Source: Oceanicaulis sp. (GTDB lineage: Bacteria > Pseudomonadota > Alphaproteobacteria > Caulobacterales > Maricaulaceae). From it: 64,000 bases of DNA. Location: positions 2,443,501-2,507,500 of the forward strand of contig CP157796.1 in the NCBI GenBank assembly GCA_040112665.1, given 5' to 3'. A program made the translations under genes and the position numbers. Positions within the stretch are counted from its first letter, which is position 1. Each line of letters opens with the position of its first letter. Of the stretch, positions 1-64,000 are shown in pieces. Below the pieces are notes generated by a model. The model did not search any database and was not told where the DNA came from. It saw only the letters and a program-made list of their open reading frames with translations.

Positions 1-1
1 G

Positions 2-424
2 TTGTTGAGCGAGGGCACGGCGAACGTGCTGGGTCTCGTGTCGATCTACTTCACGGTCGTCTCGGCCTATATCGCGGCGCTGTACTACTTCCTGCACCGC
101 GCGCCCTTCCTGATGAAATGCGTCGCGCTGATCATGCTGTCGGGCGCCTTCCTGTTCCTGGGTTTCGCTGCGGTCGGCATCGAGCGCACGCTGGCGGGGC
201 TGTTCTTCGCGCTGTCCGCCATCCCGGACGAGGCGCGCGCCGCCCTGCCGCCCGACAACGCCGAGCTTTTGTATTTCGGCGCCGAAGCGGTGCTTGCGAA
301 CGCCTACGAGTACGCCGTGTGGCTGGGCTGGGGCGTGGCGGGGCTGGTCTATCTGACCATGGTCTACCTCACCTTCCTGCACCGCTGGGCGCGGCGCGAG
401 CCCGTCGAGGGAGCGCGGTCATGA
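2..424 (+). CDS. Small integral membrane protein, probably 5'-truncated by the window
   Basis: About 140 residues are visible, with three hydrophobic spans (about residues 8-30, 38-60 and 108-128) separated by a polar, acidic loop. I do not recognise a named family. The frame is already open at the window edge, and the first possible start (TTG) has no visible ribosome binding site, so the true start is probably upstream. Its N-terminal half aligns by eye with the next gene: both have an N-(I/V)-L stretch, then FTV(I/V)SAY, then a second helix rich in Phe and Leu. The two look like tandem duplicates. They overlap by four bases (ATGA), which implies co-translation. Confidence 0.6.
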   Translation: MLSEGTANVLGLVSIYFTVVSAYIAALYYFLHRAPFLMKCVALIMLSGAFLFLGFAAVGIERTLAGLFFALSAIPDEARAALPPDNAELLYFGAEAVLANAYEYAVWLGWGVAGLVYLTMVYLTFLHRWARREPVEGARS

Positions 425-831
425 CCGAAGCCGACGTCATCGAGCAGATGGTGGAGTACCAGAACATCCTGCTGCTGGGCGTGTCGGTCTTCTTCACCGT
501 GATTTCGGCCTATGTGGTGGCGGTCTGGGCCTTCCTGCGCCATGCCGGATTCGCGCTCCGGGCCTTCAGCTTCTTCTTCCTGACGCTCACCACGGCCTTC
601 CTCGCCAGGGTCGCCTATGGCAGCCAGCAGATCCATGACGGCTTCGTCGAGACGCTGATCGACATCGAGCGCACCACAGGCCTGTCGCCGACCGGCCGGG
701 CTGCGCTCAACAACGCGCTCAGCGGTCTCGACGGCGTCATCCAGCAGTCGATGTTCTTCGCCGTGATCGTCGTTTACATCGGCCTGTTTTTCCTCACCTT
801 CTTCGCGCGTTCGACCCTGAAGAACGCCTGA
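421..831 (+). CDS. Small integral membrane protein, paralog of the preceding gene
   Basis: 136 residues with three predicted membrane spans (about residues 16-37, 45-65 and 108-130) and a soluble loop of about 40 residues between the second and third. The start is the ATG that overlaps the stop of the previous gene. Sequence similarity to that neighbour, strongest around the FTVISAY segment at the end of the first helix, indicates a tandem duplication. No catalytic motif is visible and the function is unknown. The pair sits directly upstream of pdhC (22-base gap), so it may share a transcript with pyruvate dehydrogenase genes that would lie to the left of the window. Confidence 0.7.
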
Positions 832-853
832 CCCGCTCACCGGAGCCCGCCTG

Positions 854-2287
854 ATGCCCATCGAAGTCCTGATGCCCGCCCTGTCGCCCACCATGGAGGA
901 GGGTACGCTTTCGGCCTGGCTCGTGAAGGAAGGCGATCAAGTCAAATCCGGCGACGTCATCGCCGAGATCGAGACCGACAAGGCCACCATGGAGGTCGAG
1001 GCGGTCGACGAAGGCGTGATGGGCAAGATCCTCGTGCCCGAAGGCAGCGAAGGCGTGGCGGTCAACGCGGTCATCGCCCTGCTGCTCGAAGAGGGCGAGG
1101 ATGAGAGCGCGCTCGAGGGCGCGGGTGGTGGCTCCACCCCACCCCGGCCCTCCCCTCAAGGGGAGGGAGGGAAGTCGAGCGCAGCCTCCGGAGCGAACGC
1201 TTCTAGCGAGTCCCAGAGCCCTAAATCCGGCGGTTCAGCATCTTCTCCCTCCCCCTCGGGGGAGGACCGGGGAGGGGGGAGCAGCGCTTCAAAAGACAGC
1301 GCCGCCAAGGCCCCGCCAGCGCCTCAATCGGACAGCGGCGAGCGCATCAAGGCCTCCCCGCTGGCGCGCCGTCTGGCCGCTAACGCGGGGATCGCGCTTG
1401 GGGACATCGAGGGCTCCGGCCCGCGCGGGCGCATCGTCAAGCGCGACGTGGAAGCGGCGAAGTCGGACGGCGCGGCGAAGCCTGCGAAACAGGAAGATCA
1501 CGCCGGCGCGGGCGCTTCGCCCAGCGCGCCGGCCGTCGAAGCGCCCAGGGCGAAGGTCGACGAGGCCGAGCCGCTGGCGCGTTACGGCATCGCCTCGGAT
1601 CGCTACGAAATCAAGAAGGCTGACGGCATCCAGAAGATCAGCGCCAAGCGGCTGAGCGAGAGCTTCCGCGACGTGCCGCACTTCCCGCTGAACGTGGATT
1701 GCCGGCTCGACGCGCTTCTGAAATTCCGCAAACAGGTCAACGACAAGGCGCCTGACGGCGTGAAGGTGTCGGTCAACGACATCCTCATCAAGGCCTCGGG
1801 TCTGGCGCTGAAGAAGGTGCCCGAAGCGAACACCAGCTGGATCGAGGACGGCCGCGTCGCCTGGCACAGCCACGCCGATGTCTCGGTCGCCGTGGCGATC
1901 GAGGGCGGGCTCATCACTCCGATCATCGCCGACGCCGATCAGAAGGGCCTCGCCCAGATCAGCGCGGAGATGAAGGACCTCGCCGCACGCGCCCGTGACC
2001 GCAAGCTCAAGCCCGAGGAATACCAGGGCGGCACGTTCTCGCTGTCCAATCTGGGCATGTTCGGGATCAAGTCCTTCGCCTCGATCCTGAACCCGCCCCA
2101 GGGCATGATCCTGTCGGTCGGGGCGGGCGAGGAACGTCCCATGGTGATCGACGGCGCGCTGGCCAAGGCGACCGTGATGACCGTCACCCTGACCTGCGAT
2201 CACCGGGTCGTGGACGGCGCAACCGGCGCGCGCTGGCTGCAGGCGTTCAAGGGCTTCATCGAAGACCCGATCACGATGCTGATGTAG
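854..2287 (+). CDS. pdhC: Pyruvate dehydrogenase complex E2, dihydrolipoyllysine acetyltransferase
   Basis: 477 residues, the acetyl-transferring core of the cytoplasmic pyruvate dehydrogenase complex. In order: one lipoyl domain (residues 1-78, lipoyl Lys43 in the ETDKATME motif), a long Pro/Ser/Gly linker, the E1/E3-binding domain (about 164-202, ending [14 protein letters not shown]), a second linker, and the catalytic domain (about 255-477) with the CDHRVVDG active-site motif (His450, Asp454). The first linker is unusual. About 50 residues (94-143) are encoded by a palindromic C/G-rich repeat element read in frame (see the repeat entry). All domains remain in one frame, so the protein should be functional. 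The E3 gene lpdA and lipA lie over 23 kb away at 25700 and 29712. Confidence 0.97.
1134..1281. repeat. Composite palindromic repeat element inside pdhC
   Basis: Two roughly 40-base arms (1134-1174 and 1242-1281) are near reverse complements. Each carries its own small hairpin (CTCCCC-TCAA-GGGGAG on the left, CTCCCCCTCGGGGGAG on the right). The roughly 67 bases between them are unrelated spacer. This is the architecture of intergenic palindromic repeats, yet it lies in the linker-coding part of pdhC and is translated without a stop. Confidence 0.8.
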
Positions 2288-2370
2288 CGGGCGCGGCGCC
2301 TGCTTGACGCGGCCGCGTGAAGGCTCAAGAACACACGCAGACCTGACCGTTTTCCCGCAAGGACGCCGCC

Positions 2371-3876
2371 ATGCCGCTCGACGACACCGATCACAGCTAC
2401 CGCCTGCCCGGCGCGACCGGGGACTGGGAGATCGTGGTGGGGCTCGAAGTCCACGCCCAGGTCAAATCGAACGCGAAGCTGTTTTCCGGCGCGGCGACCG
2501 AGTTCGGCGCCGAGCCGAACACCCAGGTCAGCCTGGTCGACGCGGGCATGCCGGGCATGCTGCCGGTCATCAACAAGGCGTGCGTGGCCCAGGCCGTGCG
2601 CACCGGGCTGGGGCTGAACGCGCAGATCAACCGGTATTCGCGCTTCGACCGGAAGAATTATTTCTATCCCGACCTGCCGCAGGGCTATCAGATCAGCCAG
2701 TTCGCCCATCCGATCGTGAGCGAGGGCGAGATCGAATGCGAGCGCGACGACGGCTCGCGTTTCGTGGTGGGGATCGAGCGCCTGCATCTCGAGCAGGACG
2801 CGGGCAAGTCGATCCACGATCTCGATCCCAACGCCACCTATGTGGATCTGAACCGCTCCGGCGTGGCGCTGATGGAGATCGTCTCGCGTCCCCACGTGCG
2901 CAGCCCCGGCGACGCGGCGGCCTATGTGCGCACGCTGCGCACGATCCTGCGCTATCTCGACACCTGCGGCGGGGACATGGAGAAGGGCCAGATGCGCGCG
3001 GACGTGAACGTGTCCGTGTGCAAGCCCGGCGCGTACGAGAAATTCCGCGAGACCGGCTCGTTCAGCCATCTGGGCACGCGCTGCGAGATCAAGAACGTGA
3101 ACTCGCTGCGCTTCATCATGCAGGCGATCGAGTACGAGGCGAAGCGCCAGATCGACATCATCGAAGACGGCGGCAAGATCCAGCAGGAGACCCGGCTGTT
3201 CGACGCAAACACGGGCGTGACCCGCTCCATGCGGTCGAAAGAAGAAGCCCACGATTACCGCTACTTCCCCGATCCCGATCTGCTGCCGCTGGAACTGGAA
3301 GAAAGCTTCGTCGACGACATCAGGGCGAACCTGCCCGAGCTGCCGGCGGAAAAGCGCAAGCGCTTCGTCTCCGAGCTGGGCCTGTCGGAATACGACGCCT
3401 CGGTGCTGGCGTCGGACAAGGACCGCGCGGACTATTTCGAGGCCGTGATCGAAGGCCGCGACGCCAAGCTCGCGGCGAACTGGGTCAATAACGAGCTGTT
3501 CGGCCGGCTCAACAAGGAAGGCCTGTCGATCACCGAGAGCCCGGTCAGCCCGGCCCAGCTCGGCGGGCTCGTCGCGCTGATTGAGGACGGCACGATCTCG
3601 GGCAAGATCGGCAAGGACGTGTTCGAGATCCTGTGGAGCGAAGGCGGCGACCCGGCGAAGATCGTCGAGGACCGCGGCATGAAGCAGGTCACCGACACCG
3701 GCGCGATCGAAAAGGTCGTCGACGACCTCATCGCGGCGAACCCCGAACAGGCCGCCCAGGTCAAGGAAAAGCCCAAGGCGATGGGCTGGTTCGTCGGCCA
3801 GGTGATGAAGGCCATGCAGGGCAAGGCCAACCCCCAGGCGGTCAACGAGATCCTTCAGAAGAAGCTCTTGGGGTAG
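2371..3876 (+). CDS. gatB: Aspartyl/glutamyl-tRNA(Asn/Gln) amidotransferase subunit B
   Basis: 501 residues, the family's full length. GatB binds misacylated Glu-tRNA(Gln) or Asp-tRNA(Asn) and phosphorylates the acyl side chain before amidation by the GatA/GatC partners. Recognition rests on the N-terminal GLEVHAQ motif, the signature [18 protein letters not shown] (about residues 90-108), the catalytic cradle region, and a C-terminal helical plus YqeY-like tail (about 350-501). The start ATG has an AAGGA ribosome binding site nine bases upstream. gatA and gatC are not nearby, so the operon is split, as in many alphaproteobacteria. The gene sits between pdhC and an mscS gene, all on the plus strand. 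Confidence 0.97.
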
Positions 3877-3914
3877 GCCCGGCTTGCCGCAGCTGCCGAT
3901 CCGCGTAACTCTTC

Positions 3915-5378
3915 ATGCTCCGAACAGATTTCGACGAGCGTGATTTGAGACAGGAAACGCCCGCAGAGGACGCTGCACCGGCGCCGCAAGACCGTGTCGG
4001 GCTGGAATCGGCGCTCACCGAAATCGTCCCCGTCGACGAGATCGCGCCGCGGCTCGAGCACCTTCTGCGCTGGATCGAAGCCGAGGTTCTCAATCTCGAG
4101 GTCGCCGTTCAGCTCGGCCTGGTGGCCGCCGCGATCATTCCGGCGCTGATCTTCGGGCCGAGGCTGAAGAAACTTCTTCAGGCGGCCACGAAGAAGCGCT
4201 TCGAGATCGGCGTCGCCCGTCGCCTGCTTTCAGCGCTGCTGGCGTTGATGACGCCGCTGGCGCTCTACGTGGTGCTGACGCTGATACGGGTCGTGCTCGG
4301 CTCGATCGATCATCCGGTGGAGATCGTCTCGGCGGCGATCTCGCTTATGACCGCCTGGCTGATCATCCGGGCGGTGACGCTGATCATTCGCTCGAAATTC
4401 TGGTCCAACGTCGCCTTCTACCTGGCCTGGCCGATCGCGGCGCTGGACGTGTTCGGCCTGCTCGACGACGTGATCGTTCAGCTGCAGGCCCTCGCCATAC
4501 CGCTGGGCGAAACCGACGAGGGTGAGCCGGTCAGCCTGAGCCTGCTCGACGTGCTCCGGACGCTCATTTATTTCGCCGTGCTGTTCTGGCTGGCGAGCTT
4601 TGCGACCCGTGCGATCAACCAGCAGCTCGACAAGGCCGAGGAGCTGAGCCCCGCCTTCAAGGCGCTGATCTCAAAGACCCTGGGCATCCTGCTGCCCGTT
4701 CTGGCGCTGCTGATCGCGCTTCAGATGACGGGCTTCAATCTCGCCACGCTGGCGATCTTTTCCGGCGCGGTCGGCATCGGCGTGGGCCTGGGCCTTCAGC
4801 GCACCGTGTCGAATTTCGCCGCCGGGTTCACGCTTCTGGCCGACAAGTCGATCAAGCCCGGCGACGCGATCTCGCTGGACGGCACGTTCGGCTGGGTGAC
4901 GGGCATGCAGTCGCGCTACGTGTCGATCCGCACGCGGGACGGCACGGAGATGCTGATCCCGAACGACCACTTCATCACCAACGGGGTGATCAATTGGTCG
5001 CGGTCCGACCGGGTCGTGCGCCTGCACGCGCCATTCGGGGTCAGCTACGGCCAGCGCGATCTCAAGCTCGTTCAGAAGATCGCGCAGGACGCCGCGCGGA
5101 CCGTGAACCGGGTCGTGCCCGACAAGGACCCGGTCTGCAACGTGATGGAGTTCGGCGACAGCTCGGTGAATTTCGATCTGCGCTTCTGGATCACCGATCC
5201 GCAGAACGGCCTGGCGAACGTCACCAGCGACGTCTACCTCGCCGTCTGGGAGGCGCTGCATGAAAACGGCGTGGAGATCCCGTTCCCGCAGCGCGACGTC
5301 TATATCAAGCAGGCCCCCGAGATCCGCATGGCGGGCGGGTCTGCGGAGGCGGCTGGCTCAGAGTCGCCAACTGACTAA
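3915..5378 (+). CDS. Mechanosensitive ion channel, MscS family
   Basis: 487 residues, inner-membrane channel that opens under membrane tension. A charged N-terminal segment (1-55) precedes at least five hydrophobic spans. The pore-lining helix is glycine- and alanine-rich (GAVGIGVGLGLQRTVSN, about residues 285-302). The MscS beta domain follows, with the family motif IPNDHFITNGVINWSR (about 348-363), then a soluble cytoplasmic domain. It is larger than E. coli MscS (286 residues), with extra N-terminal membrane helices. The stop codon overlaps that of the convergent XRE gene by four bases (5375-5378). Confidence 0.93.
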   Translation: MLRTDFDERDLRQETPAEDAAPAPQDRVGLESALTEIVPVDEIAPRLEHLLRWIEAEVLNLEVAVQLGLVAAAIIPALIFGPRLKKLLQAATKKRFEIGVARRLLSALLALMTPLALYVVLTLIRVVLGSIDHPVEIVSAAISLMTAWLIIRAVTLIIRSKFWSNVAFYLAWPIAALDVFGLLDDVIVQLQALAIPLGETDEGEPVSLSLLDVLRTLIYFAVLFWLASFATRAINQQLDKAEELSPAFKALISKTLGILLPVLALLIALQMTGFNLATLAIFSGAVGIGVGLGLQRTVSNFAAGFTLLADKSIKPGDAISLDGTFGWVTGMQSRYVSIRTRDGTEMLIPNDHFITNGVINWSRSDRVVRLHAPFGVSYGQRDLKLVQKIAQDAARTVNRVVPDKDPVCNVMEFGDSSVNFDLRFWITDPQNGLANVTSDVYLAVWEALHENGVEIPFPQRDVYIKQAPEIRMAGGSAEAAGSESPTD

Positions 5379-5587
5379 TCCGGCTCGAGAAAAAACACCT
5401 CCTCCACGCTCCGGCCCAGCGCCCGCGCAATCTTGAGCGCGAGCAGGGCGGAGGGGGTGAAGACGGCGTTCTCCACCGTGTTGATCGTCTTTCTGGTCAC
5501 ACCGACCGCGGCGGCGAGTTCGGCCTGGGTCAGGCCCGCTTCGGCACGCAGTGCTTTCATGCGGTTGCCGAGGCGCTCGGCGCTCAT
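5375..5587 (-). CDS. XRE-family helix-turn-helix regulator, 70 residues
   Basis: A single Cro/C1-type HTH domain fills nearly the whole protein (about residues 6-60: LTQAELAAAVGVTRKTINTV), followed by a short EEVFFLEPD tail. This architecture is typical of small DNA-binding autorepressors of the YgzD type. It is the second gene of a two-gene unit: its ATG overlaps the stop of the membrane protein upstream (ATGA). This membrane protein/XRE pairing is widespread and usually autoregulated. A candidate operator (GTAAC-N6-GTTAC) lies just upstream of the pair. Confidence 0.9.
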   Translation of the reverse strand: MSAERLGNRMKALRAEAGLTQAELAAAVGVTRKTINTVENAVFTPSALLALKIARALGRSVEEVFFLEPD

Positions 5588-6024
5588 TCCTCTCCCTCAT
5601 GCCGGCTGTCGAACCAGACATAGGCGCCCAGATACCCCGCGACCGCCAGGCCGGTGAGCGCCTTGAGCAAGAGCTGACCGTCGATGCCGAAATTCGTCGC
5701 CGTCATCGCTAGCACGACGCCGACGGTGACGATCCAGAACCCCGCCTCGCCGGCGCGCGCCCTGGCGCGCTGCGCCCACTCGTCGCTCAACACGTCGTAT
5801 ACGCCGAGGCGTTTTGCGCGCCATGTCTGCCCGAGCACGACGAAGAGGGCGATGACCCAGATCGCAAAACCGATGATCGAGACGAGCCGGGCCAACTCCG
5901 AGATCTCGCCTCCGATCTGCGCCGATCCGGCCAACCCGTCGCCGCTCTGCCAGAGGAAGAACCCGGCAGCGTTCAGCACGAAGAGAACGCGAATTTGTGC
6001 GTTGAGCTTGTCAGCGAGGTCCAT
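5584..6024 (-). CDS. Four-helix membrane protein paired with the XRE regulator
   Basis: 146 residues with four hydrophobic spans (about 14-26, 42-66, 96-112 and 118-136). A soluble loop (about 68-94) contains YDVLSDEWAQRARARAGEAG, with the YD.L.DE motif common to small membrane proteins that sit next to XRE regulators. Its function is not known. Expression is probably controlled by the downstream regulator, since the two genes overlap by four bases and share one upstream region. Confidence 0.8.
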   Translation of the reverse strand: MDLADKLNAQIRVLFVLNAAGFFLWQSGDGLAGSAQIGGEISELARLVSIIGFAIWVIALFVVLGQTWRAKRLGVYDVLSDEWAQRARARAGEAGFWIVTVGVVLAMTATNFGIDGQLLLKALTGLAVAGYLGAYVWFDSRHEGEE

Positions 6025-6042
6025 CTCGGCTCTCCCCTGAAT

Positions 6043-6093
6043 GTAACTGGCAGGTTACTTTCTGCGCTATCTGCGAGGTAACGTCAAGGTGAC
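6043..6093. promoter_or_regulatory. Candidate operator: two GTAAC-N6-G(T)TAC inverted repeats
   Basis: Site 1 (6043-6058) is GTAACtggcagGTTAC, a perfect 5-6-5 inverted repeat. Site 2 (6078-6093) is GTAACgtcaagGTGAC, the same layout with one mismatch. Centre-to-centre spacing is about 35 bp. Both lie between the divergent membrane protein/XRE pair and the small plus-strand reading frame at 6089. Assignment to the XRE regulator is inference from position. Confidence 0.55.
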
Positions 6094-6211
6094 ATATGCC
6101 AGTTTTCCGGTCACCGCGCTGATCGCCGTGATCCTGGTGGGTATGGGGCTTCTGGTGACCGGCTTCATCCTGCAGGCGCGCCGCTGGCGAAAGCCCAGGC
6201 GAAAGCGTTGA
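6089..6211 (+). CDS. Possible 40-residue single-pass membrane peptide
   Basis: Starts at GTG with GAGGT nine bases upstream and ends in TGA. The product has one strongly hydrophobic helix (about residues 8-28, with IAVILVGMGLLVTGFI) followed by a basic tail (RRWRKPRRKR), the expected positive-inside anchor. It diverges from the membrane protein/XRE pair, and its start overlaps the second candidate operator site, so the regulator could control both directions. There is no homology evidence. The hydrophobic-then-basic pattern and the ribosome binding site are the support. Confidence 0.4.
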   Translation: MTYASFPVTALIAVILVGMGLLVTGFILQARRWRKPRRKR

Positions 6212-6215
6212 CCGC

Positions 6216-6629
6216 TCAGCCCCTGGCCAGTCCGGACTGGCCGTGCGCCAGCACGAACAGGAAGGCGCCGGTTCCGATCGCGAGCAGCAGATCGAAGGGC
6301 GCAGGCGGGAGAACGCCTGTGGTCGAACCGAGCACCGAAAGCCCGCCGGCGACCAGCACAGCGCCGATCGCGCCGTAGAGCGCCCTCAGGGTGACCGCGC
6401 GCGAAGCCGGTTCGGTCATCACGTCGAGCGCTTTCGATGCGCGCCCTTGCAGGATCGCGCCTGCGAGCAGGATCGCGCCGACGATAAACACGCCCATGCC
6501 GATCCCTGAGACGAGGAAGGCGAGCGGGCCCGCTCCGGACGCCGCCTCTCCGGCGCGCCAGGCGATGACGCCCGCACCGGCGAGTCCGGCGCTGAGCGCG
6601 ATACGTCGTCTGAGCGCGGAGGCGTCCAC
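6216..6629 (-). CDS. Hypothetical four-helix membrane protein
   Basis: 137 residues, Ala/Gly-rich, with four hydrophobic spans (about 9-25, 34-60, 82-102 and 112-130). No recognised domain. The ATG lies two bases after the stop of the 2OG-Fe(II) oxygenase gene, so the two are almost certainly co-transcribed with the oxygenase first. Nothing in the sequence links the two functions. Confidence 0.65.
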   Translation of the reverse strand: MDASALRRRIALSAGLAGAGVIAWRAGEAASGAGPLAFLVSGIGMGVFIVGAILLAGAILQGRASKALDVMTEPASRAVTLRALYGAIGAVLVAGGLSVLGSTTGVLPPAPFDLLLAIGTGAFLFVLAHGQSGLARG

Positions 6630-6631
6630 CG

Positions 6632-7582
6632 CTACATCAGGCCGATCTCGCGCAGCCGCTCTTCGAGATAGGCGTGCGCGGTGATGGGCTCGGGATAGCG
6701 GTTCGGGTTCGCCTCGGTGACGCAGCCGGGCAGGGTCTCGATCAGGAAGTCCGGATTGAAGTGCAGGAAGAACGGCGTGGAATAGCGGGGGAACTTCATC
6801 CGCTCGGCGGACGGATTGACCACCCGGTGGGTCGTCGAGGGCAGCACGTTATTGGTCAGCCGCTGCAGCATGTCGCCGATATTGATGACCAGCGCGCCTT
6901 CGGGCGGCTGGACGGGCAGCCAGTCGCCGGACTTGGTCTTCACCTGAAGCCCGGCTTCTTCGGCGCCGAGCAGCAGCGTGATCACGTTGATGTCCTCATG
7001 CGCGCCAGCGCGCACGCCGTTCGGCTCGCCTTCGATGGGCGGGTAGTGCAGCAGGCGCAGCACGGAGTTGCCGTGATCGACCGTGCCGGCGAACCAGTCC
7101 TCTTCCAGCCCGAGATCGCGCGCGATCGCCTTGAGCAGCACCGCGCCCATCTCGTCGAGCGCGTCGTAGAGCGCCTTCGTGCTTTCATCGAAGCGGGCGA
7201 TCTCGCTGACCGCCATGTTCGCCGGCATGACCTCGGCGTAGGGGTGACCTTCGGGAAGGTCCCGGCCGCGATGCCAGAATTCCTTGAGATCCTTCGCCGC
7301 CATGCCCTTGGCGTTCTCGGTGGCGAACGGGGTGTAGCCGCGCTGGCCCGCGCCGGCGGGATCGAAATAGGCGCGCTTGGCCGCTTCGGGCAGCGCGAAG
7401 AAGGCCTTGGTGTCTTCCAGTGCGCGATCGATCACGCCGGGATCGACCGGATGGTCGCTCACCACGGCGAAGCCGGTCTCCCGGAAGCTGCGGCCGAGCT
7501 CGCGGGCGAAGGCGTCCGGATCGCGCGCAGCGAGCGCGAAGGAGACGGGGCGAAGGGTGTCGGAAAGCACGGTGTCGGTCAT
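6632..7582 (-). CDS. 2-oxoglutarate/Fe(II)-dependent oxygenase, isopenicillin N synthase-like
   Basis: 316 residues. The N-terminal DIOX_N part (about 12-130) has the family pattern FRETGFAVVSDHPVD, and the C-terminal double-stranded beta-helix carries the iron facial triad. His and Asp are in GAHEDINVITLLLG (about 190-203), the distal His is in STTHRVVNP (about 252-260), and the 2-oxoglutarate-binding Arg is in the RYST segment after it. Proteins of this kind oxidise small organic substrates, but the substrate cannot be told from sequence. All metal and cosubstrate ligands are present, so it should be active. It heads a two-gene unit with the small membrane protein downstream. Confidence 0.9.
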   Translation of the reverse strand: MTDTVLSDTLRPVSFALAARDPDAFARELGRSFRETGFAVVSDHPVDPGVIDRALEDTKAFFALPEAAKRAYFDPAGAGQRGYTPFATENAKGMAAKDLKEFWHRGRDLPEGHPYAEVMPANMAVSEIARFDESTKALYDALDEMGAVLLKAIARDLGLEEDWFAGTVDHGNSVLRLLHYPPIEGEPNGVRAGAHEDINVITLLLGAEEAGLQVKTKSGDWLPVQPPEGALVINIGDMLQRLTNNVLPSTTHRVVNPSAERMKFPRYSTPFFLHFNPDFLIETLPGCVTEANPNRYPEPITAHAYLEERLREIGLM

Positions 7583-7721
7583 GAGGGGTGTTTACGCCGC
7601 CCGCCTAGTAAGGTGAAGCGGTCCTGTTCAGGCCGGATCGTCGCAGGTGCAGCCCGCGCCGCTCTTCCTCATGCGCCGCCATGCGTCTAACGTGAGGCGA
7701 GGGGTGGTTGAGGGGACGACC

Positions 7722-9182
7722 ATGACGCGCTCACGCAGCAGCGGGGCGAGCTATAGCGTGCGCTATGGAGCGCGCGATCCCTTCCTTGCGCCCTTCCCAA
7801 ACAAGATCGTCTACGCGCTCTGGCGGCTCCTTATCGCGGTTCTGCGCCCGGCGATCTTCCTGGTGTTGCTGACCGGTGCGGCCGTATTCGGCTGGCGGAC
7901 GGTCGAGGGCGCGCCTATGTCCATGCAGCGTCCAGACCTCGCCGAGCGGGTCGACGCCGCCTTCGCGGCGTCCACGCGCGCGCCTTACGCCGACTGGGTC
8001 GCGATGATGGAGGATGCGCTGGCGCCCTCGCGCGCCGCGCCCGATCTCGCGCTCGCCCGGTCGGTCGCGGCGAGCTATCCCGCGCTCGCAGGGCGGGAGG
8101 CGCTGGCGCTGGAGATCCTCGGCGAGACCGGGGTGAGGCGAAAACTCATCGAGGCCGATCTTAGGGCGCTGCCCGCCTGGCGGCGCGAGCGGGCGCTGCG
8201 CGAGGTGATCGAAGCGCGCCTCGACGAGGGCGATCGCGCCGGTCACGATCCGGCCGCGCTCATTTTCGCACCGGCACGGATCCACACCCGGCTCGATCGG
8301 TCCGGCCGGCTTTACCGGGCCGCGGCGCGCGACGCTGAAGCCTGGTTCGTCGAGCCCGGCGACCGGGCGCTCGTGCTCGCCGCAACGCCGGGGCTGGACG
8401 GGCCGGGCGTCATGTTCGGCGATGTGCGCGATCTGGTTCTGCAGGGCTGCGCGCTGGCGCGTACGAGCCGGACCGAGGTCGCCGGCTGCGCCGCAGCGCC
8501 CCCCACCGACTCCGATCCGGCCCGCGCGGTGCTGGCCCTGCTCGCAGCAGGGCTCGACGGCGAAGCGCAGATCGGAGCGCGGATCCTGAAGGCCGCCGCT
8601 TTCACCGGTGAAGCTGACGCGGCGTTTCTCGAAAGACTGCTTCTCGGGCGCGACGCGACGCTGGGCCGCGAAGCGATGCTCGCGGCGTCCATGCCGGTTC
8701 TGACCGAGGCGCGCGACGCGCACACTCAGCCTGCGCGCCATGAAGCAGCAGCCGCGCTGGCCGCCGGCGAGTATCAGCGCGCGGTGCGCGTTCGCGAACG
8801 CGAGGCGGTTTTGCTGGCGCTGTCCGAAGTGCGCCGCAACGAGGGCGCGGTCGCCGCGGTGCGCGCCGCAACGCTGCTGCGCCGGCCTGAGGACGCCGAA
8901 GCGCTCGCGGAAATTTCCCGTGTAACCGAAGGCCGGCTGCGTGCGCTCATCGAGCTTCAGGGCGCGGACGTGTTCGGTCTCGCCCGTGCGCCTGACCTTC
9001 CGCGGCGGGCGGCCGCTCCAGACCGTGAGGCGATGATCGCCCTGGCCTTGCTGGGCGCGGCTTTCGCCTTCGTGCTCTGGGTTCTGATCGCAGGGCTGAT
9101 CCGGTCCCGAGGCGGTGCGCCGGGCCTGTTCGAACGGGTGGACGCCAGCGCCACCCGGTTAATCCTGGGTAGGAATATCTAA
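7722..9182 (+). CDS. Hypothetical bitopic membrane protein with large soluble domain
   Basis: 486 residues. An N-terminal cytoplasmic segment precedes a membrane helix at about residues 35-58. A helical, Ala/Arg-rich domain of about 390 residues follows, then a second membrane helix near the C terminus (about 453-474). The ATG at 7722 is preferred over upstream ATGs because AGGGG lies six bases before it. The central part has regular alpha-helical periodicity with no recognised catalytic motif. It may be an envelope scaffold, and proximity to the holdfast-type locus is the only functional hint. Confidence 0.75.
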   Translation: MTRSRSSGASYSVRYGARDPFLAPFPNKIVYALWRLLIAVLRPAIFLVLLTGAAVFGWRTVEGAPMSMQRPDLAERVDAAFAASTRAPYADWVAMMEDALAPSRAAPDLALARSVAASYPALAGREALALEILGETGVRRKLIEADLRALPAWRRERALREVIEARLDEGDRAGHDPAALIFAPARIHTRLDRSGRLYRAAARDAEAWFVEPGDRALVLAATPGLDGPGVMFGDVRDLVLQGCALARTSRTEVAGCAAAPPTDSDPARAVLALLAAGLDGEAQIGARILKAAAFTGEADAAFLERLLLGRDATLGREAMLAASMPVLTEARDAHTQPARHEAAAALAAGEYQRAVRVREREAVLLALSEVRRNEGAVAAVRAATLLRRPEDAEALAEISRVTEGRLRALIELQGADVFGLARAPDLPRRAAAPDREAMIALALLGAAFAFVLWVLIAGLIRSRGGAPGLFERVDASATRLILGRNI

Positions 9183-9361
9183 CGAAAATAAACGGTTAAA
9201 AGGCATTATTCCTGATTCGGATTAACCCTGCGCTTACCCCCCCCGCGTCAAAGTCCTTCTCGTACGCTTCAGACCGAAAAGGCGATTGGCGTGCATGGTG
9301 GGACGCGGCGGAGACGAGGAGGAAACCTCCCGGTTCGCCGCCAAGGCAAGGGACGACGATC

Positions 9362-9634
9362 ATGGCTTTCACCGACGTGGAAACCGCTCAGGCGCACGAC
9401 GCGGTCAATCTGGACCCGACCGGCGAGGATCTGTGCAAGCTGGGCCTTCTGTATTCGACCGGCCAGTGCGGCGTGGTCGACTTCGTCGAGGCGCACAAAT
9501 GGTTCAATCTCGCCGCCCTGATGGGCAGCGAGCCGGCCAAGCACTATCGCAGCGAAGTCGCCGCCGACATGGACCCTGACGACATCAAGGCGGCGCTCAG
9601 CGCGGCGCGCGAATGGCTCTCCACGCGTCACTAG
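9362..9634 (+). CDS. Short Sel1-repeat protein
   Basis: 90 residues containing one Sel1-like TPR unit (about 22-60: LGLLYSTGQCGVVDFVEAHKWFNLAAL) and a C-terminal helix. The repeat has the AxxWxxxAA signature of Sel1 units, which mediate protein-protein contacts. Small one-repeat versions like this are common in Caulobacterales-type genomes. A purine-rich GGGACGACGATC precedes the ATG. The 179-bp stretch upstream (9183-9361) holds no gene that I can support and probably carries its promoter and leader. Confidence 0.8.
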   Translation: MAFTDVETAQAHDAVNLDPTGEDLCKLGLLYSTGQCGVVDFVEAHKWFNLAALMGSEPAKHYRSEVAADMDPDDIKAALSAAREWLSTRH

Positions 9635-9643
9635 GCGCATAGG

Positions 9644-10372
9644 TCACTCGCTGTTGAACAGGCGGTCGGCCAGGGCGTAGCTGAAGGCCGCGTCCACCGG
9701 CAGGATGCCGCGCACGTACTGATCGAGGAAATCGTTGATCTCGGCGATGGTCGAGCGCGGCACGAAAACGATGTCGTGCCGGGCGAGGGGGACGAGATCG
9801 GCGTTGCGGCCGTCCAGCGCGGCGGCCAGATCGACCGTGCGCAGCATGACGCCGCCGTTTTCCGCACGGCGCAGCACCGCGACCTCGCGGCGGCGTGACC
9901 GCGGCGTTGGCCCGCCTGCGAGCATGACCGCTTCAAGCACGCCGGTGCGTGCGTTGGGAAGTTCGATAGGCCCGGGGGTTCCGACCTCGCCGCCGACGAT
10001 GATGGTCTGCGAGCCGAAGCTTTCGGGGCGCACCTCCACGATCGGATCGCGCAGCACGGACGAATATCGGCTCGCGATCGCGCGGGCGGCTTCCGGCGCG
10101 CTCAGTCCTGTCACGGCGACCCCGCCAACGAGCGGCAGATTGACCCGCCCGTCCGGCCCGATCTCCCGTACGCCGGAAAGCTCGGGCGCGGTGTGCACCG
10201 TCACCTCGATCGTATCGCCAGGATAGAGCCGGTAGGCCGGCGCGCTCTCGCTCCAGGGCTGGAACCGCGAAGGCTCGAAGCCGCGCCGGGGCGGCTCCGG
10301 CGCACGGCTGGAACAGGCGCTTGCGAACAGCGCCGCCAGGACCAGAACGGCGTCGCGTCGGTTGAGGGTCAT
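9644..10372 (-). CDS. hfsD: Polysaccharide export outer-membrane lipoprotein (Wza/HfsD-like)
   Basis: 242 residues. A lipoprotein signal ends in a lipobox (ALFASAC, acylated Cys20). The polysaccharide export (Poly_export) domain follows, with its YRLYPGDTIEVTV motif (about 47-59). Next come SLBB-type segments (about 125-200: TIIVGGEVGTPGPIELPN) and a C-terminal segment with amphipathic character suited to an outer-membrane helical barrel. This is the size and domain order of the short Wza relatives such as Caulobacter HfsD. It diverges from the co-polymerase gene, and the shared intergenic region carries a CtrA-like site. Confidence 0.88.
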   Translation of the reverse strand: MTLNRRDAVLVLAALFASACSSRAPEPPRRGFEPSRFQPWSESAPAYRLYPGDTIEVTVHTAPELSGVREIGPDGRVNLPLVGGVAVTGLSAPEAARAIASRYSSVLRDPIVEVRPESFGSQTIIVGGEVGTPGPIELPNARTGVLEAVMLAGGPTPRSRRREVAVLRRAENGGVMLRTVDLAAALDGRNADLVPLARHDIVFVPRSTIAEINDFLDQYVRGILPVDAAFSYALADRLFNSE

Positions 10373-10420
10373 GCACCGCCTCGAAAATACTTGCGTTCAA
10401 GATACCTCGGCCGGTTTCGG

Positions 10421-10435
10421 CTAAGAAAAAATTAA
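10421..10435. promoter_or_regulatory. Candidate CtrA binding site between hfsD-like and hfsA-like genes
   Basis: CTAA-GAAAAAA-TTAA matches the CtrA consensus TTAA-N7-TTAA with one mismatch and exact 7-base spacing. It sits 49 bp before the hfsD-like start and 24 bp before the hfsA-like start. Cell-cycle control of adhesin synthesis would make sense, but the match is short. Confidence 0.4.
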
Positions 10436-10458
10436 GCGCGTCCGGGCCAGATGCGGAC

Positions 10459-11946
10459 ATGAACGACCGCGGGGCTCAGTCCGGGGCCGGCGAGCCCCAT
10501 GCGCGCGCCGAAACGCGCGAGCTCGACCTGTTCGACCTCGCCGCCTTCGTCTGGACGAAAAAGCTCCTCGCCATTCTCGTCACCGTGCTGGTCTTCGTTC
10601 CCGCGGCGGTCCTGGCCTGGTTCGCGCTCGAACCGGTCTGGCGCGCGGAGAGCCGGCTGCTCGTCATTCTCGACCAGAGCGATCTGACCCCGGGCGCTGC
10701 GGGGTCGGGCGGCGCGTTCACGCTCGATCAGGTCATGCAGTCGGAGACCGAGATCCTCAATTCCGACGCGGTGCGCCGCCGGGCGCTCGAAGCGCGGACC
10801 GGCGCTGCCGACCCCCGGGCCGTCGCGGCGCTGCGCGAAGGGTTCGCGGTCAGCCGCGCGCCGAACGCCAGCGTCCTGTCGGCGAGCTTCGAGGGCGATA
10901 CGCCCGAAGGCGCGGCGAACACGCTCAACGCCCTCATCGACGCCTATCTCGCCTATCGGGTCGAGCTTCTGGTCGGCGGCCCCGAGGGCGCGGTCGAAGG
11001 CCGGCTCGCCGCCGCGGAGGCCGAGGCCGCCCGCGCCGAGCAGGCGCTGCGGGTGTTCCTCAACGCCAACAACATCGCCGATTTCGAGACCGAACGTCAG
11101 GCCGTGCTGCAACGCATCGCCGATCTGCAGGCCCGTACGCTCAGCGCCGAAGCCGAAGCCTCGCAGGCGCGCGCCTTCGCCGCTTCGCTGAACGATCGGC
11201 TCAGAGAAATCCCGCAGGAGATCGCGCTCTACGTCGAGAACTCGGTGACCGGGCGCTTGCTCGATCTCGAGGTCCGGCGCGAGGAGCTTCTGTCGCGCTA
11301 CCTGCCCGACGCGCCGCCCGTCCAGACCGTCGATCGGGAGATCGCCGCGCTGCGCGCCTTCATCGACGCGGGCGGGGCGGACGGCCGGGGCCAGACCCGC
11401 ACCGGGATCAATCCGATCTGGCAGGAACTCGAGCAGGAGCGGCTGCAGCAGGACGCGTTTGCACGCGGTCAGGAACGCCTCGCCGCTGCGCTGCAGATCC
11501 AGCTCCGCGACGCGCGCGCCGAGGCCGATCGCCTACGCGGCCTTGCCCCGGAACACGACCGTCTGGTGCGCGCGGCGACGGCCCGCGCCGGCGCTGCCGA
11601 GCTTCTGTCGGTCGAAGCCGCCGACGCTTCGGCGCGCCGCAACGCCCCGCCCGGCGCGGCGGACGCTGTGCGGGTCGTCGAGCGCGCTGCGCCGCCCGCA
11701 CGCCCGGATTCGCTGCGCAGGCCGGCCGTCATGGCGGCCTTCGTCTTCGCGCTGGGGTGCGGCGTATTCGTGGCGCTGCTGGCGGGCTATCTCGACCATC
11801 GCAGTGCGACCGGAACCGCCCCGCAGGGCCCGGATCGTCCTGGGCGGCGCGATCAGGCCCGGCGCACGGACCGGGCCGGTCCGCCGGCGCGCCACCTGCC
11901 CGTGCTCGCCCGTCTCGGCGAAGCGCAGCCGTCAGCGCACCGTTAA
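10459..11946 (+). CDS. hfsA: Polysaccharide co-polymerase / chain-length regulator (Wzz/GumC, HfsA-like)
   Basis: 495 residues. A Wzz domain with a first membrane helix (about residues 35-57, AILVTVLVFVPAAVLAWF) precedes a large periplasmic region rich in heptad-like helices (about 165-390). This region includes the EAEAARAEQALRVFL coiled-coil motif typical of the GumC class. A second membrane helix follows (about 418-440), then a short cytoplasmic tail. It lacks its own kinase domain. The separate ATPase-like protein encoded next would supply that part, the split arrangement seen in Caulobacter HfsA/HfsB. It is first in a plus-strand run with the ATPase-like and polymerase genes. Confidence 0.88.
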   Translation: MNDRGAQSGAGEPHARAETRELDLFDLAAFVWTKKLLAILVTVLVFVPAAVLAWFALEPVWRAESRLLVILDQSDLTPGAAGSGGAFTLDQVMQSETEILNSDAVRRRALEARTGAADPRAVAALREGFAVSRAPNASVLSASFEGDTPEGAANTLNALIDAYLAYRVELLVGGPEGAVEGRLAAAEAEAARAEQALRVFLNANNIADFETERQAVLQRIADLQARTLSAEAEASQARAFAASLNDRLREIPQEIALYVENSVTGRLLDLEVRREELLSRYLPDAPPVQTVDREIAALRAFIDAGGADGRGQTRTGINPIWQELEQERLQQDAFARGQERLAAALQIQLRDARAEADRLRGLAPEHDRLVRAATARAGAAELLSVEAADASARRNAPPGAADAVRVVERAAPPARPDSLRRPAVMAAFVFALGCGVFVALLAGYLDHRSATGTAPQGPDRPGRRDQARRTDRAGPPARHLPVLARLGEAQPSAHR

Positions 11947-11990
11947 CCAAGGCGCAATACGCTGACCAGCGAACGACGGGGAGCGGCCGG

Positions 11991-12605
11991 TTGCGCACGC
12001 ATGATCTCGAGACCGAACTGAGCGGGCTGGCCCGCCGCCTCACGGGCGGCGCGGACGGGCGCGCGGTCATGGTCGCGCCGGTCTCCGAGGGCGCGGGCGC
12101 AAGCACCGTGGCTGCGGCTCTGGCGCACGCCGCCTGCCGGGAGACGGGCCGTCCCACCTGGATCATTGATCTTGATTTCTCAGCAAATACACAGGCCTCG
12201 CGGGCAAAGCTCAACTGCCAGGCCTATGCCGGCGAGCTCGGCGGTGACCGCTTCTGGCGCGTCGCGCCAGAAGGCGCAGGCCGGCTCGCGCTCAGGCGCT
12301 GCGAAGATGCGCCGGTTTTCATCAGCGAGTTTCAGAGAAAGCCCGGCGCAGTGAAACGGGTCACCTTTCACGGGTCATCGGCATGGTGGACGCGGGCGCG
12401 CCAGTCCTGCGGCCTCGTGCTCGTCGACGCCCCGTTCGGTTCGGCGGCCGCCCCTGCGCTGGCGGCCGATCTTGACGGCGTCATTCTTGTCGCCGACGCG
12501 CGCGGCAGCCGCCGGTCTGAGGCAGAACGGCTGACCGAGCGGATCGAGGAGGCGGGGGGCCGGGTGCTCGGCGTCGTGGTGAACCGCGCGCCGGAGCGGC
12601 GATGA
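11991..12605 (+). CDS. hfsB: CpsD/HfsB-like ATPase-fold partner of the co-polymerase, P-loop lysine absent
   Basis: 204 residues from a TTG start that has GGGGAG at a suitable distance. Upstream in-frame codons read through unrelated sequence. The fold is that of bacterial tyrosine-kinase-like P-loop proteins: a Walker A region (about 27-36), WIIDLDF (Walker A'), and GLVLVDAPFG/LDGVILVADA (Walker B region). The Walker A reads SEGAGASTVA where active members have GEGKST, so the nucleotide-binding lysine is replaced by Ala. No C-terminal tyrosine cluster is present either. It is therefore likely a non-kinase partner of the HfsA-like protein. The next gene overlaps it by four bases. Confidence 0.78.
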   Translation: MRTHDLETELSGLARRLTGGADGRAVMVAPVSEGAGASTVAAALAHAACRETGRPTWIIDLDFSANTQASRAKLNCQAYAGELGGDRFWRVAPEGAGRLALRRCEDAPVFISEFQRKPGAVKRVTFHGSSAWWTRARQSCGLVLVDAPFGSAAAPALAADLDGVILVADARGSRRSEAERLTERIEEAGGRVLGVVVNRAPERR

Positions 12606-13870
12606 CCGCCGCCGAGCTGTCCGCCCGCTGGCGCGGCGCGGCTCCGCAGCTGGCGTTCTGGCCGCTGCTCGAGGCCGGGATCGCGCTCATCTGCCTGCTT
12701 TTGTATTCGAACGCGCTGATCGCGCCGCTGCTGGCCGATCCGGCCGACCCTGAAGGCTCGGCGGTGCTGCGGCTCGTCTGGCCGCCGGTCTATCTCGCAA
12801 CTCTCGGCCTCATCGCGCTGAGCCCGGCGCGGGTCTGGCGCACTGCGCTCAGGGCCTGGCCGGTGCTGGTTCTCGCTGGGCTGGCGATCGTCTCGTCGGT
12901 GTGGTCGATCGATCCAGGCACGAGCGCGCGGCGCGGCCTCGCCGTGCTGATGACGGCGGTGTTCGGGCTCTGGCTCGCGGCGCGATACGACTGGCGCGAT
13001 CTCATCCGGCTTCTGGCGGTGATGTTCGCAGTGCTGGCGATCGGCAGCTTCGTCGCAGGGGCGCTGTTTCCCGGCTTCGGGGTTATGGCCGAGGTTCATG
13101 TCGGCGCATGGCGCGGGCTGTGGTGGGAGAAGAACACGCTGGGCGCGGTGATGGCCTGGGCGAGCCTGTCGTTCTGCGCTGCGGCCGCCGCCGCGCCTGA
13201 CGCCGTCGAGCGCCGGATCTGGCTCGGCTTCGTCGTGCTCGGCGTGGGGCTGGTGCTTCTGTCGACGTCCAAGACCGCGCTCGGCGCCTGTCTGATCTGC
13301 GTCGGCGGCCCGCTGGGCATCGCGCTCGCACGCCGCGGGTTCGGCTTCGCCGCGCTCGCGGTCTTCGCGCTGAGCTGCGGCGTCGCCGCGCTCGCGGGCG
13401 TTCTGATCGTCGGGCCGGGCGTCATTCTCGAAGCGCTCGGACGGGACGCCACGCTCACCGGCCGTACCGACATCTGGGCCGTGCTCACCGGGCAGATCGC
13501 CGAGCGGCCGCTCACCGGCTACGGCTACGGCGCGTTCTGGGAGGTGAAGGACGGGCCGGTGCACTGGGTGCGCCAGATCACCGCCTGGCCCGTGCCGACC
13601 GCGCACAACGCCTGGCTCGAAACCGCGCTGGCGGTCGGCGTGCCTGCGACGGTCTTCGCCGCCGTCACGGTTCTGACCGGGTTCGCCAAGGCGGCGGGCC
13701 GGTTGTTTGCGGGGATCGAGACCTACTGGGCGCTGCCCTTCCTGACCGCCTGGCTCGTGATCTCGATGACCGAAAGCGTGCTTCTGGAACAGAACGGGCT
13801 TGTCTGGCTTCTGTTGAGCGCGACGCTTGCGAAGCTCTACGCCGAGCGTTCCAGCCTGGCCACGCCGTAA
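12602..13870 (+). CDS. O-antigen ligase/polymerase family membrane protein (Wzy/ExoQ, HfsC-like)
   Basis: 422 residues with about ten to twelve membrane spans. A periplasmic loop has the ExoQ-type signature HVGAWRGLWWEKNTLG (about residues 161-176). A later loop contains ALGRDATLTGRTDIW (about 279-293) and the GYGYGAFW motif (about 306-313). This class polymerises or ligates lipid-linked repeat units at the periplasmic face. Its place after hfsA- and hfsB-like genes supports a polymerase role. The last 34 bp overlap the end of the convergent glycosyltransferase gene. Confidence 0.85.
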   Translation: MTAAELSARWRGAAPQLAFWPLLEAGIALICLLLYSNALIAPLLADPADPEGSAVLRLVWPPVYLATLGLIALSPARVWRTALRAWPVLVLAGLAIVSSVWSIDPGTSARRGLAVLMTAVFGLWLAARYDWRDLIRLLAVMFAVLAIGSFVAGALFPGFGVMAEVHVGAWRGLWWEKNTLGAVMAWASLSFCAAAAAAPDAVERRIWLGFVVLGVGLVLLSTSKTALGACLICVGGPLGIALARRGFGFAALAVFALSCGVAALAGVLIVGPGVILEALGRDATLTGRTDIWAVLTGQIAERPLTGYGYGAFWEVKDGPVHWVRQITAWPVPTAHNAWLETALAVGVPATVFAAVTVLTGFAKAAGRLFAGIETYWALPFLTAWLVISMTESVLLEQNGLVWLLLSATLAKLYAERSSLATP

Positions 13871-14757
13871 AAGCGCGGAGCGGCGAGGTCGAACCAGACG
13901 AGCTTGCCTGCGCCCTGCGCCGCGCGGTCGATCATCGCCGCGCAGGCGCCCGCGCCGGCGAGGCGGGCGGGTGCAGCCAGCGCGCCGTAGATCGCCAGCT
14001 GAGCCGCGCCGACGATCATCCAGCCTGCAACGCCGAGCGGCCGGCCGAGATGGGCGGCGGTCTGCGACGGGCCCTGACCGTAAGCGAAGCTGCGCTTGAG
14101 GAGATGGGACCAGTTCGCCCGCGCGCCCTCGACATGCTCGACGACCTCCGCCTCGGCCGCCCAGGCGAACACAGCTCCGGCGTTTGCGAGAGCGGTGAAC
14201 AGCCGGTCGTCCTCGCCGCCGGTCTCGTTGAGCGCGGGATCGAAGACGGGGTCTGGCAGGGCGAGCCGTGTCCGGTCGATCAGCGAATTGCCGCAGCCGA
14301 AAGGCTTGCCGATCTCGCCGGTTTCGAACGCCGGCCGCCGGTCGTAAAGTCGGCCGGCATAGGCCTTTACGAGCGCTGAGGCGTGATCGGGCGCTTCGGC
14401 GCTCACAGGGCCGAACACCACGTCAGCGCCGGTTTCGCGCCGAGCGTCGTCTAGAGCGGCGAGCCAGCCCGGCGAGGCGCTTTCATCGTCGTCGAGCTGG
14501 GCGACGAGATCGCCCGCCGCCGCGGCGAAGCCGGCGTTGCGCGCGTTCGCCACGCCGGGTTCTGGCGCATGCACGTAAGCGAGCGGGCAGGGCGCATGGA
14601 CGGCCAGCGCCTCCACCACCCCGCGGGCGCTCGCTTCGGGCGCGTTGTCGGCGACCACGATTTCGTCCGGCGTTCTTGTCTGATTGAACACGCTTTCAAG
14701 CGCGCGTTTCAGGCTGTCGGGCCGTCTGAAAGTCGGGATGAGGACGGTGAGGCTCAC
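13837..14757 (-). CDS. Glycosyltransferase family 2
   Basis: 306 residues from a GTG start that overlaps the stop of the deacetylase gene (GTGA). GT-A fold signs are the N-terminal SLTVLIPTFRRPDSL, the nucleotide-binding Asp in EIVVADN (about 35-41), the metal-binding DDDES (about 88-92) and a catalytic-loop GGEDDRLF (about 180-187). A C-terminal hydrophobic region (about 235-275) probably associates with the membrane. It is last in a four-gene minus-strand operon whose order (flippase, GT2, deacetylase, GT2) resembles Caulobacter hfsF-G-H with an HfsL-like transferase appended. Confidence 0.85.
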   Translation of the reverse strand: MSLTVLIPTFRRPDSLKRALESVFNQTRTPDEIVVADNAPEASARGVVEALAVHAPCPLAYVHAPEPGVANARNAGFAAAAGDLVAQLDDDESASPGWLAALDDARRETGADVVFGPVSAEAPDHASALVKAYAGRLYDRRPAFETGEIGKPFGCGNSLIDRTRLALPDPVFDPALNETGGEDDRLFTALANAGAVFAWAAEAEVVEHVEGARANWSHLLKRSFAYGQGPSQTAAHLGRPLGVAGWMIVGAAQLAIYGALAAPARLAGAGACAAMIDRAAQGAGKLVWFDLAAPRFYGVARLERSA

Positions 14758-15521
14758 TGCGCCGCCTCGATGGTTTCCAGCGCTCCGGCCATCGTGTCGA
14801 CCTCGAAGCCGGCTCGGCGCACTGCGTCGCAGACGGTTTCGAGGAAGGCCGGCGTGCAGCCCCATTCGCTCGGGTTTTCGCGCACGTCATGGCCGAAGAA
14901 GATCAACCAGCCCGGGCTGAGCGCGGCGTCCTCGATATAGTCGAGCGCGCGCGCCAGGCCCGGCTCGCCGCCGTCCAGCGGCACGGCGTTCAGAAGGCCC
15001 CTGTCCGCGCCGGTCCGGTTCACGCCGGGGCGCACCCCGCGCAGGGCGCGGTAGGGCTTCAGAAGCGCCGATTTCAGGCCCGGCCGGGCTTCGCCGTAAG
15101 GAAAGGCGAAGGTGCGCGGCGGCGCCTTCACCCCGCCATGGCGCAGCCGGTCGCGATTGCGGCCGCAATCGGCGAGGGTGGCGGCCACCGGCGCGCCCCC
15201 GGCGTCGTCATGGGCGAAGGTGTGACAGCCGATTTCATGACCGGACGCCTCGAGCCGGGCGAGATCGGCGTCGGTGTGCATGGCCCCCAGATGCGTCGTC
15301 CGCTCGGTGAAGCCCGCAGCGGCGTAGAATGTGCCGCGCCAGCCGAAGCGTTCGAGAATCTCCGCGCCGGTGGTCGCGGCGCTTTGCGGCACGTCGTCGA
15401 AACTGAAACTCACGAGCGTGCGATCGAGCCGGTAGCTCAGCGGCGTCCGGTCGAGCGCGCGAGCCGCATAGCGGCGCAGCTTGCCGTGAAGCCCGGAAGG
15501 CGGGGTGTAGATCGCGTTCAT
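14754..15521 (-). CDS. hfsH: Polysaccharide deacetylase (NodB fold, HfsH-like)
   Basis: 255 residues. NodB-homology motifs are present: SFSFDDVP (catalytic Asp and metal Asp, about 38-45), the zinc pair in HEIGCHTFAH (about 97-106) and FAFPYGE (about 141-147). A late GHDV motif is at about 217-220. The enzyme removes N-acetyl groups from exopolysaccharide, which in holdfast-type glycans gives positive charge and adhesion. There is no signal peptide, matching cytoplasmic deacetylases of the HfsH type. It overlaps genes on both sides by four bases. Confidence 0.88.
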   Translation of the reverse strand: MNAIYTPPSGLHGKLRRYAARALDRTPLSYRLDRTLVSFSFDDVPQSAATTGAEILERFGWRGTFYAAAGFTERTTHLGAMHTDADLARLEASGHEIGCHTFAHDDAGGAPVAATLADCGRNRDRLRHGGVKAPPRTFAFPYGEARPGLKSALLKPYRALRGVRPGVNRTGADRGLLNAVPLDGGEPGLARALDYIEDAALSPGWLIFFGHDVRENPSEWGCTPAFLETVCDAVRRAGFEVDTMAGALETIEAAQ

Positions 15522-16441
15522 CGTGAGAGACTCCGTGCCGCGACGCCGGCGCGATAGAGCTTGAGACCGGCGACCCTGAGCGCGACCGGGGCGAAGCCGG
15601 CGCGGGCCGCGATCGCGCCCGTAAGCCGGGCGAGCGGTCCGATCCTGAACCGGCGGACGGCCAGGGCGAGGCGCGCGCCGGGCCGCGCCGCGTAATCCGG
15701 GTGCCGATCCAGAAGCCGGGCGAAATTCGGGCCCGAGCGGGCGAACTTGGCGATCAGGCCCTCAACGCTTTCCAGCCCGGCATGGCCGGCGGGGTTGTCG
15801 ACATGACCGGTGCAGGCGCGCGCCGCAAAGCTCAGCGCCCAGTCGACATCCTCCCAGCCCCAGCCCTCATAGCCCTCGTCGAAGAGGATGAAGGCGGAGG
15901 CGCGAACCGCGAGATTGGACGAGCAGATCGCCACCGGACCCGCCGTCTCACGCTCGGCCGCGCTGCGTACGTCGCTCGCGTGCGCCAAAGCGGCGTGGAC
16001 TTTATGGGCGGGGCTTTCCGGCGCGACGGGCGCATAGCCGCCGAACAGGGCGTCGGCGCGAGCTTCGGCGATATGGTCGAGCCAACGCTGAAGGAAGCCC
16101 GGCTCGGTGCGCATGTCGGCGTCCAGAAACAGAAGCCATTCGCCGCGCGCCCGCGCCGCGAGCCGGTTGCGCGCGCCCGAGCGGCCGAAATTCACGCGGG
16201 CGACTACGAGGCGGGCTGGTGTTTCAACGCCTTGAACCGAAGTCTTTACTCGCTCTGTCAGCGCCGCATCGGGCGCGCCGTCGTCGAAGGCGACGAGTTC
16301 GACGCCTGACGGCGCGTCCGCGGCGAGTTGCTTGATGAGGCCGGAAGGATCGTCGCGGTGAAACGGGATCAGCACTGACAGGCGGATCGCTTCGGCGCCG
16401 GCGGCGGCAAGGTTGGCGTGTTCCTCGATGAGCGCGCTCAT
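15518..16441 (-). CDS. hfsG: Glycosyltransferase family 2 (HfsG-like)
   Basis: 307 residues. GT-A motifs are IRLSVLIPFHRDDPS (about 19-33), the acidic motif FLDADMR (about 106-112) in place of the DxD, and a long C-terminal GWGWEDVDWALSF (about 193-205). That last ED motif is typical of chain-extending transferases. The N-terminal SGARNRLA stretch (about 88-95) binds the donor. Length and position between flippase and deacetylase match HfsG. It overlaps the genes on either side by four bases, so the four minus-strand genes form one tightly coupled operon. Confidence 0.85.
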   Translation of the reverse strand: MSALIEEHANLAAAGAEAIRLSVLIPFHRDDPSGLIKQLAADAPSGVELVAFDDGAPDAALTERVKTSVQGVETPARLVVARVNFGRSGARNRLAARARGEWLLFLDADMRTEPGFLQRWLDHIAEARADALFGGYAPVAPESPAHKVHAALAHASDVRSAAERETAGPVAICSSNLAVRASAFILFDEGYEGWGWEDVDWALSFAARACTGHVDNPAGHAGLESVEGLIAKFARSGPNFARLLDRHPDYAARPGARLALAVRRFRIGPLARLTGAIAARAGFAPVALRVAGLKLYRAGVAARSLSR

Positions 16442-17892
16442 GCCTGCGCCTCCTTCGCGGGCGGACGCACGAGGCCGCCGAGCAGCGCGCGGCAGCCACC
16501 CGCGTCGAGCGCGAGCGCAGCCATCGCATAGACCCCCGCGCCGGCGGCCATCTTGAAGAGCAGCACGGCGAGGGCGGGCCCGGTCGAAGGGACGGCCGTC
16601 ACGGCGAGCGCCATAACGCCGGTCGCCGCAGCGGCGCGCGCCCAGGCGCTGACCGGGATGGGCAGCGGGAAGATCCTCCGGCCATGGACCGCGCAGATGG
16701 TCAGAGCCGCAGCGTAGGCGAGCACAGTCGACGCCGCCGCGCCCTCGATGCCGAAGCGCGGCGTGAGGATCAGATTGAGGACGAGATTGAGCGCGGCCGC
16801 GCCGCTCATCACCAGCGCCATCAGGCGCGGCTTGCGCCCAAGCGTGTAGGCCTCGTGGAAATAGAAGGTCATCAGCCCGTTCATCAGGCCCGACAGCGCG
16901 ATCCAGGGCACGATGCCGGCGGCGGGACCGGCGATCTCCGCGCCGATCAGCAGGTGCGCGGCGGGCTCGGCGACAAGAGCGAGGCCGGCTGCGGCGGGAA
17001 ATCCGATGAGCGCCATCAGGCCTGCGGTGCGCCGCGCGACATCCTGGGCCGCGGCGCGGCCATGGTTTTCGAGTGCGAGGACGAGAAGCGGTGCGGTCGT
17101 CGTGCCCAGCCAGAGGAACACGATCGAAAGCGAACGATCCGCCAGCGCATAGCCCGCCGCGTAGGCCCCGGTGGACGCTTCACCCAGAAGCGCGGCGATC
17201 ACGAACCGGTCGCCGGTCGACAGAAGCCCTTCGAAGATCAGAGAAACCGCCACGGGGCCGCCATAGGCGAGGAAGGCCGCCGCGCGCGGGGCGTCGGCGC
17301 GGTCCCTGCGGGCGCGGCTAAACAGGACCGGCGCGTCGATGACGAGCGCGATCGCGCCGGCCAGCGCCATGCCCGCGAACGGTCCCGCCGCGCCGAGCCC
17401 GCCTGCGGCGACGAAGATGACGCCGAGCGCGAAGCCGGCCGACAGGGTGAAGGTCTCGATGAGCGAATATCGCCAGGCCTGACCGCCTGCACGGCGGCTT
17501 TCAAGGCACAGGCTGAGCCCCGAGCGGATGATCGTGTGCGCCAGAGCAAAGCCGGCTGCGGCGCGCAAGGCAGGCTCGAAAGGCAGCAGCGCGATCGCCG
17601 CCGCGCCGAGACCGATCGCGGGCAGGGCGATGATCAGATAGAGCCGCGCCGCGGTGAACAGATGACCGGCCAGGCGGCCCCGGGCTGCCGCGCGGGCGTG
17701 ATGGCGCGCAACGGCGGCGTCGATCCAGGTGAAGACCAGCGTGCCGGCGAGCGAGGCGGCCGCGAAGAGCAGGACATAGCGGCCGTATTCTTCGGGCGTG
17801 AGGATCCGGGTGAACACCGCGATCGCGCCGAAGCCGACCAGTGCCTGGGCGGCGTAGACGGGCAGATAGGCGATCAGGTGGCGGTTCAGCAT
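16438..17892 (-). CDS. hfsF: Polysaccharide flippase (Wzx/MATE-like, HfsF-like)
   Basis: 484 residues with about twelve to fourteen hydrophobic spans. The opening pattern is that of the polysaccharide biosynthesis transporter family (VGFGAIAVFTRILTPEEYGRY, with the TPEEYG turn at about 32-37). It would flip the undecaprenyl-linked repeat unit to the periplasmic side. It is first in the minus-strand operon and is transcribed divergently from the GNAT gene. The 142-bp divergent region contains paired inverted repeats. No initiating phosphoglycosyl transferase (HfsE-like) gene is seen here. Confidence 0.88.
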   Translation of the reverse strand: MLNRHLIAYLPVYAAQALVGFGAIAVFTRILTPEEYGRYVLLFAAASLAGTLVFTWIDAAVARHHARAAARGRLAGHLFTAARLYLIIALPAIGLGAAAIALLPFEPALRAAAGFALAHTIIRSGLSLCLESRRAGGQAWRYSLIETFTLSAGFALGVIFVAAGGLGAAGPFAGMALAGAIALVIDAPVLFSRARRDRADAPRAAAFLAYGGPVAVSLIFEGLLSTGDRFVIAALLGEASTGAYAAGYALADRSLSIVFLWLGTTTAPLLVLALENHGRAAAQDVARRTAGLMALIGFPAAAGLALVAEPAAHLLIGAEIAGPAAGIVPWIALSGLMNGLMTFYFHEAYTLGRKPRLMALVMSGAAALNLVLNLILTPRFGIEGAAASTVLAYAAALTICAVHGRRIFPLPIPVSAWARAAAATGVMALAVTAVPSTGPALAVLLFKMAAGAGVYAMAALALDAGGCRALLGGLVRPPAKEAQA

Positions 17893-17961
17893 GGATCGGT
17901 CCGGGCGGTTTCACGCACGTCCATGCAAGGCCGGGGCCGGTGCGGACGCTCGGAACGGAAT

Positions 17962-18008
17962 ATGCATAACCAGGCTGAAGACCGGCTTAACCGGTCGGGT
18001 TTATGCAT
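17962..18008. promoter_or_regulatory. Inverted repeats in the divergent hfsF-like / GNAT intergenic region
   Basis: ATGCATAA (17962-17969) and TTATGCAT (18001-18008) form an 8-bp inverted repeat. Centred between them is a palindrome ACCGG-CTTAA-CCGGT (17981-17995). The nested symmetry between two divergent transcription units suggests operator sites, with an unknown binding protein. Confidence 0.35.
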
Positions 18009-18034
18009 TTCGCATCGAAACGGGACGATTGATC

Positions 18035-19105
18035 ATGGACGTGCGTCTCAAGGACGTTTCATCGCTGAGCAGTGACGACCGCGAGGCCTGGGCGGCGTTT
18101 CAGGCCGCCGACCCCGCGCTGGCGAGTCCGTATTTCGCGCTCGGCTTTCTCGATGCGGTCGCCGCGGCGCGCTCGGACGTGCGCGTGGTGTGCGCCTACG
18201 AGGCCGGAGCGCCGGTCGGGTTCCTGCCGCTTCACACCGGTCCGCTGGGCCATGCGCGGCCGCTGGGCGGGCCTCTGGGCGATCACCACGGACTGATCGC
18301 GGCGCGCGGGGCGCGCCTCGACATCGACGCGTTGCTGGCGGCGGCGAAGGTGCCCGTGTTTGACTTTTTCGGCGCGGTCGCCGAGGCGGGGTTTCAGGAT
18401 CGCGAGGGGGTGCGTGACGGCTCCTGGGTGGTCGATCTCGGCGGGGGCTACGACGCCTATCTGGCGCGTCAGAAAAAGCCGGGCGGGAACACATTCCGCA
18501 CAATCATGGCGGCGAACCGCAAGCTCGAAGAAGCCGGCGAGGTCGTCTTCCGCTTCGACGACCGCAGGCCCGAAACGCTTGAAGCGCTGCTGGAATGGAA
18601 GTCCGGACAGTATCATGCGTCCGGGCATTTCGACGTGTTTTCAGTCGAGTGGACGCGCAAGCTTATCCATCATCTGAGCGCCTCGGAGAATCCGGGTGCG
18701 CGGGCTCTTGTTTCCAGCGTCGAGCTGAACGGCGCGCTCGTCGCAGCGCACTTCGGCCTGCTCGGCGAGCGGGCGCTGCATTACTGGTTCCCCGCCTACG
18801 ATCCGGACTTCGCCCGCCTGGCGCCGGGCAACGCCCTGTTGTCTCGCCTTCTCGAAGCGCTGGCCGGCGAGGGGATCGCCGAGGTCCATCTCGGCCCCGG
18901 CGAGTATCGCTACAAGGCCGCGCTCGGCTCCTGGCAGTTCGCTCTGGTCCAGGGCTGCGCCGGGCAGGGGCCGGTCGCCGCCGCCCGCCGCGCCGCTGCG
19001 GCGCTCGAAGCGGCCGCCGAGCGCCTGCCGATCGGACGCGCGGCGCACTGGCCGGGCAAGGCGTTCCGGCGCATCGACACGCTCATGGGCTTCAGGGCGG
19101 CATGA
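18035..19105 (+). CDS. hfsK: GNAT/FemAB-type acyltransferase (BioF2-like, HfsK-like)
   Basis: 356 residues, start ATG chosen at MDVRLKD because a GGGACG ribosome binding site precedes it. The double-GNAT layout of the Acetyltransf_6/CelD family is visible. An N-terminal half contains ASPYFALGFLDAVAAAR, and a C-terminal GNAT half (about 165-320) has ALVAAHFGLLGERALHYWFPAYD followed by PGNALLSRLLEAL. Such proteins N-acylate sugars or amino sugars of surface polysaccharides. Placement directly opposite the flippase operon supports HfsK-like modification of the holdfast glycan. The symbol is by analogy. Confidence 0.75.
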   Translation: MDVRLKDVSSLSSDDREAWAAFQAADPALASPYFALGFLDAVAAARSDVRVVCAYEAGAPVGFLPLHTGPLGHARPLGGPLGDHHGLIAARGARLDIDALLAAAKVPVFDFFGAVAEAGFQDREGVRDGSWVVDLGGGYDAYLARQKKPGGNTFRTIMAANRKLEEAGEVVFRFDDRRPETLEALLEWKSGQYHASGHFDVFSVEWTRKLIHHLSASENPGARALVSSVELNGALVAAHFGLLGERALHYWFPAYDPDFARLAPGNALLSRLLEALAGEGIAEVHLGPGEYRYKAALGSWQFALVQGCAGQGPVAAARRAAAALEAAAERLPIGRAAHWPGKAFRRIDTLMGFRAA

Positions 19106-20190
19106 TCACGCGCCGCGCCGCGCTCGGCCTCGCCGGCGGGTTCGCCGCGTGCGGTCTCGCGCCGGCGGGTCTGAGGCGTTCGACTGGAAAACGCGCGCTC
19201 TGGCGCAATGAGGGCGGACCGCATCTGAGGGGCGCGGTGTTCGTACAGCGCCGCGTCTATCCGGAAGTGGACGGGCCGAGCTTTCTCGGCCCCGGTCCTG
19301 TCGGCCAGCCGGTGACGCCGGACGCTCTGTCCCGCCTCGCCGACGCGGGCGCCAATCTCGCCAGCTGGTCCGGCCCGGGGATTTTTGCAGAAAGCCCGCC
19401 GTTCAGTATCGATGCCGCGATTGAAGACCATGTCGGGGCGTGGCTCGACGCCTGCCGGTCGCGCGGGCTGTTCACCACGCTCTGCCTTAGAACCGGCCCG
19501 GGGCGCAGCGCCTTCGCCTTTCACCCCGATGAAGGCTGGTACCCGCAGCGCCTGTTCGACAACTCGATCTGGCGCGGCGACGACAAGCAGGCCGCCTGGG
19601 CGGAGATGGTGGCCGAGACGCTGCGCCGCTTCGGCGATCATCCCGCCTGCGCGGGCGTGGTCGCGATGGACGAGCCGAACGGCGCGGACGCGGGCCATGA
19701 CGGGGTCTGGCCGGGCTTTGCGGCCCGGATCGCGTCCGCCTGCGAGGGGCTCGACAAGGGCGCGCCGCTCATCTTCAGCCCCGATCGCTGGGCGCGGACC
19801 GAGCGGGCCGGCGAGTTGAGGCGGGCGGTCGGGCCGGGCCCGGTCATGGCCGTCCACGATTACGACCCGTGGGATTTCACTCATCAGGCCGAGGGCGCGC
19901 AGCGCACCTACCGGCGTGAGGCGGACGCAATCGTCCTGCCGCAAAGCGCGAACGGCGACTGGGCGATGCTGGAGTTCGGGGCTGTGAACGCAGCGCCGGG
20001 CCTGCCCGATTATCTCGAAGACCGCATCTCCGCGTTCGAGGCCGCCGGGGCGAACTGGGCGGTGTTCCGGTGGACCAGCGGCTGGACGGAGTACGAGGCG
20101 GTCGAAGGCGGCATGGCGGTGTCCGAGCATCCGCGCGCGCTCGCCGTGCTGCGCCGGGCCTGGGCGCGCAACACCGTCCGGCCTGCCTAA
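19102..20190 (+). CDS. Glycoside hydrolase family 5-like protein
   Basis: 362 residues. The N terminus resembles a Tat or Sec signal (MITRRAALGLAGGFAACGLAPAG), so it is probably periplasmic or a lipoprotein. The rest is consistent with a TIM barrel of the cellulase (GH5) clan. The acid/base glutamate would be in VVAMDEPNG (about residue 191, with Asp where most members have Asn) and the nucleophile glutamate in WAMLEFGAV (about 291). It overlaps the GNAT gene by four bases. A glycanase in a polysaccharide locus could trim or release chains. Substrate unknown. Confidence 0.7.
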   Translation: MITRRAALGLAGGFAACGLAPAGLRRSTGKRALWRNEGGPHLRGAVFVQRRVYPEVDGPSFLGPGPVGQPVTPDALSRLADAGANLASWSGPGIFAESPPFSIDAAIEDHVGAWLDACRSRGLFTTLCLRTGPGRSAFAFHPDEGWYPQRLFDNSIWRGDDKQAAWAEMVAETLRRFGDHPACAGVVAMDEPNGADAGHDGVWPGFAARIASACEGLDKGAPLIFSPDRWARTERAGELRRAVGPGPVMAVHDYDPWDFTHQAEGAQRTYRREADAIVLPQSANGDWAMLEFGAVNAAPGLPDYLEDRISAFEAAGANWAVFRWTSGWTEYEAVEGGMAVSEHPRALAVLRRAWARNTVRPA

Positions 20191-20268
20191 ACCGGGCCCG
20201 ACCGATTGCCGCACGGCGCGGGGCGGGCTAACAGGTTCGCCGACCTTTCGCCTTTTAGCGAGCGCGCC

Positions 20269-21027
20269 GTGACCGAACCGAGTCTTTCCATCGTCATCCC
20301 CGCTTACAACGAGGCGGAAAGCATCGAGGCGGTGGTGCGCGAGGCGCTCGGCGTGTTCGACGAGGCGTTCGACAGCTTCGAGATCGTCGTGGTCGACGAC
20401 GGCAGCGCGGACAACACCGCCGATGCGCTCAAAGCGCTGGTCGCCGAAGAGCCGCGCCTGCGCGTGCTGCGCCACCCCAACCGCTCGGGCAAGAGCGCGG
20501 CGCTGCGCACCGGGATGATGGCCGCGCGCGGGCTCTGGGCTGCGACCATGGACGGCGACGGCCAGGACGATCCGCGCTCGGTCGTCGACATGGCGGCGGC
20601 GGTGGATCTGTCCACGGTCGGCGAAGTCGGCCTCGTCGCCGGGTGCCGGACGAACCGGACCGACGGCGCGAACCGGAAATTCGCGTCGCGCTTCGCGAAC
20701 GGGCTGCGGCGCACGCTTCTGAACGATGACTGCCCGGACACCGCCTGCGGGTTGAAGCTGATCGTGCGGGATCTGTTTCTGGCGCTGCCCTTTTTCGACG
20801 CGCTGCACCGTTACCTGCCAGCGCTCAGCCGTCATCTGTGCTTCGGGATCGTGTGCGTGCCGGTGGTCAACCGCGCGCGCCAGGCCGGCACCTCGAAATA
20901 CACCAATCTCGGACGCGCCGCCGCAGGGCTGTTCGATCTGCTCGGCGTGATCTGGCTGATGCGCCGCACCCATGTCCCCTCGCGCGAATACGTGCTGCGC
21001 GGCCATGTGAAGGATCTCGGCCGATGA
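20269..21027 (+). CDS. Glycosyltransferase family 2, DPM1/ArnC-like
   Basis: 252 residues from GTG. Motifs are LSIVIPAYNEAESIEAVV (start), VVVDDGSADNT (about 40-50), TMDGDGQDDP (about 95-104) and RHLCFGIVCVPVVNRAR near the end. This pattern marks transferases that put a sugar on polyprenyl phosphate. The adjacent downstream GT39 enzyme uses polyprenyl-phosphate sugars, and the two genes overlap by four bases. Together they probably form a donor/acceptor pair for sugar decoration of lipid A, glycan or protein. Confidence 0.85.
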   Translation: MTEPSLSIVIPAYNEAESIEAVVREALGVFDEAFDSFEIVVVDDGSADNTADALKALVAEEPRLRVLRHPNRSGKSAALRTGMMAARGLWAATMDGDGQDDPRSVVDMAAAVDLSTVGEVGLVAGCRTNRTDGANRKFASRFANGLRRTLLNDDCPDTACGLKLIVRDLFLALPFFDALHRYLPALSRHLCFGIVCVPVVNRARQAGTSKYTNLGRAAAGLFDLLGVIWLMRRTHVPSREYVLRGHVKDLGR

Positions 21028-22730
21028 GCGCGTTCTTCGACCAGCTCACCGAGCGTCCGGAGAAGGGCGGGCTCAGCCCGCGCGCCTGGATCGTCATGAT
21101 GCTGCTGGCCGTGGCTGCGCTCGCGCCGGGCCTGTTCTCCGTGCCGGCCATGGACCGCGACGAGTCCCGCTACGCCCAGGCCAGCCGGCAGATGATGGAG
21201 AGCGGGGACTATCTCAATATCCGCCTTCAGGACGTCGACCGCCACAAACAGCCCGCCGGGACCTACTGGCTGCAAAGCCTCGCCGCACAGCCCTTCGGCG
21301 GAGCCGACGCGCCGATCGGCGCACACCGGATCCCCGGCTTTCTGTTCGCCCTGATGGCGGTTGCGATCACAGGCTGGCTCGGCGCGCGCATGTTCTCGCC
21401 CGCGGTGGGACTGGCGGCCGGGCTCGTGCTCGCAACGACACTGGTCCTGTCGGTCGAAGCGCGCACGGCGAAAACCGATGCGATTTTGCTCGGCGTGGGG
21501 ATGATCGCGCAGGCCGCGCTGATGTTCCTGATGGTCCGCGTCGAAGAGCGGCGGCCGAACTTCATCGGCTGGCCGGCGGTGATGTGGGCGGCGCTGGGCG
21601 CCACGCTGCTGATCAAGGGCCCGATCTTCCTGATGGTCACGGCCCTGACCCTGGTCGTCTTCACCGCCTGGAAGCGTGATCCGGGTCTGCTGTTGAAGGT
21701 GCGGCCGCTGCCGGGGATCGCACTTGCGCTCCTGATCTTCACGCCCTGGTTCGTGGCGATAAACCTCGAAACCGACTGGGATTTCGCCAAGACCGCGATC
21801 GGCTATTCCATGCTCGACAAGGTCGGCGAGGCGCAGGAGGCCCATTCAGGCCCGCTGGGCTTCCATCTGGGGTTCACCTTCATCACCCTGTGGCCCGGCG
21901 CGGCGCTTCTGGGCGTCGCGATCCTGACCGCCTGGAAGATGCGGGCGCGCGAGGAGATCAAGTTCCTGATCGCCTGGATCGTGCCGACCTACGTGGTTTT
22001 CGAAATCGTCGCGACCAAGCTGCCCCACTACACCCTGCCCAGCTTTCCCGCGATCGCGCTGCTGATCGGGCTCGGACTTGCGAACCTGTCCGAGGTTCTG
22101 TCCTCGGGCCGGGCGAAGCTGCTGCACTGGGCGACGGTGCTGATCGCTGTGCTGGTGGCGATCGTGCTCGGTCTCCTGCCGTTCATCGCCGCATCCTATC
22201 TCGGCGAGGATCCGGAGATCGCGGGCTATCTCACGATCATTCTGGGCGCGCTCGCTGCGGTTGCGATCATCGTGCTGGGGCTCAAGCCGAGCCTCGAGCG
22301 CCTGCTGGGCACGGCCGTGGCCGCCGCTGCGCTATGGGCGTGCGCGTTCGGGGTCGCGATCCCCAATATCGACGCGCTCTGGCCGTCGGACCGGGCCGGG
22401 CGGCTCGCCGACCAGATCACCGGGTGCGAGGACAAGGTGATCGTCACGGTCGGCTATGAAGAGCCGTCCAACATGTTCAATCTCGGCACATCGGTGGTGC
22501 TCGGCGAAGACCCGACCCAGGCCGCCAACGTGCTTCTGAGCGCGCCCGAATGCGGCCTGGCGATCGTGGACGCGAGCTACATCGTCGAGTTCGGCGCGCG
22601 CATCGAGGCGGCCGGCCAGTCCCTGCGCATCCTCGGCACGGTCGAGGGCTACAACACGGTGAAGGGCGATCCGCTGTCGCTTGGCTTCTACACGCTGGAA
22701 GGCTCTAACCTGCGCCGCGCCGCGCGCTAG
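21024..22730 (+). CDS. ArnT/PMT-like glycosyltransferase family 39, integral membrane
   Basis: 568 residues. A first helix (about 20-42) is followed by the periplasmic catalytic loop with the acidic motif MDRDESRYAQASRQM (about 44-58; DE is the catalytic pair in this family). At least ten further membrane spans and a C-terminal soluble domain (about 455-560) follow. The motifs DRHKQPAGTYWLQS and TLWPGAAL match bacterial PMT-2 proteins. It transfers a sugar from polyprenyl phosphate to an acceptor on the periplasmic side. Its stop shares the CTAG tetranucleotide with the stop of the convergent dehalogenase gene. Confidence 0.9.
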   Translation: MSAFFDQLTERPEKGGLSPRAWIVMMLLAVAALAPGLFSVPAMDRDESRYAQASRQMMESGDYLNIRLQDVDRHKQPAGTYWLQSLAAQPFGGADAPIGAHRIPGFLFALMAVAITGWLGARMFSPAVGLAAGLVLATTLVLSVEARTAKTDAILLGVGMIAQAALMFLMVRVEERRPNFIGWPAVMWAALGATLLIKGPIFLMVTALTLVVFTAWKRDPGLLLKVRPLPGIALALLIFTPWFVAINLETDWDFAKTAIGYSMLDKVGEAQEAHSGPLGFHLGFTFITLWPGAALLGVAILTAWKMRAREEIKFLIAWIVPTYVVFEIVATKLPHYTLPSFPAIALLIGLGLANLSEVLSSGRAKLLHWATVLIAVLVAIVLGLLPFIAASYLGEDPEIAGYLTIILGALAAVAIIVLGLKPSLERLLGTAVAAAALWACAFGVAIPNIDALWPSDRAGRLADQITGCEDKVIVTVGYEEPSNMFNLGTSVVLGEDPTQAANVLLSAPECGLAIVDASYIVEFGARIEAAGQSLRILGTVEGYNTVKGDPLSLGFYTLEGSNLRRAAR

Positions 22731-23626
22731 CCGATTCGGAAATGATCGAGCGCGTTGCGTGCGATCGTGTCGCCCCATTCCTGGACGAAATGGCCCGCCT
22801 CGGTCAGGCGCATCGGCTCGGGACAGTTGCGGATCACGCTGCGCAGCCAGCCCATGGTCTCAGGGCCCAGCACAGGATCCTGCTCGCCGATCGCCATGAA
22901 GCTTTCGCCGGCCCAGTCCTCGGCCCAGAACTTCACTGCGCGCTTTCCGGTGTCTACGCCCTCCATGTCAGGGCTGATCGGCACCAGCGAGGGGAAGCGC
23001 CGCACGCCGGCCTTGTAGCGATGATCGGGGAAGGGGGCGTCATAGGCCGCCGCCTCGTCGTCGGACAGGATCGGCGTGGCGCGTTTCATCAGCCGGCCGA
23101 CATCGAGATCGGGCGTGTTCGCCATGTAGTCGCGCCAGGCGATGAAGCCCTCGCTCGCGCCCTTGCCGACCCCGATCGCGGTGTTCATCACCAGAAGCCG
23201 CGTGAAGCGGTCCGGCGCGTCCATCGGCAGGGTCAGCCCCAGAACGCCGCCCCAGTCCTGGCAGACAAGACAGACGTCCTGGAGGTCGAGCCGTTCGAGG
23301 AAGGCCTGCAGATAGGCGCGGTGCCAGTGGAAGGTGTAGACGGCGTCCTCGACCGGCTTGTCCGACCGGCCGAAGCCGAGAAGGTCGGGAATCACCACCC
23401 GTGCGCCGGCCTCTAGGAACACCGGCGCCATCTTACGGTAGAGATAGCCCCAGCTCGGTTCGCCGTGCAGGCACAGAAAGACGGGCGCGCCCTGGCGCGG
23501 GCCCTCGTCGACATAGGCGAGCCGGAGGCCGTCATAGCCGGGCAGGTCGTCGACATAGCGGGGCTCGAACCCCCAGCCGGGCAGATCGGTGAAACGCTCG
23601 TCGGGGGTGCGCAGGGCTTCGATCAT
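22727..23626 (-). CDS. Haloalkane dehalogenase, alpha/beta-hydrolase (subfamily I-like)
   Basis: 299 residues, starting at MIEALRTPDERF. Catalytic features include the oxyanion/halide motif HGEPSWGYLYRKM (about 54-66), the nucleophile Asp and adjacent halide-binding Trp in CQDWGGVLGL (about 122-131), a candidate acid Asp in AIGEQDPVLG (about 248-257) and the catalytic His in EAGHFVQEWG (about 276-285). This matches DhlA-type enzymes rather than epoxide hydrolases, which have a different nucleophile neighbourhood. It would cleave carbon-halogen bonds of small haloalkanes, plausible for a marine habitat. There is no linked dehalogenation pathway. Confidence 0.88.
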   Translation of the reverse strand: MIEALRTPDERFTDLPGWGFEPRYVDDLPGYDGLRLAYVDEGPRQGAPVFLCLHGEPSWGYLYRKMAPVFLEAGARVVIPDLLGFGRSDKPVEDAVYTFHWHRAYLQAFLERLDLQDVCLVCQDWGGVLGLTLPMDAPDRFTRLLVMNTAIGVGKGASEGFIAWRDYMANTPDLDVGRLMKRATPILSDDEAAAYDAPFPDHRYKAGVRRFPSLVPISPDMEGVDTGKRAVKFWAEDWAGESFMAIGEQDPVLGPETMGWLRSVIRNCPEPMRLTEAGHFVQEWGDTIARNALDHFRIG

Positions 23627-23671
23627 CGGGAACTCCGTTCGGTGCAGGCGGCGATCCTGCAAGGCCCCAAC

Positions 23672-23710
23672 TAAAAAAGAAAGCGCCGCCCGGACGAACC
23701 GGGCGGCGCC
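23672..23710 (-). terminator. Rho-independent terminator of the tail-collar gene set
   Basis: Stem GCGCCGCCCGG / CCGGGCGGCGC (23683-23709, 11 bp, loop ACGAA). On the minus strand it is followed by TTTCTTTTTTAG. It lies just after the stop of the last minus-strand collar gene. Confidence 0.88.
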
Positions 23711-23732
23711 AGAAGTTCGGCGATTGAGCTGC

Positions 23733-24323
23733 CTAGTTGCGGGGCGGGTAGAGGCCCTGCAACGCCATGCAGTATCTCAGACCGAGGACCGGATCGGTCG
23801 TCTCGATCGGGTTGTTGTTCCCGGTGATGCCGATCGTGTCGCTTTCGAACGCGGTGTTCGGCGTCGTCGCGTAGGTGTTGGCGACATTGAGGTTCGAGAT
23901 CGTCGCGCCCTGCGGATTGGGCGTCGAGCCCGGACTGTTGGAGAAATGCGCCGCATGGTTATGAGGCGGCAGGTGGGCCTCGGTGAGCGTGTGCGTGTGC
24001 GAGCCGCCCCTCTGGCCCAGCTGGAAGAAGCTCAGCCCCGGGCCCTGACCCGCGCCGACGGGAACGCGCCCGCGCATGTCCGGCAGGCCGAGCGTGGTTC
24101 GCCCGTCCCCGCCGTAGGTGGTCCCGATAATTGAAAACAACGACTCGTTGCCGTTGATCGGCAGAAGTTGACCGCCGAGCTGCGCCCAGCCGCGCGGGCA
24201 GAAGTTGAAGCCGACGACGATGATGTCGCCGATATAGGGATCGTCCGCCTGGGCGTGCGCTGCGGCGGGAGCGGCGAGACTGCATGACAGCGCGGCGACG
24301 CCGGCGAGAAGAAGATTTCTCAT
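23733..24323 (-). CDS. Secreted phage tail-collar-fold protein (third of three)
   Basis: 196 residues. A Sec signal (residues 1-24, AAPAAAHAQA) precedes a tail collar domain like that of microcystin-dependent proteins. Motifs are FNFCPRGWAQLGGQLLPI (about 39-56), TYGGDGRTTLGLPDMRGRVP (about 68-87) and the HTHTLTEAHLPPHNH histidine motif (about 108-122). The C terminus ends CMALQGLYPPRN, shared by all three neighbours. Collar domains normally form trimeric fibre tips, but no phage genes lie near, and the signal peptide indicates export. Function is unknown. It is last in a three-gene unit that ends at a clear terminator. Confidence 0.85.
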   Translation of the reverse strand: MRNLLLAGVAALSCSLAAPAAAHAQADDPYIGDIIVVGFNFCPRGWAQLGGQLLPINGNESLFSIIGTTYGGDGRTTLGLPDMRGRVPVGAGQGPGLSFFQLGQRGGSHTHTLTEAHLPPHNHAAHFSNSPGSTPNPQGATISNLNVANTYATTPNTAFESDTIGITGNNNPIETTDPVLGLRYCMALQGLYPPRN

Positions 24324-24339
24324 GGTTCTCTATCCTTCC

Positions 24340-24921
24340 TCAGTTCCGCGACGGGTAGATGCCGACCAATGCGACGCAATGGATCGTGCTCAGGTAAGGC
24401 CCTTGTACGGACATCGGCTGCCCCCCGCCGGTAGACCCGATCGACCCGGCCTTCATCGGCGAGAGCGACTGGCCCGGCGCGGCGTAAGCCGGCCCGGGAT
24501 AGGTCGGAAAGGTGTGACCGACCAGGGACGCCTCGGTCGGCGCGGCGGTGCTGCCGTTAAAGCTGTGCGAGTGCGCCGGCAGCTGGCTCAGCGTAAGGGT
24601 GATCGTGCTCGCCCCGCCGGTTTGCCCCATCTGATAGGTCGGGCCGCCCGGCATCGAACCGTCGCCGATCGCCATGCGTCCCGACAGGTTCGGCAGAGCG
24701 AACGTGGTTTGGCCGTTCCCGCCGTAAAACGTGCCGTAAAGCGAGTACAGCGCCGTGTTCTGCGCGATCGACAACAGTGCGCCGTCGGCTTCCTGCCAGC
24801 CGTAAGGGCAGAAATTGTACGGGAAGGTGTCGATCTGTCCGATGAACGGATCAAGCGCGTGCGCCGAGGTTCCGGCGGCGGTCAGCGCGAGCGCTGTCGC
24901 GGTGAGAAATGCGTTTTTCAT
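24340..24921 (-). CDS. Secreted phage tail-collar-fold protein (second of three)
   Basis: 193 residues, beginning MKNAFLTATALALTAAG (Sec signal, cleavage near residue 22). The collar domain follows: FPYNFCPYGWQEADGALL, TFYGGNGQTTFALPNLSGR and QLPAHSHSFNG. It ends GIYPSRN. The two copies on either side are clearly related but diverged, so the triplication is not recent. Spacing to the next gene is 16 bases, implying one transcript. An ATG 17 codons further upstream is rejected because the signal peptide begins here. Confidence 0.85.
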   Translation of the reverse strand: MKNAFLTATALALTAAGTSAHALDPFIGQIDTFPYNFCPYGWQEADGALLSIAQNTALYSLYGTFYGGNGQTTFALPNLSGRMAIGDGSMPGGPTYQMGQTGGASTITLTLSQLPAHSHSFNGSTAAPTEASLVGHTFPTYPGPAYAAPGQSLSPMKAGSIGSTGGGQPMSVQGPYLSTIHCVALVGIYPSRN

Positions 24922-24932
24922 TCTGGTCCCCC

Positions 24933-25526
24933 TTAATTGCGCTGCGGGAAGGTGCCCTGGAGCGCAATGCACCAGGTGATCGCAGTGTATGGGGTGCGGA
25001 TCGGGAAAGCCTGGCCGCCTCCGGTCATCCCCACCGTACCGCTCGCCATCGACAGGGAGGGATCGGGGTTCGCGCCGGTATAGGCGTTCAGCGTACCTTC
25101 ATCGAACTCGGCCAGATCCGAGCCGGTCGGTGACATGCGGGTGCCCGGCCGATCCGACGCGTTCAGGTTGTGGGTATGCGGCGGCATTTCCGCGACCGTC
25201 ATGGTGTGGGTCTCAGACCCGCCCATCTGCCCGATCAACTGGCTCTGACTGCGGCCGATCGGCGTGCGCCCGCGCAGGTCCGGCAGGGCGAAGGTCGTGG
25301 TGCCGTTGCCGCCGAACTGCGTGCCCAGAAGGCTGTATAGTGCCTGGTTCTGGTTGATCGGCATCAGCTGGCCTTCCGCTTTCGTCCAATGACGTGGGCA
25401 GAAGTTGCCGCCGAACATCCTGAGCTGGCCGAGAAGCGGATCCTCTTCCGCTGCGGCGGGTGCGCTGACGCCTGCCGTAAGCGCCGCTCCGGCGACGCAG
25501 GCCGAAAGGAGCATTCGCAATTTCAT
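24933..25526 (-). CDS. Secreted phage tail-collar-fold protein (first of three)
   Basis: 197 residues. The Sec signal is MKLRMLLSACVAGAALTAG (cleavage near the AAAEE segment). The collar domain has FGGNFCPRHWTKAEGQLMPI, TQFGGNGTTTFALPDLRGR, AEMPPHTHNLNA and a C-terminal CIALQGTFPQRN. It is the first gene of the three, so the promoter should lie in the AT-rich stretch at 25530-25640. A ribosome binding site AGGGGAGG is present before the start. Cys pairs (FCP and the C-terminal CIAL) are conserved in all three and could form a disulfide after export. Confidence 0.85.
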   Translation of the reverse strand: MKLRMLLSACVAGAALTAGVSAPAAAEEDPLLGQLRMFGGNFCPRHWTKAEGQLMPINQNQALYSLLGTQFGGNGTTTFALPDLRGRTPIGRSQSQLIGQMGGSETHTMTVAEMPPHTHNLNASDRPGTRMSPTGSDLAEFDEGTLNAYTGANPDPSLSMASGTVGMTGGGQAFPIRTPYTAITWCIALQGTFPQRN

Positions 25527-25699
25527 GTGTGGTTCCTCCCCTGAAAATGCGTATCGACATCCTGAATTAACCATAAGTTTCTGTCTACAAAAAGTAGCGC
25601 GTATAAGTGTATAACTTTCGCGACAGGCGAAGCGGCGCCTGTGGATTGATTTTCCCGCGCGCCCCGGCCATGACGGCGTCTCGCATCAAGGAGACGGAC

Positions 25700-27106
25700 A
25701 TGGCCGATTTCGACGTCATCGTCATCGGGGGCGGACCGGGGGGCTATGTGGCCGCGATCCGGGCCTCCCAGCTCGGCTACAAGACCGCCGTTGTCGAACG
25801 CGAACATCTGGGCGGCATCTGCCTGAACTGGGGCTGCATCCCGACCAAGGCGCTGTTGCGCACCGCCGACGTCATGGAGCTGTTCCACCGCGCGGGGGAG
25901 TTCGGCCTCAAGGCGGACAATATCGGCTTCGATCTCGACGCCGTCGTGAAGCGCTCGCGCAAGGTGGCCGGCCGGCTGAGCTCCGGCGTCGGCGGTCTGA
26001 TGAAGAAGAACAAGATCACCGTGATCGACGGCGAGGCGCGCCTTGAAAAGGGCGATCGCGCGCCGAAGGTCGTGGTGAAAACCGACTCAGAGGAAAAGCG
26101 GCTGACCGCTGATCACGTGATTCTGGCGACCGGCGCGCGGGCGCGGACGATCCCTTCCGCAGGGCTCGCGCCGGACGGAAAGCACGTCTGGACCTATAAG
26201 GAAGCGATGGTCCCCGACGTCATGCCAAAGTCGCTGCTGGTGATCGGCTCGGGTGCGATCGGCATGGAGTTCGCGAGCTTCTACGCCGCGATGGGTGCGA
26301 AAACGACCGTGGTCGAAATGGTCGACCGCATCCTTCCCGCTGAAGACGCGGAGATTTCGGCCTTCGCCGAGAAAGCCTTCAAGAAGCGCGGCCTGACGAT
26401 CCACACCTCAGCTGGCGTTCAATCCCTGAAGCCCCATGCGAAAGGCGTGACCGCCGAGGTGAAGCTCAAGAGCGGGAAGACCGAGACTCTCGAGGTCGAC
26501 AAGGTTGTGCTCGCCATCGGCATCACCGGCAATGTCGAAGGGCTCGGCCTTGAAGATCTCGGCGTGACGATCGAGCGCGGCCATGTCGTGGCAGACGGCT
26601 ATGGCCGAACCGGCGTAAACGGGCTTTACGCGATCGGCGACGTGACCGGCGCGCCCTGGCTCGCCCACAAGGCCAGCCACGAAGGCGTGATCTGCATCGA
26701 GGCGATCGCCGGGCTGAACCCCCATACGATCGACAAGACCAACATCCCTGGCTGCACCTATTGCCATCCCCAGGTCGCCAGCGTCGGCCTGACCGAGGCG
26801 AAGGCGAAAGAGGCCGGGCATGAGCTGAAGGTCGGCCGCTTCCCCTTCGTGGGCAACGGCAAGGCGATCGCGCTGGGCGAAGATCAGGGCCGGGTGAAGA
26901 CGATCTTCGATGCGAAGACCGGAGAGCTTCTGGGCGCGCACATGGTCGGCGCGGAGGTGACCGAACTCATCCAGGGCTATGCGATCGGCAAGACGCTGGA
27001 GACCACCGAAGCCGAGCTGATGCACGCCATTTTCCCGCACCCCACGCTCAGCGAGATGATGCACGAGAGCGTGCTCGACGCTTACGGGCGGGCTCTGCAC
27101 TATTAA
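25700..27106 (+). CDS. lpdA: Dihydrolipoyl dehydrogenase (E3)
   Basis: 468 residues, FAD flavoprotein that reoxidises dihydrolipoyl groups on E2. An N-terminal FAD-binding GGGPGGYVAAIRASQLG is followed by the redox-active disulfide in GGICLNWGCIPTK (about residues 37-49). The NAD-binding SGAIGMEFASFYAAMG and the second FAD motif YAIGDVTGAPWLAHKA come next, and the catalytic His-Glu pair is in HPTLSEMMHE near the C terminus. The start is fixed by AAGGAG seven bases before ATG. It faces away from the collar genes and is separated from pdhC by more than 23 kb. Paired with pdhC and lipA in this window. Confidence 0.97.
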   Translation: MADFDVIVIGGGPGGYVAAIRASQLGYKTAVVEREHLGGICLNWGCIPTKALLRTADVMELFHRAGEFGLKADNIGFDLDAVVKRSRKVAGRLSSGVGGLMKKNKITVIDGEARLEKGDRAPKVVVKTDSEEKRLTADHVILATGARARTIPSAGLAPDGKHVWTYKEAMVPDVMPKSLLVIGSGAIGMEFASFYAAMGAKTTVVEMVDRILPAEDAEISAFAEKAFKKRGLTIHTSAGVQSLKPHAKGVTAEVKLKSGKTETLEVDKVVLAIGITGNVEGLGLEDLGVTIERGHVVADGYGRTGVNGLYAIGDVTGAPWLAHKASHEGVICIEAIAGLNPHTIDKTNIPGCTYCHPQVASVGLTEAKAKEAGHELKVGRFPFVGNGKAIALGEDQGRVKTIFDAKTGELLGAHMVGAEVTELIQGYAIGKTLETTEAELMHAIFPHPTLSEMMHESVLDAYGRALHY

Positions 27107-27206
27107 GAAAATTTCATGGGGCGGGCGCATCCGGGAAAGGTGCGCCGTGCATCTGATCGGACGAAAGCCGGGCGGACAGACCCGGTTGGTCGATCAGGAG
27201 ACGCAT

Positions 27207-27878
27207 ATGAAACACCTCGCCATCGCCGCCGCCGTGTCGGTCTTCGCGGCCGGCTGCGTACAGGCCCAGTCGGTCGAGCGCACCACGTTCGACGGCATCG
27301 TCGGCACGCATAATCTGGACACGGACGGCGACGTCGAGATGAACGGCGTGGCCGTGACCCTGAGGGGCCGCGTCGGCGGAAACGTCGAAATGAACGGCGC
27401 CTCGGTCGACATGCGCGCCGATGTCGCCGGCGACGTGGAAGCGAACGGCGGCAGCGCCGAGCTGAACGGCGAGATCGGCGGTCGCACCGAGGTGAACGCC
27501 GGCTCGGCCCGGCTGATGGGATCCTACGCAGGTCCGGTCGAGGTGGCCGCCGGAGCGGCGGAGCTGCGCGGCGCGTTCGCGAACGCGCTTGAAATCGACG
27601 CCGGCCGCATCAATTTTCGCGGCGAGGCGAACGGTCCGATCCGCTTCCACGGGCAGGGCGAGCGGCATGGCTGGCGCGACCGGGGCGACGATTCGGAGAT
27701 TCGCATCCGCGGTGCGCTGAACGCCGGCGGCCGGATCTGCGCACACGAGGTCCGGTTCGAGTCGGGCGCGGTGATCGGCGGTCCGCTGGAGGTCGTCGCT
27801 GATTCCCCGCCCGAATTCGCGGTCGGCGTCGATCAGAGCCGGATAACCTTCGTCCAGCGCGACGGACGCTGCGACTGA
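27207..27878 (+). CDS. Secreted repeat protein with bactofilin-like short beta repeats
   Basis: 223 residues. The start is MKHLAIAAAVSVF with a signal ending near AAGC-VQAQ. The Cys could make this a lipoprotein, although the Q-A-Q site fits ordinary cleavage as well. The body consists of regular short repeats in which GDVE-NG and GR(V/T)-N-GS units recur about every 17 residues, as in right-handed beta-helix or polymer-forming (bactofilin-like) proteins. No catalytic motif is seen. It lies between lpdA and a related two-gene unit at 28076-29589, and a strong terminator follows it. A role in envelope adhesion or scaffolding is inference. Confidence 0.75.
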   Translation: MKHLAIAAAVSVFAAGCVQAQSVERTTFDGIVGTHNLDTDGDVEMNGVAVTLRGRVGGNVEMNGASVDMRADVAGDVEANGGSAELNGEIGGRTEVNAGSARLMGSYAGPVEVAAGAAELRGAFANALEIDAGRINFRGEANGPIRFHGQGERHGWRDRGDDSEIRIRGALNAGGRICAHEVRFESGAVIGGPLEVVADSPPEFAVGVDQSRITFVQRDGRCD

Positions 27879-27914
27879 CGCCCGGCGCTTCGGCGCCTGC
27901 ATTCCTCCCGCGAA

Positions 27915-27946
27915 GGCCCGCGCCGAACCCTCGGCGCGGGCCTTTT
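27915..27946 (+). terminator. Rho-independent terminator after the repeat protein gene
   Basis: Stem GGCCCGCGCCGA / TCGGCGCGGGCC (27915-27926 and 27931-27942, 12 bp, loop of four) followed by TTTT. It ends the transcript of the 27207 gene. Confidence 0.9.
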
Positions 27947-28007
27947 CGCGTTACGCGGTCGTCTCCCGGCGGAAAATTTATCGTTATTCGAAAAAAAAGC
28001 GCTTCCT

Positions 28008-28041
28008 TATCGAGTTTCGATATGATATCGAGTTTCGATAT
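28008..28041. promoter_or_regulatory. Twin palindromic operator candidates TATCGA-GTT-TCGATA
   Basis: Two perfect palindromes, TATCGA-GTT-TCGATA (28008-28022) and ATATCGA-GTT-TCGATAT (28025-28041), have identical cores and lie 18 bp centre to centre, less than two helical turns. They precede the small lipoprotein gene by 35-68 bp. The symmetry points to a dimeric repressor or activator. No candidate regulator gene is adjacent. Confidence 0.7.
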
Positions 28042-28075
28042 GGTTGGTCGTATAACGATAAAGGGGAAAGACCCG

Positions 28076-28324
28076 ATGAGACGACTCCTCCTCATGACCG
28101 CCGCGGCGAGCGTGATCGCGCTCACCGCGTGCATGGAGGTCGAGCTTGGAAGCTCGGCGCACGCTGACGAGACGAGCGAACGCGTCAGACTGATCGCAGC
28201 GGAGGACGCCTCCGACTGCCTCGAGGCCGAGCCTGCGGTGCAAACCGCCGAGCGCTCCGCCGACGACATCACAGAAACCCGCGGACGCGACGCGCGCCGC
28301 TGCGAAACCGCATTGGAGGGCTGA
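28076..28324 (+). CDS. Small lipoprotein
   Basis: 82 residues. A lipoprotein signal (MRRLLLMTAAASVIALTAC, acylated Cys19) is followed by a short acidic mature part of about 60 residues with two further cysteines. AAGGGG lies about nine bases before the ATG. No known domain. It is separated by two bases from the polymer-forming-type membrane protein gene, so the two are one operon behind the twin palindromes. A small accessory lipoprotein to that envelope protein is plausible, but unproven. Confidence 0.7.
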   Translation: MRRLLLMTAAASVIALTACMEVELGSSAHADETSERVRLIAAEDASDCLEAEPAVQTAERSADDITETRGRDARRCETALEG

Positions 28325-28326
28325 TC

Positions 28327-29589
28327 ATGATCAGGGCTCTTGAAAAACTCTTTCTCGCCGGCGCGCTTGCAGCCGGCGTGCTCAGCGGCGCCCCGGCGCT
28401 CGCCCAGCAGTATATCGGCGGCGATCTCAGCCTGACGCTAGACGAGAGCGACGATGTGCGGATTCTCGCCGCAGACGTGACCGCGACCGGCACGGTGCTG
28501 GGCGGGGTCTCGATCCTGGCCGCCGACGTGTCGCTCGACGCCGATATCGCCGGCGACGTGGAGATCGCGGCCGCCGACGTGAGCGTCGACGGGCGGGTCG
28601 GCGGGGACGTTTCCCTGGCCGCCGCCGACATCACCCTGGATGCGGACGTGGCCGGCGACGCGGAGATCGCCGGCGCCGATGTCGGCGTGAGCGGTGTGAT
28701 CGGCGGCGAGGCCGAGATCGCCGGCGCGTTCGTCCTCATCGGCGATGACGCCGCGATCGAGGGCGAGGCCTCCATCGCCGCCCGTGAGGTCCATGTGCGC
28801 GGCCGGCTGGCGCAGGGCGGAGAGATCCGTGGCCGCGAGGTGTATCTCGAAGGCGTGATCGAAGGCCCGGTCGAGATCCGGGGCCGCGAGGTCTGGATCG
28901 AGGAGAGCGCCGTCATCTCCGGTCCGATCACCGTGCGCTCGCCCCGGGCGCCCGAAGTCGCGCCCGGCGCGCAGGTCGGTGAGCTGACCCATATCGAGGA
29001 AGCGTTCGACGAACGCTCGCTCGACCGCGATTTCAGCTTTGATATCGGGGGCTGGCCGGCGATGGGCGTGCTCGGCGGCGTCTTCGCCGCCAGCGCCTTC
29101 GTGCTGGGCATGCTGGTGAGCCTGCTCGCACCGGAATCGACCGGCCGGATCGCGGCCTGCTTCCGCGCCCGTCCCTGGGTCTCGGGCTTCCTCGGGCTGG
29201 TTGTGCTCGCCACGCTGCCTGTGATCGTGCTGACCCTGATCACGCTTCTGGCGGTGACGGTTATCGGCATTCCGCTCGCCGTGCTGCTGGTGCTGGCTCT
29301 GCCGATCGTCTTCTTCCTCGCCTTCGCGTTCGGCGGGATCGTCATCGGCGATCTGGCGCTGAACCGCTCCGGCGACCGGGCCGGGCTGGGCCTGCGAGTG
29401 ATCTCACTGCTGGTCGCGCTCGTGGCGATCGTCGCGCTGTCGGCGGTCCCGATCCTGGGCTTCTTCATCCTGCCCGCCGTGCTCTGCATCGGTCTGGGCG
29501 CATGGACGCTGGCGATCTTCCAGCGGCAGAACCGCAACGGCGGCGGCGACAGCGCGCCGGCGGCGGCTGCCGAACCCGACGCGGTCTGA
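28327..29589 (+). CDS. Polymer-forming-type repeat protein with C-terminal membrane domain
   Basis: 420 residues. A Sec signal (1-26, APALAQQ) precedes about 170 residues of short beta repeats recurring every 17 residues or so (ILAADVSLDADIAGDVEIAAADV type). A linker follows, then four or more hydrophobic helices (about 240-262, 284-312, 318-340 and 352-385) and a short tail. This is the layout of the bactofilin-like polymer-forming membrane proteins seen in many bacteria. The repeats would sit in the periplasm. It resembles the neighbour at 27207 in its repeat core. A strong terminator follows. Confidence 0.85.
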   Translation: MIRALEKLFLAGALAAGVLSGAPALAQQYIGGDLSLTLDESDDVRILAADVTATGTVLGGVSILAADVSLDADIAGDVEIAAADVSVDGRVGGDVSLAAADITLDADVAGDAEIAGADVGVSGVIGGEAEIAGAFVLIGDDAAIEGEASIAAREVHVRGRLAQGGEIRGREVYLEGVIEGPVEIRGREVWIEESAVISGPITVRSPRAPEVAPGAQVGELTHIEEAFDERSLDRDFSFDIGGWPAMGVLGGVFAASAFVLGMLVSLLAPESTGRIAACFRARPWVSGFLGLVVLATLPVIVLTLITLLAVTVIGIPLAVLLVLALPIVFFLAFAFGGIVIGDLALNRSGDRAGLGLRVISLLVALVAIVALSAVPILGFFILPAVLCIGLGAWTLAIFQRQNRNGGGDSAPAAAAEPDAV

Positions 29590-29615
29590 GTTAGGACCCG
29601 TTCCCTCCGAACCTG

Positions 29616-29647
29616 GCCCGGCGGCTTTCGAGCCGCCGGGCTTTTTC
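29616..29647 (+). terminator. Rho-independent terminator
   Basis: Stem CCCGGCGGCT / AGCCGCCGGG with TTCG loop (29617-29640) followed by CTTTTT. It separates the polymer-forming unit from lipA. Confidence 0.92.
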
Positions 29648-29711
29648 GTGCAAGCCCGCCATGCGCAGCAGCGGCTTGAAGCGGAGGGCGCATAGGTCCA
29701 TGTTCCGCGCC

Positions 29712-30680
29712 ATGACGACGCTCATCGACGCCAAATCCGCGCGCGCCGCGCGCCACCCTGAAAAGCAGAAGCGCCCCGACACGCCCGTCCAGCGCAAGCC
29801 GGACTGGATTCGCGTCAAGGCGCCTGCAGGCGGCGTGTTCGCCGAGACCCGCAAAACGGTGAAGGAGAACAATCTCGTCACCGTGTGCGAGGAGGCCGGC
29901 TGCCCCAATATCGGCGAGTGCTGGGCGGAAAAGCACGCCACTTTCATGATCATGGGCGACACGTGCACCCGCGCGTGCAGCTTCTGCAATGTGAAGACCG
30001 GCCTGCCCAACGCGCTCGACGCCGACGAGCCGCGCCGCGTCGCCGAAGCGACCAAGACGATGGGCCTCAAGCACGTCGTGATCACCTCGGTGGACCGCGA
30101 CGATCTCGCCGACGGCGGGGCCGAGCACTTCGCCCAGGTGATCCGCGCGATTCGCGAGACCAGCCCCGGCACGACCATCGAGATCCTGACCCCGGACTTT
30201 CTGAGGAAGCCCGGCGCGGCGGAAGTCGTGATCGACGCCAGGCCGGACGTGTTCAACCACAATCTCGAGACCGTGCCGCGGCTCTATCTCTCCATCCGGC
30301 CCGGCGCGCGCTATTACCATTCGCTGCGCCTTTTGGAGCGGGTGAAGGAGCGTGACCCCTCCCAGTTCACCAAGTCCGGCATCATGGTGGGCCTGGGTGA
30401 AACCAAGGAAGAGGTGATGCAGGTGATGGACGACATGCGGTCCGCCGGCATCGATTTTCTGACCATCGGCCAGTACCTGCAGCCGACCCGCAAGCATGCC
30501 GCGGTCGACCGTTACGTCCATCCCGACGAGTTCAAGGGCTATGAGACCATCGCTCGCGCCAAGGGCTTCCTGATGGTCTCGGCCACTCCGCTCACCCGGT
30601 CGAGCTATCACGCCGGGGACGATTTCAAGCGCCTGCGCGAGGCCCGCGAGGCGGCGCTCAAGGCCGGACGCGCCGTCTAG
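29712..30680 (+). CDS. lipA: Lipoyl synthase
   Basis: 322 residues, radical-SAM enzyme inserting two sulfurs into octanoyl groups on E2 and related proteins. The auxiliary cluster motif [12 protein letters not shown] (about 59-70) and the radical-SAM motif CTRACSFC (about 84-91) are intact, as are GLGETKEEV and the C-terminal RSSYHA that holds the cluster serine. The first ATG with family-like N terminus ([10 protein letters not shown]) is used, and an ATG four codons upstream is possible. It lies eight bases before the COQ10-like gene, a conserved alphaproteobacterial pairing. Confidence 0.97.
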
Positions 30681-30688
30681 GCTTTCTG

Positions 30689-31201
30689 ATGAGCGCCGAG
30701 CACGTCGAACGCCTGAGGCTGCGTCATCGTCCCGACGATCTCTTCGATCTCGTCTCGGACGTGCGCAGCTATCCGCGTTTCATCAATCTCATCAGCGCGA
30801 TGCGCGTGACCCGCGAGCATGTCGAGAACGGCTCGGGCGAGCTCGACGCCGAGGCCCGGGTGCGCTTTCGTTTCGTGCGCGAACGCTTCTCCACGCGCGT
30901 GTACCTGAACAGGCCCGAGCGGCTGATCGACGTCGACTATCTCGCCGGCCCGTTCCACGACCTCGCCAATCAGTGGCGCTTCCATGAGCTGTCTGACGGC
31001 TCGACGCTGATCGATTTCTGGATTCGCTACAGCTTCAAGAACCCGATCCTGCAGGTCCTGGTGGACACCAACCGGGGCAGGGCGGTGCGCTTCCTCATCG
31101 AGTCCTTCCGCCAGGAAGCCGAGCGCCGCTACGAGACGGTGGGCGCCAGCGAGCTGGACTGGAGCGGCGAGGCGGGCGCGTTCACGGCTGCGGGGCGGTA
31201 G
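30689..31201 (+). CDS. COQ10/RatA-type START-domain protein
   Basis: 170 residues of the polyketide-cyclase/START fold. The N-terminal motif DLFDLVSDVRSYPRF (about residues 17-31) and the VDYLAGPFHDLANQWRF segment (about 87-103) are typical of COQ10 homologues. These bind ubiquinone or its precursors and support respiration. The same family is annotated as RatA toxin in enterics. Location after lipA favours the ubiquinone-binding role in alphaproteobacteria. The end lies 28 bp from a palindromic repeat. Confidence 0.85.
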   Translation: MSAEHVERLRLRHRPDDLFDLVSDVRSYPRFINLISAMRVTREHVENGSGELDAEARVRFRFVRERFSTRVYLNRPERLIDVDYLAGPFHDLANQWRFHELSDGSTLIDFWIRYSFKNPILQVLVDTNRGRAVRFLIESFRQEAERRYETVGASELDWSGEAGAFTAAGR

Positions 31202-31228
31202 GCGATCGAGTCTTCGCGCGACCTCCTG

Positions 31229-31315
31229 ATCGTCATTCCCGCGTAAGCGGGAACCCAGTCCGGCCTCGCCGCTGCCCCACGGCCCCTGGGTCCCCGCATG
31301 CGCGGGGATGACGAT
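31229..31315. repeat. Intergenic inverted repeat with 30-bp arms (MITE-like)
   Basis: Arms 31229-31258 and 31286-31315 are near-perfect reverse complements, each containing an internal hairpin (TTCCCGC-GTAA-GCGGGAA; TCCCCGCATGCGCGGGGA). The CGTCATTCCCGC...GCGGGAA type is a widespread proteobacterial repeat. It sits between the convergent COQ10-like and phaC genes and may also act as a bidirectional transcript end. Confidence 0.88.
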
Positions 31316-31331
31316 AAGGGACGGCCCCAGC

Positions 31332-33242
31332 CTAACTCCGCACCTTCACATATTCGCCCGGCGCCGGGCAGACCGGCTTGAGCTTGCCGCCGCCCGGTTC
31401 ACGGGCGGGGACCATGTCGGACTCCATCGCATAGAGCCACGTTTTCCAGTGCTCCCACCAGCTGCCCGGATGCTCGGTCGCGCCTTCAAGCCAGGCTTCG
31501 CGGGTGTCGGGCAGGGCCTCATTGACCCAGTGCTGGTACTTGTTCGCGCCGGGGTGGTTGACCACGCCGGCGATATGGCCAGAGCCAGCCATCATGTACT
31601 GCACCGGACCGCCGAAGAGCTTGGCCGAGCGATAGACGCTTTCAGCCGGGGCGATGTGGTCTTCCTTGCTGGCCTGCATGAAGATCGGGATTTTCACCTT
31701 TGACAGGTCGAGCGTGTGCCCGCCGAGCTCCAGCCGGCCCTTCGACAGCTGGTTCTTCCGGTAGAAGGTGTCCAGATAATACAGGTGCAGCCGCTTGGGC
31801 ATGCGGGTCTGGTCGGCGTTCCAGTACAGAAGGTCGAAGGCCTGCGGCTGGCGGCCGAGCAGGTAGTTGTTGATCACGAACGACCAGACCAGATCGTTCG
31901 AGCGCAGCATGTTGAACGTGTCCGCCATCGTCCGGCCGTCCAGCACCCCGCCCTGGGCGTCCATCAGCCGTTCGATCTCGCGGAACCATTCCTCGTCGAT
32001 GAAGACCAGAAGCTCGCCGGCCTTCTCGAAATCGAGCTGGGCGGCGAAGAAGGTCGCAGACGCGATGCGGTCGTCGTCTTCCGCCGCCATCAGGGCGAGC
32101 GCGCTGCCCAGCATGGTCCCGCCGATGCAATAGCCCACCGTGTCGACCTGGCGTTCGCCGGTGGCTTCCTCGACCTTGTCCAGCGCGGTGAACAGGCCCT
32201 TGCGGATATAGTCCTCGAAGGTCGCGTCCTTGAGCTTGGGATCGGGATTGATCCAGCTGATCAGGAAGACGGTGAAGCCCTGCTCGACCAGCCAGGCGAT
32301 CATCGAGGACTGCGGGCGCATGTCGAGAATGTAGAACTTGTTGATCCAGGGCGGCGCGATGAGGAGCGGGCGCTTTCTGACCTGCTCGGTCGCAGGCGCG
32401 TACTGGATCAGCTCCATCACTTCGTTGCGCCAGATCACCTGGCCGGGCGTGGCGGCGAGATCCTTGCCGACCTCGAAGCCTTCCATGTCGGTCTGGCTGA
32501 GGGCGAGCCGGCCCCGGCCGCGCTCGAGATCGTTCATCAGATGCATCAGCCCGCGGGTGAGATTCTCGCCGCGGGTCCTGAACGTCTCTTCGAGCACATC
32601 CGGGTTCGTCATCGCGAAATTGGTCGGCGCCATGGCGTCGATCATCTGACGGGTGACGAACTCCACCTTCCGCCGCGTCGCCTCGTCGAGCCCTTTCGCG
32701 CCGGCGATCAGACCGAGCAGGAAGCGCTGATTGAGCAGGTAGGACTGCTTCATCGCGTCGAACATCGGGTGTTCCGACCACGCCTTCGACCGCCAGCGCT
32801 TGTCGCCTTTTTCCGGTTCAATGGCGGGCGCGCTCTCTTCGCCGGAGAGGACTTTCTTGGTCGCGCCCGACCACAGATCGAGATAGCCGCGATAAAGGTC
32901 GGACTGGGCTTTGAGCAGCAATTCGGGATCAGAGAGAATGTTTTCCCAGGCCTGGAGTAGCTCCGGCGCGGCGTGCAGGGGATCGGCCTGCGGCGCGAGC
33001 GAGGTGTCGCCCTCCAGCGAACGGCGCATCACGTCGCTCATCAGCTTCTGCGATTTCAGCGCCGACTGCATGATCGTCCGCGAGGTCTCCTCCAGCCGGT
33101 CGAGGTCCTCCTGGCTCAGCGGGCTTAGCGCGGTCAGATCCGCCGCCGTGAACGCCTCCGGCTTCGGGGGTGTTTCGTGTTTCGGCGCAGAGGCTTCGGC
33201 CGGCCTTTCAGAGCCCGATCGGGTGGATTTACGCTCGGCCAT
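31332..33242 (-). CDS. phaC: Class I poly(3-hydroxyalkanoate) synthase
   Basis: 636 residues. The N-terminal part (about 1-100) is charged and low in conservation, then the PhaC N-domain and an alpha/beta-hydrolase catalytic domain. The lipase-like box is GYCIGGTMLG (nucleophilic Cys), with the catalytic Asp in KEDHIAPAESVY and the catalytic His in GSGHIAGVVNHPG. The enzyme polymerises hydroxyacyl-CoA into granules for carbon storage. The start ATG follows a GGGAG ribosome binding site. No phasin, phaA/B or depolymerase gene is in the window. The length fits a class I single-subunit synthase. Confidence 0.96.
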   Translation of the reverse strand: MAERKSTRSGSERPAEASAPKHETPPKPEAFTAADLTALSPLSQEDLDRLEETSRTIMQSALKSQKLMSDVMRRSLEGDTSLAPQADPLHAAPELLQAWENILSDPELLLKAQSDLYRGYLDLWSGATKKVLSGEESAPAIEPEKGDKRWRSKAWSEHPMFDAMKQSYLLNQRFLLGLIAGAKGLDEATRRKVEFVTRQMIDAMAPTNFAMTNPDVLEETFRTRGENLTRGLMHLMNDLERGRGRLALSQTDMEGFEVGKDLAATPGQVIWRNEVMELIQYAPATEQVRKRPLLIAPPWINKFYILDMRPQSSMIAWLVEQGFTVFLISWINPDPKLKDATFEDYIRKGLFTALDKVEEATGERQVDTVGYCIGGTMLGSALALMAAEDDDRIASATFFAAQLDFEKAGELLVFIDEEWFREIERLMDAQGGVLDGRTMADTFNMLRSNDLVWSFVINNYLLGRQPQAFDLLYWNADQTRMPKRLHLYYLDTFYRKNQLSKGRLELGGHTLDLSKVKIPIFMQASKEDHIAPAESVYRSAKLFGGPVQYMMAGSGHIAGVVNHPGANKYQHWVNEALPDTREAWLEGATEHPGSWWEHWKTWLYAMESDMVPAREPGGGKLKPVCPAPGEYVKVRS

Positions 33243-33330
33243 GAGGGCGACTCCCGGCAAAGGGTGACAGCTACGACATGAACCGTATAGAAAGCGATGA
33301 CCGCGTCCAACGGTCAGGAGCGCCGGTGTG

Positions 33331-33639
33331 ATGAAAACTCTGCTTCCCGCTGTCTTTGCAGGCCTCGTGCTGGCCGGTTGCGTGCTCGCTCCCGATCCCG
33401 CGCCCGCGAGCTGGACCGATGCGCGCCTGGCCGAAACTCCGCCCGGCGCCGCACCCGCTTTCGTCGAGCGCGCCGTCGTCAGCGGCGAGGAGCGCCTGGA
33501 CATCGCCGAAGCTGCGAACGCCGCAGAGACGGCCCGCCTGCGCGTCCGGACCTTCGGCGAAGCGCTTCGTGCGCCGACCCGCGACACCGCCGAATTCGTC
33601 GTGCAGGCGCGCGCCCGCGCCCTGCCGCCCCCGCAATAG
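33331..33639 (+). CDS. Small lipoprotein of unknown function
   Basis: 102 residues from ATG (GTG three bases earlier is equally possible; AGGAG precedes both). The lipobox is LVLAGC (acylated Cys17), then a Pro/Ala-rich linker and an Ala/Glu/Arg-rich helical region. No domain recognised. It lies between phaC (divergent) and glpX (63 bp downstream) and has its own upstream region of about 90 bp. Confidence 0.65.
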   Translation: MKTLLPAVFAGLVLAGCVLAPDPAPASWTDARLAETPPGAAPAFVERAVVSGEERLDIAEAANAAETARLRVRTFGEALRAPTRDTAEFVVQARARALPPPQ

Positions 33640-33702
33640 ACCCGTTTTTTCCTGATTACCGCCCGGCGGCGCGCCCGCCGGCTCGTCTTCAAAGGACAGA
33701 CC

Positions 33703-34662
33703 ATGACCAAGGGCCGCGCGCTCGAAGCTCTCGCCAACCAGGCCGTCGACGCGGCTGAACTCGCCGCCGTCGCCGCTGCGCGCCTTGTGGGACGAGGCGA
33801 CAAGATCGCCGCCGACCAGGCTGCGGTCGACGCCATGCGGACCGGCCTGAACGCGATCTCGATGAAGGGCCGGATCGTTATCGGCGAGGGCGAGCGCGAC
33901 GAAGCGCCCATGCTCTATATCGGCGAGGAAGTCGGCGCGGGCGAGGGGCCCGAAATCGACATCGCGCTCGACCCGCTGGAAGGCACGAGCCTGACCGCCA
34001 AGGGCATGAACAACGCGCTGGCGGTCCTGGCGCTCGCACCGCGCGGCGGCCTGCTGCATGCGCCTGACACCTATATGGACAAGATCGCCTGCGGGCCGGG
34101 CCTGCCCGCCGGGGTGATCGATCTCGATGCGAACCCGGCCGAGAACGTGGCCTCGGTCGCCAAGGCCAAGGGCGTGCAGCCCGCCGACGTGACGGTGTGC
34201 GTGCTCGACCGCGAGCGCCACCAGCACATCGTCGAGTCGGTCCGGTCCACCGGCGCGCGCATCATGTTCATCCCCGACGGCGACGTGGCGGGCGTGATCA
34301 ACGCCGCCGATCCCGACGGCCGGGCCGATCTCTATATCGGCCGGGGCGGTGCGCCGGAGGGCGTTCTGGGCGCCGCCGCGCTGCGCTGCCTGGGCGGGCA
34401 GATGCAGGGCCGTCTGCATTTCAGGAACGACGACGAGCGCAAGCGCGCCGAGCGCGTCGGCATTTCCGATCTCGACCGCAAATACGACCTCGGGGAAATG
34501 GCGAGCGAGGACTGCCTGTTCATCGCGGCGGGCGTCACCGAAGGCGATCTGGTGCACGGCGTGCGCGAGGGCGCGGGCTGGGTGGAGACCCAGACGCTGC
34601 TCTTCTCCTCGGTGACCGGGCTTCGCCGAAAAATCACCACGCGGAGACAGCGTCGGGGCTGA
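33703..34662 (+). CDS. glpX: Fructose-1,6-bisphosphatase class II
   Basis: 319 residues, gluconeogenic phosphatase with the GlpX fold. Metal and phosphate motifs visible include GEGERDEAPML (about 62-72), DPLEGTSLTAKGMNNALAVLA (about 89-110, the DPxxGT signature) and YIGRGGAPEGVLGAAALR (about 209-226). Class II enzymes are Mn-dependent and unrelated to class I Fbp. Its stop overlaps the recJ start by one base (TGATG), the usual alphaproteobacterial glpX-recJ pair. A GC-rich hairpin and a T-run precede it. Confidence 0.96.
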   Translation: MTKGRALEALANQAVDAAELAAVAAARLVGRGDKIAADQAAVDAMRTGLNAISMKGRIVIGEGERDEAPMLYIGEEVGAGEGPEIDIALDPLEGTSLTAKGMNNALAVLALAPRGGLLHAPDTYMDKIACGPGLPAGVIDLDANPAENVASVAKAKGVQPADVTVCVLDRERHQHIVESVRSTGARIMFIPDGDVAGVINAADPDGRADLYIGRGGAPEGVLGAAALRCLGGQMQGRLHFRNDDERKRAERVGISDLDRKYDLGEMASEDCLFIAAGVTEGDLVHGVREGAGWVETQTLLFSSVTGLRRKITTRRQRRG

Positions 34663-36446
34663 TGGCTGAGGGCGGGCCGCTTTTCGGCGTCACGCGTTCG
34701 CTGGGCGGCAAGGCCTGGGCGCTCAAGCCTGCCGACGACGCGGTCGCCGGTGCGATCGCCCGCGCGGCGGGGTGCTCTGACGCGCTCGCCCGCCTGCTCG
34801 CCGCGCGCGGGATCACGGTCGACACCGCGCCGGGCTTTCTGGCGCCGAAGCTGCGCGACAGCTTCCCCGATCCGTCGAGCTTTCTTGGGATGGACGCGTG
34901 CGCGTCGCTGATCTGGGACGCGATCGAGACGGGCGATCGGCTGGCCCTGTTCGCCGACTACGACGTCGACGGCGCGACCTCGGCCGCCCAGCTCTATCGC
35001 TGGCTCGACGCGCTCGGCGCACCGCCGCTCATCTACGTGCCCGACCGGATCGAAGAGGGGTACGGCCCTAACGCCGCCGCGTTCGAAAGCCTGAAGGCGC
35101 AGGGCGCAGGCCTCGTCCTGACGCTCGATTGCGGGGCGGCTTCGGTCGCGCCGCTCGCCGCGGCGCGCAGCATGGGACTGACCGTGGCGGTGGTCGACCA
35201 CCATCTCATGAGCGGGGAGGCGCCAGAGGCGGCGGCCCTGGTCAATCCCAACCAGCCCGGCTGCGGCTCGGGCTGCGGCCATCTCGCCGCGGCTGGCGTG
35301 ACCTTCGTCCTGCTCGCCGCGCTCAACCGTGAAGGCCGCAGGCGCGGGGCGTTCAAGGCCCGGCCCGAGCCTGACCTGATGGCGCTCGCCGATCTCGCCG
35401 CGCTCGGCACGATCTGCGACGTGGTCCCGCTCACCGGGATCAACCGCGCGATCGTGTCGACCGGGCTGAAGGTGATGAGCAGCTGGGCCAATCCGGGCCT
35501 CGCCGCGCTTGCCGAGGTGGCCGGGGTGACCGGCGCGGCGACGCCCTATCACGCCGGGTTTCTGCTCGGTCCGCGCATCAACGCCGGCGGCCGGGTGGGG
35601 CGGGCCGATCTCGGCGCGCGGCTGCTGACGACCGCTGACCGGGCTGAAGCCCGCCGAATCGCGGAAGAACTCGACCAGCTGAACGCCGAGCGGCGCGAGA
35701 TCGAGGCGGCGGTGCTGGACGGCGCGACCGCGCAGATCGAAGCGGCCGGGGTGGCCGAGGACACGCCGATCCTGATCGCAGCGGGCGAACATTGGCATCC
35801 CGGCGTCATCGGCATCGCGGCCGGGCGCATCAAGGAGCGCTTCAACCGGCCCTCAATCGTCATCGGGATCGATCCCGAGACCGGCGTCGCGAAGGGGTCG
35901 GGCCGGTCCTGCGCCGGCGTCGATCTGGGCACGGCGGTCGCCGAGGCGCGCGAGGCGGGGCTGCTGATCGCCGGCGGCGGGCACGCCATGGCCTGCGGCC
36001 TGACCGTCGCCGCGGACCGGATCGACGAGCTCCGCGACTGGCTCACGAACCGGCTCGCAGCAGCCTGGACCGCCGCCGAAGAGGCGCGAACGTTCTCGCT
36101 CGACGCCGTGGTGCATCCCGCCGCAGTCGATTTCGAGTTTTGCGACGCCCTTTCGGCCGCTGCGCCCTTCGGCGCGGGCAATCCCGAGCCGCGCTTCGCC
36201 TTCTCCGATCTCAGGCGCACCTACGCCCAGCGGGTGGGCGCAGACCATGTCCGCTTCACCTTCGAGGCACGCTCCGGCGCGAAGCTGAACGGCATCGCCT
36301 TTCGCTGCGCCGACGCCCCGATGGGCCAGGCGCTGCTCGCGCCGGGCGAGGCGGTGTTTCACGCCGCGGGCAAGCTCAAGGCCGACGACTCCCGCTTCGG
36401 CAAGCGCGCAGAGCTTCACCTCGAAGATCTCGCCGAAGCCGGCTGA
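34662..36446 (+). CDS. recJ: Single-stranded-DNA-specific 5'-3' exonuclease RecJ
   Basis: 594 residues, typical size. DHH-family motifs are FADYDVDGATSAAQLY (about 90-105), TLDCG (about 153-157), the DHH motif as VVDHHLMSGE (about 175-184) and GHLAAAGVTF. The DHHA1 domain has the GGGHAMACGL motif (about 439-448), and a C-terminal OB domain follows. It degrades single-stranded DNA 5'-3' in recombination and mismatch repair. The start is fixed by overlap with glpX. The gene ends about 110 bp before the tRNA-Glu. Confidence 0.96.
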   Translation: MAEGGPLFGVTRSLGGKAWALKPADDAVAGAIARAAGCSDALARLLAARGITVDTAPGFLAPKLRDSFPDPSSFLGMDACASLIWDAIETGDRLALFADYDVDGATSAAQLYRWLDALGAPPLIYVPDRIEEGYGPNAAAFESLKAQGAGLVLTLDCGAASVAPLAAARSMGLTVAVVDHHLMSGEAPEAAALVNPNQPGCGSGCGHLAAAGVTFVLLAALNREGRRRGAFKARPEPDLMALADLAALGTICDVVPLTGINRAIVSTGLKVMSSWANPGLAALAEVAGVTGAATPYHAGFLLGPRINAGGRVGRADLGARLLTTADRAEARRIAEELDQLNAERREIEAAVLDGATAQIEAAGVAEDTPILIAAGEHWHPGVIGIAAGRIKERFNRPSIVIGIDPETGVAKGSGRSCAGVDLGTAVAEAREAGLLIAGGGHAMACGLTVAADRIDELRDWLTNRLAAAWTAAEEARTFSLDAVVHPAAVDFEFCDALSAAAPFGAGNPEPRFAFSDLRRTYAQRVGADHVRFTFEARSGAKLNGIAFRCADAPMGQALLAPGEAVFHAAGKLKADDSRFGKRAELHLEDLAEAG

Positions 36447-36511
36447 GCGCGCGGTGCGTCCCGCCGCTGCTCAAGGCCCGCTCCGCTCTGCAAAAAATAA
36501 GCAGGGCGCGC

Positions 36512-36540
36512 TTGCATCGGCGCCGGGGCGCGGATATATC
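36512..36540 (+). promoter_or_regulatory. Sigma-70-type promoter of tRNA-Glu
   Basis: TTGCAT (36512-36517), 17-base spacer, TATATC (36535-36540). The tRNA begins 18 bases after the -10 element. Confidence 0.75.
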
Positions 36541-36558
36541 ACCGCTCCACGCCGATGC

Positions 36559-36633
36559 GGGCCCTTCGTCTATCGGTTAGGACGCCAGGTTTTCAACCTG
36601 GAAAGAGGGGTTCGATTCCCCTAGGGCCTGCCA
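36559..36633 (+). tRNA. tRNA-Glu (anticodon UUC)
   Basis: 75 nt with encoded CCA. The anticodon stem CCAGG/CCTGG holds loop TTTTCAA, giving anticodon TTC. The T arm is AGGGG-TTCGATT-CCCCT and the seven-pair acceptor begins GGGCCCT. The 3' 14 nt (36620-36633) plus seven following bases recur at 38448-38468, marking this gene as an integration site. Confidence 0.95.
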
Positions 36634-36640
36634 TCGGCGT
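36620..36640 (+). repeat. Left attachment repeat (attL) in the tRNA-Glu 3' end
   Basis: 21-bp sequence CCTAGGGCCTGCCATCGGCG followed by T, covering the tRNA 3' end and seven bases beyond CCA. It is identical to 38448-38468. The functional tRNA is kept on this side. Confidence 0.9.
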
Positions 36641-36669
36641 TATATTTCCCCCTTAAGTCGTTGAAATAT

Positions 36670-36798
36670 ATGCCGAAATCGGCAGTCTGCGTTACAGGTT
36701 GCGGCGGAATCGAACTGTTCGCTTTAGCATCAAAAAACAATGCGTTAGCTGAAAGATTAGCCGAGCGTAAGCGGCCACGCGCCCTGCCAATCCTGTAA
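36670..36798 (+). CDS. Possible 42-residue reading frame at the start of the mini-island
   Basis: ATG to TAA, beginning MPKSAVCVTGCGGIELF and ending RKRPRALPIL. No clear ribosome binding site (upstream is TTGAAATAT). Its stop lies inside the internal 19-bp repeat. No similarity recognised. It could be a remnant of a truncated gene or chance. Listed because it is the only candidate in the 263 bp between the tRNA and the next gene. Confidence 0.2.
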   Translation: MPKSAVCVTGCGGIELFALASKNNALAERLAERKRPRALPIL

Positions 36799-36809
36799 AA
36801 TTCCGGTAA
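36791..36809 (+). repeat. Left copy of internal island repeat, next to a 7-bp-stem palindrome
   Basis: TCCTGTAAAATTCCGGTAA; 17 of 19 bases match 38389-38407. The copy overlaps a perfect hairpin AATTCCG-GTAA-CGGAATT (36799-36816). Repeats near both ends of an element can be recombinase arm sites, excisionase sites or promoter elements. Confidence 0.55.
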
Positions 36810-36903
36810 CGGAATTTGTACGGTACGGCGTAAGGCTCACGCGGCCAAAGGTAACTCTTTCAAAAGCTGCACTAGCTAGGTTACGCTCCTAGGGGAGATA
36901 GCC

Positions 36904-37719
36904 ATGAGTGAGACGGTTGCTGATCGCCAGATTGGCTTCAAAGTGTATGGCCCCGCTTCAATGGATGGAGCGGACGTGGCGGCTGACGTGTATGCGCGCA
37001 AGCTGGCCGCGTTCATCGCCGCACTAAAGGCAGCCGATAAAGCTACTAGCGATGGAAAGGGGCGCTACCGCTATAGAATAGCGCGCCTTCATACATCAAT
37101 ACCGACAGCGATCATCCGGGAAGAGGGAATTGCTCCCCTCGGCGAGTTCGATGCGTCAGGCATTGAGAGTTTTCTTCAGTGCGCTGATCTCCTCAAACGA
37201 GGCGACCCGGAAGCCCTTCGATATGGTGATTGTGCGAAGTACCTAGGGGCATTGTCGAGAACCAATCCTGAGTTTGGATACGCGGAGGCCTGGGACTCGA
37301 AAAACCGCGTCGTTAGAGCCGACAAGTTTCTGAGGGACCAAGCTAAGCGCGTCCTTAGCCCGGCTTCTCGTCGGCCCGAGAGTGCAGGTTGGTTCAAGGG
37401 GGCCACTTATGGCACTTTCGATGGGCTCCTTCAGGTCATTGATAATCGTGGCAGGCTGCCTCTGCTGAAGATCGCGCTCTCTGCTGGAGGACGCGAAATC
37501 GACTGCCTTGGAAGCAGTGATGAGCTGGATAGGGTCGCCTCTTACATCGGCAAACGGGTGAGGGTTTTCGGTCAAGCCATGTACGACGGCTCCGATGGTC
37601 TTCCGGTTAGGATTGAAGCAATTAGATTTGAACCAGTGAAAGCGGAGTCGGATTTTAGTCGTTGGAAAGGGGCTTTTGAACATTTTGATGCTGGTGCTTG
37701 GGGGGTGGACTATGAATAA
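36904..37719 (+). CDS. Unknown protein encoded with the PIN-domain nuclease (antitoxin candidate)
   Basis: 271 residues, soluble, no signal. Two parts are visible. The N-terminal part has a helix (VYARKLAAFIAALKAADKAT, about 30-49) followed by beta strands (RYRYRIARLHTSIPTAIIRE). A C-terminal segment, about 165-245, looks like a small beta barrel: FDGLLQVIDNRGRLPLLKIA, IDCLGSSDELDRVASYIGKR, VRVFGQAMYDGSDGLPVRIE. I do not recognise a named family. AGGGGAGA precedes the ATG. The next gene's ATG lies within its last eight bases, a translation-coupled order like toxin-antitoxin pairs. Base composition differs from the chromosome. Antitoxin or RNA-binding regulator is inference. Confidence 0.8.
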   Translation: MSETVADRQIGFKVYGPASMDGADVAADVYARKLAAFIAALKAADKATSDGKGRYRYRIARLHTSIPTAIIREEGIAPLGEFDASGIESFLQCADLLKRGDPEALRYGDCAKYLGALSRTNPEFGYAEAWDSKNRVVRADKFLRDQAKRVLSPASRRPESAGWFKGATYGTFDGLLQVIDNRGRLPLLKIALSAGGREIDCLGSSDELDRVASYIGKRVRVFGQAMYDGSDGLPVRIEAIRFEPVKAESDFSRWKGAFEHFDAGAWGVDYE

Positions 37720-38338
37720 CCCGCCCACACCACTTTTTTGGGATAGCTGTAATTTTATTCGTTATGCGACAGGCGCGGGAAACGAAGAGTTTGTTGATGA
37801 TTTGAGCCTATTTATAGATGAATCGCGCGGTAAAAATCCTCGATGGAAAATTTACTACTCTACTATTGTTCTGGCCGAGTTTCGTCCCAGCTTGCTTAAA
37901 AGTACGAAATTCGGCGGAATCGATGATTTTTTTGATGATTTTGGGAGTGCGTTCTATCCAATAGATCCTAACCCGGTGATCCTAGCAGACGCCGGAAGGA
38001 TTAAGGACATTCGGCCGCATGATAAGTCCAATCCTCGTATGCCCTCTAAGCGGGTAGTCGGCACTCCCGACGCGATACATCTAGCCACATGCCTCTTTGC
38101 CCGAGACGTCCTTGGTATCTCGGATATTTCTTTCCAGACGCTCGATAAGGGGAAGGGGTCGAGCTGGGAGGGCAAATGTCTGCCATTGGTGGGGCTAGAA
38201 GACTGGTTTCCGCCGGAGGCTCGGTGCGACGTCACGAAGCGAGTTCTTGGACTGAAGCGGGAGCTACCGAAACACCCCGAGCCGAGGCTGATTGGGTTAG
38301 TCGGCTCAAAGACCGCTGCTAGTTCTGTAGGCAATTAA
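37712..38338 (+). CDS. PIN-domain ribonuclease (VapC-like toxin or defence effector candidate)
   Basis: 208 residues. All four acidic positions of a PIN active site are present: Asp11 (LFWDSCNF), Glu56 (TIVLAEF), Asp120 (GTPDAIHLA) and Asp145 (FQTLDKG). A middle insertion (about 60-110) and a C-terminal extension of about 60 residues make it longer than classical VapC (about 130). Such proteins cleave RNA, often tRNA or rRNA. The ATG follows a G-rich ribosome binding site inside the upstream gene and overlaps it by eight bases. It is the last gene of the mini-island. Confidence 0.85.
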   Translation: MNNPPTPLFWDSCNFIRYATGAGNEEFVDDLSLFIDESRGKNPRWKIYYSTIVLAEFRPSLLKSTKFGGIDDFFDDFGSAFYPIDPNPVILADAGRIKDIRPHDKSNPRMPSKRVVGTPDAIHLATCLFARDVLGISDISFQTLDKGKGSSWEGKCLPLVGLEDWFPPEARCDVTKRVLGLKRELPKHPEPRLIGLVGSKTAASSVGN

Positions 38339-38388
38339 CCGAAGCGTATGTTGGAGCCGAAAAGGAGCATTGAGAACACAAAAACCAT

Positions 38389-38407
38389 TCCTGTAAAATG
38401 ACGGTAA
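38389..38407 (+). repeat. Right copy of internal island repeat
   Basis: TCCTGTAAAATGACGGTAA, same orientation as the left copy at 36791-36809, about 40 bp before the right attachment repeat. Confidence 0.55.
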
Positions 38408-38447
38408 TGCCGGCTTAAGCAATTGAAGAAAAAGGCATTTCGGTGTG

Positions 38448-38468
38448 CCTAGGGCCTGCCATCGGCGT
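38448..38468 (+). repeat. Right attachment repeat (attR), tRNA-Glu 3'-end remnant
   Basis: Identical 21 bp to 36620-36640, with no tRNA body beside it. Ordinary high-GC chromosome resumes after it. Confidence 0.9.
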
Positions 38469-38504
38469 GTTTTCGTTTCCCGACATCTCGACCACGACGC
38501 CGCC

Positions 38505-39080
38505 TCAGCCCGGGGCGAGAAACATGTGGTCGGTCCAGATCCAGATCCCGATGCCGACGAGGATCAGACCGCCGAGGAGTTCGGCGCGCTTGCCCAGCGC
38601 CGCGCCGACCACGGGGCCGATGACGAAGCCGGCCGTGCTGATGACGGCGGACACTGCGCCGACGATGAATGCGACGTAGACCGGCGCGCCCGACAGGCTG
38701 AGCGCGACGCCGACCGCGGCGGAGTCCACGCTGGTGCCGATCGCGGTGACGACGGTTCGAACAAACCCGCTTCGCGGCGGCGCGCCGGACGGCGTTTGCT
38801 CTGCATCTTCAAAGGATTCGACGATCATCTTGCCGCCGATCGCGCCCAGCAAAGCGAGCGCGATCCAGTGATCTAAAGCCGTGACCAGACCGGCGAAGGC
38901 GTGGCCCAGCATCCAGCCGCCCAGGCACATCAGCCCCTCGACCCCGCCGAAGGTCAGACCGTTCCTGATCGCCTCCGACACCCGGACCGACCGGCGCGCC
39001 GCGCCGCGGGCGACAGAGGCGGCGAAGGCGTCGCCGGAAAGTCCGACAGCGGTCAGACCAAGCGTGAAGCTTGCAAGCAT
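38505..39080 (-). CDS. mntP: Putative manganese efflux pump
   Basis: 191 residues with six hydrophobic spans, the MntP size. Two internally similar halves carry the family's conserved acidic motifs: LSGDAFAASVARG (about 14-26) in the first helix and GTSVDSAAVGVALSL (about 112-126) in the fourth. It exports Mn(II) across the inner membrane. It is a stand-alone gene right after the mini-island, with a roughly 70-bp gap to the histidine kinase gene upstream. I looked for a Mn riboswitch in the upstream 70 bp and see none. Confidence 0.9.
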   Translation of the reverse strand: MLASFTLGLTAVGLSGDAFAASVARGAARRSVRVSEAIRNGLTFGGVEGLMCLGGWMLGHAFAGLVTALDHWIALALLGAIGGKMIVESFEDAEQTPSGAPPRSGFVRTVVTAIGTSVDSAAVGVALSLSGAPVYVAFIVGAVSAVISTAGFVIGPVVGAALGKRAELLGGLILVGIGIWIWTDHMFLAPG

Positions 39081-39150
39081 GAGGCGTCCTGCGGCGGGGC
39101 GGGGGCGCTTTTCCTAGCACGGCCAGCGCCTTATGTGGGACGCGGCCGGC

Positions 39151-40293
39151 TCAACGCGCCCTGAATTCCAGCGTCAGGCGCGCGCCGCCGTCCGCCCCGT
39201 TCCAGCGCGCACTTGCGCCGATCTGTTCGGACAGGCCGTCGATCAGGGTCATGCCGCCGCCAGGACGGCCCGCCTTGCGGTCGGCGGCGTCGAACCCCGG
39301 TCCGTCATCGCTGAGTTCCAGACGCACGCTGTCGGCGTCGATCCTCGACAATCGCAGGCGGACGCATCCGCTCCTGCCGGTGAAGGCGTATTTGAAGCTG
39401 TTGGTGATGAACTCGTTGACGATCAGCCCGAGCGGGGTGGCCAGCTCGGACGAAGAGGTGACCGGGTCGGTCTGAACCTCGCAGCGTACGTCCGGGAAGC
39501 GGTCGCGGTTCATTTCCAGAAGATTGTCGACCAGGCTCGTGAGATAGGACGCAAGGTCGAGCCTGTCCCCGTCCTCGCTCTCATGCAGCCGCGCGTGCAC
39601 GAGATGAAGCGTGTCCAGCCGGTCGGCCACATAACCGAGCTCGAGCCGGGCGGTTTCGTTGTCGGTGCGGCGCTGCCGGATCCGCGCCAGCGCCGCCATG
39701 GTGGCGAGATTGTTCTTCACCCGGTGCTGCAGCTCGCTCATCAGCGTTTCGTTGCGCTGCATGGCCTGCTTCAGCGAATGCAGCTTGTGCAGCCGATCGA
39801 TCACGGGACCCAGAATGGAGCCGTAGGTCCTCAGAAATTCGATATCGACGCGGTCGAATTCGCGGGGCTCGCGGTCGTCGACCTGCAACAGGCCGAAAGC
39901 CCGACCGCCGGGCAGGAAGATCGGCACGTTGACCAGTGCGACGACCCCGGCGTTCCGCATGAACTCGGGAAACTCGAAACGGGTCTCTTTGCGGATATCC
40001 CGGGTGATCAGAGGTTCGCCACTGGCGATCGCGAAGGTCTCCGAAGACCGTTCCGACAGACGCATCGTCGCGCGCCCGACCACCTGGTCAGGCCAGCCCA
40101 CGCCGGCCACGACACGCGCCGTGCCGTCGCCGTTCTCGATCTCGACGACCTTGGACATGGGCGTGCCGAGGCTGCGGGACACCAGGCGGCAGGCCTCGGT
40201 CAGAACGTCATAGAGATCGTCCGAGCGCAGAGCGTATTCGCCGAAGTCGGCCAGCACGCGCTGGCGTTCGATCATATCGTCAAGGGACCGCAA
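39151..40293 (-). CDS. Sensor histidine kinase with GAF domain, HisKA_2 type
   Basis: 380 residues, no membrane span, so cytosolic. A GAF domain (about 20-165) precedes the HisKA_2 dimerisation domain with phospho-acceptor His in ELQHRVKNNLATMAAL (about 191-206). A HATPase domain follows with N box VNEFITNSFKYAF, and G boxes DDGPGFD and GGGMTLIDGL. This class phosphorylates stand-alone response regulators, often in the general stress response or light and redox sensing. The TTG start is used since homologues begin near the SLDDMIERQ motif, and ATG six codons later is possible. No response regulator gene is adjacent. Confidence 0.88.
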   Translation of the reverse strand: MRSLDDMIERQRVLADFGEYALRSDDLYDVLTEACRLVSRSLGTPMSKVVEIENGDGTARVVAGVGWPDQVVGRATMRLSERSSETFAIASGEPLITRDIRKETRFEFPEFMRNAGVVALVNVPIFLPGGRAFGLLQVDDREPREFDRVDIEFLRTYGSILGPVIDRLHKLHSLKQAMQRNETLMSELQHRVKNNLATMAALARIRQRRTDNETARLELGYVADRLDTLHLVHARLHESEDGDRLDLASYLTSLVDNLLEMNRDRFPDVRCEVQTDPVTSSSELATPLGLIVNEFITNSFKYAFTGRSGCVRLRLSRIDADSVRLELSDDGPGFDAADRKAGRPGGGMTLIDGLSEQIGASARWNGADGGARLTLEFRAR

Positions 40294-40478
40294 AAATACG
40301 CTCGATGCGACAGGAGCCCTAGTCTAGCTGTCAGGATAAACCGATCCTTGTTGCGATTGAAACCGTGACGGCGCCCCTTGATCGCAGTGCGAGGCGAATC
40401 CGGGCGTCACCGATCGGAACGAAGGGCGGGGGCGGCGGCGTTCACGCTACGGCGGGGCGCGATCGACCGAGGTCTGTG

Positions 40479-41672
40479 ATGCTTCTTCGTTCCTGTCTCG
40501 CCGCGGGCGCCGCCGGTGCCGCGCTTTGCACGTTTGCAGCGCCCGCTTCAGCGCAGTCGTCCTGCGGTTCTCGCTACGCCGTGGAGTATGGCGACACCCT
40601 GTATCAGATCGCCCAGCAGTGCCGGACGTCACTGAACCAGATCATGGATCTCAATCCGCGGCTCGATCCCCGCGCGCTGAACGTCGGCGAGGTGATCCGG
40701 CTTGAGCCGCGCGCCGACCGCGACGCCGAACCCGATCCGCGCCAGACCGGCGGGCAGTACCGGGTCCGCCGAGGCGATACGCCCTACACGATCGCAGAAC
40801 GGGTCGGCGTCTCTCTATTCGAGCTTCTGGCGGCGAACACCGACATCGACGCCGACGCCCTTCCGGTGGGCGAAATCCTCGACATTCCCGGCCGCCGCAA
40901 CCGGCAGGCGGGGTTTTCCATCTCGCCCAGGCAGGGCGGGCCGGACACCGAGGTGACGCTTCAGGCCTATAACCTGCGGCCCGGCGACTGGGTGACCATC
41001 GGCGCAGGTCCGCAGGCCAGCGAATGGCGCGCCATCGATCAGGCTCAGGTGAACGAGGACGGCGAGCTCACCGCAACGGTCGAAACGCCCGACTACGCAG
41101 ATCCGGGCGACAACTTCATCTTCGTGATCGACACCGATCGCGGGCTGACCTTGAAATCGGACGTGTTCGACGTGACCGGCCGCACCGGCGACGATCCCGG
41201 CCCGCTTTATGAATTCACCGGCCGGGTCCGCGAAGGCGCCGAGTGCTATACGCTTCAGGCCGAGAACGGCGCGGAGTACGCCCTGACCAGCGACGATGTC
41301 AGCTTCACCGCCGGCGAATATGTGCGCGTCGAAGGCCGGCGCGCCGGCTATTCATACTGCCAGGACGGGCGATTCACGCTCGATGTCGGGCTCATCGAAG
41401 AGGCCTCTCCGCCACGTGACGACGACTGGGACGACGACGAGCGCCGCTGGCGCGGCGATCGCGAGGTGGCGCTGGAGGGCCGTGTGCGGCGCGGCGTGGA
41501 ATGCTGGACGCTGACCACGCCTGACGGCGATCTCTATGCGATGACCAGCGACGACGTGCGCTTCACCGAAGGCGAATACGTCGAGATCACCGGCGAAACC
41601 GTCGATGTGAGCTTCTGCCAGCAGGGCGAGGCGACGATCGACGTGGAGACGATCGCCGAGCCGCGCCGCTAG
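40479..41672 (+). CDS. Secreted double-LysM protein with two C-terminal repeats
   Basis: 397 residues. A Sec signal (about 1-25, APASAQSS) precedes two LysM domains (about 30-75, YAVEYGDTLYQIAQQC; about 87-131, YRVRRGDTPYTIAERV) that bind peptidoglycan or chitin-like glycan. An Ig-like segment follows. Two tandem copies of a roughly 60-residue unit end the protein: one begins EFTGRVREGAECYTL and the other ALEGRVRRGVECWTL, both containing ALTSDDVSFT/AMTSDDVRFT. An acidic linker joins them. GAGG lies seven bases before ATG. Its stop shares CTAG with the convergent lipoprotein gene. Confidence 0.88.
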   Translation: MLLRSCLAAGAAGAALCTFAAPASAQSSCGSRYAVEYGDTLYQIAQQCRTSLNQIMDLNPRLDPRALNVGEVIRLEPRADRDAEPDPRQTGGQYRVRRGDTPYTIAERVGVSLFELLAANTDIDADALPVGEILDIPGRRNRQAGFSISPRQGGPDTEVTLQAYNLRPGDWVTIGAGPQASEWRAIDQAQVNEDGELTATVETPDYADPGDNFIFVIDTDRGLTLKSDVFDVTGRTGDDPGPLYEFTGRVREGAECYTLQAENGAEYALTSDDVSFTAGEYVRVEGRRAGYSYCQDGRFTLDVGLIEEASPPRDDDWDDDERRWRGDREVALEGRVRRGVECWTLTTPDGDLYAMTSDDVRFTEGEYVEITGETVDVSFCQQGEATIDVETIAEPRR

Positions 41673-42286
41673 TTGCAGGTGCGCGCCGAGAAGATCGAGC
41701 CGATGGAGCTGCGGCAGGTGTCGGTCTGGGCCGACGGTCCTGCGGGCCGGCGCGAGGGCGTCGCGTCCTCGACCATCGCCGCCCGCAGCTCGCCCAGGCC
41801 CTGGGAGGCGTCCATGAAGCGCTGTTGGGCGCTGTCCCAGGTCGCCCGGGTGGCCGAGCACGCGCCTTCGTCATAGCCGCGCACCTGCATGCACATCGCA
41901 TAGCTGCGGCAGCTCTGGGCGGCGAAGCGGTAGGCGGCGTCGAGGTCGAATTCGAACGTGCGCAGAAGCCCGGTCAGCTCGCTTTGCGGCGCGGCGGGCG
42001 GCATCTGGGTCAGGCGGCGTTCGTCGGCCTCGTAGGTGCTGTCAGGCTCGCCCTGATAGCCGTAGACGAGGCTGCGGGCGATCTCGATCCGGCTGTCGCG
42101 TTCCTCACGCAGGGAGCTGATCTCGCAGACCCGTTCGGCGATGTCGATCGCGGCGGCGTCGCTTGCGGCGACGGACGGCGGAAGCGGTCCGACCGGGCCG
42201 GGGTTCGGCGGCAGGGGCGGTCCGGTCTCGACGCAAGCCGCAAGGGCGAGAGCGGCGGCGCTGATGGCGAGGATTGCGGGTTTCAT
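41669..42286 (-). CDS. Lipoprotein of unknown function
   Basis: 205 residues. A lipobox signal (ALALAAC, acylated Cys about 18) is followed by a Pro-rich stretch, then a helical domain with several cysteines (CEISS, CRSYAMCMQ, CSATRATWD) and a final TCRSSIGSIFSARTCN. No known domain. A 13-bp gap separates it from the upstream Sel1 gene, so the two may form a unit. Probable outer-membrane or periplasmic location from the signal. Confidence 0.72.
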   Translation of the reverse strand: MKPAILAISAAALALAACVETGPPLPPNPGPVGPLPPSVAASDAAAIDIAERVCEISSLREERDSRIEIARSLVYGYQGEPDSTYEADERRLTQMPPAAPQSELTGLLRTFEFDLDAAYRFAAQSCRSYAMCMQVRGYDEGACSATRATWDSAQQRFMDASQGLGELRAAMVEDATPSRRPAGPSAQTDTCRSSIGSIFSARTCN

Positions 42287-42299
42287 GATGCGCCTCGTT

Positions 42300-43784
42300 T
42301 CACTGTTCGTTAGGAGCGGTGATGCACCCGCTCGCAATGCTGTCGCCTGTGTACTGGTCGAGCCCGGCAAGGCCTCCGCCGTCGGGATCGTCGCTCAGCG
42401 CGTCGCCGAGCTCTTCGCGGATCCGGTCCCATCGCGCTTTTGCGTCAGGGCCGGCGCGCGATCCGATCTCGCGCAGCCGCGCTGAAAGCGGATGGCCGAG
42501 CGCCTGGGCTTCACGAAGATAGGCCCAGGCGCGGTCGTGATTTTCCACCACCGCGCAGAGCCGGTAGCTGCCCAGCACGGCCTGGGTGCCGAAGATGAGC
42601 GCGAGATTGAAGTTCGCGTCCGGATCGCCGCGCTGGGCGGCGATCTGGAACCACTCCAGCGCGAGATCGGTGTTCTGCTCCACGCCGAGCCCGGTCGCAT
42701 GCATGATCCCGAGCACGTTCTGCATTGCGGGGTCGCGGGCGGTTTGGGCGGCGTGACAGACCAGCTGGGAGGTCTGGTCTGGCGTCAGCGTCCCTGTTTC
42801 GTCGTATCCGAACTCGCGCTGCAGCGCGCGGACCGCGTCGCTGGTCGCCGGTCCGTACTCGCCGTCGATGGTCCCGTTGTAATAGCCGAGCGCCGAGAGC
42901 GCCGCCTGGCGGACCCTCAGACTGATCGCCTCGTTCGAGACGTTGCTCTGGGGCAGGGCGATCCGGCGCAGCGACGCGACCGTTGTGGGGCACTGCACGC
43001 TGTGACCCTGGATGCGGCGCTGAGCGAGGATGCCGGCCTGCGCGCCGAACACCTCCGACCAGGCCACCGCGTTGCGCCAGGCGCGTAAAGCCCGGTCGCG
43101 CGGCGTGAGGTCCTCGCCCGGTGAACGCGTGATGCCCGGAAACCGGAAAATGCTGACCGATTCGCTCTGAGCCGCAGCGGCCGAGGTGCTGCTGATCGCT
43201 TCGCTGGCCAGTTCGGCGTCGCCGATCAGAAGCCAGTACCGCGCGCCGGCGGCGTATTCGCGCGCCAGCCGGATGCGGTCGGTGGCGCGCTGTTCGGGCG
43301 TCACCGCAGGCGGTTGCGCCGGAAAACGCCGGGAGTCGCGCCAGGTGTCGCTTCCGCCGCCGGTCGGGTTCGAGATCGGCGGCCAGCCGTCATCGTCCTC
43401 GTCGTCCAGGAAAGCCTCGGGTCCGTGATCGCGTCCGTCGCAGGCGTCGAAATTGCACGCGCGCGACGCGTACCGGCAGACGTTCTGGATCGCCTCGTCT
43501 TCGTCGAGCGGGCGATCGAGCCATTCGTAGCGCCGGCTGCTTCGCGGATCGCGATCGGCTTCGGTGTCGCGCACGATCGCGAGGAAGTCGTCATATTCCG
43601 CGCCGAGCAGATGCGATTGCATCACCTGTTCGAAACAGGCGCAGGCGGCCGGATCGCTCCGGCCGCAATACCGATCAAACCCGCCGCTTGAAGAGGACCC
43701 GCCGCCGAACGGCCACTGAACCGCCAAAGCGGTCAGGAGCAGTACGGCGCCGCCAATCGCGCTGGAGCGAATCGTCACGCTCAT
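42300..43784 (-). CDS. Secreted peptidoglycan-binding and Sel1-repeat protein
   Basis: 494 residues, first ATG chosen because GAGGGG precedes it. An N-terminal signal or anchor (about 4-24) is followed by a Cys-rich segment. A peptidoglycan-binding_1 domain comes next (about 285-345: LRVRQAALSALGYYNGTIDGEYG then DAVRALQREFGY), then Sel1-like repeats (about 365-450: NVLGIMHATGLGVEQNTDLALEWFQIAA). The combination suggests an envelope protein that binds cell wall and organises partners. A CtrA-like motif lies 54 bp before the start. It faces the same direction as the lipoprotein. Confidence 0.82.
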   Translation of the reverse strand: MSVTIRSSAIGGAVLLLTALAVQWPFGGGSSSSGGFDRYCGRSDPAACACFEQVMQSHLLGAEYDDFLAIVRDTEADRDPRSSRRYEWLDRPLDEDEAIQNVCRYASRACNFDACDGRDHGPEAFLDDEDDDGWPPISNPTGGGSDTWRDSRRFPAQPPAVTPEQRATDRIRLAREYAAGARYWLLIGDAELASEAISSTSAAAAQSESVSIFRFPGITRSPGEDLTPRDRALRAWRNAVAWSEVFGAQAGILAQRRIQGHSVQCPTTVASLRRIALPQSNVSNEAISLRVRQAALSALGYYNGTIDGEYGPATSDAVRALQREFGYDETGTLTPDQTSQLVCHAAQTARDPAMQNVLGIMHATGLGVEQNTDLALEWFQIAAQRGDPDANFNLALIFGTQAVLGSYRLCAVVENHDRAWAYLREAQALGHPLSARLREIGSRAGPDAKARWDRIREELGDALSDDPDGGGLAGLDQYTGDSIASGCITAPNEQ

Positions 43785-43837
43785 ACGCCGGTCCCCTCGC
43801 ATTTCCCAATTCCCCTGAGCGTCAGGGTCATGGATCG

Positions 43838-43852
43838 TTAACCAAAGGTCAA
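43838..43852. promoter_or_regulatory. Candidate CtrA binding site
   Basis: TTAA-CCAAAGG-TCAA, one mismatch to TTAA-N7-TTAA, correct spacing, upstream of the Sel1/peptidoglycan-binding gene. Confidence 0.35.
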
Positions 43853-43905
43853 CTGGCGAGGCCGAGCGGCGGACGAATTTTCCCCAAGGTGTGACCGGGC
43901 CGTGT

Positions 43906-44433
43906 TCAGGCCCTGGCGCGCTCGATCGCCTCGACGATCAGCTGGCGGGCGCGCTCGGCCCCGTACCAGCCTTCGACCTTCACCCATTTGCGCGGTTCGA
44001 GGTCCTTGTAGTGCTCGAAGAAGTGCGTGATGCGCGCGAGCTGGGCCTCGTGCACGTCGGTGTAGTCCGCGATGTTGTCGTAGAACGGCGACAGCTTGTG
44101 GTGCGGCGCGGCGAGGATTTTCTCGTCCTGGCCGCTTTCGTCTTCCATCAGGAGCACCCCGATCGGACGGGCGCGAACCACGCAGCCGGGGATCAGCTCG
44201 GTCTGGCCCAGCACCATCACGTCGATCGGATCGCCGTCGTCGGACAGGGTGTGGGGGATGAAGCCGTAATTGCACGGATAGCGCATCGGGGTGTGCAGGA
44301 AGCGGTCGACGAAGACCGTGCCGGCCTCCTTGTCGAGTTCGTACTTCACCGGCTGGCCGCCGACGGGAACCTCGACGATCACGTTGACGTCTTCAGGCGG
44401 ATTTTCGCCGATGGCGATCTTGTCGATGCGCAT
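43906..44433 (-). CDS. ppa: Inorganic pyrophosphatase, class I
   Basis: 175 residues, standard bacterial size. Hydrolyses pyrophosphate to drive biosynthesis. Signature [17 protein letters not shown] (about 15-31), [20 protein letters not shown] (about 55-74) with the triple-Asp metal motif, and a later [14 protein letters not shown] (about 104-117). The ATG has AAGGAG 12 bases upstream. It is not clearly in an operon and sits between Sel1 and DUF192 genes transcribed away from each other. Confidence 0.97.
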
Positions 44434-44556
44434 GGGGAGGGCTCCTTGATCTGTTTTGCGGCGAAAGAAGCCGCAGCCGCGCTCCGCCGCAAGCGGTTTC
44501 GCGCCGCGCGCGCTGAAAAATCGCAGCCCCGTGCCGCCTGTCGGCGCGGGCGCCGA

Positions 44557-44585
44557 TTGCCCGGCGGCGCGGGCGGAGCTAGGTT
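44557..44585 (+). promoter_or_regulatory. Sigma-70-type promoter for the DUF192 gene, probably leaderless
   Basis: TTGCCC (44557-44562), 17-base spacer, TAGGTT (44580-44585). The coding ATG is at 44593, seven bases after the -10, so transcription would start at or next to the start codon. Confidence 0.5.
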
Positions 44586-44592
44586 CGCGTCC

Positions 44593-45204
44593 ATGATCAA
44601 AGCGCGCCTCACTCTTCTTCTCGCCGCCCTGGCTTCAGGCTTCGGTTTCACCGCTTGCGCCGCTGCGCAAGGCTTCGTCGATCCAACCGCCCCTGACGCG
44701 GTCGTTCAGTACGGCGGACCCGACCCGCTCGTGATCGAGACCGGGGAGGGGGAAACCGTCACCCTGACGGTGGAACTCGCCGAAACGCCTGAAGCCCGCC
44801 AGCGCGGGATGATGTGGCGTGAGGAGCTGGCGGCTGACGCAGGCATGCTGTTCGACTTCCAGGTCGAGCAGCCGGTCTCGATCTGGATGGCCAACACGCC
44901 GCTGCCGCTCGACCTCATCTACATCCGGGCCGACGGCACGATCGCGAAGGTCGCTGTGGGTGCGGTTCCGTTCTCGCGCCGCTCGATCTCGTCTGACGTG
45001 CCGGTGCTCGCTGTGCTGGAAATCAATGGCGGCCGGTCCGTCGAGCTCGGCATCGATCCTGGCGACGTCGTGCGCCATCGCTGGTTCGGCAATGTCGAGG
45101 CCGCTGAACCGGCGACGGAAACGCCGGCTGAAACGCCCGCCGCAGAAGCCGGTGAAGAGCCCGCCGAAGAGCCCGGCGCCGAGCCGCTGCCCGAAGAGGG
45201 CTAG
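44593..45204 (+). CDS. Secreted DUF192 protein
   Basis: 203 residues. A signal peptide (about 1-25, TACAAAQG, the Cys giving a possible lipobox) precedes a DUF192 domain (about 40-155) with the family motifs [20 protein letters not shown] and [24 protein letters not shown] Glu/Pro/Ala-rich tail of about 40 residues follows ([18 protein letters not shown]), perhaps a spacer. The family's role is unknown. Usual length is about 150 residues, so the tail is extra. No classical ribosome binding site, consistent with a leaderless start. The gene precedes tRNA-Pro. Confidence 0.85.
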
Positions 45205-45210
45205 CATCGC

Positions 45211-45239
45211 TTGCCAGCCGCGCGCGGGCGGCCTAAACC
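45211..45239 (+). promoter_or_regulatory. Sigma-70-type promoter of tRNA-Pro
   Basis: TTGCCA (45211-45216), 17-base spacer, TAAACC (45234-45239). The tRNA starts 16 bases later. Confidence 0.65.
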
Positions 45240-45255
45240 CGCTTTGAAACAACGC

Positions 45256-45332
45256 CGGGGCGTAGCGCAGCCTGGTAGCGCATCTGCTTTGGGAGCAGAG
45301 GGTCGCTGGTTCGAATCCGGCCGCCCCGACCA
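45256..45332 (+). tRNA. tRNA-Pro (anticodon UGG)
   Basis: 77 nt with encoded CCA. Acceptor CGGGGCG/CGCCCCG; anticodon arm TCTGC-TTTGGGA-GCAGA gives TGG; T arm CTGG-TTCGAAT-CCGG. Confidence 0.96.
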
Positions 45333-45365
45333 GTTTCCCGGCCCCGCCGGCGAGGAAGGTGAGTG

Positions 45366-45671
45366 ATGTTCGCGAAGATCTACCGCCCGTCGAAAACCGC
45401 CATGCAGTCGGGCCGCGCCAAAACCAAGCAGTGGGTGCTGCAGTTCGAGCCCAAGGCCGCCAAGCGCCCCGATCCGCTGATGGGCTGGGCCTCGACCACC
45501 GACACCACCAGCCAGGTCAAGCTCAACTTCGACACCAAGGGACAGGCGGTCGAGTACGCCCGCAAGCACGGCATCGCCTTCCAGGTCGTCGAAGCGCGCG
45601 AGACCCCGCGCCGGATCAAGTCCTATTCGGACAATTTCTCCTTCACCCGCCGCGAGCCCTGGTCGCACTAG
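45366..45671 (+). CDS. Complex I NDUFS4-type accessory subunit (ETC complex I subunit)
   Basis: 101 residues, the size of alphaproteobacterial homologues of mitochondrial NDUFS4. Motifs: IYRPSKTAMQSGRAKT (about 6-21), WVLQFEP, MGWASTTDTTSQV (about 40-52), and the C-terminal YSDNFSFTRREPWSH. It is an accessory subunit of respiratory NADH:ubiquinone oxidoreductase at the inner membrane. AGGAAGG precedes the ATG. It lies between tRNA-Pro and tRNA-Arg, and may share transcription with both. Confidence 0.93.
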   Translation: MFAKIYRPSKTAMQSGRAKTKQWVLQFEPKAAKRPDPLMGWASTTDTTSQVKLNFDTKGQAVEYARKHGIAFQVVEARETPRRIKSYSDNFSFTRREPWSH

Positions 45672-45691
45672 CGACGGGGCGGCGGGCGAAA

Positions 45692-45768
45692 GCCTCCGTA
45701 GCTCAACCGGATAGAGCGCCCGCCTTCTAAGCGGATGGTTGCAGGTTCGAGTCCTGCCGGGGGCGCCA
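45692..45768 (+). tRNA. tRNA-Arg (anticodon UCU)
   Basis: 77 nt with encoded CCA. Acceptor GCCTCCG pairs with CGGGGGC (one wobble); anticodon loop CTTCTAA gives TCT; T arm GCAGG-TTCGAGT-CCTGC. Reads AGA and AGG, codons that are enriched in the nearby mini-island but rare in the surrounding genes. Confidence 0.95.
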
Positions 45769-45807
45769 TGATTGCTGTCCTTCCTCGCGGCCGTTCGGTC
45801 GGTCCTC

Positions 45808-45826
45808 CCCCGGCTTGAAGCCGGGG
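45808..45826. other. Short GC-rich hairpin after tRNA-Arg
   Basis: CCCCGGCTT-G-AAGCCGGGG forms a tight stem without a T-run. It may end the tRNA transcript or be an interspersed repeat. Confidence 0.45.
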
Positions 45827-45895
45827 TGCGGGCGGGCGATCGCCCTTGCGAACCTACATGGCCGAAATTTTCCAGCCTGATGACATTTGGCACTA

Positions 45896-45914
45896 GCGAG
45901 CCGGACCGGCTCGC
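45896..45914. promoter_or_regulatory. Perfect 9-1-9 inverted repeat upstream of the ABC export operon
   Basis: GCGAGCCGG-A-CCGGCTCGC. It lies 33 bp before the start of the adaptor gene, and TATAAC (45928-45933) downstream could be the -10. A likely operator. The regulator is not in the window. Confidence 0.5.
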
Positions 45915-45946
45915 CGTTTACTCGGGATATAACCTAGGGGACGACG

Positions 45947-46993
45947 ATGACCGACGAGCGCACGCGCGCGCTACATTCTCTAGCTATCGATCGAGAGGAC
46001 GACGCCGGAGGCCGGTCGGGTCCAGGCTGGCTGGGTCTGATCGTCACGAGCTTGGTCACCGCCGGGCTCGGCGCCGGCGGTGCATGGGTCTATCTGCAAA
46101 CTCAGCAGCCAGAGGCCTCCACCACTAGTCAGATCGCCCGGCCGGCGGCCGAGCCGAGAGAAGCGCGCGAGTCGCCTGCGGAGCCGGCTGTCGCGACCCG
46201 TGCCGAGCCGCGCGCTTCAGGCCTCGTGGCGTCGGGTTATGTCGTCGCACGCCGCCAGGCGACGGTGTCGGCCGAGATCACCGGCAGGATCCGAGAAGTG
46301 CTGATCGAAGAGGGCGCGGTTGTCGAGGCTGGCGACGTGCTCGCCCGGCTCGATGACGAACGCGCCCGGCTCGACCTCGATCTCTTCGAGGCCCAGGCCA
46401 GGTCCGCAGACGCCCGTGTCCGGTCTTTATCCGCTCAGCTCGACGAGGCGCAGGTACAGCTTGATCGCGCACAGCGGCTGGTGGGCTCCGGATTCGCATC
46501 AGAAGCCTCGGTCACTGCGCTTCAGGCGCAGCGCGACTCGCTCGTAAGCCAGATCGCGGCGGCCCGTGCCGACGCGGCCGCCGCCCGTGTTCGGCTCGCC
46601 AGCCAGGTCGACTTCGTCGATCGCCATGTGGTGCGGGCCCCGTTCGCCGGCGTGGTGATCGCGAAGAACGCCCAGGTCGGAGAAATCCTGTCGCCGGTGT
46701 CTGCAGGCGGCGGCTTCACTCGGACCGGCATCGCGACGCTCGTCGACATGAGCAGTCTCGAACTAGAGGTCGATGTGAACGAGGGGCAAATCCAGCGTGT
46801 CTCTGCCGGCCAACCGGTCGAGGCGGTGCTCGACGCCTACCCCGACTGGCGCATTCCCGCCCGCGTGGAGGCGATCATCCCGACCGCCGATCGTGCGCGC
46901 GCGACGATTCAGGTCCGGGTGACGCTGCTCGAACGCGACACGCGGGTCCTGCCGGACATGGCGGCGCGGGTCACCTTCCTTGAAGGCGAGTGA
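45947..46993 (+). CDS. MacA/HlyD-type periplasmic adaptor of an ABC exporter
   Basis: 348 residues. One membrane helix near the N terminus (about 28-50) is followed by a Pro/Ala/Glu linker. The biotinyl-lipoyl-like domain comes next (about 90-130: RATVSAEITGRIREVLIEEG), then a helical hairpin (about 130-205), the second lipoyl half (FVDRHVVRAPFAGVVIAKNA) and a beta-barrel domain. It links an inner-membrane ABC transporter to the outer membrane. AGGGGAC lies just before the ATG. First gene of a four-gene operon and preceded by a 19-bp palindrome. Confidence 0.9.
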   Translation: MTDERTRALHSLAIDREDDAGGRSGPGWLGLIVTSLVTAGLGAGGAWVYLQTQQPEASTTSQIARPAAEPREARESPAEPAVATRAEPRASGLVASGYVVARRQATVSAEITGRIREVLIEEGAVVEAGDVLARLDDERARLDLDLFEAQARSADARVRSLSAQLDEAQVQLDRAQRLVGSGFASEASVTALQAQRDSLVSQIAAARADAAAARVRLASQVDFVDRHVVRAPFAGVVIAKNAQVGEILSPVSAGGGFTRTGIATLVDMSSLELEVDVNEGQIQRVSAGQPVEAVLDAYPDWRIPARVEAIIPTADRARATIQVRVTLLERDTRVLPDMAARVTFLEGE

Positions 46994-47049
46994 GTATGAA
47001 GGCGTTTGCGGCCTAGGGGATGAAGCGAGAGAGACGGGAAGAACCAGGC

Positions 47050-47745
47050 ATGACCGAAGCGCTCTACCAGCTGAACAATCTCTCCAAGCGCTACACGCGC
47101 GGCAAGGAGAGCATCACCATCTTCTCCGATCTCACCATGACGATCGCGAGTGGCGATTTCATCGCGATCATGGGACCGTCCGGCTCGGGTAAGACTACGT
47201 TGCTCAATCAGCTCGGCGGCATCGATCGGCCGAGTTCGGGCGAGGTACTGTTCGAAGGGGCCCGGATCGATAATCTCGCTCAGTCCAGACTGGCGAAGTG
47301 GCGCGCGGCGAATGTCGGGTTCATCTTCCAGTTCTACAATCTTATGCCGACTTTGACCGCGGCGCAGAATGTCGAGCTGCCGCTGCTTCTGACCAAGCTC
47401 TCCGGCAAAGAGCGCAAGCGCCGTGTCGCCACGGCTCTGGAGATCGTCAAGCTCGGCGACCGGGCCCGCCATCGTCCGCGCCAGATGTCGGGCGGTCAGC
47501 AGCAACGCGTCGCGATCGCAAGAGCGATCGTCGCCGACCCGAAAGTGCTGCTCTGCGACGAACCGACAGGCGATCTCGATCGTGCGACTGCGGACGAAGT
47601 GCTCGAGACTTTGCAGCTTCTGAACGACGAGCTCGGCAAGACCATCGTGATGGTCACGCACGACCCCTCGGCGGCGAAGTACGCCCGGCGAGAGTTGCAT
47701 CTGGACAAGGGGCGCTTCCTCGAAGGCAAGGCCGTACCGGCATGA
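47050..47745 (+). CDS. ABC transporter ATP-binding protein (MacB/LolD family)
   Basis: 231 residues. Walker A GPSGSGKTTLLNQLGG (about 43-58), Q loop in FIFQFYNLMPTL (about 94-105), signature SGGQQQRVAIARAI (about 146-159), Walker B VLLCDEPTGDLD (about 165-176) and H-loop VTHD. The stretch EGARIDNLAQSRLAKWRA matches MacB-type ATPases. It powers the permeases encoded immediately downstream (four-base overlap). The start at ATG 47050 gives the family N terminus. An earlier in-frame ATG lies only ten codons upstream. Confidence 0.95.
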   Translation: MTEALYQLNNLSKRYTRGKESITIFSDLTMTIASGDFIAIMGPSGSGKTTLLNQLGGIDRPSSGEVLFEGARIDNLAQSRLAKWRAANVGFIFQFYNLMPTLTAAQNVELPLLLTKLSGKERKRRVATALEIVKLGDRARHRPRQMSGGQQQRVAIARAIVADPKVLLCDEPTGDLDRATADEVLETLQLLNDELGKTIVMVTHDPSAAKYARRELHLDKGRFLEGKAVPA

Positions 47746-48899
47746 ACGACGCCACGCTGATCCGCAAAAGTCTTTTCCGGAAAAAGACGCGGGCGATCCT
47801 GCTCGTTCTGTCGATCATGACCGCATTCCTGATCTTCGCCGTGCTGGGGGCGTTCTCCCGCGCGCTGAATGCCGGCGTCGAGACGGCCGCCGCGGACCGG
47901 CTGGTGACCCTGAACGCAATCAATTTCACGCTCGACATGCCGTATGCGTATTACAGCCGGGTCGCGGGGATCGAAGGGGTCGAGCATGTCACCCACGCCA
48001 ACTGGTTCGGCGGCTATTATCAGGACCCGCGGAACGTCATTCAGGCCTTCGCCGTCGAAATGGAAAGCTATCTCGCGGTCTATGGCGAGCTGGTGATCAC
48101 CGCCGGCGACCGCGACACGCTCCTCAATCAGCGCGACTGCATGGCGCTCGGCGCCGATCTCGCCGGTCAGTACGGCTGGAGCGTGGGCGAGCAGATCCCG
48201 CTCAGTTCGAACATCTGGAGCCAGCAGGACGGCGCGCGCGCCTGGGACCTCGAAATCTGCGCGATCTTTGATGCGGAAGATGAAGATGTGCCGGCCAACT
48301 ATCTGATTTTTCATTACGAATACTTCAACGAGGCGCTCGCCTTCAATCGCGACCGGATCGGCTGGATGATCCTGACCACCGGGGACCCGGCGCGTAACGA
48401 TGCTGTGGCGCAGGCCATCGATGCGCAGTTCGCGAACTCGCCCGCCGAGACCGAGACCGCGACCGAGGCCGCGTTCGGTCAGGCCTTCCTAGAGCAGGTC
48501 GGCAATATCGGACTCATCCTCACCCTGGTCATCGGCGCCGCGTTCGCCACCATCCTGATGATCGTCGGCACGACGATGGTGATGGCCATCAACGAACGCA
48601 CCAAAGAGGTGGCGGTCATGAAAACGCTCGGCTTCTCGCCGCCGCGCATATTCACCCATGTTCTGAGCGAGTCCGTCTTGCTGAGCCTTCTGGGCGGTCT
48701 GCTGGGGCTGGGGCTCGCTGCTGGAATGGTCACCGCTGTCGGCGGCGCGCTTGCCGGGTTCCTGCCGGGTTTCCGGATGACTTCCGACATCGCGGTGCAG
48801 GCCGTCGGGCTGATGGTGCTGTTCGGCGTCGTGACCGGACTGCTCCCGGCGGTCAACGCCATGCGTCTGAACATCGTAGACGGTCTCTCGAAGGATTAG
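47742..48899 (+). CDS. ABC transporter permease, MacB/FtsX type (first)
   Basis: 385 residues. One membrane helix near the N terminus (about 16-40), a MacB periplasmic core domain (about 42-255) and three C-terminal helices (about 264-287, 312-335 and 346-368). A coupling region NERTKEVAVMKTLGF (about 287-301) is typical of FtsX domains. It probably dimerises with the second permease. The adaptor/ATPase/two-permease set resembles exporters of lipophilic molecules or toxins. The substrate cannot be read from sequence. The ATG overlaps the ATPase stop. Confidence 0.92.
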   Translation: MNDATLIRKSLFRKKTRAILLVLSIMTAFLIFAVLGAFSRALNAGVETAAADRLVTLNAINFTLDMPYAYYSRVAGIEGVEHVTHANWFGGYYQDPRNVIQAFAVEMESYLAVYGELVITAGDRDTLLNQRDCMALGADLAGQYGWSVGEQIPLSSNIWSQQDGARAWDLEICAIFDAEDEDVPANYLIFHYEYFNEALAFNRDRIGWMILTTGDPARNDAVAQAIDAQFANSPAETETATEAAFGQAFLEQVGNIGLILTLVIGAAFATILMIVGTTMVMAINERTKEVAVMKTLGFSPPRIFTHVLSESVLLSLLGGLLGLGLAAGMVTAVGGALAGFLPGFRMTSDIAVQAVGLMVLFGVVTGLLPAVNAMRLNIVDGLSKD

Positions 48900-48903
48900 G
48901 GCG

Positions 48904-50079
48904 ATGCTCAAGCAGATCGGCGCAGTCACGATGATTAATCTGCGCTCCATTCCACAGCGATGGGGCATGTCGCTCGCCACCGTGCTGTCGGTCGCGCTCG
49001 TCGTCGGGGTCCTTCTGGGCTTTCTCGCGATGGCCAACGGGTTCCGCGCGACGGTGAACGGTACGGGCTCTGACGACGTCGCGGTCATCCTGAGCTCAGG
49101 CGCACAGGCCGAGCTGAACTCCGGGCTCGGTCGTGACTCCGTTCGCCTGATCGAAGTCGCCCCCGGCATTGCAACGGATGCGGCGGGAGATCCGGTCCTG
49201 TCCGCGGAGCTTTATGTTATCGCCGACGGCCGCAAGCGAGCCACCGGCACTGACGCGAACCTGCCTCTGCGCGGGGTCGGCGAAAACGCGGCGGCCCTTC
49301 GCGACGGGTTCACGCTCACCGAGGGGAGAATGTTTGCTCCGGGGTCGAACGAACTCGTTGTCGGCGAGGGCGTCATCCGAGAGTTCGCAGGCTTCGATCT
49401 CGGCGAAACGATCCGGCTCGGCGCGAATGAATGGCGGGTCGTCGGGGTCTTCTCAACCGGAGGCTCGGTGTTCGATTCCGAAGTCTGGGCTGACCTCGGC
49501 ACCATCCAGAACCTCTACCAGAGGACCGGGGCGGTGCAGTCGGTCAGAGCCCGCCTCGAGGATCCCGCAGCGCTCGACCGTCTGAAGGCATATTTGGAAA
49601 ACGAACCGCGCCTGGATGTCGAAGCCTCCAGCGAGCGTGAATTTTTCGCCGCTAGCGCGGGCGGCACGTCCGATCTGCTGATGTTTCTGGGCTGGCCGCT
49701 CGCCATCGTGATGGCGGTCGGCGCGTTGGCGGGCGCGTGGAACGCGATGTACGCCTCGGTCGACGCCCGGACGCGTGAGATTGCGACCTTACGCGCCATA
49801 GGTTTCGCAGGCTTTCCCGCCTTTGTCGGGACGATGGCGGAGTCGCTTCTGCTCGCGCTGATCGGCGGGATCGTGGGAGCGGCCGCCACCTATCTGGTGT
49901 TCGACGGTGTGTCCGCCTCTACGCTGGGCGGCGGGTTCACCCAGATCGTGTTCTCGTTCGCCGTGACGCCCGCCGCAGTGATCGCCGGCGTTACGCTGGC
50001 CTTGATCGTGGGCGCGTTCGGCGGGTTTTTCCCGGCGATCCGGGCGGCGCGCGTTTCGATTTTAAGAGCCCAGGGCTAA
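48904..50079 (+). CDS. ABC transporter permease, MacB/FtsX type (second)
   Basis: 391 residues with the same layout as the previous gene: N-terminal helix (about 20-45), a large periplasmic domain (about 46-262) and three helices (about 265-288, 306-334 and 343-375). The coupling motif is DARTREIATLRAIGF (about 288-302). The two permeases are only distantly similar, so a heterodimer is likely rather than a recent duplication. It is last in the operon and converges on metC with a four-base overlap. Confidence 0.92.
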   Translation: MLKQIGAVTMINLRSIPQRWGMSLATVLSVALVVGVLLGFLAMANGFRATVNGTGSDDVAVILSSGAQAELNSGLGRDSVRLIEVAPGIATDAAGDPVLSAELYVIADGRKRATGTDANLPLRGVGENAAALRDGFTLTEGRMFAPGSNELVVGEGVIREFAGFDLGETIRLGANEWRVVGVFSTGGSVFDSEVWADLGTIQNLYQRTGAVQSVRARLEDPAALDRLKAYLENEPRLDVEASSEREFFAASAGGTSDLLMFLGWPLAIVMAVGALAGAWNAMYASVDARTREIATLRAIGFAGFPAFVGTMAESLLLALIGGIVGAAATYLVFDGVSASTLGGGFTQIVFSFAVTPAAVIAGVTLALIVGAFGGFFPAIRAARVSILRAQG

Positions 50080-51218
50080 AGCTGCGCCAGCCCCTGCTCC
50101 AGGTCCGCCCAGAGGTCTTCGACGTGTTCGAGGCCGACGGAGAAGCGAACGAGCGCGCCTTCGGCTTTCCACGGAACGGCGGTGCGCTTGATCTGGCGGT
50201 CGCAGGGCAGGACGAGGCTTTCAAACCCGCCCCAGGAAAACCCGATGCCGAAAAGCTTCAGGCTTTCGGCGAAGAGTTCGCCGCCCCGCGCATCTATCCC
50301 GTCGAGAACGACCGAAAAGCAGCCCGACGCGCCGGTGAACTGACGCTGGTAGAGAAGGTGGTCGGGGGAATCCTCGAGCGCCGGATGAAGCACGCGCGCG
50401 ATCTTCGGGTGGTTGCGCAGCCTGCGCGCCAGAACGACGCCGTTCGCGCCCGACCGTTCGATGCGGAGCGCAAGCGTCCTGAGGCCCCGCAGGGCGAGGA
50501 AAGCGTCGTCCGGGGAGACATGCAGGCCGTAAAGCGACTCGCGCTCATTCAGCGCCTCGGCGTTTTCGCCGCGTGCCGCGACCGCGCCCATCAGAAAGTC
50601 GGAATGCCCGCCGACATATTTCGTCAGCGCCTGGGCGGCGAAATCGACGCCCAGCTCTAGCGGGTTCATCAGGATCCCCGCGCTCCAGGTGTCGTCGATG
50701 ACCGTCTTCACCCCGGCGGCCTTCGCCGCCCGGGTGATCGCCGGGACGTCCTGAACCTCGAATGTCAGCGAGCCGGGAGATTCGAGCAGGATGAGGCGGG
50801 TTTTCTCGCCGATAAGGGTCTCGATGCGCGCGCCGATCTTCGGATCGTAATAGCGCGGCGTGACGCCGAGACGGGGAAGCTCATGGTCGCAGAAGCGGCG
50901 CACGGGGCCATAGACGCTGTCGCTGATCAGCGCCTCGCCGGGGGCGTCGATCGCGGTGCGGATCGCATGCGCGACCGAGGCGAGGCCTGACGGGGCGAGG
51001 GCGACGTGGTCGGCGCCGTACAGACCGGCGATCGCCTCGCGCAGCTCCGCGTTGGGCGCGAGCCCGCCGCGACCGTAATGCCGGCGCGGCGGGGTCGGGC
51101 TGTAGAGCTCGTCCGTGGATGGCGCGAGGACGGTCGAGGCGCGCTGAACCGGCGGGTTCACCAGCTCGGGGTTTTGGGCCGGCCGGCCTGAATGGATGAG
51201 TCGCGTCTCGCGTTTCAT
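50076..51218 (-). CDS. metC: Cystathionine beta-lyase
   Basis: 380 residues, PLP enzyme of the Cys/Met metabolism family, converting cystathionine to homocysteine, pyruvate and ammonia. Motifs: TRLIHSGRP (about 5-13), the phosphate-binding and stacking segment SGLASVAHAI, VIDDTWSAGILMNPLELGVDF (PLP-binding Asp), and the Schiff-base Lys in QALTKYVGGHSD (about 194-205). It diverges from an amino-acid binding protein gene, a common alphaproteobacterial arrangement (metC next to aapJ-like genes). Confidence 0.94.
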   Translation of the reverse strand: MKRETRLIHSGRPAQNPELVNPPVQRASTVLAPSTDELYSPTPPRRHYGRGGLAPNAELREAIAGLYGADHVALAPSGLASVAHAIRTAIDAPGEALISDSVYGPVRRFCDHELPRLGVTPRYYDPKIGARIETLIGEKTRLILLESPGSLTFEVQDVPAITRAAKAAGVKTVIDDTWSAGILMNPLELGVDFAAQALTKYVGGHSDFLMGAVAARGENAEALNERESLYGLHVSPDDAFLALRGLRTLALRIERSGANGVVLARRLRNHPKIARVLHPALEDSPDHLLYQRQFTGASGCFSVVLDGIDARGGELFAESLKLFGIGFSWGGFESLVLPCDRQIKRTAVPWKAEGALVRFSVGLEHVEDLWADLEQGLAQL

Positions 51219-51286
51219 GTCGACAAGCCGCCTTCCTGGTCGTTACATCTGGCCTCGCTCCCGAGCGATTTAGGACGGCCGGACCG

Positions 51287-52345
51287 GTGACGCCAACCTC
51301 GTTTCTCGACGCTTTCGCACCGCGCCGCCTCGCGCGGGCGGCGGCGGCCTTCGCGCTCGGCTTCGCCGCAGCGCAATCGGACGCTGAACGCGCCGGGGCC
51401 ACGCTGACTGAAATCCGCGATCGCGGAACATTGCTCTGCGGCGTCGATACAGGCCTTCCGGGCTTCGCGGAACGTGATGATCAGGGCCGCTGGTCAGGCT
51501 TCGAGATCGATCTGTGCCGCGCCTACGCCGCCGCGTTCCTCGGCGATCCGCGCCGGGTGCGGTTCGTGCCGCTGACCACCGAAGAGCGGTTCGAGGCGCT
51601 GCTCGACGGCCGGGCGGACATCCTTTTGCGCAACACCAGCTGGACCTTCGCGCGCGACGCCGGCCTGCCGGTGTCGTTCGCCGGCACCTATTATTTCGAC
51701 GGGCAGGGCTTTCTCGCACCGGCCGATCTGGGCGTGGCGAGCGCGCGCGAGCTCGACGGGGCGCGAATCTGCGTACAGCCGGCGACGACCTCGATGCTGA
51801 ACCTCACCGATTACGCCGCCACCCACGGCCTGACGTTCGAGCGCGTGCTCGTCTCGACGACCAGCGAAGGCGTCGAGGCCTATCAGGCCGGCCGGTGCGA
51901 TGCGTTCACCTCCGACATTTCCGCGCTGGCCGGGGCGCGGGCGAGCCTCGCTGAGCCCGAGGGCCATGTGATCCTGCCCGACATCATTTCAAAGGAGCCG
52001 CTCGGGCCGGTCGTCGCCTCGGGCGATCCCCGCTTCGCCGAGGCGGCGCGCTGGGTGCTCAACGCGCTCATCGCCGCTGAGGAATACGGTGTGACGGCCG
52101 AAAACGCCGCCGAGCTCGCCGGAACCGCACGCAGTCCGGAAATCCGCAGGTTGCTCGGCGCTGAAGGCGCGATCGGCGAAGCGCTCTATCTGCGGGGCGA
52201 TTTCGCGCTCGACGCGGTCACCGCGCGCGGCAATTACGGCGAGATCTTCGAGCGCCATCTGGGCACGGATGGTCTCGGCCTGCGCCGGGGGCTCAACGCG
52301 CAGTGGGACGAAGGCGGGCTCCTCTACGCGCCGCCCTTCCGCTAG
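51287..52345 (+). CDS. Amino-acid ABC transporter substrate-binding protein (AapJ-like), orphan
   Basis: 352 residues from GTG. A signal peptide with Arg-rich start (about 1-30) is followed by the SBP_bac_3 fold: LTEIRDRGTLLCGVDTGLPGF (about 40-60), GFEIDLCRAYAAA, LLRNTSWTFARDAGL and ICVQPATTSM. AapJ-type proteins bind many L-amino acids in the periplasm. No permease or ATPase gene follows, so it must work with a transporter encoded elsewhere or as a sensor. Convergent with cysK, sharing CTAG at the stops. Confidence 0.9.
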   Translation: MTPTSFLDAFAPRRLARAAAAFALGFAAAQSDAERAGATLTEIRDRGTLLCGVDTGLPGFAERDDQGRWSGFEIDLCRAYAAAFLGDPRRVRFVPLTTEERFEALLDGRADILLRNTSWTFARDAGLPVSFAGTYYFDGQGFLAPADLGVASARELDGARICVQPATTSMLNLTDYAATHGLTFERVLVSTTSEGVEAYQAGRCDAFTSDISALAGARASLAEPEGHVILPDIISKEPLGPVVASGDPRFAEAARWVLNALIAAEEYGVTAENAAELAGTARSPEIRRLLGAEGAIGEALYLRGDFALDAVTARGNYGEIFERHLGTDGLGLRRGLNAQWDEGGLLYAPPFR

Positions 52346-53346
52346 GCGAGCCAGGGCGGAACCGGCAGGCCTTTCTCGCGCAGGAAGTCGGGATTGTAGA
52401 GCTTGGACTGATAGCGCTGGCCGTGATCACACAGGATCGTCACGATCGTGTGGCCCGGGCCGAGCTTTCGCGCCATGCGCACCGCGCCTGCGATATTGAT
52501 CCCGGCCGAGCCGCCCAGGCACAGCCCTTCCTCCATCACGAGGTCGTAAAGGATCCCGAGCGCCTCTTCGTCGGGGACGCGGAAGGCTTCGTCGATCGCC
52601 GCGCCTTCGAGATTAGCCGTGATCCGGCTCTGGCCGATCCCCTCGGTGATCGAGTTCCCCTCGGCCTTGAGCTCGCCGTGCGCGTAATAGCCGTAGAGCG
52701 CCGCGCCGCCGGGATCGGCGAGGGCGATCTTCACATCCTTCGACCGCGCCTTCAGCGCATCCGAGACGCCCGCGATCGTCCCGCCGGACCCGACCGCCGC
52801 GACGAAAGCGTCGATTTTCCCGCCGGTCTGCTCCCAGATTTCGGGACCGGTGGTCTCGGCGTGCGCCTTGCGGTTGGCGGTGTTGTCGAACTGGTTCGCC
52901 CAGATCGCACCGTTCGGCTCGCTGGCCGCCAGCTCCTCGGCCAGGCGGCCCGAATAGCGCGCGTAATGGTTCGGGTTCGAATACGGGACCGCGTCGACCA
53001 GGATCAGCTCGGCCCCCATCAGGCGGATGGCGTCCGCCTTTTCCTTCGACTGGGTCCGCGGAAACACGATCACGACCTTGTAGCCGAGCGCCTTGCCGAC
53101 CATGGCGAGACCGATCCCGGTATTGCCCGCCGTGCCCTCCACGATCGTCCCGCCGGGCTTTAGCGCGCCACGGGCCTCGGCGTCCCGGATGATGCCGAGC
53201 GCGGCGCGGTCTTTCACCGACCCGCCGGGATTGAGGAATTCCGCCTTGCCCAGAATCTCGCAGCCAGTCTCGTCGGACACCTTGTTCAAACGCAGAAGAG
53301 GCGTGTTTCCAATGAGATCGACGACGCTGCGAGCGGTTTCGGCCAT
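52342..53346 (-). CDS. cysK: Cysteine synthase A (O-acetylserine sulfhydrylase)
   Basis: 334 residues. PLP enzyme with the catalytic Lys in NPGGSVKDRAAL (about 39-50) and the substrate loop EGTAGNTGIGLAMVG (about 69-83). The phosphate-binding loop is VGSGGTIAG (about 191-199). A C-terminal SAGINIAGAV and LCDHGQRYQSKLYNPDFL tail suits CysK rather than cystathionine beta-synthase. It makes cysteine from O-acetylserine and sulfide. It is transcribed from a clear sigma-70-type promoter in the region shared with the ChrR-like gene. Confidence 0.94.
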   Translation of the reverse strand: MAETARSVVDLIGNTPLLRLNKVSDETGCEILGKAEFLNPGGSVKDRAALGIIRDAEARGALKPGGTIVEGTAGNTGIGLAMVGKALGYKVVIVFPRTQSKEKADAIRLMGAELILVDAVPYSNPNHYARYSGRLAEELAASEPNGAIWANQFDNTANRKAHAETTGPEIWEQTGGKIDAFVAAVGSGGTIAGVSDALKARSKDVKIALADPGGAALYGYYAHGELKAEGNSITEGIGQSRITANLEGAAIDEAFRVPDEEALGILYDLVMEEGLCLGGSAGINIAGAVRMARKLGPGHTIVTILCDHGQRYQSKLYNPDFLREKGLPVPPWLA

Positions 53347-53373
53347 GGCGGGGCTCCCTGTTTTTACCGGCGC

Positions 53374-53402
53374 AAGCTAGGGTCTGGAGCCCACGCCTGC
53401 AA
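53374..53402 (-). promoter_or_regulatory. Sigma-70-type promoter of cysK
   Basis: On the minus strand TTGCAG (53402-53397), 17-base spacer, TAGCTT (53379-53374), giving a short leader of about 20 nt. Confidence 0.65.
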
Positions 53403-53430
53403 TCAGCGCGAAGTTCTGCTCGCAGTCTCG

Positions 53431-53459
53431 TGATCCGATATGTCTTTGCCAGCGTAAAC
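53431..53459 (+). promoter_or_regulatory. ECF (RpoE/ChrR group)-type promoter
   Basis: TGATCC (53431-53436), 18-base spacer, TAAAC (53455-53459). This resembles the RpoE consensus of Rhodobacter sphaeroides (TGATCC and TAAG(A/C) about 18 apart). The ChrR-like ATG is only seven bases downstream, so the transcript would be nearly leaderless, or a later start is used. Confidence 0.6.
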
Positions 53460-53465
53460 CTGACC

Positions 53466-54125
53466 ATGAACAACGATACGCCTCACACCCGACTACATGA
53501 CGGCTGGCTGCTCGACGCAGCGTCCGGCGCGGTGCCCGCCGCCGTCCGGGTGCTGGCCGCCTGCCATGGCGCGCTCAATTCCGAGGCCGGGCGCACGCTC
53601 GGCGCGGCGGAAAGCGCGTTCGGTGCAATGCTGGAGGCCGCGCCGCGCGCCGCCCTGCGTCCCGGTGCGCTGGACGCAGTCATGTCCCGGCTCGGCGAAC
53701 CCGAACCGGTCGAGCCCGAAACCGGGTTCTCCCAGTTTCCCTGTCCGCTGACCCGAGCGCTCGCCGCCTGCCGCAATCCGCGCTGGAAGCGCAAGCTCGG
53801 CGGCTACAGCGAGATCGTACTGGATTCGCTGAAAGAGCCGGGCGTGCACGCGCGCCTTCTATCCATTCCCTCGGGCAAGGGCGCTCCGGAGCACGATCAC
53901 GAAGGCGACGAGCTGACCCTCGTGATCTCAGGCGCGTTCACCGACGGCGCCCGGCGCTATGGCCGCGGCGATGTCTGCGTCGCCGGACCGGGCGCGGCGC
54001 ACCGGCCGCGGGTCGAGGATCCCGAGACCTGCGTGTGCTTTGTCGTCGAACTCGGCGCGCTCAGGCCCACCGATCCCGTCCTCGCCGCCGCCGACAGGCT
54101 GATGGGCGGCCGGCTGATGCAGTGA
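53466..54125 (+). CDS. ChrR-family cupin anti-sigma protein, zinc cysteines missing
   Basis: 219 residues. The N-terminal anti-sigma domain keeps the helical pattern and two His (His10 in RLHDGWLLDAASG, His33 in CHGALNSEA). The H-x3-C-x2-C of classical ChrR reads H-x3-N-x2-A, so two of four zinc ligands are absent. The C-terminal cupin (about 125-210) retains HDHEGDE and the late His in AAHRPRV, the metal site that senses singlet oxygen in ChrR. No sigma factor gene lies beside it. It is first in a plus-strand string with SDR, secreted, photolyase-like and SDR genes, and an ECF-type promoter precedes it. Confidence 0.8.
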   Translation: MNNDTPHTRLHDGWLLDAASGAVPAAVRVLAACHGALNSEAGRTLGAAESAFGAMLEAAPRAALRPGALDAVMSRLGEPEPVEPETGFSQFPCPLTRALAACRNPRWKRKLGGYSEIVLDSLKEPGVHARLLSIPSGKGAPEHDHEGDELTLVISGAFTDGARRYGRGDVCVAGPGAAHRPRVEDPETCVCFVVELGALRPTDPVLAAADRLMGGRLMQ

Positions 54126-54159
54126 GGGCGGGCCCTCTTCGCAACCGAACGGATCGTTC

Positions 54160-54882
54160 ATGACCACCCTGATTTTCGGAGCCACCGGCGGCGTGGGTGA
54201 AGCGCTCGCCAGACGGCTGTCTGCGTCCGGCGAAACACTGTTCCTCACCGGTCGCGATGAAGAAAAGCTGCGCGCGCTCGCCGATGAACTCGGTGCCCGG
54301 TGTACGACCTGCGACGCGCTCGACACCGAGCAGATCGAAGCGGCCGTCGAGGAGGCGGCGAGCGAGGACGGCCTGTCCGGCCTCGCCTTCTGCGTCGGCT
54401 CGATCGATCTCGCGCCGCTGCGCCGGTCGAACCGCGACACCCTGCGCAAGAGCTTCGAACTTAACGCGGTGTCAGCCGCTGAAGCGCTGCGCTGCGCCGA
54501 TCCGCACCTTAAGAAATCTGGCGGCGCTGCGGTGCTGTTCTCTACCGTAGCGGTGTCGCAGGGCTTCGTCAGTCACGCCGCGATTTCGATGGCCAAGGGC
54601 GCCGTCGAAGGGCTGACGCGCGCTGTGGCGGCCGAATGGGCGCCGAAAGCGCGGATCAACGCGGTCGCGCCGAGCATTCTGGATACGGGCATCGCCCAGC
54701 CTCTGCTCTCGTCGGACAAAATGCGCGAGAGCCTTGGAAAAATGCACGCGCTCGAACGGATCGGCGCGCCAGAAGACGCAGCCTCCCTTGCAGCGTTCCT
54801 GCTGTCGGAAGACGCAGGCTGGATCACCGGCCAGGTCTTCACCATCGACGGCGGACGCTCGCGCGTCAGAACGAAAGGATGA
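54160..54882 (+). CDS. Short-chain dehydrogenase/reductase family protein lacking the usual Tyr
   Basis: 240 residues. The NAD(P)-binding GATGGVGEALARRL (about 7-20) and the C-terminal GQVFTIDGGRSR are typical of the classical SDR fold. In the catalytic segment STVAVSQGFVSHAAISMAKG (about 127-146) the YxxxK motif reads IxxxK, so the tyrosine is Ile. Ser and Lys remain. Reduced or altered chemistry is expected, or a role in binding. It lies 34 bases after the ChrR-like gene and five bases before the secreted protein gene, so it is part of the same string. Confidence 0.85.
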   Translation: MTTLIFGATGGVGEALARRLSASGETLFLTGRDEEKLRALADELGARCTTCDALDTEQIEAAVEEAASEDGLSGLAFCVGSIDLAPLRRSNRDTLRKSFELNAVSAAEALRCADPHLKKSGGAAVLFSTVAVSQGFVSHAAISMAKGAVEGLTRAVAAEWAPKARINAVAPSILDTGIAQPLLSSDKMRESLGKMHALERIGAPEDAASLAAFLLSEDAGWITGQVFTIDGGRSRVRTKG

Positions 54883-54887
54883 CACCC

Positions 54888-55568
54888 ATGTCCCGCATGC
54901 TCTGCGCCCTCGGCGCACTGGTTCTCACCGGAACCGCCTACGCCCAGGACCCCGCGCCCCGCCCGCAAGCCGGCGAGGAAATCGTCTTCGACGTCTACCG
55001 TCAGGGCGACACCGATTTTGGCAGTCACTCCGTGCGGTTCCGCGATGACGGCGGCGATCTGATCGCGGAGACCAGCATCCGGCTTCGCGCAGGCCTGGGG
55101 CCGATCACCGTCTTCCGTTATGAGCACGACAACACCGAGCGCTGGCGCGACGGCGATCTGGTGGGCCTGAGCGCCCGCACGCTGAAGGACGGCGAGACCT
55201 ATGAGGTCGACGCTTCGCTCGATGGCGGTCAGCTGGTCGTCGACGGACGCTACGAAGAAGGCGAGCCGTTCACGGCGGAATACCCGGCCTCGATCCTGCC
55301 GTCCTCGCACTGGCACGGCTATCCGGCAGACACCGCGTCGATCCTGAACACCGAGTTCGGCACCGAGATGGACGTCACCGTCGAGTATCTCGGCGAGACC
55401 GAGATCGAGGGCGACGGCGGGATGATCACGGTCGATCACTACCGCCTTTCGAGCTCGCTCGTCGTGGATCTGTATTACGATAAGAACGGCCGCTGGGCCG
55501 GCTGCACGTTCGATGCGCGCGGCCAAAGCGTGCGCTATGTGCGCCGGGCCGATCCGCTGGCGGGGTGA
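54888..55568 (+). CDS. Secreted DUF6134-like protein
   Basis: 226 residues. A Sec signal (about 1-20, TGTAYAQDP) precedes an all-beta domain: EIVFDVYRQGDTDFGSHSV, FRYEHDNTERWRDGDLVGL and GRWAGCTFDARGQSVRY. I recognise the pattern as the DUF6134-type periplasmic beta protein seen next to photolyase-like genes. Biochemical role unknown. The TGATG at its end starts the photolyase-like gene. Confidence 0.7.
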   Translation: MSRMLCALGALVLTGTAYAQDPAPRPQAGEEIVFDVYRQGDTDFGSHSVRFRDDGGDLIAETSIRLRAGLGPITVFRYEHDNTERWRDGDLVGLSARTLKDGETYEVDASLDGGQLVVDGRYEEGEPFTAEYPASILPSSHWHGYPADTASILNTEFGTEMDVTVEYLGETEIEGDGGMITVDHYRLSSSLVVDLYYDKNGRWAGCTFDARGQSVRYVRRADPLAG

Positions 55569-57097
55569 TGGCGACGCTGCGCCTCATTCTCGGCGACCAG
55601 CTGAGCGCGAACATCGCCTCGCTTCGCGACTACGAAGCGGGCGATCTCGTGCTCATGGCCGAGGTCGACGGCGAGGCCACCTATGTGCGCCATCACAAGA
55701 AGAAGATCGCCTATCTCTTTTCAGCGATGAGGCATTTCGCGTCCGATCTTGAAGGCCGGCAGATCAAGGTCCGCTATACGAAGATCGACGACCCCGACAA
55801 CGCCGGCACGCTTGAGAAAGAACTTGCGCGCGCTCTCAGGGACGGCGATTTCGACAGGCTGGTCGTCGTCGAGCCCGGCGAGTTCCGCTTGCGCAAGACC
55901 ATGGACGGCTGGGAGCACCGGCTGGGCGTCAGGACCGAGATCCGCCGCGACGACCGCTTCATCACAACGCTCGATCAGTTCAACGCCTGGGCGGACGGCC
56001 GTAAGCGCCTGACCATGGAGTATTTCTACCGCGAGCTTCGCAAGGAGACCGGCATCCTCATGGACGGGGACGAGCCCGCCGGCGGGAAGTGGAATTTCGA
56101 CCACGACAACCGGGACTCCCTGCCTGACGACATCACGCTGCCTGAGCGGCTGAGGATCGATCCGGACGAGACGACGAAAGACGTGCTCGAAACGGTGGCC
56201 GACCGGTTCGGCGCGCATTTCGGCGATCTCGATGACTTCTGGTTCGCCGTCACCGCCAAGGACGCCGAGCGCCAGCTCGACTGGTTCATCAAGGAGGGGC
56301 TGCCCTGCTTCGGGGACTATCAGGACGCGATGAAGACCGGCGAAGCCTTCCTCTTTCACTCCGTCCTGTCGCTTTACATGAACGCGGGCCTGCTCGATCC
56401 GATGACGGTGTGCCGCAAGGCGGAGAAGGCCTATCGCGACGGCGACGCGCCGATCAACGCGGTCGAGGGCTTCATTCGCCAGATCCTGGGCTGGCGGGAG
56501 TATGTGCGCGGGATCTACTGGCGCTTCATGCCCGACTACCTCAAGCGCAATCACCTCGACGCCAGGCGCAAGCTGCCGGAGTTCTACTGGACCGGCGAGA
56601 CCAAGATGGCCTGTCTGCGCGACGCGGTGCTGACCACCAGGCGGCACGCCTACGCGCACCACATCCAGCGGCTCATGCTGACGGGCAATTTCGCGCTCAT
56701 CGCCGGGCTCGACCCGGTCGAGGTCAACGCGTGGTACCTGATCGTTTACGCCGACGCGTATGAATGGGTGGAGGTGCCGAACACCCACGGCATGGCGCTT
56801 TACGCCGACGGCGGGATCATGGCGACCAAGCCCTATGCCGCGTCAGGGGCTTACATCAACAAGATGAGCGATCACTGCAAGAATTGCAGCTATGCGGTTA
56901 GCAAGAAGAACGGCGACAAGGCGTGCCCGTTCAACTACCTGTACTGGAACTTCCTGATCGAGAACGAGAAGACGCTGCGCGGCAATCATCGCCTCGGCAT
57001 GATCTACAAGACGCTCGACCGGATGAGCGATGAGAAAAAGACCGCCGTTCGCGAGGACTCGCGCCGGTTTTTCAAAGAGATCGGCATCGCCGGCTAA
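55568..57097 (+). CDS. FeS-type cryptochrome/photolyase (prokaryotic (6-4) photolyase family)
   Basis: 509 residues, typical of the FeS-BCP/CryPro group, as Agrobacterium PhrB. N-terminal Rossmann part RLILGDQLSANIASL, C-terminal FAD-binding helical domain with TKMACLRDAVLTTRRHAYAH and HIQRLMLTGNFALI. The iron-sulfur cysteines are visible: MAC in the former segment, HCKNC (about 439-443) and KACPFNYLYW (about 453-462). It repairs (6-4) photoproducts or acts as a light sensor. Its overlapping start with the DUF6134-like gene implies coupled translation. Confidence 0.94.
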   Translation: MATLRLILGDQLSANIASLRDYEAGDLVLMAEVDGEATYVRHHKKKIAYLFSAMRHFASDLEGRQIKVRYTKIDDPDNAGTLEKELARALRDGDFDRLVVVEPGEFRLRKTMDGWEHRLGVRTEIRRDDRFITTLDQFNAWADGRKRLTMEYFYRELRKETGILMDGDEPAGGKWNFDHDNRDSLPDDITLPERLRIDPDETTKDVLETVADRFGAHFGDLDDFWFAVTAKDAERQLDWFIKEGLPCFGDYQDAMKTGEAFLFHSVLSLYMNAGLLDPMTVCRKAEKAYRDGDAPINAVEGFIRQILGWREYVRGIYWRFMPDYLKRNHLDARRKLPEFYWTGETKMACLRDAVLTTRRHAYAHHIQRLMLTGNFALIAGLDPVEVNAWYLIVYADAYEWVEVPNTHGMALYADGGIMATKPYAASGAYINKMSDHCKNCSYAVSKKNGDKACPFNYLYWNFLIENEKTLRGNHRLGMIYKTLDRMSDEKKTAVREDSRRFFKEIGIAG

Positions 57098-57107
57098 GGA
57101 GGCCGCC

Positions 57108-57896
57108 ATGGGTTCGCCCCGCCCCGCCAAACCGAAAGACGGCATCGCCTGGGTCACAGGGGCCAGCTCCGGCATCGGCGAAGCGCTGACACGCAAGCTT
57201 GTGAAGAAGGGCTGGCGGGTCGCGATCTCGGCGCGCAGCGCGGACAAGCTTCAGGCGCTCGCTGCCGAAGCGCCCGATCAGATCATTCCGGTCCCGCTGG
57301 ACATCACCGACGCCGACGCAGTGAAGGCCGCCGTTGAAAAGATCGAGGCTGAGCACGGGCCGATCGTCCGCGCGGTGCTCAATGCAGGCATCTACATCTC
57401 GATCAACGCCGAGACGCCGGACTTTTCCGACTACGCCAAGACCTTCACCGTCAATCTGAACGGTACGGCGGCGTGCGTCAGCGCGATCGTACCCAGATTT
57501 GTCGAGCGTCGCGGCGGTCAGCTCGTCATCGTGTCCTCGGCCACCGCGTTCGGCGGCATGCCCACCGCATCGGCCTATGGCGCGACCAAGGCCGCGCTTC
57601 TGAACATGGCCGAGTGCCTGAGGATCGAACTTCATCGCTACGGCGTGCTGGTCCAGTGCGTGACCCCGGGCTTCGTGGAGACGCCCGCCCAGGACGACAA
57701 CGAATTCCCCAAGCCCTTCATGATCAGCCCGGAAAAGGCGGCGAACCGGATGTTTTCCGGGATGACCTCCAGCCGTTTCGAAGTGACCTTTCCGCGGCGC
57801 TTCACCTGGATGCTGAAGGCGATCTACGCGCTCCCCCGCAGCTGGCATATCGGGATCGTCCGCAAACAGACGGGCTGGGACAAGCCGATCGATTAG
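57108..57896 (+). CDS. Short-chain dehydrogenase/reductase
   Basis: 262 residues. The cofactor motif GASSGIG (about 19-25), NAG (about 93-95), catalytic Ser in VIVSSATAFGG and YGATK (about 157-161) are all intact, so this SDR is catalytically complete, unlike the one at 54160. A C-terminal basic tail (PRRFTWMLKAIYALPRSW) resembles membrane-associated SDRs acting on lipids. AAGGAGG precedes the ATG. It is the last gene of the plus-strand string and may work on fatty acids or isoprenoids. Confidence 0.9.
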   Translation: MGSPRPAKPKDGIAWVTGASSGIGEALTRKLVKKGWRVAISARSADKLQALAAEAPDQIIPVPLDITDADAVKAAVEKIEAEHGPIVRAVLNAGIYISINAETPDFSDYAKTFTVNLNGTAACVSAIVPRFVERRGGQLVIVSSATAFGGMPTASAYGATKAALLNMAECLRIELHRYGVLVQCVTPGFVETPAQDDNEFPKPFMISPEKAANRMFSGMTSSRFEVTFPRRFTWMLKAIYALPRSWHIGIVRKQTGWDKPID

Positions 57897-58047
57897 CGGT
57901 ACGCGCATCGGAAAATTCAATGCGGTTCCGGGTGCTGATGGAAAACGCCACAAAGCACGCGTGGTGAAGACAATTTTTCTGAAAACTTGTTGAATTCAGC
58001 GCGTGGTCTGAAACGATGTTCGCCGAATCGAGTCCGGGGGGGCACAA

Positions 58048-59121
58048 ATGGCGACGCAATTCCTCAAGCCGCTGACTGTAGCGGTCGGAGCAGCTTTTCT
58101 TCTCAGCGGCTGCCTGACCTTGCCGGACGGTGCGGAGACCGCCTCGGTCACCGTGTCGGATTTCAACCAGGCGATCGCCGACAGCAGGAACGAGCAGATC
58201 CTGCTCAATCTCGTGCGGCTTCGTTACCGCGACACCTCCCAGTTCATGCGTGTGCTGAACGTCTCGGATGCGCAGACCTATTCGATCGAAGCGGAAGCGG
58301 CCACGAACCTCTCCTTTATAGGGCGCGCCCTGTCTGGCGTCGGGCTCGGCGCGACGGCGAGCGCGGAGCGCAAGCCGGTCGTGTCGATGTCGCCGATGGA
58401 CGACGCGGAGTTCGCCACTGCGCTCCTGACCCCGCTCACCACGGCCGATCTGGCGCTGCTGGCCAGTTCGGGCTGGTCGATCGAGCGGATTCTGCTGTGC
58501 TGCGTGGAGCGGGTGGGCGCGCTTTCGAATTCCCCACGCGCCTCAGGCCCGACACCGGCCGAAGTGCCCGACAACGCCGCCTTCCGCGCCTTCGCCGAAG
58601 AGGTGAGGGCGCTGCAGCGCGAAGAAGCCCTGTCGCTGATCTTCGACGGGGAGCGCACCTCGCTCGTTTTCTTCGGTGACGGCGTGGACGTCCCGCCCGC
58701 CCTGACCAGCCAGCTCGGCGTCGATATTGTCGATGACCGCGTGCCGCTGCGCTCGGTTTCCGAAACCGGCGAGACCGGCGTGCCGGTGCAGACCCGGTCG
58801 ATCCTGGGCACGCTCTACGCGCTCTCTCACGCCGTCGACGTGCCGCCCGCGCACGCGCAGGCGGGGCTCGTCACCAACGCCTATCCGCTGTCGCCTTCGA
58901 CGCCTGACTGGGAGACCTATCTCTCAGGCGCGTTCAAGGTGCATAGCGGCCGCGAGCGCCCCGACTCTGCGTTCGTGTCGGTCTTCTATCGCGGCCACTG
59001 GTTCTGGATCGACGACGCGGATCTCAATTCCAAGACCACGTTCAATCTGGTGGACTATCTCATCCGCCTGAAATCGGCCTCGGGCGGCGCCGCGCCGTTA
59101 CTGACGCTGGGGCTGAACTGA
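58048..59121 (+). CDS. Lipoprotein of unknown function
   Basis: 357 residues. A lipobox (LLSGC, Cys22) after a hydrophobic segment. The early region RNEQILLNLVRLRYRDTSQF is a conserved-looking helix, then mixed alpha/beta. No named domain. It is separated from the SDR by 150 bp containing an AT-rich stretch that could hold its promoter. The stop lies six bases from the end of the convergent methyltransferase gene. Confidence 0.75.
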   Translation: MATQFLKPLTVAVGAAFLLSGCLTLPDGAETASVTVSDFNQAIADSRNEQILLNLVRLRYRDTSQFMRVLNVSDAQTYSIEAEAATNLSFIGRALSGVGLGATASAERKPVVSMSPMDDAEFATALLTPLTTADLALLASSGWSIERILLCCVERVGALSNSPRASGPTPAEVPDNAAFRAFAEEVRALQREEALSLIFDGERTSLVFFGDGVDVPPALTSQLGVDIVDDRVPLRSVSETGETGVPVQTRSILGTLYALSHAVDVPPAHAQAGLVTNAYPLSPSTPDWETYLSGAFKVHSGRERPDSAFVSVFYRGHWFWIDDADLNSKTTFNLVDYLIRLKSASGGAAPLLTLGLN

Positions 59122-59127
59122 GCGGTC

Positions 59128-60375
59128 TCAGTCCGCGCGCTTCAGCGCGAACTGAGCCACGTCGATCCGGCCCGTGTCGAAGCCCGCTTCGCAATAGGCG
59201 AAGTAGAACTCCCACATGCGCTTGAAGCGCTCGTCGAAGCCCATCGGGGCGATCTCCCCCCAGGCGTCACGGAAGCGTTCGAGCCAGCGTGACAGGGTGC
59301 GCGCGTAGTCCTTGCCGAACGCCTCCATGCTCTCGAAGGAGAGGTTCGCCTGGTCGAACTGCTCGCGCAGCTTCTCCACGCTCGGGAGCACGCCGCCGGG
59401 GAAGATGTAGCGCTGGATGAAGTCGGTGCGCCTGGCGTAGGTCTCGAACAGATCGTCGCGAATGGTGATGATCTGAAGCCCCGCCTTGCCGCCGGGCTTG
59501 AGGGTCTCGCGCACCTTGGAGAAGAAGCTCGGCCAGTATTCCTGCCCGACCGCTTCGAACATCTCGATCGAGGCCACCGCGTCGTACCGGCCGGTTTCGT
59601 CGCGATAGTCCTGCAGTTTGATGTCGACCTTTTCGCCGAGCTGATGCTTCTGGATCCGCTCGAGCGCGTAGTCGCGCTGGCTCGGCGACAGGGTGAGACA
59701 GGTCACCCGCGCGCCGACCTCTTTCGCCGCATATTCGGCGAACCCGCCCCAGCCGCAGCCGATCTCCAGCGCATGGCTTTCGGGTTTGAGGTCGATCATC
59801 CGGGCCAGCGAAGCGTATTTCTCGCGCTGGGCGTCTTCGAGGCTCTGCGTCGCGGTTTTGAAACGCGCCGAAGAGTAGGTCATTGAAGGATCGAGCCAGA
59901 GTTCGTAGAAATCGTTGCCCAGGTCGTAATGGGCCTCGATATTCTTGCGCGCACCCGCCTTCGTGTTGGCGTTGAGCTTGTGGTAGATCCAGTGAAACAG
60001 CCGGGTCAGCGGGCCGCCCTGTACGATCGAGTGCATCTCGTCGAGATTGGCGGAGAACACCGCGAGCACCGCCGGAAGGTCCGGGGTCGTCCAGTCCCCG
60101 TCCATATAGCTTTCCGCGAACCCGACATCGCCGCCCGCGAAGACCTTCCGGACGATGGCGTAGTTGGCGAGCTCGATCCTTGCGTCCGGGCCGGGCTTGC
60201 CGCCCTGAAACACAAGCTCGCGCCCGTCAGTCAGACGAACGGCGAGCGATCCCGCCCGTAATTTCAGAAGCATGCGCAATGCGAACCGCACCTGGCGGGG
60301 TACGTCGCGCAGCGTGTCGATGAGGGAGCCGTCGGCTCTTACGGCGTCGGAATAGGAGTTCGCGGCGTCGGTCAT
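59128..60375 (-). CDS. cfa: Cyclopropane-fatty-acid-synthase-type SAM methyltransferase
   Basis: 415 residues. SAM-binding motif LEIGCGWGGFAEYAAKEVG (about 190-208), acceptor and SAM motifs VTCLTLSPSQRDYALERI and SIEMFEAVG (about 262-270). An N-terminal domain of about 110 residues and C-terminal YIFPGGVLPS, plus the ending FYFAYCEAGFDTGRIDVAQF, are those of Cfa enzymes. It would methylate or methylenate unsaturated phospholipid acyl chains at the inner membrane. It is last in a minus-strand string with a DUF1365 protein and flavin oxidoreductase. The same gene types make furan fatty acids in Rhodobacter sphaeroides (ufa genes). Confidence 0.9.
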   Translation of the reverse strand: MTDAANSYSDAVRADGSLIDTLRDVPRQVRFALRMLLKLRAGSLAVRLTDGRELVFQGGKPGPDARIELANYAIVRKVFAGGDVGFAESYMDGDWTTPDLPAVLAVFSANLDEMHSIVQGGPLTRLFHWIYHKLNANTKAGARKNIEAHYDLGNDFYELWLDPSMTYSSARFKTATQSLEDAQREKYASLARMIDLKPESHALEIGCGWGGFAEYAAKEVGARVTCLTLSPSQRDYALERIQKHQLGEKVDIKLQDYRDETGRYDAVASIEMFEAVGQEYWPSFFSKVRETLKPGGKAGLQIITIRDDLFETYARRTDFIQRYIFPGGVLPSVEKLREQFDQANLSFESMEAFGKDYARTLSRWLERFRDAWGEIAPMGFDERFKRMWEFYFAYCEAGFDTGRIDVAQFALKRAD

Positions 60376-60419
60376 GAGGGGCGCTCCAAAGACGGGGCTT
60401 TCGACCCGTTACCCTAACG

Positions 60420-61232
60420 TTAATCGATGTCCGGGCCAAACCCGCTGCGACCGGCTTCGACGGTTTCGGCGAGGCTGGCGCGACCGGGCGGTTCCGGGCG
60501 GGAATGGTAACGCGCGCCCTTGGTCCAGAGCTTCAGGGCCTCGAAATGAATCGCGCCGATCGTCTTGAGCGTCGAGAAGGGCTGACTTGCGAACAGCCCC
60601 ATGAGCGCGCCGGTGGTCAGCGCCCGGCGCTGCATCGCCATGGTCGCAAGAAAGTCCGGCTTGTCCGGGCGCTGCTTGAAGATGGTCAGCTTGAAGCGGT
60701 CGTCGGGCGCGCGCAGCGTGAAGTCGTAGCGGCCCGAGACGTCGAAGAAGGGCGAGACGTGGAAGACCTTGTCCGCGGCCTGGCGTTCGGAGCCGGAGCC
60801 GGCGCATGGCGCGACATAGGCGTGCGCGTCGCCAAACGTGTTGTGGACCTGATAGATCACGCCGGCCAGAGCGCCGTCACCACGCCGGGCGAAGTAGATA
60901 GAGAGCGGATTAAACACGTAGCCGAGCACGCGCGGCGCGCAGAGCAGTTCAAGCCGGCAGCCGGCGACATCAATGCCGGCCTCGGAGAATCGGTTTCGCG
61001 CCCAGCCGGCGAGCGGCGCGCCGTCGCGAGCGCCGTGATCGCGCTCGAAGAAGCTGTAGAGATTGAACCGCTCGACGGAGAACAGCCGGCTCATCCGCGC
61101 CGCCTCGCCGAGCCGTTCGAGATCGATCAAAAGCGAGGCGATCCGGTAATTGAACCGGTGCAGGAAGGGCGCACGCCGTTCGTGGACCGTCCGGCCCACA
61201 TAAAGCGCGGCGGGCGCGGGCAGGGCGCTCAT
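60420..61232 (-). CDS. DUF1365 protein
   Basis: 270 residues from ATG overlapping the upstream stop. Family signs: YVGRTVHERRAPFLHRFNYR (about 11-30), PRVLGYVFNPLSIYFA (about 99-114), VHNTFGDAHAY and the metal-like HVSPFFDVSG. DUF1365 proteins sit beside Cfa-like and amine-oxidase-like genes. In Rhodobacter sphaeroides such a gene is needed for methylated furan fatty acid formation. By position this would be the oxygen-inserting step (UfaO-like). It is encoded between the flavin oxidoreductase and the methyltransferase. Confidence 0.88.
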   Translation of the reverse strand: MSALPAPAALYVGRTVHERRAPFLHRFNYRIASLLIDLERLGEAARMSRLFSVERFNLYSFFERDHGARDGAPLAGWARNRFSEAGIDVAGCRLELLCAPRVLGYVFNPLSIYFARRGDGALAGVIYQVHNTFGDAHAYVAPCAGSGSERQAADKVFHVSPFFDVSGRYDFTLRAPDDRFKLTIFKQRPDKPDFLATMAMQRRALTTGALMGLFASQPFSTLKTIGAIHFEALKLWTKGARYHSRPEPPGRASLAETVEAGRSGFGPDID

Positions 61233-62602
61233 TCGGCCGCCGTGGTCTTGCCGGAGGCGCGTGCCGGGGCTTGCGTGTCGCGCTGTCCCCATGGGCCGCC
61301 GCTGATATCGCCCTCGGCGAACGCCCAGGGGATCTGACCGCCCAGGCGCAGGGCTGCGCGCAGGCCCGATCGAAGACCGTCCTCGTGGAAGCCGTAACCC
61401 AGCCAGGCGCCGGCGAACCAGGTGTGCCTGACGCCCTGGATGCGGTTGAAGATCCGCTGCGCGGCCATGCCCGGCGAGCTGAACTGCGGGTGGTCGTACT
61501 GGTAGCGGCCGAAGGTCAGCGCCGGATCTGGCTCACGGGCCGGGTTCAGCGTGACGAAAAGCGGCGTCTTCGCTGCAATGCCCTGAAGACGGTTCATGTC
61601 GTAGGTGACAGACGCCTTCGTCTCGCCCGCCTCGCGCAGATAGCACCAGGCGGCGCGCGCACCCTTGCGGCGGGGGAGAAGACGCTCGTCGCGGTGAAGC
61701 ACCGCTTCGTTGGGCGCGTAGGGGATCGCGCCCAGCATGTCGCGTTCGTCAGGCGTTGCGTCGGCGAGCAGCTTTCGGGCCTGATCGGAATGGCAGGCGA
61801 GGATCACTTCGTCGAAGCCATGCTCGCGCCCCTCCGCGTCGGTGACGATCACGCCACCGGACGTGCGGCGCACCTGCGCGGCGGCCGGCGCGAAGGTGCA
61901 GCCGGCGGCATCGAGATCAGCGGCGATCTTCTTCACATACACCTTGCTGCCGCCTTTGACGGTGCGCCATTTCGGGCGCGTGGCGTGCATGAGACGGTGG
62001 TTCTTGAAGAACCGTACGAACGCCTCGGCCGGGTAGGCGCGCATGTCGTCCTCGGTCGAGGACCAGATCGCCGCGCCCATCGGCAGCAGGTAGTTATGCT
62101 GGAAGCGTTCTCCGACGCCGAGCTTGTCGAGATACTGGCCGAGCGACAATCCGAACAGCCGGCCCGCCTGAAGGTCGGCCTGTGCATTGGCGTTAAAGCG
62201 CAGGATGTCGCGGAGCATCCCGTGATAGCCGGGGCTCAGCGCGTTGCGCGGATCGGCGAAAAGGCCAGACAGCCCGTTCGAGGACCATTCGAGCCTGGCG
62301 TCCAGGCTGAACCCGAAACTCATGTCGGTCTCGAAGGTCTCGATCCCGAAATGCTCGAACAGGTTCGTGAGGTTGGGATAGTTCAGCGTGTTGAACACGA
62401 TGAACCCGGTGTCGACGTCGATCGGCGAACCGTCATAGTCGATGCTCACCGTATTGGCGTGCCCGCCGAGGCGGTCGCGCTTCTCAAACACCGTCACGTC
62501 ATGGACGTCGCGCAGCGCCCAGGCCGCGCCGAGCCCGGCGACGCCCGCGCCGACGACGGCGATCTTGCTGCGGCGGGAGAGAATCGGGTCCGGCGAACTC
62601 AT
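61229..62602 (-). CDS. FAD/NAD(P)-dependent oxidoreductase (amine oxidase-like)
   Basis: 457 residues. N-terminal dinucleotide motif AVVGAGVAGLGAAWALRDVH (about 14-33) and ERD-rich FEKRDRLGGHANTV (about 38-51), then an amine-oxidase/desaturase-like body ending in FAGAWLGYGFHEDGLRSG, typical of the flavoproteins next to DUF1365 and Cfa. In the Rhodobacter set the equivalent acts as a fatty-acid desaturase (UfaD-like). It overlaps its neighbours by four bases on both sides. The unit is transcribed leftward from the photolyase. Confidence 0.9.
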   Translation of the reverse strand: MSSPDPILSRRSKIAVVGAGVAGLGAAWALRDVHDVTVFEKRDRLGGHANTVSIDYDGSPIDVDTGFIVFNTLNYPNLTNLFEHFGIETFETDMSFGFSLDARLEWSSNGLSGLFADPRNALSPGYHGMLRDILRFNANAQADLQAGRLFGLSLGQYLDKLGVGERFQHNYLLPMGAAIWSSTEDDMRAYPAEAFVRFFKNHRLMHATRPKWRTVKGGSKVYVKKIAADLDAAGCTFAPAAAQVRRTSGGVIVTDAEGREHGFDEVILACHSDQARKLLADATPDERDMLGAIPYAPNEAVLHRDERLLPRRKGARAAWCYLREAGETKASVTYDMNRLQGIAAKTPLFVTLNPAREPDPALTFGRYQYDHPQFSSPGMAAQRIFNRIQGVRHTWFAGAWLGYGFHEDGLRSGLRAALRLGGQIPWAFAEGDISGGPWGQRDTQAPARASGKTTAAE

Positions 62603-64000
62603 GCGGCGTCCTTGATCTTTTCAAACGCCGCGAGGGCGCGTTTTCTGGCTTCGGCGTGATCGACGATTCGTTCAGGATAGGTCTCGCCCAGCGTCACGCC
62701 CGCTTTTCTCAGCGCGCTGCGATCCGCCTCCCAGGGGGCGTGGATCGCCTTCTTCGGCAAATCCTTCAGCTCGGGGACCCAGCGGCGGATATAGTCGCCT
62801 TCGGGGTCGAATTTCTGCGACTGGGTCACGGGATTGAAGATCCGGAAATAGGGCGCGGCGTCAGCGCCGGACCCGGCGACCCACTGCCAGCCTGCGGCGT
62901 TGTTGGCGAGGTCGGCGTCCACCAGCGTGTCCCAGAACCATTCCTCGCCGCGCCGCCAATCCACCATCAGATCCTTGATCAGAAAGCTCGCCGTGATCAT
63001 GCGCACCCGGTTGTGCATCCAGCCGGTCGCCCAGAGCTGGCGCATGCCTGCGTCCACGATCGGATACCCCGTCATCCCCTTCGTCCAGGCGCGGAAGTGA
63101 TCCTCCGAGCCGGACCACTCGAACTTATCGAACTTTTGCTGAAAGTTCGCCTCCGGAAAATCAGGGAAGTGGTACAGAAGGTTATAGCTGAACTCCCGCC
63201 AGGCGATTTCGGAAAGGAAGGTCTGAACGTCCTCCCGATCGCCCTTGTCAGAGGCGCGTATCGCCGCCCAGATCTGCCGGGGAGAGATCTCGCCATGATG
63301 CAAGTGGGCGGACAGCCCGGACGTGCCGTCCACGCCGGGGCGGTCCCTGGCTTCGGCGTAACCCTCCAGCCGATCGCGAATGAATGCGGCGAGCCGGCCC
63401 CGCGCGCCGGCTTCTCCGGGAGTCCACGCGTCTCTAAGACCGCCTGCCCAGTCAGGTTTGCTCGGTAGTAGCTTCCAATCCTCCAGCCGATCGGACTTCG
63501 GCGCATCGGCGAAAAGCCAGTCCTTCGGCGGGCCTGCGGCTTCGCTGGGTTCGTGTCCCGCCTTCAAGGCCTTCCAGAACGGGGTGTAGACCCTGTAGGG
63601 CCGCCCGTCCTTGGTTGAGACCTCCCAGGGTTCGGCGATGAGATTGGCCTTGAACGAGCGGACCGTGAGGCCGCGGTCGCTGAGATCAGACTTGATCTTC
63701 TCGTCGCGCCTTGTCGCCCAGGGTTCGTAGATGCGGTTCCAGTACACCGCCTCCGCGCCGGTCTCCTCGATGACTGCGTCCAGCGCCTTCGCGGCGTCGC
63801 CGCGGCGGAGCACGAGCGTTCCGCCGCGCTCCTCGATGGCTCCGGCCAGAGAGGCCAGCGAATGATGCAGCCACCAGCGCGACGCGCCGCCCGGCCGCCA
63901 GGTCCCGGCGCTCTCGTCATCAAGCACGTAGAGCGCGACGAGGGGGCGGCCGCTCGACACGGCGGCCAGCAGAGCCGGGTTGTCGGCCAGACGCAGGTCG
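62599..64000 (-). CDS. phr: Deoxyribodipyrimidine (CPD) photolyase, 5'-truncated by the window
   Basis: About 466 residues are visible, and the N-terminal codons lie beyond the right edge. The last bases before the edge encode DLRLADNPALLAAVSSG, part of the conserved photolyase N terminus, so the GTG at 63960 is internal. Rossmann part LVALYVLDDESAGTWRPG, and the FAD-binding C-terminal domain has WREFSYNLLYHFPDFP, MHNRVRMITASFLIKDL and WQWVAGSGADAAPYFRIFNP, with the tryptophans of the electron chain. It repairs cyclobutane pyrimidine dimers with blue light. It is first of the minus-strand string. Confidence 0.95.
   Translation of the reverse strand, partial: DLRLADNPALLAAVSSGRPLVALYVLDDESAGTWRPGGASRWWLHHSLASLAGAIEERGGTLVLRRGDAAKALDAVIEETGAEAVYWNRIYEPWATRRDEKIKSDLSDRGLTVRSFKANLIAEPWEVSTKDGRPYRVYTPFWKALKAGHEPSEAAGPPKDWLFADAPKSDRLEDWKLLPSKPDWAGGLRDAWTPGEAGARGRLAAFIRDRLEGYAEARDRPGVDGTSGLSAHLHHGEISPRQIWAAIRASDKGDREDVQTFLSEIAWREFSYNLLYHFPDFPEANFQQKFDKFEWSGSEDHFRAWTKGMTGYPIVDAGMRQLWATGWMHNRVRMITASFLIKDLMVDWRRGEEWFWDTLVDADLANNAAGWQWVAGSGADAAPYFRIFNPVTQSQKFDPEGDYIRRWVPELKDLPKKAIHAPWEADRSALRKAGVTLGETYPERIVDHAEARKRALAAFEKIKDAA

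Follow-up and report, generated by a model that had tools for sequence, protein, structure and literature searches.

A tRNA-Glu (TTC) gene lies within the window, by which we mean the whole stretch of 64,000 nucleotides analyzed here, and is followed by a short segment that carries two genes and is bounded by two copies of a 21-bp repeat. The features of the locus, in window coordinates, are as follows.

36549..36557, forward strand: ACGCCGATG, complementary to CATCGGCGT (36632-36640) and possibly the 5' arm of a precursor stem enclosing tRNA-Glu (pairing read by eye)
36559..36633, forward strand: tRNA-Glu (TTC), the putative integration target (ARAGORN; Rfam RF00005)
36620..36640, forward strand: attL-like 21-bp core, consisting of 14 nt of the tRNA 3' end plus TCGGCGT (repeat and genome search)
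36791..36809, forward strand: left copy of a subterminal direct repeat, TCCTGTAAAATTCCGGTAA, a candidate integrase arm-type site
36904..37719, forward strand: gene for P0001, the 271-aa partner of the PIN protein, whose low-confidence model shows an OB-fold-like barrel at the C-terminus
37712..38338, forward strand: gene for P0002, a 208-aa predicted PIN-domain (VapC-like) protein, overlapping the upstream gene by 8 nt
38389..38407, forward strand: right copy of the subterminal direct repeat, TCCTGTAAAATGACGGTAA, a candidate arm-type site
38448..38468, forward strand: attR-like 21-bp core (repeat and genome search)
38469..38504, no strand assigned: chromosomal flank with short similarity to the sequence following tRNA-Glu in three related genomes

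The two cores are perfect copies of the 21-mer CCTAGGGCCTGCCATCGGCGT spaced 1828 bp apart, and each comprises the final 14 nt of tRNA-Glu, CCA included, together with the seven bases that follow. A search of the 3,078,920-base genome allowing up to 3 mismatches returned these two sites only, and a reversed control pattern of the 21-mer gave no matches in the whole genome. The repeat covers the tRNA end plus one arm of a putative precursor stem, as the nine bases just 5' of the tRNA could pair with the seven downstream bases; this pairing was read from the sequence.

Between the cores the G+C content is 0.519, compared to a window mean of 0.668 and a lowest value of 0.615 for any other 1.8-kb stretch in the window, and the drop is sharp, with its edges at the 21-bp repeats. 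The element, at approximately 36620-38468, is filled by the two overlapping open reading frames. Neither encodes an integrase, recombinase, or relaxase, and translation of the two non-coding ends gave ten stop-free segments, in which Pfam detected no integrase remnant. Packaging, replication, and transfer genes were likewise absent from the element, and no phage-packaging, regulatory, or phage-interference feature of the satellite type was recognized in it. An earlier note on this DNA had described an exact recurrence of the tRNA end plus seven bases, a shift to A+T between the repeats, and only two genes there, all of which agree with the measurements above.

The tRNA-Glu locus was then compared among relatives, which are species other than this one. 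P0001 was absent from all 60 relatives searched, 14 of them within the genus. Its distribution was also patchy further afield, with P0001 found in 4 of 385 genomes of the class and 2 of 398 of the phylum, this genome being included in each count. In the 17 relatives examined in the recJ/tRNA-Glu neighborhood, no partial duplicate of the tRNA end was found downstream within the available contig; the tRNA end was present there either as a single copy or within whole tRNA genes repeated in tandem (genomes G007 and G014). Approximately 100 genomes of the order possess the exact 14-nt tRNA end. Of the few with two copies, G007 and G014 have the tandem tRNA genes, the copies are 166 bp apart in G494 and on different contigs in G667, and only the present genome was seen to have a partial copy approximately 1.8 kb away. 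Tandem tRNA-Glu(TTC) genes approximately 240 bp apart were observed in two species of the genus (L051:1462-1777 and L057:14801-15117).

The flank to the right of attR resembles the sequence following the tRNA in three relatives, beyond or near the limit set by shuffled sequences and better than does the left end of the island. The pre-insertion site is deduced from other species whose genes to the right of attR also differ. Repeat, composition, missing cargo genes, and single-copy tRNA ends in relatives together support the earlier proposal of an island inserted at the tRNA 3' end. They leave hardly any room for a chance repeat or an ancestral locus, for which the small size of the element is the one favorable feature: the 21-mer is confined to two genome sites, the composition is foreign, and the relatives do not carry the genes, so that the ancestral pattern of native composition and shared genes was not what the comparison returned.

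A second direct repeat, absent from the earlier note, lies inside the cores and outside the genes, where TCCTGTAAAATNNCGGTAA begins at 36791 and again at 38389. When the non-coding ends were compared with each other, the top-scoring ungapped 19-nt match comprised 17 identities of 19, compared to a maximum of 16 in 3000 pairs of shuffled sequences, while a longer form (36787-36809 versus 38385-38407) has 20 of 23 positions identical, a score matched once in 3000 shuffles. Gapped local alignment of the island ends was weaker evidence than the ungapped test, with 9 of 2000 shuffles aligning equally well. The repeat had no further match at one mismatch in the genome or in the 60 relatives, and among the 385 class genomes an 18-nt form of the motif occurs here only. 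This position and uniqueness would fit a pair of arm-type sites for a tyrosine integrase. A perfect inverted repeat, ATTCCG-GTAA-CGGAAT (window 36800-36815), overlaps the left subterminal repeat approximately 90 bp 5' of the first gene and could be an operator. Near both cores there is also a CTTAAG..TTGAA pair, which by estimate is a chance occurrence.

We then examined the two proteins encoded between the repeats. P0002 alone gave a weak PIN match (E 0.063) below the Pfam cut-off; all six of its homologues matched PIN, the best with an E value of 2.5e-6, and the acidic residues D11, E56, D120, and D145 are invariant across these six. The structural model of P0002 is weak (pLDDT 54), and its best fold matches include PIN proteins and VapC toxins. 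P0001 was modeled with a pLDDT of 62, and its C-terminal barrel gave weak matches largely to OB-fold proteins (RPA, SSB, PriB, and LysRS). No match to P0001 was found in Pfam, NCBIfam, or PADLOC, nor to P0002 in NCBIfam or PADLOC. Both predicted folds serve as leads, the PIN fold being the firmer because of the sequence matches and the invariant acidic residues.

As in VapBC systems, the second gene of a two-gene operon whose reading frames overlap would encode a PIN protein with conserved acidic residues. Unlike VapBC, the partner is a 271-aa protein whose C-terminus is OB-fold-like in a weak model, rather than a small DNA-binding VapB antitoxin, and the PIN protein of the island is longer and by itself falls under the Pfam cut-off. 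We found nothing on this pair of PIN protein and partner in the open-access literature searched.

The same pair, with both genes always adjacent, was found at six other loci.

L010, Azospirillum prophage: pair between phage structural genes; a matching locus (L062) appears in IMG/VR
L011, Prosthecomicrobium hirschii: IS1595-family transposon (L011:5005-7880) with the pair as passenger
L070, Roseomonas marmotae plasmid: IS1595-family transposon (L070:6782-9385) with the pair as passenger
L071, genome G357: IS1595-family transposon (L071:6673-9234) with the pair as passenger
L072, genome G403: pair present
L083, genome G857: IS1595-family transposon (L083:3868-about 8300) with the pair as passenger

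A seventh, weak match lies at a contig end in genome G345 (L073). In the Azospirillum prophage the pair forms an opposite-strand, moron-like insert among the structural genes (L010:6001-7376). An IS1595-family transposase is encoded 5' of the pair in L011, L070, L071, and L083, the call being just under the Pfam cut-off for L071 and made by similarity of the open reading frame to that of L011 for L083. Inverted ends are present on the loci of this type, and perfect 8-bp target duplications, which are typical of the IS1595 family (PMC8101967), flank the elements in L070 (TATCTTTA) and L071 (TATTTTTT). The transposase reading frame is shortened in L071, and in L083 the transposase is separated from the pair by the insertion of another IS.

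Since four other loci have the pair on IS1595-family elements, the island might be a copy of such a transposon that lost its transposase and happened to land beside a tRNA gene. IS1595-family transposons with passenger genes are known, such as tISCpe8 and MTnSag1 (PMC5704250), and they resemble L070, L071, L011, and L083 in having cargo beside the transposase. The island, unlike these, has neither transposase nor 8-bp target duplication, its flanking repeat being the 21-bp tRNA end, and it lacks terminal inverted repeats: comparison of its ends gave 11-14 matches of 25, within the range of shuffled sequences, whereas positive controls gave 20-25 with their own repeats. The IS1595 transposase is moreover absent from the whole genome. 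This origin is therefore extremely improbable. A resemblance to an IS1595 end at the left end of the island, GGCGTTAT, was dismissed because it falls mostly inside the att core. Judged by its neighbors elsewhere, beside IS1595 transposases or in a prophage, and by the lack of IS1595 ends and transposase here, the pair is a mobile cargo module that in this genome is not on an IS1595 element. Most likely it is a toxin-antitoxin-like or defense operon, spread by mobile elements of several kinds.

Seven genes of the phage integrase family are present in the genome. Two are Xer-like by length and sequence. The other five lie at 1.24, 1.43, 1.96, 2.18, and 2.61 Mb, and three of them have an arm-DNA-binding domain. 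Neither the core nor the arm repeat was found near any resident recombinase, so that no resident helper is evident. In viral contigs, neither the core nor the tRNA end had a match, and the four single matches to the arm motif are near the number estimated for chance. Across the genome, the viral contigs, and the 385 class genomes, no parent island or helper with an identical core or arm sequence was found. With no integrase remnant in the island either, the parental element is hypothetical.

In our view, this is probably a solitary, CIME-type integrated element that is non-autonomous: an att-flanked remnant of an island with a tyrosine integrase, or a passenger of one, from which integrase and helper are gone. 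The earlier note had stated that islands normally carry their integrase; this holds for intact islands and overlooks the CIMEs, an att-flanked, integrase-less class of 1.2-13 kb with cargo, many of them at a tRNA-Lys gene (PMC7563491). The note had offered a satellite moved in trans or an island whose integrase was deleted. The second of these, as a CIME-type element, is favored by the lack of satellite features, by the lack of a resident helper with matching sites, and by att-flanked, integrase-less elements being an established class, and the satellite in the phage sense found no support, as packaging and regulatory features were not recognized.

We infer the following history. A tyrosine integrase would have acted on an attP site that included a copy of the tRNA-Glu 3' end, recombining it into the tRNA-Glu gene of the chromosome; this would have kept the tRNA whole at the left (attL) and placed a second 21-bp core at the right (attR). 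Loss of the integrase and of any transfer genes would have followed, most likely by deletion inside a larger island, and what was left over would be attL, attR, the two subterminal repeats resembling arm sites, and the two-gene cargo.

The element is like the Streptococcus CIMEs at tRNA-Lys, rpsI, and fda (PMC7563491, PMC5704250) in being flanked by direct att repeats at a site-specific target, in its size, in carrying cargo only, with no integrase and no conjugation, mobilization, or transfer genes, and in targeting a tRNA 3' end. It differs from them in standing by itself, with no ICE or IME in tandem, in having a hypothetical parent, in residing in an alphaproteobacterium, and in that any accretion or mobilization of it would be hypothetical. 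Compared to the phage satellites PICI, PICMI, and tycheposons (PMC11389934), it is similarly small, chromosomally integrated, and presumably helper-dependent; unlike PICI and PICMI, which have an integrase and packaging or phage-interference genes, it has no integrase and no recognized gene of the other kinds.

It is also conceivable, if unlikely, that the 1.8-kb unit is no decay product and is itself mobile, being excised and integrated in trans by a helper's integrase. The unit is compact, each of its ends retains a core and a subterminal repeat, its coding genes are intact, and it shares its genome with five tyrosine recombinases that are not Xer-like. Against this, no second example of the unit was found in the 60 relatives or the sampled class genomes, the resident recombinases have neither repeat nearby, and the element has no packaging, replication, or transfer gene. 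A stronger version, to which we give a distinctly small chance, would make it an integrative element of under 2 kb mobilized in trans by integrases belonging to unrelated helpers, with two cores, two arm sites, and an addiction or defense operon of PIN protein and partner, and thus the tyrosine-integrase counterpart of a cargo-carrying MITE. The segment might instead have come, already att-flanked at tRNA-Glu, from a donor by homologous recombination or natural transformation, with no recombinase acting in this lineage; this would require no helper in the genome, in keeping with none having been found. This route only shifts the insertion event to the donor, and no donor was found in the genus; we regard it as very unlikely.

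As a remnant or passenger of the CIME type, the island is most likely of an ordinary kind and unusually compact and clean. Stranded mini-islands are already known as CIMEs, which makes it a neat new example and not a new kind. Surveys that rely on integrase genes or on tandem ICE or IME partners miss such solitary and very small elements, and single CIMEs were stated to be beyond identification by the method of PMC7563491. Less expected is that one PIN pair is tied to a tRNA-site island here and to IS1595 (DDE) transposons and a prophage elsewhere, and such a range of mobility routes suggests that the module is selfish or protective cargo.

The interval between tRNA-Glu and tRNA-Pro (window 36634-45256; loci L045-L061) ranges from approximately 1.3 to 8.6 kb among related genomes, with differing genes and G+C dips, and the region is thus generally variable.
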